A stretch of 33,066 bases of DNA from a virus. Below, piece by piece: positions 1 to 33,066 of this stretch. The notes under the pieces were generated by a model, which ran no database searches, had not been told where the DNA came from, and saw only the letters and a list, made by a program, of their open reading frames with translations. The stretch spans positions 1-33,066 of IMG/VR virus record IMGVR_UViG_3300043392_000025; one strand, 5' to 3'. Within the stretch, counting starts at the first letter, position 1. Every line of letters starts with the position of its first letter. Both the position numbers and the translations under genes were made by a program.

Positions 1-107
1 AAATTTGCAATTAAGATCAATTCTGTTTTTTTATTTGAAGGAATTAATTTTTTAAAATTCGAACCTTTGATGAATTTGTTCGCCATTGAAATTGATAAGT
101 TTTCCAT
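1..107 (-). CDS. 5' part of a 70-residue unknown protein (cut by the window edge)
   Basis: This is the left-end copy of the gene found complete at 32372-32584. Only the N-terminal 35 or so codons are present here because the sequence starts inside the gene. Its ATG lies at 105-107. The T8 run at about 119-127, against T9 in the other copy, breaks the reading frame upstream of this ATG. That makes this ATG, and not the longer upstream start possible in the right copy, the likely initiation codon. Confidence 0.6.
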   Translation of the reverse strand, partial: MENLSISMANKFIKGSNFKKLIPSNKKTELILIAN

Positions 108-148
108 GATTTTTACGGGTTTTTTTTAGTAGCACACTGACTACCTGA

Positions 149-156
149 CAAAGGTA
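149..156 (-). promoter_or_regulatory. Bacteroidota-type promoter -7 box (left copy)
   Basis: On the minus strand this reads TACCTTTG, a perfect match to the Bacteroidetes -7 consensus TAnnTTTG. It lies about 42 bases upstream of the start codon at 107 and just downstream of the terminator at 220-247, in the only clearly non-coding junction of the genome. A convincing -33 TTG at the usual 19-base spacing is not obvious; the region there is T-rich. It would drive the 70-residue protein gene and the early genes behind it. Confidence 0.6.
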
Positions 157-219
157 TAAATAAAATTCAATATGAAAAACTTTTTAATAAAAATTTTAAA
201 AGTTTTTTTTCTGGATCAA

Positions 220-247
220 AAAGATGGGGGACAAAATCCCCCTCTTT
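220..247 (-). terminator. Rho-independent terminator after the metallophosphoesterase gene (left copy)
   Basis: A hairpin with arms GGGGGA/TCCCCC plus flanking AAAGA/TCTTT, one bulged base and a UUUUG loop, followed on the minus strand by a short U run. It lies about 45 bases past the stop codon at 293 and immediately before the next promoter, so it probably ends the late transcript. Confidence 0.75.
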
Positions 248-292
248 AATCATTTTTAACCCGTATTACCATAAAATAACCCTCAAAACTAA

Positions 293-1411
293 TTAAAAAA
301 TATGTGTTATCCTTGCCACTTGGCCAAATTGTTTATTATGAATGAACCCCTCGCAGGCTTTGGTCGATGTATATCCGTTCCGGTGGTGCCAGGAATCGGT
401 CCCAGATGGTGATCTTAGTGACTCAATGCATATTCCATTTACGTCCTTTGAAACTTTGTGATGTAGGTGATGGGAATAAACATACCGGTGTTTAGTCTGT
501 GACCATTCGATTGGTGCCTCGGTAGCCATCAACAGAGGCAGGTCGGTAGTCTTGGCCCCATCGCCGTGTGTGGTCCCGATTAGGTTGGATCCATAGACAA
601 AATATTTTCTGTGACTGATCGAGCAATCAAAGGAAATGTCCTGGCAATTCCTAAACCAGGAAGAGATCACATCCGCCAGGAAAAACCCGTTTGTGTAATC
701 GTGATTTGATGGATTAAAAACGAAATGGACCGGTGCCACCTGGATCAACATTTCCAGGACATCGACATACAACTGCTTTGCGACCAGGAAATTCTGATAC
801 CACATTCCATCCGTGTCCTGGGGTGTCCCAGATGTTGTCTGCCTTCTTGGATTGTCAGTGTGTAGGATGTCGTTTCCGCCAACAAAAAGGATCTTGTCGA
901 TCGGAAACCCGTTCGCCTTCTTGATAATCCCTCTGACACCATCTAAAACTCTTTGGACCGCTATGTTTGAATTATAATCCTCTCCGGTTTCATAAGATGT
1001 CGCCAGTTTGCCGATGTGAATATCCGCAGGATCAACTACTAGAAGATGCCCATCTATGATCTGCTCACGATCAATCGAAGGATAAATCGGAGAATGTTCA
1101 TTCATGTCATGAATAATCTCATCTCTGATCTGATCATAAGTGACCGGTTTGTTTTTGGCATGTATTGAGAAATGTTTTCCTTTATACCAGTAATTACCTA
1201 CCGCCTCCGCAGGGATCCCAACTTCTTGACACTCCGCTTCGAGTGCTTTGTGTTGCGATTTTTGCTCATACCGGCCCATGTTCTTTCGGATGTTTTCCGG
1301 ATTGTACAGGTATTTTTCTCCGATCATTCGACTGGCTTCGTGCTTTGACTTTGCTCCGCCAGATTCAAGAAGGCCAATCGCCTCCATGATCATCTCTTTA
1401 AATTTTGCCAT
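293..1411 (-). CDS. Calcineurin-like metallophosphoesterase
   Basis: A 372-residue protein with the ordered metal-binding motifs of the calcineurin-like phosphoesterase fold: D130-x-H132, GGND at 178-181, SNHD at 235-238, THGD at 281-284 and a His-rich HHLHH at 314-318. Family members hydrolyse phosphomono- or diesters, including nucleic acids, using two metal ions. The actual substrate cannot be told from sequence. The N-terminal 110 residues are charged and helical, and may bind DNA or a partner. It is the last gene of the transcript, just before the terminator at 220-247, and overlaps the small gene upstream by about 14 bases. A second C-terminal copy at the right edge carries only Val/Ile exchanges over 78 residues despite many DNA differences, which shows that the protein is under purifying selection. 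Confidence 0.85.
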   Translation of the reverse strand: MAKFKEMIMEAIGLLESGGAKSKHEASRMIGEKYLYNPENIRKNMGRYEQKSQHKALEAECQEVGIPAEAVGNYWYKGKHFSIHAKNKPVTYDQIRDEIIHDMNEHSPIYPSIDREQIIDGHLLVVDPADIHIGKLATSYETGEDYNSNIAVQRVLDGVRGIIKKANGFPIDKILFVGGNDILHTDNPRRQTTSGTPQDTDGMWYQNFLVAKQLYVDVLEMLIQVAPVHFVFNPSNHDYTNGFFLADVISSWFRNCQDISFDCSISHRKYFVYGSNLIGTTHGDGAKTTDLPLLMATEAPIEWSQTKHRYVYSHHLHHKVSKDVNGICIESLRSPSGTDSWHHRNGYTSTKACEGFIHNKQFGQVARITHIF

Positions 1412-1607
1412 ATCTTTGAATTTCGTGATCCTCCATGATGTTGTCCATCAAAAGGTCAATGTTTGCCAGTGCTTTCTGGCGAATTACCATCGCCTCCATC
1501 CCCATCTCATCGGTCAGTTCGATCACTCGAAACATGATCTCGATTTTGTCCTCAATGTGTATGCGGTCGGTTTGTTGGTCCACTGGTGTGATGTCTATCT
1601 GATACAT
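1398..1607 (-). CDS. Small hypothetical protein, 69 residues
   Basis: Not recognised. It encodes an acidic, Ile/Met-rich helical protein. I prefer the ATG at 1607 because it gives only a 13-base overlap with the stop of the spanin-like gene upstream and follows an A/T-rich leader. The frame can also start at 1655, giving 85 residues. Its end overlaps the metallophosphoesterase start by about 14 bases, which fits the compact, translationally coupled arrangement of this region. It could be a partner of the phosphoesterase, but nothing in the sequence proves that. Confidence 0.55.
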   Translation of the reverse strand: MYQIDITPVDQQTDRIHIEDKIEIMFRVIELTDEMGMEAMVIRQKALANIDLLMDNIMEDHEIQRYGKI

Positions 1608-1954
1608 AAATATGAGATCAGTGCGGTCAGCACGATGAATGTGTTTCTCTGCCATCCGTTTCTCCGCCTCTTTCCTTGCTCTAAAATTAACGATTTTTCG
1701 AGTTCGTATGTCTTTGTATGTCCGGAGGAAATTTCGGCGTTTAAAATAGAAATGTAGATCCTTGAAATTGAATCCTTTTTAATTAGGATCTCCCGTTCTT
1801 TTAGGTCATGGATCAGCGTGTCCATCAATTTTTTATCGATGCAGATCTGATCTCCGCTTTGAATAATTTTTGAGGTAGTCTGTCCGAATGCTATCTGCGA
1901 AAGAGTAAGGAATAATAAGACTAACTGAATCAAGAGTCCGAATCGAATGATCAT
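1595..1954 (-). CDS. Secreted/membrane protein of the lysis block, spanin-like topology
   Basis: A 119-residue protein with a clear N-terminal hydrophobic signal (FGLLIQLVLLFLTLSQIAFG), a charged helical middle of about 70 residues, and a second hydrophobic segment at the very C-terminus (NTFIVLTALISYL). Signal peptide plus C-terminal transmembrane segment is the layout of unimolecular spanins, which fuse inner and outer membranes in the last step of lysis. However, there is no lipobox cysteine at the signal end, so outer-membrane anchoring is not shown. I chose the start at 1954 because the longer frame would place 36 non-hydrophobic residues before the signal. It overlaps the preceding membrane protein gene by 122 bases in another frame, as spanin pairs often do. 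Confidence 0.6.
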   Translation of the reverse strand: MIIRFGLLIQLVLLFLTLSQIAFGQTTSKIIQSGDQICIDKKLMDTLIHDLKEREILIKKDSISRIYISILNAEISSGHTKTYELEKSLILEQGKRRRNGWQRNTFIVLTALISYLCIR

Positions 1955-2090
1955 AAAAAAGGATTTTTTCTGGTGTTGAAATTTGCGGAGTCGTTTGTTT
2001 TCTCTCGCATGATCGATAGATCCAGGTGCCGATAAATAACGCCAATAACATAGTGACCGCACGGATCAAATTTGAATACTGATCGATCAT
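1833..2090 (-). CDS. Small membrane protein, candidate inner-membrane spanin
   Basis: An 85-residue protein with one N-terminal transmembrane segment (about residues 9-26) followed by a charged tail of about 58 residues that would lie in the periplasm. The ATG at 2090 overlaps the endolysin stop codon as ATGA, strong support for this start and for translational coupling. The 3' third is shared, in a different frame, with the next lysis-block gene. The position directly after the endolysin, the topology and the nested overlap suggest an Rz/Rz1-like pair. The family assignment is inference from context, because spanins are rarely recognisable by sequence. Confidence 0.65.
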   Translation of the reverse strand: MIDQYSNLIRAVTMLLALFIGTWIYRSCERKQTTPQISTPEKILFYDHSIRTLDSVSLIIPYSFADSIRTDYLKNYSKRRSDLHR

Positions 2091-2548
2091 GGTCTTTTGC
2101 CGTTTTGAAGGTCTGCAATAGACAAACCGAATGTCTTTTGAAAATGTGGATAGTCTGTAAATTTCCAATCTCCACCCCATTCCCATCCGTGTCTTTTAAA
2201 AATAGTGACTATCTCTTGCCAGTCGGACTTTCCATCATTGTCAAAATCTCCTTTGGTGTCCCATGATGCGGTCTTTCCATCGATGATCAAAACAATATCG
2301 ACCGCCAGGCCATAATTATGGTAAGACTGACCTCCTTTTGCGTTGGTCACTTTTTTACCTGGCTTTGTTCGGCCTATTGCGTAAAGGTCATTTTGTTCCT
2401 GATTGGTCCGCAAAGTGTAAGCAAAACGGCACATCGCCCTACCGGTCAGTGCCTCACAAATCTCATTGTATATTCGGAAGGTTTCCTCCTTCAATTTCGG
2501 GTGCAGGTTCGATATTCTTTCGAGTGTTTTTTGGTCTTGGTTCGACAT
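2087..2548 (-). CDS. Endolysin, M15-family peptidase (VanY/L-Ala-D-Glu peptidase type)
   Basis: About 153 residues from the ATG at 2548; an in-frame ATG at 2563 would add five. It has the zinc peptidase signature SYHNYGLAVD, whose His and Asp are zinc ligands, and DYPHF near the C-terminus, whose His is the third ligand. The N-terminal segment with SNLHPKLKEE is typical of phage M15 endolysins. The enzyme cleaves peptide bonds in the peptidoglycan stem to open the cell wall. There is no signal peptide, so it needs a holin. Its start lies inside the end of the holin-candidate gene (2463-2816), an overlap of about 86 bases, and it is followed by the spanin-like genes, forming a standard lysis cassette. 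Confidence 0.9.
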   Translation of the reverse strand: MSNQDQKTLERISNLHPKLKEETFRIYNEICEALTGRAMCRFAYTLRTNQEQNDLYAIGRTKPGKKVTNAKGGQSYHNYGLAVDIVLIIDGKTASWDTKGDFDNDGKSDWQEIVTIFKRHGWEWGGDWKFTDYPHFQKTFGLSIADLQNGKRP

Positions 2549-2816
2549 CTTGCTTTTGTTCATTTTTTAAACGGGAATTTTCCGCACGCAGGTTGTGAAC
2601 CTCTGCGGTAAGGGCATCGACTTTCTCACTCAATTCTTTTACTTTTTCAGTCATTTCCTGGGCCATTTCACGCCAGATCTTAATCGCTTGCTCTGTGTTT
2701 AATAGTTCAGAATTTGCGACCTCTGCGTTTTGTTTTCTGCGTGTAAACCAGAAAGTAATTCCGGCGGAAGAAAATGCAGTCAAGATGTTGTCAGCCCACC
2801 CAGGTAAATCAGTCAT
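2463..2816 (-). CDS. Holin candidate with one transmembrane segment and a coiled coil
   Basis: A 117-residue protein. Residues 8-25 (DNILTAFSSAGITFWFT) form a short hydrophobic segment, followed by RRKQ, a long coiled coil with heptads at about 45-90 (MTEKVKELSEKVDALTAEV) and a Pro-rich charged tail. Position immediately before the endolysin makes a holin or another lysis-timing membrane protein the best guess. A single-span protein with a cytoplasmic coiled coil is unusual for a holin, so an antiholin or a structural membrane protein remains possible. Confidence 0.6.
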   Translation of the reverse strand: MTDLPGWADNILTAFSSAGITFWFTRRKQNAEVANSELLNTEQAIKIWREMAQEMTEKVKELSEKVDALTAEVHNLRAENSRLKNEQKQDVEPRPKNTRKNIEPAPEIEGGNLPNIQ

Positions 2817-3087
2817 TCAATAAAATTTTTAAGAGTTGTCGTTTGTGAATATTTGAAAAGCAATTCGTAACGATGATAAACTTGACAAATATCTCGACCT
2901 CGTAATCATTTAATTCAATGATCTGGCCTGCCATCAATTTGTCTGACCAGTCCATCATTTGAAGGGGATCACCGCCGGTGCTATTTGCAAATGCGATAGA
3001 TAAAAGTTTCCCGGCGTTTCCTTCCGGTGCCGTGGATCCATCGATATTCGCTAAATCAAAGTTGAAATTTGCTTTTATCATACGCAT
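2809..3087 (-). CDS. Hypothetical protein, about 90 residues
   Basis: Not recognised. It has a conserved-looking N-terminal stretch (MIKANFNFDLANIDG) and a helical C-terminal half. Two in-frame ATGs (3087 and 3081) are possible; I cannot decide between them. It sits between the glycosyltransferase-like gene and the holin candidate, overlapping the latter by 8 bases, so it belongs to the late operon. Confidence 0.7.
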   Translation of the reverse strand: MRMIKANFNFDLANIDGSTAPEGNAGKLLSIAFANSTGGDPLQMMDWSDKLMAGQIIELNDYEVEIFVKFIIVTNCFSNIHKRQLLKILLND

Positions 3088-3114
3088 AAATAGTAATACT
3101 CAAAAGTTTGACAC

Positions 3115-4041
3115 TTAAATCAATACGGAATTTTTAGCCGTGTCCTGGATCTCACTCCAATAAAAGGCGGAGGCTTTGTCCTGGTCCACATTTATGTCGG
3201 CAAAATATGGTAGTTTTTCCCAGAAATCATTTTTATAAAACATGCCCTGGCTTCCATTGATCACTCCGGCATTGTGAAATATTGAATAATTGTCGATCGC
3301 ATCTGATCTGTAAGTCGGCCAGGCAAAATCGAGTCCTTGATCCACCTTTGTCTCATGTCCTCCCTTCCAGGCATTCCATAAAATTGACCACATCCCGGCG
3401 GTCCATTTTTGTATTGGATAGTCGTGATCATGTTTCATGACATAGTCTGACTCTTTGTAAATAAATAGATCGAAAAGGGCCACAGAATCCGCCTCCACTT
3501 TCGCCCAGAATTTCGCATCTGTATTTTTTACAATATACTGGGCACCGCCAGAATTTGAGTTCATGATTTTAGGGATCACTGGATCAATTCCTATGACCTT
3601 ACACATAGTCAAATAAAGATCATCCCCTTTTGTTTGAATGTAGTCGTAATTCAAATATGAATTTGTATCTGATAAATACCATGATCGACCTGGCTCGTAC
3701 TTATGCAGATGCGGAGGCTTTATGAATACCATGTCGCAGTCATGCAAAAAAAGGACCTGATTATGTAATTGATCAGATGCCTCGAAATGTTTTTTTAAGA
3801 GATGAAAGTAGATGGATGGGGCATAATGTTTCGCCTCTCGATCATTTTCGTAGAAATAAAAATTAACCAGGGGAAATCCTTGTTTGAGTTTGATCCAATC
3901 CTTTGGGATCTGTCCATCTTTAATCCCGACCAGGATCACCTGGTCCCTGGGATCAATTCCATTTTTGGCGAAATTTCTACACATGACCTCGATCTGCCAT
4001 GTGTAGAATTTATCCGCCGGTTGTGCACATACAAATTTCAT
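3115..4041 (-). CDS. GT-A-like glycosyltransferase
   Basis: A 308-residue protein. HDCDMVF at 100-106 is a DxD-type motif (D101, D103) after a hydrophobic strand, as in metal-dependent GT-A glycosyltransferases, where it holds Mn2+ and the nucleotide-sugar. The N-terminal part has alternating strands and helices as expected of a nucleotide-binding domain; HNAGV near residue 265 may be the metal-binding His region. The family fit is by motif and general pattern only. It is the last gene of the fibre block, directly after the oligo-threonine protein, which makes fibre or linker threonines attractive substrates. Host-surface or DNA modification cannot be excluded. Confidence 0.65.
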   Translation of the reverse strand: MKFVCAQPADKFYTWQIEVMCRNFAKNGIDPRDQVILVGIKDGQIPKDWIKLKQGFPLVNFYFYENDREAKHYAPSIYFHLLKKHFEASDQLHNQVLFLHDCDMVFIKPPHLHKYEPGRSWYLSDTNSYLNYDYIQTKGDDLYLTMCKVIGIDPVIPKIMNSNSGGAQYIVKNTDAKFWAKVEADSVALFDLFIYKESDYVMKHDHDYPIQKWTAGMWSILWNAWKGGHETKVDQGLDFAWPTYRSDAIDNYSIFHNAGVINGSQGMFYKNDFWEKLPYFADINVDQDKASAFYWSEIQDTAKNSVLI

Positions 4042-4042
4042 A

Positions 4043-4945
4043 TTACGGGCATCCCGTGAAACCAGTGTATGTCAATGTTTGCAATGTTCCACCTGGATCA
4101 CTTGTCAAAACATCGTAGATCGTGTAGTTCCGTGTTCCTATTTTAACTCGTTCACCCAGTGCAAAAGTCCCTGCCTGATAGCTAATAGAATATGCAAAGT
4201 TTCCATTTAAGCAATCCTCTACCATATACCAAACCATCGGAATGGTCGTGGTTGTTGTGGTAGTTGTCGTGGTAGTTGTCGCAGGACATGCCCCCACACA
4301 AGTAGTGTAAGCCACCCCATCCACAATCACCGCCGATCCTGGCCCTTGACCGGTGTCAGTTACCTGGTAAACATAATTACCTCCGGCGATATCTTTGTAA
4401 AAACGATTCGGGATCAGTGGTGAATTAACATCATATTTGATCTTTATTCCAGTAGCTACCGGACCAGATCCACAATCACCGCATAGATATTGATTTGCCA
4501 AATAATAGGCATACGGATCCGATGTGGTTGTGGTCGTTGTTGTGGTCGTTGTTGTCGTGCAGTTGATGCTTATCATTGCAGTCGTACCTTGGTTCCCAAC
4601 TGAATCCCTGGCAATGATGTAGTAATTTCCATTCGATACATTAAACTCGAATAGATAGGTGTAATCAAACCAATTCAATCCGTTATCGATCGAAACCTGA
4701 AACCCGGTTCCGGATCCGCCAGTCACAGATGTGATCCTGATCCTCCCCGTTTCACCGATACACTGCTGAGTGAATGTGATCACCACTGGTGCGTAGGTTG
4801 TTCGTTCAAATCCGTAAAAATTTGACATTTGATAAGGCGGATTGAATCCTGCATCGATCGATAAATCTTTTAAGGAGTTACTTGATGACATCAACTCCTG
4901 CTTGATCATCGTGATCGTTAAGGTACCGCTTGAAGGTAGTGCCAT
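4043..4945 (-). CDS. Virion surface protein with two oligo-threonine linkers
   Basis: A 300-residue protein made of three blocks. Residues 1-129 have an N-terminal segment (MALPSSGTLTITMIKQEL) ending in SNFYGF, which looks like a virion-attachment piece, and then a beta-rich domain. A run of exactly 12 Thr (130-141) leads to a Cys-rich domain with C-G-D-C. A second run of 12 Thr leads to a C-terminal beta-rich domain of about 66 residues. Both Thr runs are built from mixed ACN codons, so they are not simple DNA slippage products. Such linkers are typical O-glycosylation substrates, and the next gene is a glycosyltransferase candidate. Probably a fibre or decoration protein that binds host or environmental glycans. 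Confidence 0.65.
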   Translation of the reverse strand: MALPSSGTLTITMIKQELMSSSNSLKDLSIDAGFNPPYQMSNFYGFERTTYAPVVITFTQQCIGETGRIRITSVTGGSGTGFQVSIDNGLNWFDYTYLFEFNVSNGNYYIIARDSVGNQGTTAMISINCTTTTTTTTTTTTSDPYAYYLANQYLCGDCGSGPVATGIKIKYDVNSPLIPNRFYKDIAGGNYVYQVTDTGQGPGSAVIVDGVAYTTCVGACPATTTTTTTTTTTTIPMVWYMVEDCLNGNFAYSISYQAGTFALGERVKIGTRNYTIYDVLTSDPGGTLQTLTYTGFTGCP

Positions 4946-4946
4946 G

Positions 4947-5747
4947 TTATTTATTCAAAACCAGTGTATAAAGTTCCTTTATCGCCTCATTGTGCAAGGC
5001 AGTTAAATTCTGGATAGCCAGGCCATAATTGTCATTCTGATCCTTGTAAACAATTTCGGGAACCACCACCTCGGTGTCCTGGGCAATAAATCCTATCTGT
5101 CTGCGTTTGTCATCTGACTCTTTCTTTGTGAAATAAACACCTTGTAGATCCAGGACCTTTTTAAGTGCTCCTGTGATCGGTGTGATATTTTCTTTTGCAC
5201 GGCGATCCGATGTGATCACCACATCCGTAGTCGCCCGGATTGTACCTAATACATCCAGAGTGTAAGATGAATCAGATGACTGACCGAGTAATAAATGGCC
5301 ATTATCCAGGAGTTGCATCTTTTGACTTGATCCATTATACCAAGCCCATGCGGAGGCGTTAAAAACCATCGGAATAGTTGCCGATGAATTGTTCACGGCA
5401 TTCAATGCCAGGGCATTTTCTGTACCTAAAAATGAAACAAAACTAAAACCGCCATTCACCCCGGTTTTTGCTGATACACCGAATTTGTACAATGGGCTAT
5501 TTGATCCGATCATGACACCGGTCGTGTTCTCAAAGATGAACGATGATGATGCTATCGTGGTATTATTTGAAAATTTAGCAAGGTATCCACCAGTCCCAGA
5601 TCCGCCGATCGTTCCAGTGATCACAGATGACAGATCGCTGACCAGTTTCTTGTAAAGTGTTCCCGTAGTAGGATCGCCGACTACGATCAAATCTGTTCCT
5701 GCCAGTGATGGCTTAGTAGTTAATTGACTGATTTTTTTGTTTGCCAT
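4947..5747 (-). CDS. Tail fibre/spike with self-cleaving S74 intramolecular chaperone domain
   Basis: A 266-residue protein starting MANKKISQLT, a common fibre N-terminus, followed by a beta-rich Gly/Ser/Thr repeat region. The C-terminal 90 residues match the Peptidase_S74 chaperone: SDRRAKENI at 180-188 with the catalytic Ser180 and Lys185 at the expected five-residue spacing, then GFIAQD and an alpha-helical C-terminus. The domain trimerises the fibre and cuts itself off before Asp181. The mature fibre would therefore be only about 180 residues. It lies one base upstream of the oligo-Thr gene and after the oxygenase gene, within the fibre block. Confidence 0.85.
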   Translation of the reverse strand: MANKKISQLTTKPSLAGTDLIVVGDPTTGTLYKKLVSDLSSVITGTIGGSGTGGYLAKFSNNTTIASSSFIFENTTGVMIGSNSPLYKFGVSAKTGVNGGFSFVSFLGTENALALNAVNNSSATIPMVFNASAWAWYNGSSQKMQLLDNGHLLLGQSSDSSYTLDVLGTIRATTDVVITSDRRAKENITPITGALKKVLDLQGVYFTKKESDDKRRQIGFIAQDTEVVVPEIVYKDQNDNYGLAIQNLTALHNEAIKELYTLVLNK

Positions 5748-5756
5748 TTTTTTGTT

Positions 5757-6341
5757 TTATTTAAACGAACCGCCTCCGGCCCACAATACTAAACTCTTCC
5801 GTGTCCCGTTGAATGTCGGTGTCACCTTGTGCATCAAATAAGATGGAAAAATAATCACATTTCCCTTTCCTTTTGGTGTCACTTTTGGCTCGCCTCCGTT
5901 CCATAAAAGTAGATCGCCACCTTCGTAGTCCTCAGGATCTGACAACTGGACCACCACCGAAACCTTTCGGTGATTGATTGATCCTGGACCTATGTCCATG
6001 TGCCAGTCATAATGTCCCCCATCTCCATGATATTCGGTGAACTGGATGGAATCATTTACCCCATGAATTTCAAATCCCCAGAGTGCCTCATTTGCCTCCT
6101 TGATCATTTCAAAAATTCGGTTGTAAACCCACCCAGACTCATTCGTGTCGTGGATCCATTTGATCCTTGACTTTCTTACCTCTTCGTTTAATCCGTTTCC
6201 GATAGTTACGGCCTGCGAATAATCGAATAATTTTTCAAGGTTTGAGATCCACTCGATCTCTTCCTGGTTGAATCCTTTTTCAAAAAAGTAGAAATTTGTC
6301 GGATCCGTACTCAAATTGTCTTTTAAAAATTCCGGGTTCAT
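5757..6341 (-). CDS. 2OG-Fe(II) oxygenase, prolyl-4-hydroxylase-like (PKHD type)
   Basis: A 194-residue protein with the complete double-stranded beta-helix signature: iron ligands H114-x-D116 (WHMD), distal H171 (LMHKVTP) and R181 two-strand partner (GTRKSLVLW) for 2-oxoglutarate. FPSYLMHKVTP and YEGGDLLLW are typical of PKHD hydroxylases. The reaction uses O2 and 2-oxoglutarate to hydroxylate a substrate side chain, classically proline. The gene lies between the Gly-Pro-Thr collagen-like fibre (with one small gene in between) and two further fibre genes. A virion-protein substrate, especially the collagen repeat, is therefore plausible but not shown. Tailed phages often carry such oxygenases with unknown targets. 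Confidence 0.85.
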   Translation of the reverse strand: MNPEFLKDNLSTDPTNFYFFEKGFNQEEIEWISNLEKLFDYSQAVTIGNGLNEEVRKSRIKWIHDTNESGWVYNRIFEMIKEANEALWGFEIHGVNDSIQFTEYHGDGGHYDWHMDIGPGSINHRKVSVVVQLSDPEDYEGGDLLLWNGGEPKVTPKGKGNVIIFPSYLMHKVTPTFNGTRKSLVLWAGGGSFK

Positions 6342-6361
6342 TATGTTGTTTTTTGTTTAAT

Positions 6362-6781
6362 TTATTGACCAGTGTCAATTTTTGGGATTATTTTAACTGC
6401 CCACTCTGGCACCTCTTGGCTTGCCCAAGGCGGTAGTGTCGCCTTAGGTAAATTGTCGATAGACACATCATCAAATTGAGCAAAATGCAAAACTATTTCT
6501 TTTAATTTTTCATCGATTTTTAGTTTTAAATTATTGATTTTCTTTTCTCCTAAAAATTCAATAACCCATTTAATCAAAATTTCCTTATTTAATTCGTTGT
6601 AAGGAATCAATTCGTTTGAACTATAAGGGATTTCGACTGAATCAATTATAAAGGTATTGTATTCTCCCGAATACCCAATAATTGCAAACTCAATCTTTTC
6701 AATCAGTTGTTCACTTTTTTCTCCCCACTTGATGTCAGATGTGAAAGACTGAATAAAGTCAAATTTATATGTATTTTCCAT
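6362..6781 (-). CDS. Hypothetical protein, 139 residues, foreign-looking composition
   Basis: Not recognised. An Ile/Lys/Glu-rich soluble protein ending PPWASQEVPEWAVKIIPK. Its DNA is visibly more A/T-rich than the neighbours and contains no GATC, while adjoining genes have many. The same composition continues into the C-terminal tip of the collagen-like fibre upstream, so gene and tip were probably exchanged together. A tip-specific assembly factor or chaperone is a reasonable guess. Confidence 0.75.
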   Translation of the reverse strand: MENTYKFDFIQSFTSDIKWGEKSEQLIEKIEFAIIGYSGEYNTFIIDSVEIPYSSNELIPYNELNKEILIKWVIEFLGEKKINNLKLKIDEKLKEIVLHFAQFDDVSIDNLPKATLPPWASQEVPEWAVKIIPKIDTGQ

Positions 6782-6790
6782 TTTTAAATT

Positions 6791-8938
6791 TTAGTAAATT
6801 CTCCAACAATCGACATAGGCGGTTCCGCCTCCACCATTCACATTCCCAAATGGAAATTTTGCAAAAAGTCCACCGACTCCTCCGTTTGTCCCTGATTTTC
6901 CAAGGAATCCCATATATGAATCTCCACCTGCACCTGCGGATGTTAATGCGTAAAATTCAAAACCAGTTTGTTCGTTTGAATAGTAGCCACTTGCAGGGCA
7001 ATAAGTTATAACGGCACTAATGTAAAAAGGATAAACGCTTGACACATACCTAACTCTAATAAGGTAAACCCCATTATAGGTTAAAGTATTAATCGGAATC
7101 AATGTTCCATAGTTGCCCGCAAATCCGCCCGCACTATTGATAGTTACACTTGTCGAATAAATTGATAAATATGATGGACCAGTTGGACCAGTTGGCCCCG
7201 TTGGCCCAGTTGGTCCTGGTGATCCCGTTGGCCCAGTTGGACCTGGTGATCCAGTCGATCCCGTTGGTCCAGTTGATCCAGTTGGACCTGGTGATCCAGT
7301 TGGTCCCGTTGGTCCTGGGGCTCCGGTTGATCCAGTTGGACCAGTCGGTCCAGTTAAACCAGTATCTCCTTTTAATCCTTGTGGTCCAGTTGGGCCAGTC
7401 GGTCCTGGTGCTCCGGTTGGACCAGTTGGACCAGTTGCTCCCGGGGCTCCATCTTCGCCAGGCTCTCCTTGTAAACCTTGCGGTCCAGTTGGACCAGTTG
7501 GACCTGGTGCCCCGGCTGATCCCGTTGGACCAGTTGGTCCAGTCTCTCCCTGGATTCCTTGCGGACCAGTTGGCCCTGGTGCTCCATCATTTCCATCAAA
7601 ACCAGGCTCTCCCTGGATTCCTTGTGGGCCAGTTGGTCCCGTTGGACCGGTTGGTCCAGTTAAACCAGTTGGTCCGGTAGGACCTACGGGGCCAGGTGCT
7701 CCATCTGAACCAGATTCGCCCTGGATCCCCTGCGGTCCTTGTGGGCCAGTCGGGCCAGTTGGGCCGACATCGCCAGTGTCACCTTTATCTCCTTTTAATC
7801 CTTGCGGTCCCGTTGGACCCGTTGGACCAGTTAGTCCAGTTGCTCCCGGTGCTCCATCCGATCCGTCAATACCAGGCTCTCCTTGGATACCTTGTGGTCC
7901 AGTTGGTCCCGTTGGTCCAGTTGGACCAGTTAAACCGGTCTCCCCTTGGATCCCCTGCGGACCAGTTGGACCAGTGGGTCCAGTTAAACCGATAGGACCA
8001 GTGTCTCCTTGATCTCCTTTGTCTCCCTTAATTCCCTGCGGTCCTTGCGGTCCAGTTGGACCAGTTAAACCGATTGGCCCAGTTGGTCCAGTTGGACCAG
8101 TCAAACCAGTCGGACCTTGTGGACCAGTTGGGCCAGTCGGTCCAGTTGGACCTTCCGAGATTGTAAAAGTTTGATTTTGGCTCAGATCCTTTGTCTCTCC
8201 GTTAATCGTTATCGTAGTCGATTTGTCCGCCTTATCATTTAATGCGTTGGATAGATCTGTCTGACTTGAAAGTGTTCCGGTGATCCCACCCCACGCAGTC
8301 ACAGACTGAGTCTTGATCGCTTCAAAGTGACCATCAATCCATCGGTAAACTATGTCGGTATCGTTGGCGATATACATACGACCTACCACACCAGTCGCAG
8401 GAAAATCTGCAAGTGTTGGAAAGTCAAGTAAGATCTTAAAAGTTCCTATCGATCCATCTGGTCCGGAGTTTGATCCGTTCCATTCCGGATATTCGAATGT
8501 GCTTGGAACCTGACATCTGTCCGATAGCATCGGATAAACGATTGATAGATCCACCTGCACACCTGCAAGGAAATCGTTTTCTTCTTCGGTGAATAAGTTA
8601 AACGAAAAATTATCCGGAATATTCCAGTCGAATTTCGGGTATCTCATCATCGAGATAATATCCTGGGCGATCAATAACTGATCACTCACCGCATCGTTCT
8701 CATCTGACTCATCCTGGAATTGGCGATCAAAAAAGAAGATCGAGAAATCCATGGTCAGATCCTTTCCCTGGATATTTGTTCCGGTGCAGTTGTAAAACAT
8801 CGCCGGGTAAACATTGTCTTTTTGGCTTAAAAACTCATAGACATCCCCGTAGTAAATCGTTTTAATCTGCTCATGGCTTTCCGCTATTTGCTTGATTAAT
8901 CTGATTGTTTGATTGAGTGTTAATTGTTTCTTTGCCAT
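6791..8938 (-). CDS. Collagen-like fibre fused to an N-terminal tail-associated domain
   Basis: A 715-residue protein. Residues 1-150 form a globular domain (helical start, then YYGDVYEFL) resembling the small tail-terminator-like proteins that Bacteroidetes phages carry at this position. Residues 155-260 are a linker and strand domain. About 263-590 are roughly 109 uninterrupted Gly-x-y triplets, dominated by Gly-Pro-Thr with Gly-Pro-Gln, GLKGDKGD and GAPG variants. About 591-715 form a Gly/Tyr-rich C-terminal tip, probably the trimerising and receptor-contacting head. Collagen repeats form long stiff trimeric rods. Gly-Pro-Thr triplets are known O-glycosylation sites in bacterial collagens, and Y-position prolines (GAP, GSP, GEP) could be hydroxylated. 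The repeated DNA invites copy-number change. Confidence 0.9.
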
Positions 8939-9023
8939 GCGTAGAAAGGTAAACCTTTAATTTTTGAATGTTCTTTTTGCTGAAATCTTTCGGCATAATT
9001 ATTTGTTTAGCAACATAATCCAT
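8871..9023 (-). CDS. Small basic hypothetical protein, 50 residues
   Basis: Not recognised. [20 protein letters not shown] and a Gln/Asn-rich tail. The ATG at 9023 overlaps the connector gene by 17 bases; an internal start at MPKDFSKK is also possible. The 3' end overlaps the collagen-like gene by 68 bases in another frame. It follows the tight packing used across the head-tail junction genes, but the evidence that it is translated is modest. Confidence 0.45.
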
Positions 9024-9588
9024 TTTCGCCCTGGTATCTCTCGACAATTCCGATGCAGTTTCCTCCATCACCATAGTCTCCCAGGTAGATCGATGACTTA
9101 TAAGGTTCCCGATCTGGATGGATCGTGTCTAGTCCGGTTCCTGGGTTCAAATATAGTGGATATTTTTCGCTTGCGTTTTGCTTTAATTCTCCGACCAATC
9201 TCTTCCCATAAAATTCGGCCCGTGTCATGAATCTCTCTGACATATCCACCAGTTCGGATGCGGAAGGAATATCTGTATTATCAGATGACTTCCGGATCAT
9301 TCCTTTGTTATAAAACTGATACGATAGCCCAGATGGCAACTGACTCAAAGTGTAATAAACCAGGGCATCGGTGATGAAATTATCGAGTAGATTCGTTTCA
9401 TCTGTGGTCAAATCATCCGCATCGATTCCCTCTTGCAAACGCAAAAATAAATTTGATCCAAGCAATGGCATGACAAACATGTTCTGTGCATCCCGGATCT
9501 CCGAGATGATCAGTTTGTCATCTACATTTGCATGCAATCCAGTTCTGTCCTTGATCGTTTGTGGATCGATAAAAATCTCGTTTCTCAT
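9007..9588 (-). CDS. Head-tail connector-like protein
   Basis: A 193-residue, mostly helical protein directly after the portal gene (3-base gap). The N-terminal IDPQTIKDRTGLHANVDDKLI, followed by helices with YYTLSQLPSGLSYQFYNKG, resembles the short helical adaptor proteins that sit under the portal in siphoviruses of Bacteroidetes. Its role would be to close the filled head and accept the tail. The assignment rests on position, size and helical pattern, not on a decisive motif. The C-terminal 50 residues are loop-rich and end in CC. Confidence 0.6.
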   Translation of the reverse strand: MRNEIFIDPQTIKDRTGLHANVDDKLIISEIRDAQNMFVMPLLGSNLFLRLQEGIDADDLTTDETNLLDNFITDALVYYTLSQLPSGLSYQFYNKGMIRKSSDNTDIPSASELVDMSERFMTRAEFYGKRLVGELKQNASEKYPLYLNPGTGLDTIHPDREPYKSSIYLGDYGDGGNCIGIVERYQGENGLCC

Positions 9589-9591
9589 TTC

Positions 9592-11565
9592 TTATCCTCT
9601 TTTAATTACTGCCTGACTAAACCATCTATGGCGACATGATGGCGAATGAACTCCGTTTGGCATTGTCCACCATCCACCTCTTCGATCGAATACCGAATAC
9701 CCCACACGGGCCGAAATTTGTTCAATCTCTGCTCTGGTGTAAAGTTTATCCAGGGCGATCAATCTACGGCAAAAATCACGGCTTGTAGCCAGGTCTGTGT
9801 TATCAAATCCAGATCGCCACTCGTATGAATATCTCATCTCGATTGTAGTCTGTGGCTTTTGATCAGTGATCTCAGAAATTGGCTTCGGGAGTGTGCTCTC
9901 GATCTTTCCTTTTGTCTCTCTTTGGCTTATGATCCCCTTCGATACAAAGTTCTTGACAATGTCACGAACCACACCCAGATCCTCATTCAAAGTGCCGGCG
10001 ATTTCCCAAGGGGAAATCAATTTATTTTTCTTGATCAGATCCAGGATCTGCAATTCCAATTTTGAAAGTTTTGCCTCCGCAAATTCCAGGCTGATCATCT
10101 CTTCCTCTGGATCCACTTGATCAGAGAAAACCTCTCTTGATCTTAGGATCGTATAGTTTTGTTTTGACTCACCCATCTCATCAAACATGGCTATAAGATC
10201 ATGCTCTGAAAATCCTTGGGATTGTGGTGCATCCTGGGCCGTTGGGATTTGATCCCCTTCCGCTTCGCCTGCAAGTCCTACAATCGCACGGATTTCATTG
10301 GCAGTCATTGACTCCAAAACCTTATTAGCCACCAAAGGAGATAATGAGTTCAAAGCATCAAGTACATTCTGAGATGTCGATGATGTTGGTGCCTCCAATT
10401 TCTCGGCTCCGATTTTTTCTCTGATCTCATCCTTAGTCAAATTCTGCGCGATGATTGCCTCAGAAAATTCGATACCAATCGGCTCGACTGGTGCTATTTC
10501 AATTTGCTCAGATGCACCAGATAGTCGGGCAAGTTGGTTGAATATTTGATTAAGAAATAACTGCTTATCATTGACATAGGTATTTTTAAAAATCTCGTAT
10601 GAATCACGCATCTGTTGCCGTGATCCAAGTGATCCAGGTGTACTGATACCAAATAGATCCGGAGATGTCACCTGGTGTCCTGCAAATAAATTCTTTTCAA
10701 TTAACTTATCAACATTCTGGAAATCCTCTTTTGTAATGTCTGAGGCACCAAGATCATCGATGATCGGTTTCCGTGAGGCATCTGCAACAAATGACAAAAT
10801 GAATTTCTTTCCATCTGATCCAGTGAATCGATTTGTGAATTTGCGTTCGATCTCTCTTTTTTCCTCAGGGTTTGGTTCACCATTCGGAAGAGTAATCAAT
10901 TTACTTGCAGAGAATCCAGTCTGTGCGTTTCCTAAAACATGTTTCGAAATCTCGATGTCGGCCTCGATATAATTCAAGGCACCAAACCAAGAAGGCAATG
11001 GATAGGCTCCGCAGTTTGGTCGATATTCCTTCAAGAAAAGAATCTGTTTTCCAGATCTCAACTGAGGATTGAACGCATTCATAGGAGTGCGTTTTGCCTT
11101 ACGATCCTGCCAGTTTTCGCAGTGCCAAAACTGAGTGTTATCATCATTTGTCCGGATCTCTCCGTATGGAACATGATAAACCTCTGCAAGTGTTTCGCCA
11201 GACTCTGACCAGATACATTCCAAATAAGCACCTCCGCCGTTCTCGATGTCAAATGATACCTTTGTGAGGACCTCACGGCTTGACTCGTATCTGTTGATCT
11301 GATTGATAAATCTTTCAGCCACCGGATCCTGGCCACCAGTCACACGGAATCCCTGACCGGTGATATAATTGACCTTGGATTTTACGATCGCATTATGTTT
11401 CGATGACTTATTAAGTAATTCGACCAAATAGTCAGGATAGTCGTTTTTATCACCGAACTCGATGTATCCGCCACCTGCTCCTTTTTTCTCTTTGTAGGAT
11501 GGTTGCGGTGCCTCCGCCATGTGTAGTTCAACGATCTCGTATTTTGCCTTTAATTGATCAGCCAT
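9592..11565 (-). CDS. Portal protein with C-terminal winged-helix and MuF-like extensions
   Basis: 657 residues from the ATG at 11565, preferred to the start at 11619 because the extra 18 residues are basic and lie inside the preceding gene. Residues 1-400 look like a portal: YITGQGF, a wing and clip region, and then long stem helices with SLGSRQQMRDSYEIFKN. The portal is the dodecameric ring at the head vertex through which DNA enters and leaves. Residues about 495-570 look like a winged-helix domain (LQILDLIKKNKLISPWEIAG, then VRDIVKNFVSKGIISQRE). Residues about 577-657, with FCRRL, YTRAEIEQ, GGWWTMPNG and PSCRHRW, resemble the tail of MuF-type minor head proteins. No separate MuF gene is present, so this may be a portal-minor head protein fusion. 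Confidence 0.85.
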   Translation of the reverse strand: MADQLKAKYEIVELHMAEAPQPSYKEKKGAGGGYIEFGDKNDYPDYLVELLNKSSKHNAIVKSKVNYITGQGFRVTGGQDPVAERFINQINRYESSREVLTKVSFDIENGGGAYLECIWSESGETLAEVYHVPYGEIRTNDDNTQFWHCENWQDRKAKRTPMNAFNPQLRSGKQILFLKEYRPNCGAYPLPSWFGALNYIEADIEISKHVLGNAQTGFSASKLITLPNGEPNPEEKREIERKFTNRFTGSDGKKFILSFVADASRKPIIDDLGASDITKEDFQNVDKLIEKNLFAGHQVTSPDLFGISTPGSLGSRQQMRDSYEIFKNTYVNDKQLFLNQIFNQLARLSGASEQIEIAPVEPIGIEFSEAIIAQNLTKDEIREKIGAEKLEAPTSSTSQNVLDALNSLSPLVANKVLESMTANEIRAIVGLAGEAEGDQIPTAQDAPQSQGFSEHDLIAMFDEMGESKQNYTILRSREVFSDQVDPEEEMISLEFAEAKLSKLELQILDLIKKNKLISPWEIAGTLNEDLGVVRDIVKNFVSKGIISQRETKGKIESTLPKPISEITDQKPQTTIEMRYSYEWRSGFDNTDLATSRDFCRRLIALDKLYTRAEIEQISARVGYSVFDRRGGWWTMPNGVHSPSCRHRWFSQAVIKRG

Positions 11566-11947
11566 TTTTTCTCGTTTTGTATGTTTTAGGTGCCGTTTTG
11601 TAAGTCTTAAACGGCTCAATAGTCGCCTCAGATAATGTCATTTGACCAGTTTCAAGTAGTCCAGTCGATAGCGTTGGATCCAAATTTGTGGTCGAAACCT
11701 GCTCGTACACTTTGTAGGACCATCCGCCCACATTCATGTCCTCAAAATGATTATTCACTATGATATTAAACGCATTAAATCGGTCCTTAAAGTCAGACAG
11801 ATCCGCAGAATTTAAGATCACAAATTTCACCTGATCATTTGATGTCCTGGATTGAAATACAAATAAATAGTTAGGCGAATTAAGTGTCGCCATTTCTGAC
11901 AGAGTCAGGATGATCCTGGATGTTTCGCCTTTTTTTAAGTGTATCAT
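11558..11947 (-). CDS. Hypothetical structural-region protein
   Basis: 129 residues from MIHLKKGETSRIILTLSE, predicted beta-rich. The longer frame (from 11983) would add a hydrophobic dozen residues overlapping the terminator region, so I prefer 11947. It sits between the tube-like gene and the portal gene, overlapping the portal start by 8 bases. Proteins of this type occur near capsid genes in Bacteroidetes phages, but I know of no assigned function. A head-decoration or neck role is possible. Confidence 0.65.
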   Translation of the reverse strand: MIHLKKGETSRIILTLSEMATLNSPNYLFVFQSRTSNDQVKFVILNSADLSDFKDRFNAFNIIVNNHFEDMNVGGWSYKVYEQVSTTNLDPTLSTGLLETGQMTLSEATIEPFKTYKTAPKTYKTRKNG

Positions 11948-11981
11948 ATTACCAATAAATAGGCAAACCAAAATTTTTATC

Positions 11982-12013
11982 AAAAAAAAAGGAAGGCCAT
12001 CGGCCTCCCCTCT
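11982..12013 (-). terminator. Strong rho-independent terminator after the tube-like gene
   Basis: On the minus strand GGAGGCC-GAT-GGCCTTCC forms a 7-pair stem with one G-U pair. It is followed directly by nine T residues and preceded by A5, which can extend the stem. It lies 22 bases past the stop codon at 12035. It would separate a highly expressed capsid/tube unit from portal and fibre genes, which must then be served by read-through or another promoter. Confidence 0.85.
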
Positions 12014-12034
12014 TTTTGGAATTAAATTAACCTA

Positions 12035-12544
12035 TTACAATAGGCCAGAGATCACACTCGCCTGCACCTCAGGAGCAAGTTCTGCCTCTTGTGCAGTGAA
12101 TGTCAAAGTGTATCCTGAACGATCGCCCTGGGCCGTTCCAGTTGCACCAGATCCGCCAGTTAAATTCAATCCGTGAACCTTACCCAAATACCAATATTTT
12201 CCGTTATTGTCTTGGACAATAGCTTTCAAGGTATTTTTTGCAAGTAATAAAATTTCGTTTCGTGTGCTCGCTTGAAGGCGATTCAAAACGATAGACAATT
12301 CGGCCTGATAAAAAATCGATCCGTTTTGCACATTGGCGTTAATATTCTCAGTTAATTGAGATGTTCCAGGAACTAACTCATATTTACGGAATACTGATCC
12401 AGTCGCTTTCGTGATCGCAGTTATCACTCCGGATGCCTGAGTCGTCGCCGTTACATTACCATCTTCGATGAAAAGGACCTCAGTGATCCCACCCATTGAA
12501 TCACGGCAGTCGAGTAAGTAGCTTGATGTTAAACTGCAAGACAT
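12035..12544 (-). CDS. Tail tube-like/major virion protein candidate
   Basis: A 169-residue beta-rich protein beginning MSCSLTSSYLLDCRDSMGG, with the pattern of a small abundant structural protein. It sits immediately after the major capsid gene and is bracketed by two hairpins (12573-12608 and the terminator at 11982-12013), which suggests a separate high-level transcript. Size, strand content and position fit a tail tube subunit or a head decoration protein. No tail tube gene is recognisable elsewhere, which favours the first. Confidence 0.55.
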   Translation of the reverse strand: MSCSLTSSYLLDCRDSMGGITEVLFIEDGNVTATTQASGVITAITKATGSVFRKYELVPGTSQLTENINANVQNGSIFYQAELSIVLNRLQASTRNEILLLAKNTLKAIVQDNNGKYWYLGKVHGLNLTGGSGATGTAQGDRSGYTLTFTAQEAELAPEVQASVISGLL

Positions 12545-12572
12545 AATTTGTGATTTTTAAAATGTTGAAAAT

Positions 12573-12608
12573 ATAGGGGCGGACCAGTCAAGGTCAAATC
12601 GCCCCTAT
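12573..12608 (-). terminator. Hairpin between capsid and tube-like genes
   Basis: A perfect 9-base inverted repeat (ATAGGGGCG/CGCCCCTAT) with a nested GACC/GGTC pair in the 18-base interior. It starts 9 bases after the capsid stop codon and is followed on the minus strand by ATATTTTC. The U tract is weak, so partial termination, mRNA end protection or processing of the capsid message are all possible. Confidence 0.6.
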
Positions 12609-12616
12609 TCTTTTGA

Positions 12617-13567
12617 CTAAACTACGAACTTAACGATTTCGCTTGGGAACGCAACTTGTACACCATATTTGAACTCAGCAACGAATGCCACATCCATCGC
12701 CTCTTTGCGATAGAATAATTCAACTTTGTCCTCCTCATCTAACAAGTCCACACCGATCGCCATGTTTGAAACACGCATTGAATAAACTGCACCTGCACCA
12801 TTCAAACCTGGTGTCGAGATCACCTTGATAGTAGTACCTGGAAGAGTGAACTCACCATTTGCAGATACATCCGCAGTGTAGTGATACATATTTGCATTTT
12901 TCAAGGCTAACATGTAAGTACGGAATACATCGCCACCTGCAAAGATGCGTGTGTCATCTGCATCAATAACCTCAGCCGGGATCGCCTTGTAAATTGCATC
13001 AAATACCGCTACCACATTTGTCGCAGTGATTGATGTCGCAGGTGTACCGAAATAAGTAGATGAGTTTGCGTTAATTACCGCAGTGCTTGCACCAGTGATG
13101 ATCTTTTTGAAACCATCAAATTTGTTCAAGTTTACATCTGTTGAATCAGTGTCACCTAACCAGATCGCCTTTTCTAATTGTGCTTGGATCTTTGCGATCT
13201 TACGACCAGTCAAAGCCTCAGCAAATGCGAATGAATCGTACTGAGATCCTGCTGATAATGCCTCTTGCAAATACTTTTTCTCTAATTTCTTAACACACAA
13301 AGACTCGTGTACTTTGATCGGTGCTACCGATAAGACACGCTGAGTGAATGATGTTGATCCAGAAGGAGAGAATCCGCAATCTGTTCCATCTTGGAAGATT
13401 GCATCAGTGTCCATGATGTTCAAAGTTTGTGCAGATTTTACACCTACTTCGATTGTACCTTGTGCTTTGATCAAGGTAGCCGTTTTTGCACCTAATACAG
13501 AAGATGAGATCAATTGATCTGCGTTCTGCTTAGTGTAATCCGCTAAGGATGAAACTACAAATGCCAT
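12617..13567 (-). CDS. Major capsid protein (HK97-fold candidate)
   Basis: A 316-residue protein located after the protease and scaffold genes, the usual place for the capsid subunit. It begins with a helical segment (MAFVVSSLADYTKQNADQLI), then has a long helix region and VFDAIYKAIPAEVIDADDTRIFAGGDVFR, typical of the peripheral and axial domains of HK97-fold subunits; it ends in beta strands with FKYGVQVAFPSEI. No long N-terminal delta domain is evident, consistent with a separate scaffold. A-rich leader and no Shine-Dalgarno site. Followed by a stable hairpin. Confidence 0.85.
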   Translation of the reverse strand: MAFVVSSLADYTKQNADQLISSSVLGAKTATLIKAQGTIEVGVKSAQTLNIMDTDAIFQDGTDCGFSPSGSTSFTQRVLSVAPIKVHESLCVKKLEKKYLQEALSAGSQYDSFAFAEALTGRKIAKIQAQLEKAIWLGDTDSTDVNLNKFDGFKKIITGASTAVINANSSTYFGTPATSITATNVVAVFDAIYKAIPAEVIDADDTRIFAGGDVFRTYMLALKNANMYHYTADVSANGEFTLPGTTIKVISTPGLNGAGAVYSMRVSNMAIGVDLLDEEDKVELFYRKEAMDVAFVAEFKYGVQVAFPSEIVKFVV

Positions 13568-13601
13568 TTTTTTAGTTTTTAGTTGTTTGAAAAATTACTT
13601 T

Positions 13602-14216
13602 TTACTTTGCGAAACGATTCAAAAATCTCTCCGCCTTTGCATCCTTAGACTCGTGTCCAGAAAATGCGTTTGCTTTTGGCTTGCGTGTAGGCTCATCAGA
13701 TGGTCCTTTCGCAATTTCAGCCACTAAATCCAAAACCTGATCCATAGACTCAGAGAATTTCGATTCCAAAGTTTGGATACGACCTTCCAGTTCTTTGTTT
13801 GCAGATTTCAAACTTTCGTTTTCCGCTTTCAAGGTTTCGATATTTGAATCGATAGCCTCAAATTTCTCAGAATTGTCTTTCGACATTTCTTCTTCTTCTA
13901 CACCTGGCTCTTCCGCTTTGGCAGTTTCCACTCCCTCCACTTTTCCAGATGCCACAGAGATCATAGTGCCATCAACTAACTCATACTCACCATCTGGTGC
14001 CGGAGTTGCGTTGCCACTTTCATCCACTAACATCGCATCGGCTCCAATTTCCAGGGCAGTCAATTCGATTTTAGATCCATCTTTAAGATCATAAGTCGAA
14101 AATCTTGCCTCTTGCGGTGCCTCCGCAGATGTTTCCTCATTTTTTTGATCACCTTCAAGGTCAGTGAAATTCACTACCTTTCTAATTTCTGCGATCGCTT
14201 CCGTGAAATTGAACAT
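13602..14216 (-). CDS. Scaffold-like protein
   Basis: 204 residues, very acidic. Residues 38-96 form a strand-rich module (KIELTALEIGADAMLVDESG, then DGEYELVDGTMI). About 115-165 is a strong coiled coil (IETLKAENESLKSANKELEG), and the C-terminus is basic (ESKDAKAERFLNRFAK), as expected of a scaffold tail that binds the inner capsid surface. It lies between the protease and major capsid genes, the standard place for a scaffold, and would be removed by the protease during maturation. Confidence 0.8.
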   Translation of the reverse strand: MFNFTEAIAEIRKVVNFTDLEGDQKNEETSAEAPQEARFSTYDLKDGSKIELTALEIGADAMLVDESGNATPAPDGEYELVDGTMISVASGKVEGVETAKAEEPGVEEEEMSKDNSEKFEAIDSNIETLKAENESLKSANKELEGRIQTLESKFSESMDQVLDLVAEIAKGPSDEPTRKPKANAFSGHESKDAKAERFLNRFAK

Positions 14217-14264
14217 CTTTAAATTTGTTTGTTTAGTTATAAATAGAATTAAAAAAAAACTTTA

Positions 14265-14864
14265 TCATTTAACTTTTGAAAGGATCTCCATGACCTTTTC
14301 AAAAATCTCCTTGTCGCCCATTTTTGACTCCTTCTTTTTGCCTACCATTAAGAAAGCCCCTTCGACAGAGAATCCCTCAAAATCGCCGATCTTTACTCTC
14401 TCCCATACTTGATCATTGTCCACCTTGAAAGATCCAAACCATGAACCCTCAGGGCTATCCTCAAATCCTTTCATCGGCTCGACCCCTCGTTCCTTGTTGG
14501 TGATCCAGGATTCAAACATAGTCACACCTTCGACAAAGTTTTGACCATCATGCATCAAGTTTACGCTTGACTGGTATCCCTTTTTGAAAAATACCTGGAC
14601 AATTTTACTGATCGTTTCCTTTGAGAATGTGACATAGTATTCGCCAGTTTTATCCTTGCGATAGATCGGTGTATCTGCCAACATGATCGGCCCAGAGATG
14701 ATTCTTTGTTCCTGATCCTGGACTGCGAATCTCAATGGATTCGACTCATTGAATGCCAGAAAATTTTTCTTGATCGCAGGTCGTTTCACCAGGGAAACCA
14801 CACTCACCTCGATGTCATCATTTAGGTCCTCGGATATTTCGAGTTCGTAGATCGGTAAATTCAT
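14265..14864 (-). CDS. Prohead maturation protease, XkdF-like
   Basis: A 199-residue protein with VVSLVKRPAIKKNF near the N-terminus, ISGPIMLADTPIYRKD, SSVNLMHDGQ around residue 100 and GFSVEGAFLM near 170. This pattern fits the XkdF family of phage serine proteases: the His in MHDG and the Ser in GFSVEG are likely catalytic. It would process scaffold and capsid proteins. It lies between the tape measure and scaffold genes. The C-terminal 30 residues are lysine-rich. Confidence 0.8.
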   Translation of the reverse strand: MNLPIYELEISEDLNDDIEVSVVSLVKRPAIKKNFLAFNESNPLRFAVQDQEQRIISGPIMLADTPIYRKDKTGEYYVTFSKETISKIVQVFFKKGYQSSVNLMHDGQNFVEGVTMFESWITNKERGVEPMKGFEDSPEGSWFGSFKVDNDQVWERVKIGDFEGFSVEGAFLMVGKKKESKMGDKEIFEKVMEILSKVK

Positions 14865-14866
14865 AA

Positions 14867-16645
14867 TTAAAATTTAGATGCGTTTTCTATTCGTTTAATT
14901 CTTTTCTGTGATCCAGTTATGTCAGACTCAACTACATAAGCACGGGCCACCACATTTGAGATCGTATTCAAACTTTGTTGATCCAATCGAGTCGCCTGCG
15001 GTGCCTGGTATTGTGGCATCACTGGGGCCGATGTGGAAATACTCGGAGTCGAAACAGATCCGCCGTTTCCTGGTGCCTGAGAAAGGATCGATTTTGCCTG
15101 GGCGATGTTTGCCAGGATCCGGATGATACCAGTCGCAAACTGAGAAATACCGGCCCCTCCAAAAGTCACGGCATTCGCCGGGTTTGCCTCTGAACTTGCG
15201 GTCAAAGATGAAATCGCCACCGCAGTGTCCACTGCCACCTGGCCCAGTGCCAAACCTTTTTGTAGATCAGATCCTTGTTCTGCCATTCCAGAGAGTGCAC
15301 CCAGGGCATTTCCAATCGCCTCCGCATTTTGCAGGCGGATCTGGCGGTTCAAATTATCGACCTTTGTCTGATCCTGAGTCTTTGCGATGGATGTATCCAT
15401 CGACTTCATGATCATTTTTTCTGTTTTCTCCCTTGACTTTTGCTCTTTCTCAGATCTCTTTTCTAAATCTTTTAGTCTTTTATCTGCATAATCTTTGTTA
15501 CCTTCTATTTCTTTTTCCCTCTGCTCTCTAATTAATTTGATCGCCTGGTCATCATACCACTTTTTAGCCATCAATTTAGCACCCTCAGAATCTTTGAACA
15601 TTTCAAGATCAAGATCATACTGATCCTTCAAGATTCCCATCCTAATCTCAAACTCTGATTTTCCCGCTTTGTTAAAATCAGTTAATCGTGCGATTCTCTT
15701 TTCCTGGCTATCGATCCATTTTTGATCCGCTTCCTCTTGCAGTCTCGCCTCCTCTGCAAGTCGCTTCTCAGTTGCCAATCGCATTTTTTCATTTACCTTG
15801 ACATACTGATCCGCCTTTCTTTCCTCTCTCGCCAGTTGATCATTTTTGAGATCCTTGTCAAGTTCATTGAATAGTTTCTCATCGGCCGATGCCTCGCCAA
15901 GTGCTCTCGCTTTTGCCTTAACTTTTAATCGGCTGAACTTATCCTCGATTGCGTAGATTTCCTCTTCACTGGCATTTTTGAGTTTTGCCTGGACTATTGC
16001 CTCTCTTCGTAATCTTTCCAAAGATTCAATTTCATTGTCTCTCTGGCTCTTGATTTGTTTCTCTGTATCCTCTCGTAATTTCTTTAATTTTTCCCTTACC
16101 TTCTCAATCCCTTCCGCATAATCCTGCCAAAGGATATATCCTTCCGCCAGTGCAATAGCCATGGCACCCAAACCGGTAGTTAAAATTGCACCCCTTAAAG
16201 TTGCAAACGATTCTACTACCTGAGTCTTAATCACCAAAGCAAGGTTTGCAAACGCATCCTTTGCTCCTAAAATACTATTAATACCTTCCGATAGTGCCAG
16301 GGCTCCCTGGACTTTCAAAAGTTGCTTTTGCAGATTTTCGCTTTCGGATCCAAATAAGGCCAGGGCTCCCTGGGTTGCAGAGAATGCACCTGCCACACCT
16401 TGAATCGAGGTAGAGAATGATCTGAACTTCGCATCTGGATTGAAGGCATCAATAGTGTCACGGGCATCACCGATCCGATCTTTTAATTCGGCGGTTCTCC
16501 TTGCGACCTTTGCAATTTCCTCCGATGTAGCCCCTGCGGTGTTCTGCAATTTCACTAACTCCATAGTGGCCTCACGCAACTGAGTGCGGAGGCTCCTGGT
16601 GTCTGCGGTCAATTCTACCCCTACCTTTGTATTATTATCTGCCAT
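14867..16645 (-). CDS. Tape measure protein
   Basis: A 592-residue protein. The N-terminus (VELTADTRSLRTQLREATME, VARRTAELKDRIG) matches tape measure openings. A hydrophobic segment at about 146-171 is followed by a very long charged coiled coil (about 175-410) and an Ala/Gly-rich hydrophobic region at about 440-510, the usual membrane-insertion part. It fixes tail length and is ejected during infection. At roughly 1.5 angstrom per residue it would set a tail of about 90 nm. It follows two tail protein genes and precedes the head genes, an unusual order. Confidence 0.85.
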   Translation of the reverse strand: MADNNTKVGVELTADTRSLRTQLREATMELVKLQNTAGATSEEIAKVARRTAELKDRIGDARDTIDAFNPDAKFRSFSTSIQGVAGAFSATQGALALFGSESENLQKQLLKVQGALALSEGINSILGAKDAFANLALVIKTQVVESFATLRGAILTTGLGAMAIALAEGYILWQDYAEGIEKVREKLKKLREDTEKQIKSQRDNEIESLERLRREAIVQAKLKNASEEEIYAIEDKFSRLKVKAKARALGEASADEKLFNELDKDLKNDQLAREERKADQYVKVNEKMRLATEKRLAEEARLQEEADQKWIDSQEKRIARLTDFNKAGKSEFEIRMGILKDQYDLDLEMFKDSEGAKLMAKKWYDDQAIKLIREQREKEIEGNKDYADKRLKDLEKRSEKEQKSREKTEKMIMKSMDTSIAKTQDQTKVDNLNRQIRLQNAEAIGNALGALSGMAEQGSDLQKGLALGQVAVDTAVAISSLTASSEANPANAVTFGGAGISQFATGIIRILANIAQAKSILSQAPGNGGSVSTPSISTSAPVMPQYQAPQATRLDQQSLNTISNVVARAYVVESDITGSQKRIKRIENASKF

Positions 16646-16646
16646 C

Positions 16647-18800
16647 TTAATAAATTAGTTCGATCACCTTTAAAAGTTCTACCTGCGTGGTTTTGTTTTC
16701 CGTTGGATTGTAGTCGATGATCTTATTCAATCGCCATAAAGATCCATCGATGTAGATCAGTCGAGAAAAATCCAAATTTGATACATCCTCGACTTTTAGA
16801 TATACATAGCACGATAGCAATTTACTATCTCGATTAGTGATCTCTGCGATGTAATTTCCCCAATAAGCCGTGAATAAATTGGTCGTTGGGTATTTGCCAG
16901 TGATCGTGAACAATAATTCGCCAGGCACACCAAATGAGATGTCATTTGTTGGTGTTTCTGGATGGTTCAAATGAGATGCGAATCCGTAGTCATATCCGGT
17001 CCATAAATTATTCGTAGATTGACCAGATCTGTGTATCCCTTTTATTTTCCAACTACTCACATCTGAGATCTTATGAAATTGCATGATGCGGATATTATTA
17101 TCCTGCGACTCTTCGACTCCATCATTTACCGCATAAAGGGCACACGCTAATTTATCATCACCAGATCTCGCCACTAAAATCGATGGTGAAAATATTACCT
17201 TGACCTCATTACGATCATCTGTGAATGCGAATTTTGAATCGAGTTTGCGATCACCATACGACTCATTATATTTTTTGAAATATGCCTCATTGTGGAAATC
17301 AGAATCCTCAGTGAATAGGAAATCAAAATATCTCGAATTAAGTTCAGACATCGGCTTGATAGACATCGGCTTTGATCGGTCCACCTTTGTGGTCCAGTCT
17401 AAATTTCCGCCACCTGATCCAGAAACTAAAAATAAACCAGATGAGTCGCCAGACTCTCCATGCAATAATAGATCGTTTGGTGTGTCGATCTGCAAACCAG
17501 ATCCTCCTTCCTGGTAAAAATCCACATACGGCTCAATGATCAAATGATTTTTACGATCATTATCCTCGTAAATATACAGATTGAACATTCGACAAATCGA
17601 CTGCAAAAAATCCTTTTGCTCAATCCCTTTCGGAAGGAGTGCCTGCATCGATAGGTATGCCCCATAGATCGCCTCACTTGGTAGTTTTGAATTACTCAAA
17701 AAGTCAAAGGAGAAATCTGTGGTAGTCAAATCAAAATTTGAGTTCGATGTAAACTGAACATAAAACTCGCCATTGGTTGAGATCGTTTCCTGGACAGATT
17801 CAAACACATCAAATGTGACATCAAGCCCCTCAGTCGAGGCGATTGGTAAATCGATGATTATGTTTCCGGCATAATATACTCGGATATTTACCTGGTGAGT
17901 CGAGTTCAAAATGAATGATCCCCTGATCGTTGCCTCTCCCGTGGTCGATGTGGCTCCGGTATATTTAAAAACCGCATTGTCTGTGACATCGAATAAATAA
18001 AGATTGTACCCAGAAAACTCCACCACTGCGATCGCATCGGATGCGGTGAACCCTCGTGAATATGCTGACACCAGGTCATCGACTATCTGTTCTAGTTCTG
18101 CTTTTGAGTTTGGAATAATCAGCGATTTGAATATCTCGGTATTAAAAAAATTCGACTCATAGGTGTATTCTGCATTTTTGATAATCTCTTCACAGATCTC
18201 TTTCACAAAAAATGCCGGTCTGAATGCGTTCAGATGGTAGTCGTTTGTTCCTGCTTTACAGAATCCATAATCGACCAAAGGATAAACCACACCGGAAGGA
18301 TATGATCTATTCCATGATGCGGTCACGACATTCTCATCCCAGTTCTCATCATAGTCTCCAAACTTAGAAAGGTCCTCGACAAGTGTCTTATTATTCAAAA
18401 GTTTACCAATCTGATTCACAAATCCGCCTAACTCTCCAAACACACTACACTCATATTCTGGGATCCCATTCTCCACCTTAATCTCCATCAATCGGATCAC
18501 ACCTTTGAACACTTGAATCTTGTTGATAAAGATCTGACATCCGGCTTGTTTCGATGGGTTGAAATTGTATCCGACATTCACATCATCCATGTTGATCCCG
18601 TAGTGATTCGATGATCCAAACTCGTAGATGTGTCCAAATACTTTATTGTTTGATGCTGATCCTGGGATCGTTATGGTCTTGGAATAGTTTGTATCCCTGG
18701 ATGCAAAATCTTTGATGTCATCGACTGCATAGTTTAACTCTGCAGCAAACGAGTCATCAAGGTTCAACTTTACTCCTTCTACGAAAATCTCTGCGATCAT
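16647..18800 (-). CDS. Tail-tip/hub protein
   Basis: A 717-residue protein. The N-terminal VEGVKLNLDDSFAAELNYAV and SRDTNYSKTITIPGSASNNK are, as far as I recall, typical of a large tail protein family in Bacteroidetes siphoviruses. It is beta-rich throughout, with an internal EQKDFLQSICRMFNLYIYED motif like hub or tail-lysin domains. It shares one base with the preceding tail protein gene and is followed by the tape measure gene, so a distal tail or hub role is likely. No peptidoglycan-hydrolase motif seen. Confidence 0.65.
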   Translation of the reverse strand: MIAEIFVEGVKLNLDDSFAAELNYAVDDIKDFASRDTNYSKTITIPGSASNNKVFGHIYEFGSSNHYGINMDDVNVGYNFNPSKQAGCQIFINKIQVFKGVIRLMEIKVENGIPEYECSVFGELGGFVNQIGKLLNNKTLVEDLSKFGDYDENWDENVVTASWNRSYPSGVVYPLVDYGFCKAGTNDYHLNAFRPAFFVKEICEEIIKNAEYTYESNFFNTEIFKSLIIPNSKAELEQIVDDLVSAYSRGFTASDAIAVVEFSGYNLYLFDVTDNAVFKYTGATSTTGEATIRGSFILNSTHQVNIRVYYAGNIIIDLPIASTEGLDVTFDVFESVQETISTNGEFYVQFTSNSNFDLTTTDFSFDFLSNSKLPSEAIYGAYLSMQALLPKGIEQKDFLQSICRMFNLYIYEDNDRKNHLIIEPYVDFYQEGGSGLQIDTPNDLLLHGESGDSSGLFLVSGSGGGNLDWTTKVDRSKPMSIKPMSELNSRYFDFLFTEDSDFHNEAYFKKYNESYGDRKLDSKFAFTDDRNEVKVIFSPSILVARSGDDKLACALYAVNDGVEESQDNNIRIMQFHKISDVSSWKIKGIHRSGQSTNNLWTGYDYGFASHLNHPETPTNDISFGVPGELLFTITGKYPTTNLFTAYWGNYIAEITNRDSKLLSCYVYLKVEDVSNLDFSRLIYIDGSLWRLNKIIDYNPTENKTTQVELLKVIELIY

Positions 18801-19945
18801 TATCTGAACTGGCTAAATTGTTTTACTCCTAAATCGAAATTCAAATCATATTGAAACATGCGATCTGCGGTGTTGTTTTTTTCTTCCCATGATGTCTCCT
18901 TAAAAATGATCGGGAAATAATGATCATTCCCATTATCTATTTTGTACAAATACACCTCAGATGATGAAAGCAATTCGGCCCCATGATTGTAGTCAGTTAC
19001 CGATAAATAATCAGACACCACCTTCATCCCTTTGTCAATCATTGTCGCAAATGATCGCATCCCACCAAAGTGAACATTTGACACCTGATTCACCATTGAT
19101 GTTCCTGATCTGGTAAACTCTGCGGTCGAATATGTCGATCGAGTTGATCGTTCCTGGGACTTGCTCAGTAATCTGAAAACAAATGAGTCGTATCCACCAA
19201 GGCGATTCAAGAAAACAATTTGAACCGGTGTAAATCTTGGGGCACAGACTTGTTTTAATATGATCGAGTCCCCTCCTATTGTCACCTTGTACTTGTAAGT
19301 CGATGATGTAATGAATGTCGATCCCAGGTAGGTGTTGATTGCATAAGGAGATAGATCTAAAAGTAAACCCTTTGCGGATGATATTGTCCCACCAGTTTGG
19401 GCCGTTCCGTCATTAGATCCGTTCTCGTTTAACTTTTGAATTGTGGCCGTGATTGCATTCGCATCCGGATTGAAAAATGATATGTAGAATTTTTCCCCAT
19501 TTAACACCTGGGCGTTCACTCTATCCCTGGCAGTCAGAAACTTATTTGCATACGATGAGATCGTGTTCTTAAAAATGTCCTGGCTATAATTGTAGGCGGT
19601 ATAAGTGCGTGACTCTAAACCAGTGTAAGTGATACCACCAAAGTCCTCACCAAATTCGATTGTGTAATCGATCGACATTAGATCCCCAGAATTTTGAAGG
19701 ATTGCGGATCCACTTGTGGCAAAAATACGACTCGCATAGTTTCGAATGATCGGAGACACATCAACTACGCCATATCCACCATTATCTGGATAATTACGCA
19801 GGGATGCGATGATCGATCCGTTCACCTTTAAGTCAAACACATATTTGAAACCTGGTTGTCCAGAGTTCGAACTCGACACAATGTGCCATAAATTCTCGTG
19901 TGCGGAGGCGAATGATCCTGGTCCGTTACTTACTACTATTGCCAT
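18800..19945 (-). CDS. Distal tail-associated protein
   Basis: A 381-residue beta-rich protein, N-terminus MAIVVSNGPGSFASAHENLW, then FDLKVNG and VDVSPIIRNY. Its pairing with the large hub-like gene, with stop and start sharing one base, suggests that the two form part of the tail tip. Specific function is not identifiable. It overlaps the tail-completion-like gene by 20 bases. Confidence 0.6.
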   Translation of the reverse strand: MAIVVSNGPGSFASAHENLWHIVSSSNSGQPGFKYVFDLKVNGSIIASLRNYPDNGGYGVVDVSPIIRNYASRIFATSGSAILQNSGDLMSIDYTIEFGEDFGGITYTGLESRTYTAYNYSQDIFKNTISSYANKFLTARDRVNAQVLNGEKFYISFFNPDANAITATIQKLNENGSNDGTAQTGGTISSAKGLLLDLSPYAINTYLGSTFITSSTYKYKVTIGGDSIILKQVCAPRFTPVQIVFLNRLGGYDSFVFRLLSKSQERSTRSTYSTAEFTRSGTSMVNQVSNVHFGGMRSFATMIDKGMKVVSDYLSVTDYNHGAELLSSSEVYLYKIDNGNDHYFPIIFKETSWEEKNNTADRMFQYDLNFDLGVKQFSQFR

Positions 19946-20615
19946 TTAAATTCTGTTTTATGTTTAATGCTATATCTTGCCCCATTGCCTTCGCCAGTTT
20001 TGCTTTGAACTCTGGACCAAATGCTATCGGGATATTATCCTCAAAAAATCCGAGTCTCGGAATACCTTTTCGCTTTATATTTTTAGCCGTATTCATCGCA
20101 AGTCTGCGGAGATTATTCTCTTTTTTTTCTGCAAGATCTGCGACTGATTTTCTCTTCTTTTGAAGGCCAGACAAACCTTTTTTCTGATCCTCATTTCTGA
20201 CATAGTTTTTGTGTCTGAGATACCACTGCATGATATTCTCTACAAACTTTTTCGATACATACAAATTTCTAAATTTGTACGGCGATGTCGATGGCTGACC
20301 ACTTTTGACTCCCTTGACACCTTTGTCATTGAAATCATAATATTCTTTTGCCGGATTATTTTTTGAATATCCGATCGTTATCGAATAGCTATTCCCTTTT
20401 TGGTTTATGGCTCCCACCTGGATGTCGGACATATTACCTTGATCCACCTTTCTGGCTCTTCGGATCTTTTGTTTGGCCTTATTCATTAGCACCACCGCAC
20501 CCTCCATGATGATCTTTTCGACCTCATTGAGTTCCACATTTTTAGTCTTATCGATCCCTATTCCACCCAGGAAATCATTGGATGCGGATGCTTGTGCTTT
20601 TTTAATGCTTGCCAT
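19926..20615 (-). CDS. Tail-completion/HK97 gp10-like protein
   Basis: A 229-residue, very basic protein. A helical start leads into EKIIMEGAVVLMNKAKQKIR and SYSITIGYSKNNPAKEYYDF, resembling the gp10/neck family that joins tail to head, where a helix is followed by an antiparallel sheet. The C-terminal half is lysine-rich and helical. The start overlaps the end of the frameshifted chaperone reading frame by 14 bases. A DNA-binding structural role is an alternative. Confidence 0.5.
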   Translation of the reverse strand: MASIKKAQASASNDFLGGIGIDKTKNVELNEVEKIIMEGAVVLMNKAKQKIRRARKVDQGNMSDIQVGAINQKGNSYSITIGYSKNNPAKEYYDFNDKGVKGVKSGQPSTSPYKFRNLYVSKKFVENIMQWYLRHKNYVRNEDQKKGLSGLQKKRKSVADLAEKKENNLRRLAMNTAKNIKRKGIPRLGFFEDNIPIAFGPEFKAKLAKAMGQDIALNIKQNLNGNSSK

Positions 20616-21365
20616 AGTTTTTAATCTGATCCTTATCGTATTGTGTTTTAGCCATCAAGTAACTCAGTGCGTTCAGTGCGTTAATTGTTGGCAGTTCATA
20701 CGCCTCCGCCAGTTTTATTCCTTCGTGTTCTGCGATGATCTTAGATTGATGAATCCATCCAAACTGGCGACTAAATCCTCCACTCGTTGTTCTGCCATTT
20801 TTGGACTCATCCCCATCGCCATCATTTTGGCGATCAAATAATCCTTTGAATCCTTTATCGAGGTCACGAATACTTGACAAAAAAAAACCACGGATCCGTA
20901 GATTTGTTCGTATGGTGCACCTAGTAAATCGTTCGCATACTCTTCGTGTTTACTCGCATCGTATTTCGCCACCTTCCACCCACGCCAGGTCCATTTCATT
21001 GGAAGGACCATCGAGGCTCCGATCTTGTGCATGTTGAACAATGTATCCTCTGCAAAATATTTGCTTTCGATGTACCTGGCAAAAGGCATGTTTCGGATGT
21101 CATAGACACACCGATATCTTTTTTTGCCTACCTTGATCACATCGACCGGTTTAGGTTGCGGTTCAGTCTTAGCCAGGAAATCGATCTCCTTGATCTGCTC
21201 ATTTAATTCCTTGACCATAAGAGAGTCGATCTCCGTTTCGGTCCGGTTTGTCATGATCGCCAGGGCTTTGATCGCCAGATCCAGGTCAGTGTCATGATCA
21301 TCTTTTTTCTTGATCATGTTCTGATACTGCTGAAACTGAAATAAGGTCACATCTTTCCAAGTCAT
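20602..21365 (-). CDS. Tail assembly chaperone, long form made by -1 ribosomal frameshift
   Basis: Reading the 0 frame from 21365 through codon 162 and slipping back one base on U9 (20879-20887) gives a 254-residue fusion. Its last 92 residues come from the -1 frame (SSIRDLDKGFKG to KNYGKH). That frame has no ATG; the first usable codon is the TTG at the slip site itself, so it is almost certainly reached by frameshifting. The added domain, FGWIHQSKIIAEHEGIKL then INALNALSYLMAKTQY, resembles the T domain of tail chaperones. Short (G-like) and long (G-T-like) forms together load the tape measure and tube proteins during tail assembly in many siphoviruses. Confidence 0.75.
20715..21365 (-). CDS. 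Tail assembly chaperone, short form
   Basis: A 216-residue helical protein beginning MTWKDVTLFQFQQYQNMIKK, then a mid-region GKKRYRCVYDIRNMPFARYI, the layout of tail assembly chaperones of Bacteroidetes phages (helical start, then a strand region and more helices). It is the first gene after the terminase and before tail genes. Codons 158-163 carry the slippery U9 run that allows the -1 shift into the fused form. Continued 0-frame reading gives 54 residues past the slip before the stop. Confidence 0.75.
   Translation of the reverse strand: MTWKDVTLFQFQQYQNMIKKKDDHDTDLDLAIKALAIMTNRTETEIDSLMVKELNEQIKEIDFLAKTEPQPKPVDVIKVGKKRYRCVYDIRNMPFARYIESKYFAEDTLFNMHKIGASMVLPMKWTWRGWKVAKYDASKHEEYANDLLGAPYEQIYGSVVFFCQVFVTSIKDSKDYLIAKMMAMGMSPKMAEQRVEDLVASLDGFINLRSSQNTKE
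20879..20887 (-). other. U9 slippery site for -1 frameshift
   Basis: Nine consecutive T residues on the minus strand, read GTT TTT TTT TGT in the 0 frame. P- and A-site tRNAs can both re-pair after slipping one base, as in classic X-XXY-YYZ sites. The -1 frame is open from 20949 to 20602 and has no ATG. Confidence 0.75.
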
Positions 21366-21394
21366 ATTAAAAATAAATAGGTGTTTTGAAATTA

Positions 21395-22570
21395 TTATCC
21401 GAACGAATATCGACCGGTGCCAGATTTGAAATCAAATTTTCTCCACGCCAGGGCCAAACTACACACGCAGTCATCGTGGAAACCAGTGGGTGCCCCGTAT
21501 TTTATCCCGTGTGATCCATACTGAAACTCGAATATATCAAGTTCCTCTCTGATTGGACCATCCGGAAAATGAATCTTTTCTTGTTGAATCGCCATCTGCA
21601 AACCCATCATAATCTCTTGTTTGGATTGAGATGTAAATTTGAACGCCTCCACATCTAATCCCTCCCGTTGCAACTTTTCAGCGACTGGATCACCGACACC
21701 GGTGGCATCGATGCAGATCGGGGCTCTGGGTAGTGCCATGATCTTGGCGGATGTTGTATTCCAGTCCGCTTGAAAACGATCGAAATAACACACATTCCCT
21801 GCCATATCCAGGCCGATAATTGCGGTCCAGTCCGAATACTTAGCCAAGTCAATTCCGTAGCATTTAACGGGATTGTTTGTGATCGGTGACACACATCTGG
21901 CGATCGACTGGGATCCAAATGGATTCGCAGAGTTTTCCGAAAAGATCCCCAGGTATTCCTGGTTAAAAACTACCTCAGGCAGTTCCCTCTTTGCTGAGTC
22001 TATTTCTGAATTGTCTATGTATGGATTATCATAAGAGGTGAAATGGAAATACTCCCATTCTGGATCATTGGCACACTTCATCGAAAGTGCCTTAAAATAA
22101 TTGTTTCCCCTGGGTGTGCTGATAAATACCGCCCGGCCTTTGCGATCGGTCAGTGTTGGTCTGATCGCCTCAGTCCATCCCTTTTCGAGATCATTGATGA
22201 AGGCCGTTTCATCTACGATCACCCAGTCAAATGATGATCCCCTCAGGTTGTCCAGTCGTTCGCCAGTAAAAAACCTGATCGTGCCTCCGCTTACAAACTT
22301 AAATTCAAGATCAGATTTGTTCTTTTCGCTGATCTGATCCGGGATCCGCATGGACATCACACGGAAAAATAACTTTGATAGCAGGAATGTGGGTGTAATA
22401 TAGGCCACTTGCTTGCCATTAATAGCCGATAAAATGGCGATAGTCTGGGAGATCACTGACTTCCCAAACCTTCGCCCTGCATTCACCACAATAAACCGCT
22501 TGTCAGACTTAATGATCTGCGATTGTTTCTCGTGTGGCTTCGGTAATTTTACGACTATTTTACCCATCAC
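21395..22570 (-). CDS. terL: Terminase large subunit
   Basis: A 391-residue protein with both domains. The ATPase has Walker A AGRRFGKS (31-38), Walker B VIVDE (117-121) and the coupling motif STPRG (151-155). The RNase H-like nuclease has GIDLAKYSDWT (D241), CIDATGVGD (D288) and FHDDC (D366/D367). It pumps DNA into the prohead and cuts concatemers. It overlaps the small subunit stop as ATGATG, supporting the first ATG. Compact for a TerL (usually about 420-550 residues), but no motif is missing. Confidence 0.95.
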   Translation of the reverse strand: MMGKIVVKLPKPHEKQSQIIKSDKRFIVVNAGRRFGKSVISQTIAILSAINGKQVAYITPTFLLSKLFFRVMSMRIPDQISEKNKSDLEFKFVSGGTIRFFTGERLDNLRGSSFDWVIVDETAFINDLEKGWTEAIRPTLTDRKGRAVFISTPRGNNYFKALSMKCANDPEWEYFHFTSYDNPYIDNSEIDSAKRELPEVVFNQEYLGIFSENSANPFGSQSIARCVSPITNNPVKCYGIDLAKYSDWTAIIGLDMAGNVCYFDRFQADWNTTSAKIMALPRAPICIDATGVGDPVAEKLQREGLDVEAFKFTSQSKQEIMMGLQMAIQQEKIHFPDGPIREELDIFEFQYGSHGIKYGAPTGFHDDCVCSLALAWRKFDFKSGTGRYSFG

Positions 22571-22995
22571 TTTGGTTCGATGTCATTTTCGTAGGTGATC
22601 ACGATCTCATGTTTCTCCTCATTCTTTGCTCGATCGGTCCATCCAAGTAAATTCTTTGCATAAAAAATACCCTTGCCCTCATTGGCCACAATATCACCCG
22701 CCAGTGCCCGAAACATCTCATCGATGTCGGACACCACCTGGTGCATCGGATGGCTTGGATTCCCCAGGACATTGTAGTAATTCCTTCGTTTGTAAAACTC
22801 CACGCCTTGCCTTGGTAGCCAGATCATCAAAAAATAGTTGATCGTTGGCAGGTGCCTCTCCTTGATCATCTTGATCCCCTGGGCGGTCGGGATCTCCTTA
22901 GATGAATTGAGGCAGTGGTCCACATACTTTTCCGCCCATTCCATGATCGCCTCTGGCTCATTGAATTTTATTGGTTGTCCGATTTTACCTGACAT
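22567..22995 (-). CDS. terS: Terminase small subunit
   Basis: A 142-residue helical protein directly before, and overlapping by 4 bases, the large subunit gene. IMEWAEKYVDHCL, then PTINYFLMIWLPRQGVEFYKR, is a helix-turn-helix-like N-terminal region as in small terminases that recognise packaging sites. The later IFYAKNLLGWTDRAKNEEKH, ending in acidic residues, resembles their oligomerisation and large-subunit contact tail. Confidence 0.85.
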   Translation of the reverse strand: MSGKIGQPIKFNEPEAIMEWAEKYVDHCLNSSKEIPTAQGIKMIKERHLPTINYFLMIWLPRQGVEFYKRRNYYNVLGNPSHPMHQVVSDIDEMFRALAGDIVANEGKGIFYAKNLLGWTDRAKNEEKHEIVITYENDIEPK

Positions 22996-23000
22996 TATTT

Positions 23001-24020
23001 TTATTGGTTTAGTAGTCCTTTATAGATAGCCGATCGATATTCATTTAGCTTGAAAATATCAAAATGCTTGCGGACATATTCCCCATTAGACTGACCGAAA
23101 TCATCTCGCATCTGCTTACTGAATGCCATTCTCTTCATGTCTCTCTCCCAGTTTTCTACTTTGAAAACATGCGGTAAATCCTGGTAAGGATCTCGATCCC
23201 ATGTCATGATCGGAATATTTTTCGCACCGGCTTCCAGGGCTTTAAGATTTGACTTCATGGCATTAAATTTATTCAATAATAACGGGGCCACCAGGACATC
23301 CGCCACATTGTAGAAATTCATGTATTGATCCACTGGCATCGATTCAATGATCGCATGATCCAGTTTACCTCCTGCGGTGAAATGACTGGCCATCTGATCC
23401 CATTGGAATGCGTTCACTTTGTTATATCCACATAGGATCATCTTGGCCGACTCAGTGAAGGACTTTTGTTTTGCCAGTTCACGCATCGGAGTTTTTAACA
23501 TTGCCAGGTCAGGAAGGTGAGTCACAGATCCAGTGTGTACAAAATTTACTTTGTCATGATCCTGGCGGAGGCTCACAAATTGGTCCTTATCAAATGGCAG
23601 GCCGTTTGGAATGATGTCACACTTTTTGTTGATCTTGATGATCTCAGCCCATAGCCGTGAATTTGTAGTCGTAACCAGATCCGCAGTCTTGATGTTGAAT
23701 TTGATCAAAGATGGGATCGAGTTCTTTATGTACACCGGTCGCATAATGTGCTGAGAATTTAGATCCCAATAGTCATCAATATCGACTACCAGTTTAAATC
23801 CATATTTCGCCTTTAATGACTGGATTTCATACCAGTGGATCCCTTCAAAATATCTGTTCACTACTACCAGATTAATCTTCTTTTCTTTGATGATCTCTTC
23901 TGTGATCGTGTCAGTTATCATGAGATACTCCTTCGCCATCAATGACAAAGGAAGGGCCAGTCTGTGATAGGTCACACCTGAGTGTCTATTTCCGACTGCG
24001 AGAATTCTTAGGTTTTGCAT
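23001..24020 (-). CDS. GT-B fold glycosyltransferase
   Basis: A 339-residue protein. The N-terminal Rossmann-like half has ILAVGNRHSGVTYHRL, VVVNRYF and VVDIDDYW. The linker PNGLPFD leads into a second Rossmann domain (VNFVHTGS, MILCGYN) and a C-terminal NLKALEAGAKNIPIMTW that resembles the acidic nucleotide-sugar-binding region of GT4-type enzymes. Likely transfers a sugar to a phage or host acceptor such as virion protein or surface glycan. Base J-like or DNA sugar addition cannot be excluded. It stands alone between regulatory genes and the terminase, far from the other glycosyltransferase candidate. Confidence 0.8.
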   Translation of the reverse strand: MQNLRILAVGNRHSGVTYHRLALPLSLMAKEYLMITDTITEEIIKEKKINLVVVNRYFEGIHWYEIQSLKAKYGFKLVVDIDDYWDLNSQHIMRPVYIKNSIPSLIKFNIKTADLVTTTNSRLWAEIIKINKKCDIIPNGLPFDKDQFVSLRQDHDKVNFVHTGSVTHLPDLAMLKTPMRELAKQKSFTESAKMILCGYNKVNAFQWDQMASHFTAGGKLDHAIIESMPVDQYMNFYNVADVLVAPLLLNKFNAMKSNLKALEAGAKNIPIMTWDRDPYQDLPHVFKVENWERDMKRMAFSKQMRDDFGQSNGEYVRKHFDIFKLNEYRSAIYKGLLNQ

Positions 24021-24258
24021 ATGCTTTTGTTTTACGGGTTTCGATTGTTTCTTTAAATTTTTTGCTTAACTCTTGCAACATCCGGAAAACACACCGGGAA
24101 CAATTTGAGTTCAGGCGAAATTCTGGTGAGATCGTTCTGTGGTAGATCCTTTGGTATTCATCCAGGATGTCATAGTTTATGTGGCGACAGAATCCCAGTT
24201 CAATCGCTTCAAAGTTTACGATGTGATCCTGGCAGAATTTGAAATCTTGCTCGTTCAT
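23986..24258 (-). CDS. Small Cys-containing hypothetical protein
   Basis: A 90-residue protein with single Cys at about 9 and 24 and C53-x-x-C56, suggesting a metal-binding knuckle, followed by a very basic tail (KTKAYAKPKNSRSRK). Its end overlaps the glycosyltransferase gene by 35 bases and its start overlaps the next membrane protein gene by 4. Function unknown. Confidence 0.65.
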   Translation of the reverse strand: MNEQDFKFCQDHIVNFEAIELGFCRHINYDILDEYQRIYHRTISPEFRLNSNCSRCVFRMLQELSKKFKETIETRKTKAYAKPKNSRSRK

Positions 24259-24485
24259 ATTTTTCGTTTAAGTCGTTGGACCACTGACACCAGGATCCCG
24301 GATCCAAATGCCACCAGTGTAATCTGTGAGTAAATCTCAGGAAGGAAAAACAAACCGATCGCCACCCAAACCGATAAACATGGCTCGCAGGTGAACGGCT
24401 TGAAATTAAGTCTTAGCATTTCCGGAAAAAAATTCTCGGACCAGTAGATCGTAAAAAAGATACTGGCTAAAATTGTTATGATCAT
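24255..24485 (-). CDS. Small membrane protein with CxxC
   Basis: A 76-residue protein. Segments at 1-15, about 37-50 and about 53-70 are hydrophobic. FTCEPCLSVWVAIGLF between them is like a motif found in small phage membrane proteins (CxxC followed by a membrane helix). Overlaps both neighbours by 4 bases. Could alter host membrane or surface; unknown. Confidence 0.65.
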   Translation of the reverse strand: MIITILASIFFTIYWSENFFPEMLRLNFKPFTCEPCLSVWVAIGLFFLPEIYSQITLVAFGSGILVSVVQRLKRKI

Positions 24486-25018
24486 TTGATTTTCTCTTTA
24501 ATTTTTCGAATGGTTCTGACCACTGACATGTAGGGGATCATAGTTTGCCTCTCGACCTCTTTGTAGTTGTATCCGAGGTCAATGTATGTGTCAAGTAGTT
24601 TTGATTCATACCAGGTCAAATTTGACCGGTTCTCATCGACTCTGTCAAATGCCTCCTCTCTTTGGATCACCAGGTCAATCTGATCCAGTTCAGTCAAATA
24701 GTCAGGATGGACAGAGTCAGGTCCTGCGATGATCCCACTTTCAACATATGACACATTAAACGCATGCGATCTGAAATTCTTAAAAAAGGGCTGATTTGCT
24801 TTTGTCGAGTTGATCATGTTCATCATGGCCCTGATCAGATAAAAACGCAGTGCGTTGTTTTCGTGTAGTAGCCAGAATTTTTCATCTGGCAACTGACACA
24901 GACTGATAAACATTTCCTGTCGTAGATCATCCTGGATCTCCACCGGTCGCATCTTCTTGATCGCTTTGGCGATCTCCTTGCATTGATACAAGGATTCGAT
25001 GATCTTGGACCTATCCAT
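24482..25018 (-). CDS. Sigma-like transcription regulator
   Basis: 178 residues or so from the ATG at 25018; the frame can start six codons earlier. Residues in the first half, IQDDLRQEMFISLCQL, resemble sigma-70 region 2. The C-terminal 50 residues (WYESKLLDTYIDLGYNYKEV, then TMIPYMSVVRTIRKIKEKIK) form a helix-turn-helix typical of region 4 or ArpU-like late regulators. Its position just before the late block suggests a switch from early to late transcription. The gene overlaps the DUF3310 stop by 8 bases. Confidence 0.65.
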   Translation of the reverse strand: MDRSKIIESLYQCKEIAKAIKKMRPVEIQDDLRQEMFISLCQLPDEKFWLLHENNALRFYLIRAMMNMINSTKANQPFFKNFRSHAFNVSYVESGIIAGPDSVHPDYLTELDQIDLVIQREEAFDRVDENRSNLTWYESKLLDTYIDLGYNYKEVERQTMIPYMSVVRTIRKIKEKIK

Positions 25019-25355
25019 TTTTGATCTCTCTTTCAAGATACCAGATCGCCTTCCTTAGATCCTCGATCCGGTTCCATTTCTTTCCTGATCTTAGGATGTA
25101 CTTGGTCGCATTCCCCAGATTAAAATTCAAGTCAAATGACTCGATCACATCGATTGACTCGATGCCGTTCTTTGACATGTAATGACTTGGTTTGTTTACG
25201 GGATCATGATCGACCGCCTGCGTTGAATACTCTTCGCAGATCTTAGGTTCTGGATCTGGCGTAGTTACGATTTGATCATCCCATACGGCCTCCACTTTTA
25301 ACGGAATTTCATCCAGGTCGATCGAGTGATCATCTAAAATCTTTGTTGTTGTCAT
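25011..25355 (-). CDS. DUF3310-family protein
   Basis: A 114-residue protein. The last 65 residues match the DUF3310 signature: DPVNKPSHYMSKNGIESIDV, LGNATKYILRSG, and DLRKAIWYLEREI. This small helical family is widespread in phages, sometimes labelled nucleotide kinase-like, but its function is unproven. The first 50 residues are acidic and variable. Start codon ATG is directly preceded by TTTAACCC. Confidence 0.8.
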   Translation of the reverse strand: MTTTKILDDHSIDLDEIPLKVEAVWDDQIVTTPDPEPKICEEYSTQAVDHDPVNKPSHYMSKNGIESIDVIESFDLNFNLGNATKYILRSGKKWNRIEDLRKAIWYLEREIKNG

Positions 25356-25457
25356 GGGTTAAATATTTTAGTTAAAATTTGATGTCTTTCCATCAGCCAT
25401 ACTATTTCTATACTACCCATTAAAACAGTAAAACATTGAGCATTTCTGCTATTTGTG
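25356..25457. other. Short intergenic stretch between tRNA-like gene and DUF3310
   Basis: About 100 bases with no gene. It holds the TTTAACCC motif at 25356-25363 next to the DUF3310 start and A/T-rich sequence; no hairpin or good TAnnTTTG box was seen. Confidence 0.5.
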
Positions 25458-25569
25458 TAGTCAGGATAGGATTCGAACCTATTCAGAGCATTAGGCCCAG
25501 TTTCTGAATTAAATCATATTAATGCCTAAACTTCAACATCTCTACGTTTACCAATTCCGCCACCTGACT
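25458..25569 (-). tRNA. tRNA-Leu-like gene with abnormal central region
   Basis: Acceptor arms AGTCAGG/CCTGACT pair perfectly (7 bp). The D arm GGCGGAATTGGTAAACG is typical of tRNA-Leu, and the T arm ATAGG-TTCGAAT-CCTAT is perfect. The gene is about 112 bases, against about 85 for a normal tRNA-Leu. The expected anticodon stem does not pair well, so no anticodon can be called safely. The extra bases contain a GCATTA/TAATGC stem and an AGTTT/AAACT stem that could form an overlong variable arm. CCA is not encoded. A degenerate or unusually structured tRNA. Confidence 0.6.
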
Positions 25570-25630
25570 ATTAATCACTAATTTAATACATAAACCCGTG
25601 ATTATCACAAAGTTTACAAATTAAAATCGA

Positions 25631-25987
25631 TTAATCCAAATCTACACCATAGGATTTGATAAGAATCTCAAACTGAGTCTTAAAGGTTTCCCGTTTTACC
25701 GGATCCAGTCGTTCGATCTTGAATGCCATTTCGTAAAATTCAAGCATAGCGATCGAGGCATCTGCGTAGGCTCCGGCCAACATCATCCCATCCTCGGGCC
25801 AGTCCTGACTTGGGCACATCATTTTTATCGTTCCTCTTAGTGCGGTCATGAGATCCTTGGTCCGGTTCTTAATGATCTGTTTGTTCATTGGGCTCCCTTC
25901 CCACTCATCCTCTGTCAGCGTGTACAGAGTTTGGACCATGGTCATATAGGTCAGCATTTTGTCAATATCTTTTTGAGTTACTTTCAT
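25631..25987 (-). CDS. Hypothetical early protein, 118 residues
   Basis: Not recognised. A helical, Met-rich soluble protein (MKVTQKDIDKMLTYMTMVQT and so on). The start has a TTTAACCC motif 12 bases upstream of the ATG and lies just downstream of the 11-bp tandem repeats. Early-gene context only. Confidence 0.75.
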   Translation of the reverse strand: MKVTQKDIDKMLTYMTMVQTLYTLTEDEWEGSPMNKQIIKNRTKDLMTALRGTIKMMCPSQDWPEDGMMLAGAYADASIAMLEFYEMAFKIERLDPVKRETFKTQFEILIKSYGVDLD

Positions 25988-26048
25988 CTGATTTCTTATG
26001 GGTTAAATACTTAAAAATATCCTTCGAACCGACCTCAGACATTGCCTT

Positions 26049-26081
26049 AACTTAGTCGGAACTTAGTCGGAACTTAGTCGG
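26049..26081. repeat. Three tandem copies of an 11-bp unit
   Basis: AACTTAGTCGG occurs three times in perfect head-to-tail order at 26049-26059, 26060-26070 and 26071-26081. The array spans the stop codon of the gene at 26063 and lies upstream of the 25631-25987 gene. Direct repeats of this kind can be protein-binding iterons or replication slippage products; no replication gene is adjacent. Confidence 0.85.
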
Positions 26082-26290
26082 TCCTTTAATTCTTTTACTC
26101 TCCGAAATGCCATCTTTCGATCGCCTGGTGATCCATGGATGATCCTCTCCCTGGATGTTTCCAGGAAGAGTTTCAGGTCCACAATTTTTTCGCCTGGTCT
26201 AAAATCCAAACCAGTCCCGGATTCGATCCCAGAATCCAATCGGTTTTGGATCCATGAAATCGCTTTCAAGTGATTTTCTGATAACTTCAT
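26063..26290 (-). CDS. Small hypothetical protein, 75 residues
   Basis: Not recognised. Basic helical protein, MKLSENHLKAISWIQNRLDS to RRVKELKDRLSSD. I prefer the ATG at 26290; the frame can also begin at 26338. It overlaps the preceding gene by 92 bases in another frame. The last codons are made of the 11-bp tandem repeat, so its C-terminal residues may vary with repeat number. Confidence 0.6.
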   Translation of the reverse strand: MKLSENHLKAISWIQNRLDSGIESGTGLDFRPGEKIVDLKLFLETSRERIIHGSPGDRKMAFRRVKELKDRLSSD

Positions 26291-26576
26291 CGTACCATGT
26301 TGAATGGATTGACTGATCTGGCTCCCAGGTTGTGACATCTTTGTAAATCTTTTTAGCTTGTTCTAACTCTTTTAAACTTATTTGACCATTTAACATCTTG
26401 CAGTCAAATCGATCAAACTCTCCACCGAAAACTACCAGGACATAGTAGTCCTTTTCAAATTTACGATCGAGAGAAAATTTGAGATCATCACATAGACTTT
26501 CATCGATCAATGGAAACTTAAATACTAAAACCGGTTTCACTCCCGAAACCTGGTTCACACTCTGCTTTTTATTCAT
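26199..26576 (-). CDS. Hypothetical early protein, 125 residues
   Basis: Not recognised. An acidic start gives way to a strand-helix mix with YYVLVVFGGEFDRF and a Trp/Asp-rich C-terminus (GFWDRIRDWFGF) that could be an amphipathic or protein-binding tail. It overlaps the VRR-NUC gene by 4 bases, so the two are coupled. Confidence 0.7.
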   Translation of the reverse strand: MNKKQSVNQVSGVKPVLVFKFPLIDESLCDDLKFSLDRKFEKDYYVLVVFGGEFDRFDCKMLNGQISLKELEQAKKIYKDVTTWEPDQSIHSTWYDEVIRKSLESDFMDPKPIGFWDRIRDWFGF

Positions 26577-26920
26577 ATCTTATTTTTTTTGTAATCATTA
26601 AAAGTCTGGATCATATCATCAATGGATCTAACCAGGACATACGCATAATTCCAGGTTTTACATTTTACCTCAAAACCTTTCTGGCTTTCAGATTGCGTAC
26701 CAGTTGCGGTCTTTACCTCGACAAATAGTCCGTTCCAGTTTGCGTTCGGGATCATGATAAATAAATCCGCCACCCCTGCCTTGACACCCTCGGCCTTCAA
26801 TTTTCTGGCGACACCTCGATGTCGTTGGCCCCCGTTTGGTACTGCAAAATATGGGGCATGCATTAGGTCCAAATAATTTACAATAACTTTCTGGATTTCG
26901 TGTTCCTCTTGTGATCTCAT
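26573..26920 (-). CDS. VRR-NUC domain nuclease
   Basis: A 115-residue protein that is almost exactly one VRR-NUC domain: E-x-x-IQ at the start, PNGGQRHRG, then the catalytic D52 (GVKAGVADLFI) and E68-V-K70 (LFVEVK), and a downstream Gln. The family are restriction-like PD-(D/E)xK nucleases, often Holliday junction or branched-DNA resolvases. In a phage it probably helps resolve recombination or replication intermediates. It overlaps both neighbours by 4 bases. Confidence 0.9.
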   Translation of the reverse strand: MRSQEEHEIQKVIVNYLDLMHAPYFAVPNGGQRHRGVARKLKAEGVKAGVADLFIMIPNANWNGLFVEVKTATGTQSESQKGFEVKCKTWNYAYVLVRSIDDMIQTFNDYKKNKI

Positions 26921-27213
26921 CGCCTTCTTATTTTAGTTTCAATGTCCGCCAGAGTGATCAGCCTTTCGGTCCCTTTCTGCATGTTGCGAATGTACCTTGA
27001 CCGATCAGCCGGTGACAAATTGTAAAACCCCAGTCTGGATCTGTACACCCTGGATCTGCGACCGCAATGATCGCAGGACCAGTGCAGACTTTGCTTTCCT
27101 TTGAATGCCTCAAACATCTGATCGATCCCTTTGATGTCATTCTCGTGATCACACCAATAACAAACCAGGTTGTGACTGGTCCGGATGTTTCCTTGTAGTT
27201 TTTTAGCGATCAT
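26917..27213 (-). CDS. Zinc-ribbon protein
   Basis: A 98-residue basic protein. C18-x-x-C21 and C47-x-x-C50 form a likely zinc ribbon (LVCYWCDHE, WSCDHCGRR), followed by an Arg-rich helical tail. Coupled to the nuclease gene by a 4-base overlap. May bind nucleic acid and serve as a partner of the nuclease. Confidence 0.75.
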   Translation of the reverse strand: MIAKKLQGNIRTSHNLVCYWCDHENDIKGIDQMFEAFKGKQSLHWSCDHCGRRSRVYRSRLGFYNLSPADRSRYIRNMQKGTERLITLADIETKIRRR

Positions 27214-27218
27214 TGTAT

Positions 27219-27407
27219 TTAATTTATTACTATTCCGGTTGAATTGATTGGAAATTTTGCAATTACGCTTCCTTGGGCATTCAATTCTGAATAAAAAAGA
27301 TATAAGGAATTAAATGTTACTACTGACATTGCATTAATTTCTATGACTTGTCCGCCAAAATAAATTGTTGCAAATGATTTTTTTTTGGGTATTGGTATGT
27401 ATGGCAT
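27219..27407 (-). CDS. Small hypothetical protein, 62 residues
   Basis: Not recognised. A beta-rich sequence (KKKSFATIYFGGQVIEINAM...) with no obvious motif or signal. The DNA has no GATC and is A/T-rich. It lies between a membrane/secreted protein and the zinc-ribbon protein. Confidence 0.6.
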   Translation of the reverse strand: MPYIPIPKKKSFATIYFGGQVIEINAMSVVTFNSLYLFYSELNAQGSVIAKFPINSTGIVIN

Positions 27408-27410
27408 AAT

Positions 27411-27632
27411 TTAGTTTTTATTGTATGTCTGTTTAAATCTTACATTTAAGATGCCCAAATGATCCACCCAGGTAGAATCTACCACCTCGCTGAAATCATC
27501 GCCACCATCGAAAGAAATGGGGCCAATTTTTTGATGTGGCACCAGTTCGGGAACATTACTATTTTTGATTAGTGAGCAATTAAGACCGATCACACCAGTG
27601 GCGATCATCGTAAAAATCAGGATCCTTCTCAT
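27411..27632 (-). CDS. Small exported or membrane-anchored protein
   Basis: A 73-residue protein with an N-terminal hydrophobic stretch (IFTMIATGVIGL) ending in NCS; the cysteine could be a lipoprotein site but the lipobox is poor. The remaining 50 residues are soluble and acidic. The ATG overlaps the methyltransferase stop by one base (TAATG) and has TTAACCC seven bases upstream. Confidence 0.6.
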   Translation of the reverse strand: MRRILIFTMIATGVIGLNCSLIKNSNVPELVPHQKIGPISFDGGDDFSEVVDSTWVDHLGILNVRFKQTYNKN

Positions 27633-28259
27633 TAAAATAGGGTTAATTGTTGAATGTGCTGTTGAAATCTTTTCTCGCTTGCATCAAAATAGTCTTTGTC
27701 GAGTTCAAATCCGGTGAACTCGAATCCCATATCATACGATGCAATCCGTGAACTACCTGATCCCAAATGGGTATCAATTATTTTATCGCCTTGATTAGCA
27801 TATTTGCCTAAAATCCATTTATATAAACTAATTGGCTTTTGAGTTGGATGAATTCTATTTAATTGATTAGGAGTTTTATCAAATTTTTTTTGCACTCGAA
27901 TTAAAACTTGTCCAAGCCAATTCAAATTGTGCAAAAGTAACATCTTCGCTGAATCCTTTATCCCACATTAACCAACAAGGTGATGGATTTAAAAACTCAG
28001 TCATATAATTCCCTCCCCATATAATTTGATTTTTACTAACCCTTTTTAATTCATCAAAATAATTTTTACTTGGAATGCAAGAATCATTTCCAGCAAATTT
28101 ATGATAATCACTTTTTTTATCACCCTTTCTCCTACCCATTGAAATATTAATATTAATCCCGTAAGGTGGATCGACAATCGCCAATTCAAAATATTTGTCT
28201 GGATATTGCTTCATCCCCTCAATGCAATCCATGTTGAAAATTTCTGATTTTGTTCTCAT
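27632..28259 (-). pseudogene. DNA adenine methyltransferase interrupted at an A8 tract
   Basis: Two reading frames together make one methyltransferase. The 5' part (27879-28259) has the catalytic DPPYG near residue 30. The 3' part (27632-27943) has HPTQKPISLY and the SAM-binding motif DTHLGSGSSRIA near the end, giving the DPPY-first order of this class. The frames meet at a run of eight A residues (minus strand); removing one A would join GCA AAA AAA to TTT GAT and give a 208-residue enzyme. It is therefore disrupted here, or restored by +1 slippage, transcript slippage or a variant with seven A. DNA is A/T-rich with almost no GATC, suggesting recent gain. Confidence 0.75.
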
Positions 28260-28672
28260 TTCTTGTGCGGGTTTTCGGTTGTCATTTCAATACCTCCTGC
28301 CACATATTCTGTCGTATATGGTGAATCAGAAACATAGTATGTATTTCCTTCCTTCTTTAAAAAATGACCAATCACCCATTGACTTGGAAATTCTCCCCTT
28401 ACCCACACCACATCACCAACCTCAGGCAAGACCTCAGGTCGTTCCTGGGAAAAACCATTGAAAGTGTATTCTGTGAAAGACAATGATTGTACTGAACCAA
28501 TGAAATCCCTTCCATCAAAAGTGTATGAATGCTCTCTTTGCTCCTCATTTAAAAATCTAACAATAACCGGATATAGGTTTACATTTGTACTTCCTACTCC
28601 AATAACGCATCCCCATCCTCTACGAATGTCAAATACATTGTCGCCTAATTTAAAATTTGTTTCATTTCTCAT
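28256..28672 (-). CDS. Hypothetical protein, 138 residues
   Basis: Not recognised. Starting at the ATG at 28672 (4-base overlap with the gene before it), it has two similar strand-rich parts, KLGDNVFDIRRGWGCVIGVG and EVGDVVWVRGEFPSQWVIGH, which look like repeated small beta-barrel (KOW/SH3-like) units. The longer frame from 28765 is probably not used. It overlaps the methyltransferase start by 4 bases. No GATC occurs in its DNA. Confidence 0.7.
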   Translation of the reverse strand: MRNETNFKLGDNVFDIRRGWGCVIGVGSTNVNLYPVIVRFLNEEQREHSYTFDGRDFIGSVQSLSFTEYTFNGFSQERPEVLPEVGDVVWVRGEFPSQWVIGHFLKKEGNTYYVSDSPYTTEYVAGGIEMTTENPHKK

Positions 28673-29472
28673 TTTTCTATTGGGTTTATGTTTCCATCCG
28701 GATCCACACGGACTCCGAAATCGACTAATTCTTGAATAAATTTTTTGTACGCCTCCGCCTTGCATAGGCGATCGAGTTCTATTGGATCAATGATCTTGAT
28801 AAACTTTCCAGTGATCTCCATTCTGATCTCATCGTTTGGTGCCCAGATCTTAAAGTAGCGGATAAACTCGTAACACTTCGACAGACCTGGATCATACCAT
28901 TTGAAATCTGGTCCCTGGGATTCGAGTGAGTCAGCGTAATCGTTCGCCAGTTTGATCGCAGTGGCTTTGAGTTCTTGATCGTTCGGCTTTGGTTTTGTTG
29001 GATCCTCGACTCTCGCCAGTAAAACCTTGGACCTCACCTCTTCCCTTTCCTCACGATAGCATTTGATCCACATGATAAAATTTGAAGAGTTGAAAAATAC
29101 CTGGGAGGCTTTCCCTAAATATTCGCCACCAATCCCTCGCCTCACGGCATTCATTATGTCCTCCTGGGTTAATCCTTTAAACTGCGAGAGATCATCAGCC
29201 AGACTCAAAATCTGGACTTTTTCCTCGGATGCGTTTTCAGTGCGGAGGCCAAGTTTAATTTTGACAAATGACCAGACTTTCGATGCGATCTTGATTTTGT
29301 CCTCCTCCCCCATCTCCTTGATCATGGTCCCAAGGCTTGCCTGGTATATTTGTAGTTCGGTAGGGGATAGGCTCCGGATCGCTTCCTGGTGAGATTGGAA
29401 GATCTGGACATCGTTTGCCTTGTGATCAGTAACTTTCGAACGGGTTGTGGAAATTTCCATCTTGAATGTCAT
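28669..29472 (-). CDS. Hypothetical replication-block protein
   Basis: A 267-residue, mostly helical protein. TELQIYQASLGTMIKEMGEE and LTQEDIMNAVRRGIGGEYLG are characteristic, as is a coil-rich charged middle. It lies directly after, and overlaps by 47 bases, the replication initiator-like gene, so a helper such as a helicase loader or primosome component is possible. No Walker motif seen; assignment is by context only. Confidence 0.7.
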   Translation of the reverse strand: MTFKMEISTTRSKVTDHKANDVQIFQSHQEAIRSLSPTELQIYQASLGTMIKEMGEEDKIKIASKVWSFVKIKLGLRTENASEEKVQILSLADDLSQFKGLTQEDIMNAVRRGIGGEYLGKASQVFFNSSNFIMWIKCYREEREEVRSKVLLARVEDPTKPKPNDQELKATAIKLANDYADSLESQGPDFKWYDPGLSKCYEFIRYFKIWAPNDEIRMEITGKFIKIIDPIELDRLCKAEAYKKFIQELVDFGVRVDPDGNINPIEK

Positions 29473-30190
29473 TTATGAGGTCGGTTGTCGCTGAGGTGAT
29501 GTTCTCGATCCCTGCTTGAATTTTTCCTCTGGTTTGTAACGGGTTTGCTTGTGTGATCTTTTCCTCAAAGAGTCCGGACCAGTTGTTTGAGATTGACCTT
29601 TCGATCGACTTTTCGAGTTCAATGTCGGAATAATTTGCCCACTTGTCAATCAAAACTTTTTTACCGGTTTCGGTGTAGGTATTTTTTTTCTCTCGCTTAT
29701 AAGCAAACCATCTCTCGAATAATTGATCCCTAAAAGAAAGCACCGCAGGTGCCACACTTATCTCTTTTACTTTACTTTCCTTTTCTTTCTTTTCCTTTCC
29801 TTTACTTTGTTGAACGGCCGTTGAACGATCGTTCAGTTTCCGTGCCTCGGCTGATCGCTGACCGGCCAACTTCCGTTGCTCCTTCATGCGGAAATATGGT
29901 TCCAGGTAGATCAATAACCTGGGCGAAAAAAACTGCTGATCCTGATCAATGTCAAACAGATCGTACCTGGTGATCACCGCCTGAATCTTTTGATCTGAGG
30001 TCCCAAATTCATCGGCCAGTAGATCCACATCCTCCATCGGATAGCGGAGGTCATGTTGCTCTCTTAATGTTTCCAGGAGCATGAAATAAATTCCATATCC
30101 TTCGAGTCCCAATTCTCTACGCAGTCGGCGGATCTTGCGATCATGCCTTGCGTTGCAGAAATGCGGGAAATAAAATGATTCTTTTTCCAT
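29426..30190 (-). CDS. Replication protein with Lin1244/Lin1753-like N-terminal domain
   Basis: A 254-residue protein. Residues 1-95 (FYFPHFCNARHDRKIRRLRR, GYGIYFMLLETLREQHDLRY, LADEFGTSDQKI) match the Lin1244/Lin1753 or DUF4373 domain, a winged-helix fold common in phage replication initiators. A basic linker (KGKEKKEKESKVKEI) leads to a C-terminal helical domain. Likely opens or marks the phage origin, recruiting host helicase. The leader upstream can form a pseudoknot and the ATG is preceded by TTTAACCC, hinting at controlled translation. Confidence 0.8.
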   Translation of the reverse strand: MEKESFYFPHFCNARHDRKIRRLRRELGLEGYGIYFMLLETLREQHDLRYPMEDVDLLADEFGTSDQKIQAVITRYDLFDIDQDQQFFSPRLLIYLEPYFRMKEQRKLAGQRSAEARKLNDRSTAVQQSKGKEKKEKESKVKEISVAPAVLSFRDQLFERWFAYKREKKNTYTETGKKVLIDKWANYSDIELEKSIERSISNNWSGLFEEKITQANPLQTRGKIQAGIENITSATTDLINDIQDGNFHNPFESY

Positions 30191-30203
30191 GGGTTAAAAA
30201 TAA

Positions 30204-30273
30204 AGCCGGCAATGCGTAGGAGTGCAAAACCGGCTCGTAAACTAAACCAACTAAACCAGTCCCAGGCTCCTAC
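30204..30273 (-). promoter_or_regulatory. Candidate RNA pseudoknot in the leader of the replication gene
   Basis: On the minus strand, a 7-base arm GTAGGAG (30273-30267) pairs with CTCCTAC (30222-30216). A 6-base arm AGCCGG (30235-30230) pairs with CCGGCT (30209-30204). The two helices interleave, which is the H-type pseudoknot order, and the second helix ends 13 bases before the start codon at 30190. Between the first arms lie two copies of TGGTTTAGT. A translational operator or small-ligand switch is possible. Confidence 0.5.
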
Positions 30274-30281
30274 CCCAGGGA

Positions 30282-30572
30282 TCAGTTGTTTCCCAAATTA
30301 CGGAATTTCTCCCGTGATCTGCAAGTTCTTTTTTCAAAAACTCCCTCGTGTTCCGGAAATTCTATCTCAAACAATCTCGCCAGGTCGGCGGTGTAGTTAT
30401 TATTCACCTTGTACTTGCCGACCTTTGAGATCTTTGATTCCCACCGGATCCGTTCAGCGATCATCTTAGATCCGATCCTGGTATGTCCTGCCTGGATCAG
30501 TTGCAGTGCGAAGGTCTTGAATGCCTCATAGACCTCCGGGTTTGCCTTGTGGTAGTCTATAAATCTCTGCAT
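30282..30572 (-). CDS. Hypothetical early protein, 96 residues
   Basis: Not identified. IDYHKANPEVYEAFKTFALQ, GSKMIAERIRWESKI and NNNYTADLARLFEIEFP make a compact helical protein that I recall seeing in many Bacteroidetes phage early regions, without a known role. It overlaps the preceding small gene by 16 bases. Confidence 0.75.
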   Translation of the reverse strand: MQRFIDYHKANPEVYEAFKTFALQLIQAGHTRIGSKMIAERIRWESKISKVGKYKVNNNYTADLARLFEIEFPEHEGVFEKRTCRSREKFRNLGNN

Positions 30573-30763
30573 TTCAACTGAACATTGTTCTTTCTAAAAA
30601 TACGATGAACCTCAGCCATTACCTGGTCATTCTTGATCTTGCCGTAAACGATCGACTGGATGTTTGTGGCCTTCCATTCACGGGCCGAAAATGGCTTGAT
30701 CCCTTTCTTATTTAATGAGTCAGCTACCTCCTGATAAAGTGAAATTTTTCGTGCTCTTGACAT
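30557..30763 (-). CDS. Small basic protein, 68 residues, possible HTH
   Basis: From the ATG at 30763: MSRARKISLYQEVADSLNKK, then PFSAREWKATNIQSIVYGKI. The helix pattern suggests a small DNA-binding protein. The frame can be extended upstream to 30823 but that part lies inside the previous gene. Overlap or near contact with both neighbours supports it being real. Confidence 0.65.
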   Translation of the reverse strand: MSRARKISLYQEVADSLNKKGIKPFSAREWKATNIQSIVYGKIKNDQVMAEVHRIFRKNNVQLKCRDL

Positions 30764-30764
30764 A

Positions 30765-31262
30765 CTATGAAATTGTTTTTTTGATGGATGTGGTTGATGT
30801 TTTAACTGGTGGATAATACTCAAATGATTCTCCGGTTTCTGGATCCACCTGGACCATCACCTCTTTGAGTGTTTTACATAACGCCTCCACCCGTTTCTGA
30901 TCCTCACGGATCGAGTCGATTTGATCCTGGTAGTCCTGCCACTTCTTGGTCGCAGAAAAATCGTATCTTGTCCCTACCTCTGCCACCTGCAATGAAACCC
31001 CGTGGATCGAGAATTTTTCCTTGCCATACTTCTCGACCTCAGACACACACTTGTCTTTCATGGCCTTTTCAAGTTCAGCAAATAATAGCTGATACTTGGC
31101 AGATACCGCCAGGATCCTGGTGATGTCATGTCCATTCTCTGCGTAAAACTCTGACATCATCTGGGCCAGGTTTACCAGGTCCGCCTTAGGCAGATCCTGG
31201 ATTTGATTCTTTTCAAATATGCGGACATTGAAATCGAATCCGCTTTGTGATGTTAATTCCAT
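30765..31262 (-). CDS. Hypothetical early protein, 165 residues
   Basis: Mostly helical with a coiled coil in the second half (DYQDQIDSIREDQKRVEALC). The middle (KEKFSIHGVSLQVAEVGTRY) looks like a small beta element. Its place between the SSB-like gene and the replication gene suggests a DNA recombination or replication role, perhaps a nuclease-inhibitor or recombinase helper. Unproven. Confidence 0.75.
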   Translation of the reverse strand: MELTSQSGFDFNVRIFEKNQIQDLPKADLVNLAQMMSEFYAENGHDITRILAVSAKYQLLFAELEKAMKDKCVSEVEKYGKEKFSIHGVSLQVAEVGTRYDFSATKKWQDYQDQIDSIREDQKRVEALCKTLKEVMVQVDPETGESFEYYPPVKTSTTSIKKTIS

Positions 31263-31263
31263 A

Positions 31264-31527
31264 TTAATAAAAGAGAAAAATCATGGTTAAAAAATTTCCG
31301 ACTTGCTTTGTTGCCACCAGGTGAGGTGTCACGCCTGGATCATGTGGCTTAAATTCAAAGCCAGAATCCATGAGATTGTTATAAATTTGATCCGAGAATG
31401 TAAAATTTATCGTGATCATATTATTGTAAATTGACACACTTTTCGCCTCCGACAAATCAAGTTTATATTCCTGGGCTTTTGAGATTAGTCCATCTAATAG
31501 ACTGATCCCGGTTTGTATTGCTGACAT
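31264..31527 (-). CDS. Hypothetical early protein, 87 residues
   Basis: Not recognised. A mixed alpha/beta protein with FEFKPHDPGVTPHL and a hydrophobic C-terminus (NFLTMIFLFY). One-base gap to the next gene and nine bases from the SSB-like gene stop to its start, consistent with one operon. Confidence 0.7.
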   Translation of the reverse strand: MSAIQTGISLLDGLISKAQEYKLDLSEAKSVSIYNNMITINFTFSDQIYNNLMDSGFEFKPHDPGVTPHLVATKQVGNFLTMIFLFY

Positions 31528-31536
31528 ATTGATTGA

Positions 31537-32184
31537 TTAAAAAGGTAGTCCATCCTCTTCCTCTTCGGCCGGAAGAGTGGCCATCGCATCCTCAACATGT
31601 GCGACTGGTGCATTTGATTTCATCGCCTGGTATTCCGCAGATGATGCGATCTTATCTTTGATAAAATCTGGGAATGTCGCAAAGATCAAAGGATCAAACT
31701 GATTCACTGAAAACACTACCGAAGGATTCACCTGCGGAGGAACCTCCATCCCTTTCATAACCTTACCGATTCCAGAGATCTCTGCGTAGGTCTTACCGGT
31801 CGCAGATGTTTTGTGACTGATCGTGATCATGCACGGGGCACCCACCAGTTTTACAATGTCAAAGGATTGTCGTTCTGCCTCTGATAATGCGACACCTCTC
31901 CAAGAGTTAAGGAATTTCAAAAGGTTGGACTTGTCTGACAATGACAAAGTGAACTCCTTTGAGATCACGCAAGGTTGCTCTCCGTTCTCTTCTTTGAACA
32001 CCTTCAATTCCGTAGGCAATTCGAATGTAAGGCGGACCTTATTCATGAGTTTGGTTTCACCCAGGTACTCCTCCTTCAATGTGCCCAGATGGACCATTGA
32101 ATAACACCGGCCGAAATAAGTTCCTGCCTCGATTGGTTCTGATTGTGATCCTCCTTTTGAGGATGCGATGATTGATACTGACAT
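31537..32184 (-). CDS. SSB-like single-stranded DNA-binding protein
   Basis: A 215-residue protein. Its core (GTYFGRCYSMVHLGTL, NKVRLTFELPTE, SKEFTLSLSDKSNLLKFL, APCMITISHKTSATGKTYAE) is beta-rich, as expected of an OB fold, and it matches a phage-specific SSB-like family in layout. The C-terminus, AEEEEDGLPF, mirrors the acidic tip of bacterial SSB (DDDIPF), which recruits host replication and repair proteins. It would protect single-stranded DNA and attract host machinery. Confidence 0.75.
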   Translation of the reverse strand: MSVSIIASSKGGSQSEPIEAGTYFGRCYSMVHLGTLKEEYLGETKLMNKVRLTFELPTELKVFKEENGEQPCVISKEFTLSLSDKSNLLKFLNSWRGVALSEAERQSFDIVKLVGAPCMITISHKTSATGKTYAEISGIGKVMKGMEVPPQVNPSVVFSVNQFDPLIFATFPDFIKDKIASSAEYQAMKSNAPVAHVEDAMATLPAEEEEDGLPF

Positions 32185-32188
32185 GATT

Positions 32189-32320
32189 CTACTGGTTTAA
32201 AATGATTGGTAAAATGAAAAAATAAAACAAAACAAAGATTGCCGTGATGGCGATAGTCAAAGGCAGTCCTTCCGGATCCTCCTGGTGATACTGCTTGATA
32301 ATGTTGAAAATTTTACGCAT
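32189..32320 (-). CDS. Small membrane peptide, 43 residues
   Basis: From ATG at 32320: a charged N-terminal half (RKIFNIIKQYHQEDPEGLP) followed by one strong transmembrane segment of about 20 residues (TIAITAIFVLFYFFILPII). The stop lies four bases before the SSB-like start and a TTTAACCC motif lies nine bases before the start. Size and position suggest an early host-membrane modulator; it may be an immunity or exclusion factor, but that is a guess. Confidence 0.65.
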   Translation of the reverse strand: MRKIFNIIKQYHQEDPEGLPLTIAITAIFVLFYFFILPIILNQ

Positions 32321-32371
32321 GATTTTGTTGGGTTAAAATTGCCAGGGGATCCGCCCTGGCTCGGTATATTT

Positions 32372-32584
32372 TTAAGACAATTTGAAAAATCTATTATCAT
32401 TTCTGAATGAAACATAAAAACTTTTTGAATTACCATACAAAGATGAAGGTGTCCCATAAAGTCCGACACCATTCCAGAAATTTGCAATTAAGATCAATTC
32501 TGTTTTTTTATTTGAAGGAATTAATTTTTTAAAATTCGAACCTTTGATGAATTTGTTCGCCATTGAAATTGATAAGTTTTCCAT
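32372..32584 (-). CDS. Small hypothetical protein, 70 residues, first gene of the early operon
   Basis: Not recognised. MENLSISMANKFIKGSNFKK, then a strand-rich C-terminus with NGVGLYGTPSSLYG and FYVSFRNDN. I chose the ATG at 32584 since the other copy of this region (left end) has one T fewer just upstream, which would break the longer frame from 32629. It lies about 40 bases downstream of the promoter, making it the first protein made from this unit. Confidence 0.65.
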   Translation of the reverse strand: MENLSISMANKFIKGSNFKKLIPSNKKTELILIANFWNGVGLYGTPSSLYGNSKSFYVSFRNDNRFFKLS

Positions 32585-32626
32585 GATTTTTACGGGTTTT
32601 TTTTTAGTAGCACACTGACTACCTGA

Positions 32627-32634
32627 CAAAGGTA
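32627..32634 (-). promoter_or_regulatory. Bacteroidota-type promoter -7 box (right copy)
   Basis: The same TACCTTTG (TAnnTTTG) box as at 149-156, about 42 bases before the ATG at 32584. This copy is the one that drives the early genes in the window. It is unchanged between the two diverged copies. Confidence 0.6.
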
Positions 32635-32698
32635 TAAATAAAATTCAATATGAAAAACTTTTTAATAAAAATTTTAAAAGTTTTTTTTTCTGGACCAA

Positions 32699-32726
32699 AA
32701 AGATGGGGGACAAAATCCCCCTCTTT
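32699..32726 (-). terminator. Rho-independent terminator (right copy)
   Basis: Same hairpin as at 220-247; the stem bases are conserved although neighbouring positions differ between copies, which supports a functional role in ending the transcript before the early promoter. Confidence 0.75.
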
Positions 32727-32771
32727 AATCATTTTTAACCCGTATTACCATAAAATAACCCCCAAAACTAA

Positions 32772-33066
32772 TCAAAAAATATGTGTGATCCTTGCCACTT
32801 GCCCAAATTGTTTATTATGAATGAACCCCTCGCAGGCTTTGGTCGATGTATATCCGTTCCGATGGTGCCAGGAATCGGTCCCAGATGGCGATCTCAGCGA
32901 CTCGACACAGATCCCGTTTATATCCTTTGAGACTTTGTGATGTAGGTGATGGGAATAAACATACCGGTGTTTAGTCTGTGACCATTCGATCGGTGCCTCA
33001 GTGGCCATCAACAGAGGCAGGTCGGTAGTCTTGGCCCCATCGCCGTGTGTGGTCCCGATTAGGTTG
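32772..33066 (-). CDS. Metallophosphoesterase, C-terminal part (second-strain copy)
   Basis: The last 98 codons of the gene at 293-1411, continuing past the window edge. It keeps GTTHGD and the SHHLHH motif. Over the shared part only Val/Ile exchanges change the protein although many third positions differ, as expected from strain divergence under selection and not from sequencing error. Confidence 0.85.
   Translation of the reverse strand, partial: NLIGTTHGDGAKTTDLPLLMATEAPIEWSQTKHRYVYSHHLHHKVSKDINGICVESLRSPSGTDSWHHRNGYTSTKACEGFIHNKQFGQVARITHIF

Follow-up and report, generated by a model that had tools for sequence, protein, structure and literature searches.

Two candidate virion-modification pairs in a tailed-phage locus: a 2OG-Fe(II) oxygenase with a collagen-like fibre and a GT8-fold glycosyltransferase with an oligo-threonine protein

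Does a phage that encodes a collagen-like fibre, a prolyl-hydroxylase-like oxygenase, an oligo-threonine protein and a glycosyltransferase within 6 kb use them as one system to decorate its own particle? The locus lies at positions 3115–8938 of a 33,066-nucleotide stretch of viral DNA (IMG/VR record IMGVR_UViG_3300043392_000025; hereafter the window), where the first-pass annotation placed a single cassette that hydroxylates and glycosylates the phage's fibres. All four genes are real open reading frames on the minus strand, at the positions given in Table 1, but the notion of a single four-gene cassette was not borne out. The segment is better read, with a probability of roughly two in three, as two independent enzyme–substrate pairs that are neighbours here by chance, the oxygenase acting on the collagen-like fibre and the GT8-fold enzyme on the 12-Thr linkers. 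Thus, of the proposal that the phage modifies its own fibres, the conserved pairings of a collagen-linked oxygenase and a virion-linked glycosyltransferase (GT) stand, while their joint action is not supported. For both pairs the genes, catalytic residues and folds are observed, as is a statistical coupling of enzyme to target across many phages.

Table 1. Features of the segment, with coordinates in the window
Feature	Position	Strand	Evidence
Glycosyltransferase, 308 aa, GT-A (GT8-like) fold, proposed oligo-Thr O-glycosyltransferase	3115..4041	-	phrog_4417 E 1.2e-58, residues 1-301
Oligo-Thr surface protein, 300 aa, presumed GT acceptor	4043..4945	-	two T12 runs; place just upstream of the GT kept among GT relatives
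Second 12-Thr tract, aa 223-234	4244..4279	-	run of exactly 12 Thr
First 12-Thr tract, aa 130-141	4523..4558	-	run of exactly 12 Thr
Tail fibre with Peptidase_S74 intramolecular chaperone, 266 aa	4947..5747	-	PF13884 E 3e-16
2OG-Fe(II) oxygenase, 194 aa, proposed prolyl hydroxylase of collagen fibre	5757..6341	-	PF13640 58.7 bits, cut-off 27
DUF7936 protein, 139 aa, collagen/oxygenase intervening gene	6362..6781	-	PF25590 30.4 bits, cut-off 27
Neck-domain/collagen fusion fibre, 715 aa	6791..8938	-	PF01391 E 1.3e-48; phrog_5073 tail fibre E 5e-118
Collagen-like rod, aa 263-589, 109 consecutive Gly-x-y triplets	7172..8152	-	triplet count
Fibre N-terminal 147 aa, neck-region homologue	8498..8938	-	36 loci, 63-67% identity

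Two further genes within the interval, encoding the S74-chaperone tail fibre and the DUF7936 protein, were absent from the first-pass annotation. The former is a fibre of the ordinary kind, located after the neck gene in relatives (gene order in loci L162, L167 and L171); the latter shares 25% identity (E 1e-8) with a 141-aa protein of locus L082, in which the slot is also kept.

The collagen-like rod, estimated at first pass as about 109 Gly-x-y triplets, comprises exactly that number in one unbroken run, whereas shuffling the fibre 2000 times gave no run longer than 10, and this long repeat accords with membership of the collagen-like family PF01391. The triplet GPT occurs 42 times, and proline occupies the X position in 58 triplets and the Y position, the X-Pro-Gly context of animal collagen-type P4H substrates, in 13. 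The first 147 residues of the fibre are homologous to a stand-alone protein of ~150 aa encoded after the portal and DUF6712 genes in the neck (head-tail) region, an identity that had previously been missed. This protein is usually free-standing in relatives and is fused to collagen in the window; other fibre extensions of it occur in loci L188 (516 aa) and L189 (1125 aa).

The oxygenase carries the complete H114/D116/H171/R181 set attributed to it, an HxD...H metal triad with an arginine for 2OG, and in an alignment of 36 sequences H114 and H171 never vary, with D116 and R181 kept in at least 90%. The solved folds closest to its structure model (pLDDT 90.7) are prolyl hydroxylases of the PHD and P4H types (Z 18–20.7), including T. 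adhaerens PHD, PHD2, P. putida P4H, C. reinhardtii P4H and vCPH, several of which were solved with a peptide substrate; PiuC follows slightly behind (Z 18.5). By sequence the enzyme is nearest to PKHD-type hydroxylases (PiuC, Sbal_3634), and its best score against the NCBIfam equivalog for PKHD-type hydroxylase (PiuC/YbiX) falls below the cut-off (57.6 versus 143 bits).

A collagen ORF ends within 4 kb upstream of the oxygenase, on the same strand, in 19 of 37 distinct loci, and none begins within 4 kb downstream in 50 (Fisher p 2.5e-9, for loci related by descent). Indeed, the sampled loci share descent in all the co-occurrence tests described here, so that independence is less than the p values imply. 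Ten of the 12 nearest oxygenases sit in collagen-bearing loci, and the nearest relatives (62% identity; L082–L086), members of the window's phage family, preserve the arrangement DUF6712, collagen, DUF7936-like, oxygenase. A reverse scan from GPT-collagen DNA likewise found the oxygenase in 10 of 112 loci, as opposed to none of 196 GT, neck and MCP loci. Independent occurrence of the two genes, named at first pass as evidence against their pairing, is seen in part: a collagen ORF is absent within 4 kb of the oxygenase in 18 of 37 loci, about half of those with enough flank, but the positional coupling is strong. Several of the collagen-free loci adjoin other Gly- or Pro-rich repeat proteins.

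The oxygenase may instead act elsewhere, on a host protein such as EF-Tu, a nucleic acid or another PiuC/PKHD-like target, its proximity to fibre genes reflecting a gathering of cargo. Such a role would agree with the sequence kinship to PKHD-type enzymes, with the presence among the closest folds of P. putida P4H, solved with EF-Tu, and with homologues away from collagen: remote ones in CRP-810, P-SSM7 and S-CAM1 do not adjoin it, and a 735-kb phage has a 51%-identical gene next to a topoisomerase rather than to collagen. We nevertheless consider it unlikely, given that in the sampled loci collagen lies upstream of the oxygenase and never downstream, and that in many of them a procollagen-type LH-GT25 enzyme belongs to the same gene run.

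On the reading that pairs oxygenase with fibre, the enzyme would hydroxylate prolines of the collagen-like protein encoded two genes upstream. The earlier suggestion that Y-position prolines offer canonical P4H sites fits poorly, as the first-pass annotation itself partly anticipated, since in oxygenase-linked collagens proline has a median share of 52% in X and 0.4% in Y; the likeliest targets would be the frequent X-position prolines of Gly-Pro-Thr/Gln triplets, perhaps together with the 13 in Y. Hydroxylation may then yield a firmer triple helix in a rod hung from the virion neck. Proline richness did not clearly differ between GPT-type phage collagens with and without the oxygenase (p 0.17).

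The second enzyme has the GT-A-like character and DxD motif claimed for it: D101xD103 is invariant in 28 aligned sequences, H256-N257-x-G259 is conserved, and the model (pLDDT 94.4) is closest to glycogenin (Z 15.5), LgtC (15.0) and the Skp1 galactosyltransferase (14.8). H256 is probably the C-terminal metal-binding histidine of the GT8 type. The GT itself matches no Pfam or NCBIfam family, and none of 28 phrog_4417 members matches a Pfam GT family at a meaningful E-value, so we describe the enzyme as working like a GT8 rather than being one; the fold match fixes neither acceptor nor sugar. A PDB sequence search returned only apparent chance matches. A profile search of genome contigs with a Bacteroidota-type GT profile found nothing, and a search with a Firmicutes member found six prophage-type loci. 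An N-terminal WQ...M motif, which we take to be HPAT-like, had prompted the idea of an origin from hydroxyproline arabinosyltransferases (HPAT/GT95); this is unsupported, with an HPAT-type Pfam match in 0 of 28 members and the nearest folds being those of glycogenin and LgtC, although we know of no solved HPAT structure.

Both 12-Thr linkers noted earlier in the neighbouring protein are present at exactly that length, compared with a longest threonine run of 8 in 20,000 shuffles, and their mixed ACN codons indicate that what is maintained is the protein sequence and not a DNA microsatellite. A Thr/Ser tract lies within 4 kb upstream of the GT in 49 of 52 distinct loci (within 100 bp in 40), and runs of at least seven threonines occur upstream in 36 of 52 and downstream in 1 of 49 (p 1e-13, loci related by descent). 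Within the window's phage family such tracts are found in 16 of 26 loci with the GT and 0 of 120 without it (p 6e-15, again among loci related by descent). Each of the 24 isolates or prophages examined carries Thr-rich tails, borne by capsid, tail-tube or neighbouring proteins. In the reverse direction, a scan from poly-Thr DNA met the GT in 13 of 103 loci, nearly always adjoining; among genes lying downstream of randomly taken poly-Thr ORFs, Pfam also recovered GT2 and GT4 families, making phrog_4417 one of several poly-Thr partners.

Many phage GTs modify host glycans, and a second GT in this phage (23001–24020, phrog_7162) points to other glycan business. The tracts might accordingly be flexible linkers that stay unmodified, or by-products of simple repeats, and the GT an agent of serotype conversion or superinfection exclusion at the host surface. 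This is distinctly improbable in light of the adjacency of GT and oligo-Thr in 40 of 52 loci, Firmicutes and Bacteroidota phages included, the lack of long runs in GT-free members of the family, the mixed codons, and the placement of Thr tails at MCP and MTP C-termini in isolates. We favour the oligo-Thr protein as acceptor: the GT would place a sugar on threonines of its two tracts, which may thereby become mucin-like linkers. The action on collagen threonines proposed earlier is less likely, because the GT tracks oligo-Thr in phages without collagen.

A joint system, in which the oxygenase and then the GT modify the collagen rod (hydroxylation, followed by glycosylation of Thr or Hyp), would suit the proximity of all genes within 6 kb, the glycosylation of bacterial Gly-x-y exosporium proteins such as BclA (PMC8968730) and the consecutive collagen, oligo-Thr and GT genes of locus L019, but is very unlikely, as the proposed survey of related phages found the oxygenase family missing from all 80 GT loci and the GT from all 80 oxygenase loci (0/160 together, outside the window), and the GT is common in collagen-free phages, only 4 of 80 GT loci having at least 10 triplets. 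For each of the two separate pairs we infer that the reaction occurs, together with its chosen residue, sugar, location in the virion and effect on stability, adsorption or masking.

Marine relatives place the oxygenase in a wider setting. In many of them a gene for a GT4-GT25-2OG protein lies between the collagen and the window-type oxygenase. The matches of this protein are to Mimivirus L230 (E 3e-33) and human LH3 (5e-32) for the 2OG part and to human COLGALT1 (3e-23) for the GT25 part. Collagen lies within 5 kb upstream of this gene in 30 of 31 loci and downstream in 0 of 34, and the window-type oxygenase follows within 1.5 kb in 29 of 37, mostly at a spacing of -3 to +12 bp. Lysine in the collagens of these phages sits at Y in 4361 cases and at X in 6. 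The cultured cyanophage S-CAM9 encodes a collagen, two 2OG oxygenases and a GT25-GT_PLOD-2OG protein in one row, and cultured phage S-8S55 has a similar arrangement of collagen and modifying enzymes. A profile search for the LH-type domain matched the marine relatives and not the window. The steps of an animal-like pathway, namely lysyl hydroxylation, galactosylation (GT25), glucosylation (GT_PLOD or GT4) and prolyl hydroxylation, could thus be encoded in one operon-like run with collagen genes. Tailed phages probably do run such a modification on their own fibres, with the window as a reduced version keeping the prolyl-hydroxylase arm and phrog_4417 as a widespread builder of oligo-Thr O-glycans on capsid and tail proteins.

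Prolyl hydroxylases for Y-position collagen proline have been stated to be absent from bacteria and viruses (PMC3368898), with giant viruses as the exception (PMC8968730). In the literature consulted, mostly non-subscription papers, we found no earlier report of a phage collagen with a prolyl hydroxylase or 2OG-Fe oxygenase/tail, or of a phage poly-threonine GT. Tailed phages, cultured cyanophages included, encode homologues of LH3, COLGALT1 and P4H next to their collagens, in which lysine occupies the lysyl hydroxylase position. Surveys covering hundreds of relatives, in which each enzyme travels with its presumed target, suggest that in many phages the particle is chemically decorated by the phage's own enzymes, in some cases those of the animal collagen-modifying type. 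If so, phages would offer a large and so far unexploited supply of collagen-modifying enzymes functional in bacteria, and glycosylated virions would be far commoner than the few known cases. Moreover, phrog_4417, now called hypothetical, gains a testable function; it is present in familiar phages infecting lactococci, lactobacilli, enterococci and staphylococci.

Among known systems, mycobacteriophages Che8, Corndog and Myrna are described as glycosylating capsid and tail-tube proteins with phage-encoded GTs (Freeman et al. 2023, as cited in PMC12363180). Che8 gp108–110 give no convincing phrog_4417 profile match (best E 0.02), and the Che8 MCP and MTP are without oligo-Thr tails. The EPclA-type collagen-like fibres of E. 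coli prophages form a genuine triple helix with proline in X and are discussed as being without prolyl hydroxylase (PMC3368898); they resemble the window protein as phage tail fibres with X-position proline, but have no partner oxygenase. Bacillus anthracis P4H hydroxylates both X and Y prolines in collagen peptides, and BclA is collagen-like and glycan-bearing (PMC8968730), a likeness in that a bacterial P4H is combined with a glycosylated collagen-like protein, although this is a chromosomal exosporium system rather than a phage fibre, and its kinship to the window enzymes is seen at the fold level only. The small viral 2OG oxygenase vCPH of PBCV-1 (5c5t) shares the P4H fold with the window oxygenase (Z 18.1 over 165 residues) at 18% identity; it comes from a eukaryotic algal virus and is named for a collagen-type substrate, whereas for the window enzyme that substrate is putative. 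Mimivirus L230, human LH3 (PLOD3) and COLGALT1 offer the parallel of a virus-encoded hydroxylase and GT acting on a virus-encoded collagen. The window differs from these systems in having no LH-type protein, a small PF13640 enzyme as its oxygenase and a GT from another family; the marine phages carry clear LH and GT25 homologues beside their collagen genes and, in S-CAM9, a GT_PLOD domain as well.

The window derives from a tailed phage (33,066 bases, IMG/VR virus record) whose minus-strand block carries terminase, a tape-measure-type protein, protease, capsid, portal and DUF6712, the major capsid (MCP) and tape-measure names being drawn from position and weak profile matches. The genes that follow DUF6712 include two adjoining enzyme-substrate pairs, each conserved separately, for which we infer the substrates and reactions: a collagen fibre with a 2OG-Fe(II) oxygenase, and an oligo-Thr protein with a glycosyltransferase (GT, phrog_4417 family). 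The residue-level features reported by the first-pass annotation (Gly-x-y triplets, oxygenase residues H114/D116/H171/R181, Thr linkers and a DxD motif) were confirmed, and lie far above shuffled expectation. In the two surveys below, whose loci are not independent, often have cut flanks and over-sample close relatives, no locus beyond the window held GT and oxygenase together. Aligned over 589 bases, the window ends (1-587 and 32478-33066) show 96% identity, with 21 mismatches and 2 gaps. The contig therefore probably represents a nearly complete, circularly permuted genome whose overlap carries strain variation, although IMG/VR apparently classes it as linear. A second glycosyltransferase (phrog_7162, 23001-24020), found in none of the relatives compared, adjoins the terminase genes, far from the cassette.

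Cassette genes of the window and short Thr-rich ORFs of related phage loci
Feature	Position	Strand	Remark
Neck-domain/collagen fusion	window 6791-8938	-	first gene after DUF6712 in transcription order
DUF7936 protein	window 6362-6781	-	second after DUF6712
2OG-Fe(II) oxygenase	window 5757-6341	-	third after DUF6712
S74 fibre	window 4947-5747	-	fourth after DUF6712
Oligo-Thr protein	window 4043-4945	-	fifth after DUF6712
Glycosyltransferase	window 3115-4041	-	sixth after DUF6712
Short Thr-rich ORF	L281 (SA2) 3667-3930
Short Thr-rich ORF	L523 (TPWB06) 2720-2926
Short Thr-rich ORF	L530 (VPE25)		directly upstream of GT

The oxygenase model (pLDDT 90.7) has prolyl hydroxylases as its closest folds, including T. 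adhaerens PHD (Z 20.7), PHD2 (Z 20.5), P. putida P4H (Z 20.4), C. reinhardtii P4H with (Ser-Pro)5 (Z 19.5) and PBCV-1 vCPH (Z 18.1), with PiuC at Z 18.5; when sequence is the sole criterion, PKHD enzymes come closest. Its linkage to collagen is directional: among 80 relatives (59 distinct), where 4 kb or more of flank was available, a collagen ORF ended within 4 kb upstream in 19 of 37 and began within 4 kb downstream in none of 50. Collagen-bearing loci supplied 57 of the 87 oxygenases in a tree, and 10 of the 12 nearest the window's. Five loci (L082-L086) have phage family and gene order in common with the window, namely DUF6712, a 112-aa protein, collagen (896 aa), a DUF7936-like protein (141 aa) and oxygenase. 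Other repeat proteins adjoin some oxygenases at loci without collagen, and proteins with VPGNANYNPF and GGNFAGNNP repeats occupy the collagen's place directly upstream in L158 (8297-9103) and L160 (7948-8778). The oxygenase family is broader than a collagen role, since remote homologues in the other phages examined had no collagen nearby and the copy in a 735-kb phage adjoins a topoisomerase.

The N-terminal 147 aa of the fibre share 63-67% identity with a protein of ~150 aa that is free-standing in most same-family relatives; the gene for it in L162 ends in a stop that overlaps the S74 fibre gene's start. Fusion of fibres to this neck-region protein arose more than once, because its homologues in L188 (10001-11551) and L189 (10001-13378) bear other long fibre-type C-terminal extensions, the collagen rod being confined to the window among the neck-protein relatives examined. 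As its gene comes after portal and DUF6712, the collagen fibre may be sited at the virion neck. A DUF7936-like protein is kept between collagen and oxygenase in the window and L082; it may serve as a chaperone for the fibre or as an adaptor for the enzyme.

The GT, which no Pfam or NCBIfam model covers, is predicted (pLDDT 94.4) to adopt a GT-A fold, with glycogenin, LgtC and Skp1 galactosyltransferase as its closest matches. Among 80 relatives (67 distinct), runs of at least 7 Thr lay within 4 kb upstream in 36 of 52 loci and downstream in 1 of 49, and a looser Thr/Ser tract lay upstream in 49 of 52, at a distance of no more than 100 bp in 40 cases. In the phage family of the window, 16/26 loci with GT and 0/120 without had runs of at least 7 Thr; the looser tract was less specific (23/26 versus 21/120). 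All 24 isolates or prophages read had Thr-rich tails on the MCP, major tail protein (MTP) or a neighbouring protein (e.g., phiFL1A MTP, iLp84 gp8 and MCP, 1706 orf13, bIL285 orf50, VPE25), those of LP65 and SAC12B being TETQTQ and TTVKP repeats with no pure Thr runs. A search starting from poly-Thr DNA met the GT in 13 of 103 loci, with GT2 or GT4 enzymes downstream at others. Some GT homologues are fused to methyltransferase (L025, L036, L052), radical-SAM/SPASM (L019, L038, L081) or possible GT2 domains, as glycan tailoring would lead one to expect; an oligo-Thr protein adjoins most of the named fusion homologues. At three loci (see table), the end of MTP or MCP is overlapped or followed by a short Thr-rich ORF whose different frame suggests that some copies of these major virion proteins may acquire oligo-Thr tails by frameshift.

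Synthetic (Gly-Pro-Thr)n is not known to form a stable helix, and 4-hydroxyproline at X (second triplet position) with Thr at Y (third), or galactosylated Thr, renders the helix stable. Such stabilisation, if true, would be a physical reason for the oxygenase. Proline occupies X in 58 and Y in 13 of the window collagen's 109 triplets, and a median 52% of X and 0.4% of Y positions in oxygenase-linked collagens. Being nearly without Y proline, most relatives' collagens would offer little substrate to an animal-type, Y-specific hydroxylase. The B. anthracis P4H acts on both X and Y prolines (PMC8968730).

Many marine loci encode, between collagen and oxygenase, a protein of 750-820 aa that combines GT4, GT25 and 2OG domains and whose profile matches Mimivirus L230 (3e-33), human lysyl hydroxylase LH3 (5e-32) and COLGALT1 (3e-23). 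Across 43 distinct loci surveyed, 30/31 had collagen within 5 kb upstream of this gene and 0/34 had it downstream. A window-type oxygenase came next downstream in 29/37, its start no more than 1.5 kb away and usually at -3 to +12 bp. In the collagens of these phages, 4361 Lys fall at Y and 6 at X (median Y-Lys 18%, versus 0% in Gly-Pro-Thr-pattern collagens, p 4e-13); in the latter, Lys also favours Y (203:26). Such LH3/L230-like proteins form one run with collagen genes in marine contigs L097, L104, L116, L128 and L552-L622. Cultured Synechococcus phage S-CAM9 (L547) has an unbroken run that opens with a collagen/S74 fibre (59 triplets; Lys 22 in Y, 0 in X) and continues through a small gene and a pair of PF13640 oxygenases to a hypothetical protein of 614 aa (9525-11369) with GT25, GT_PLOD (E 8e-47) and a lysyl hydroxylase-like C-terminus, a counterpart with GT_PLOD in place of GT4; by annotation, S-8S55 has the same order. 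The window has no lysyl hydroxylase-type protein, and we read its oxygenase as the putative prolyl-hydroxylase arm of such a collagen-modifying system.
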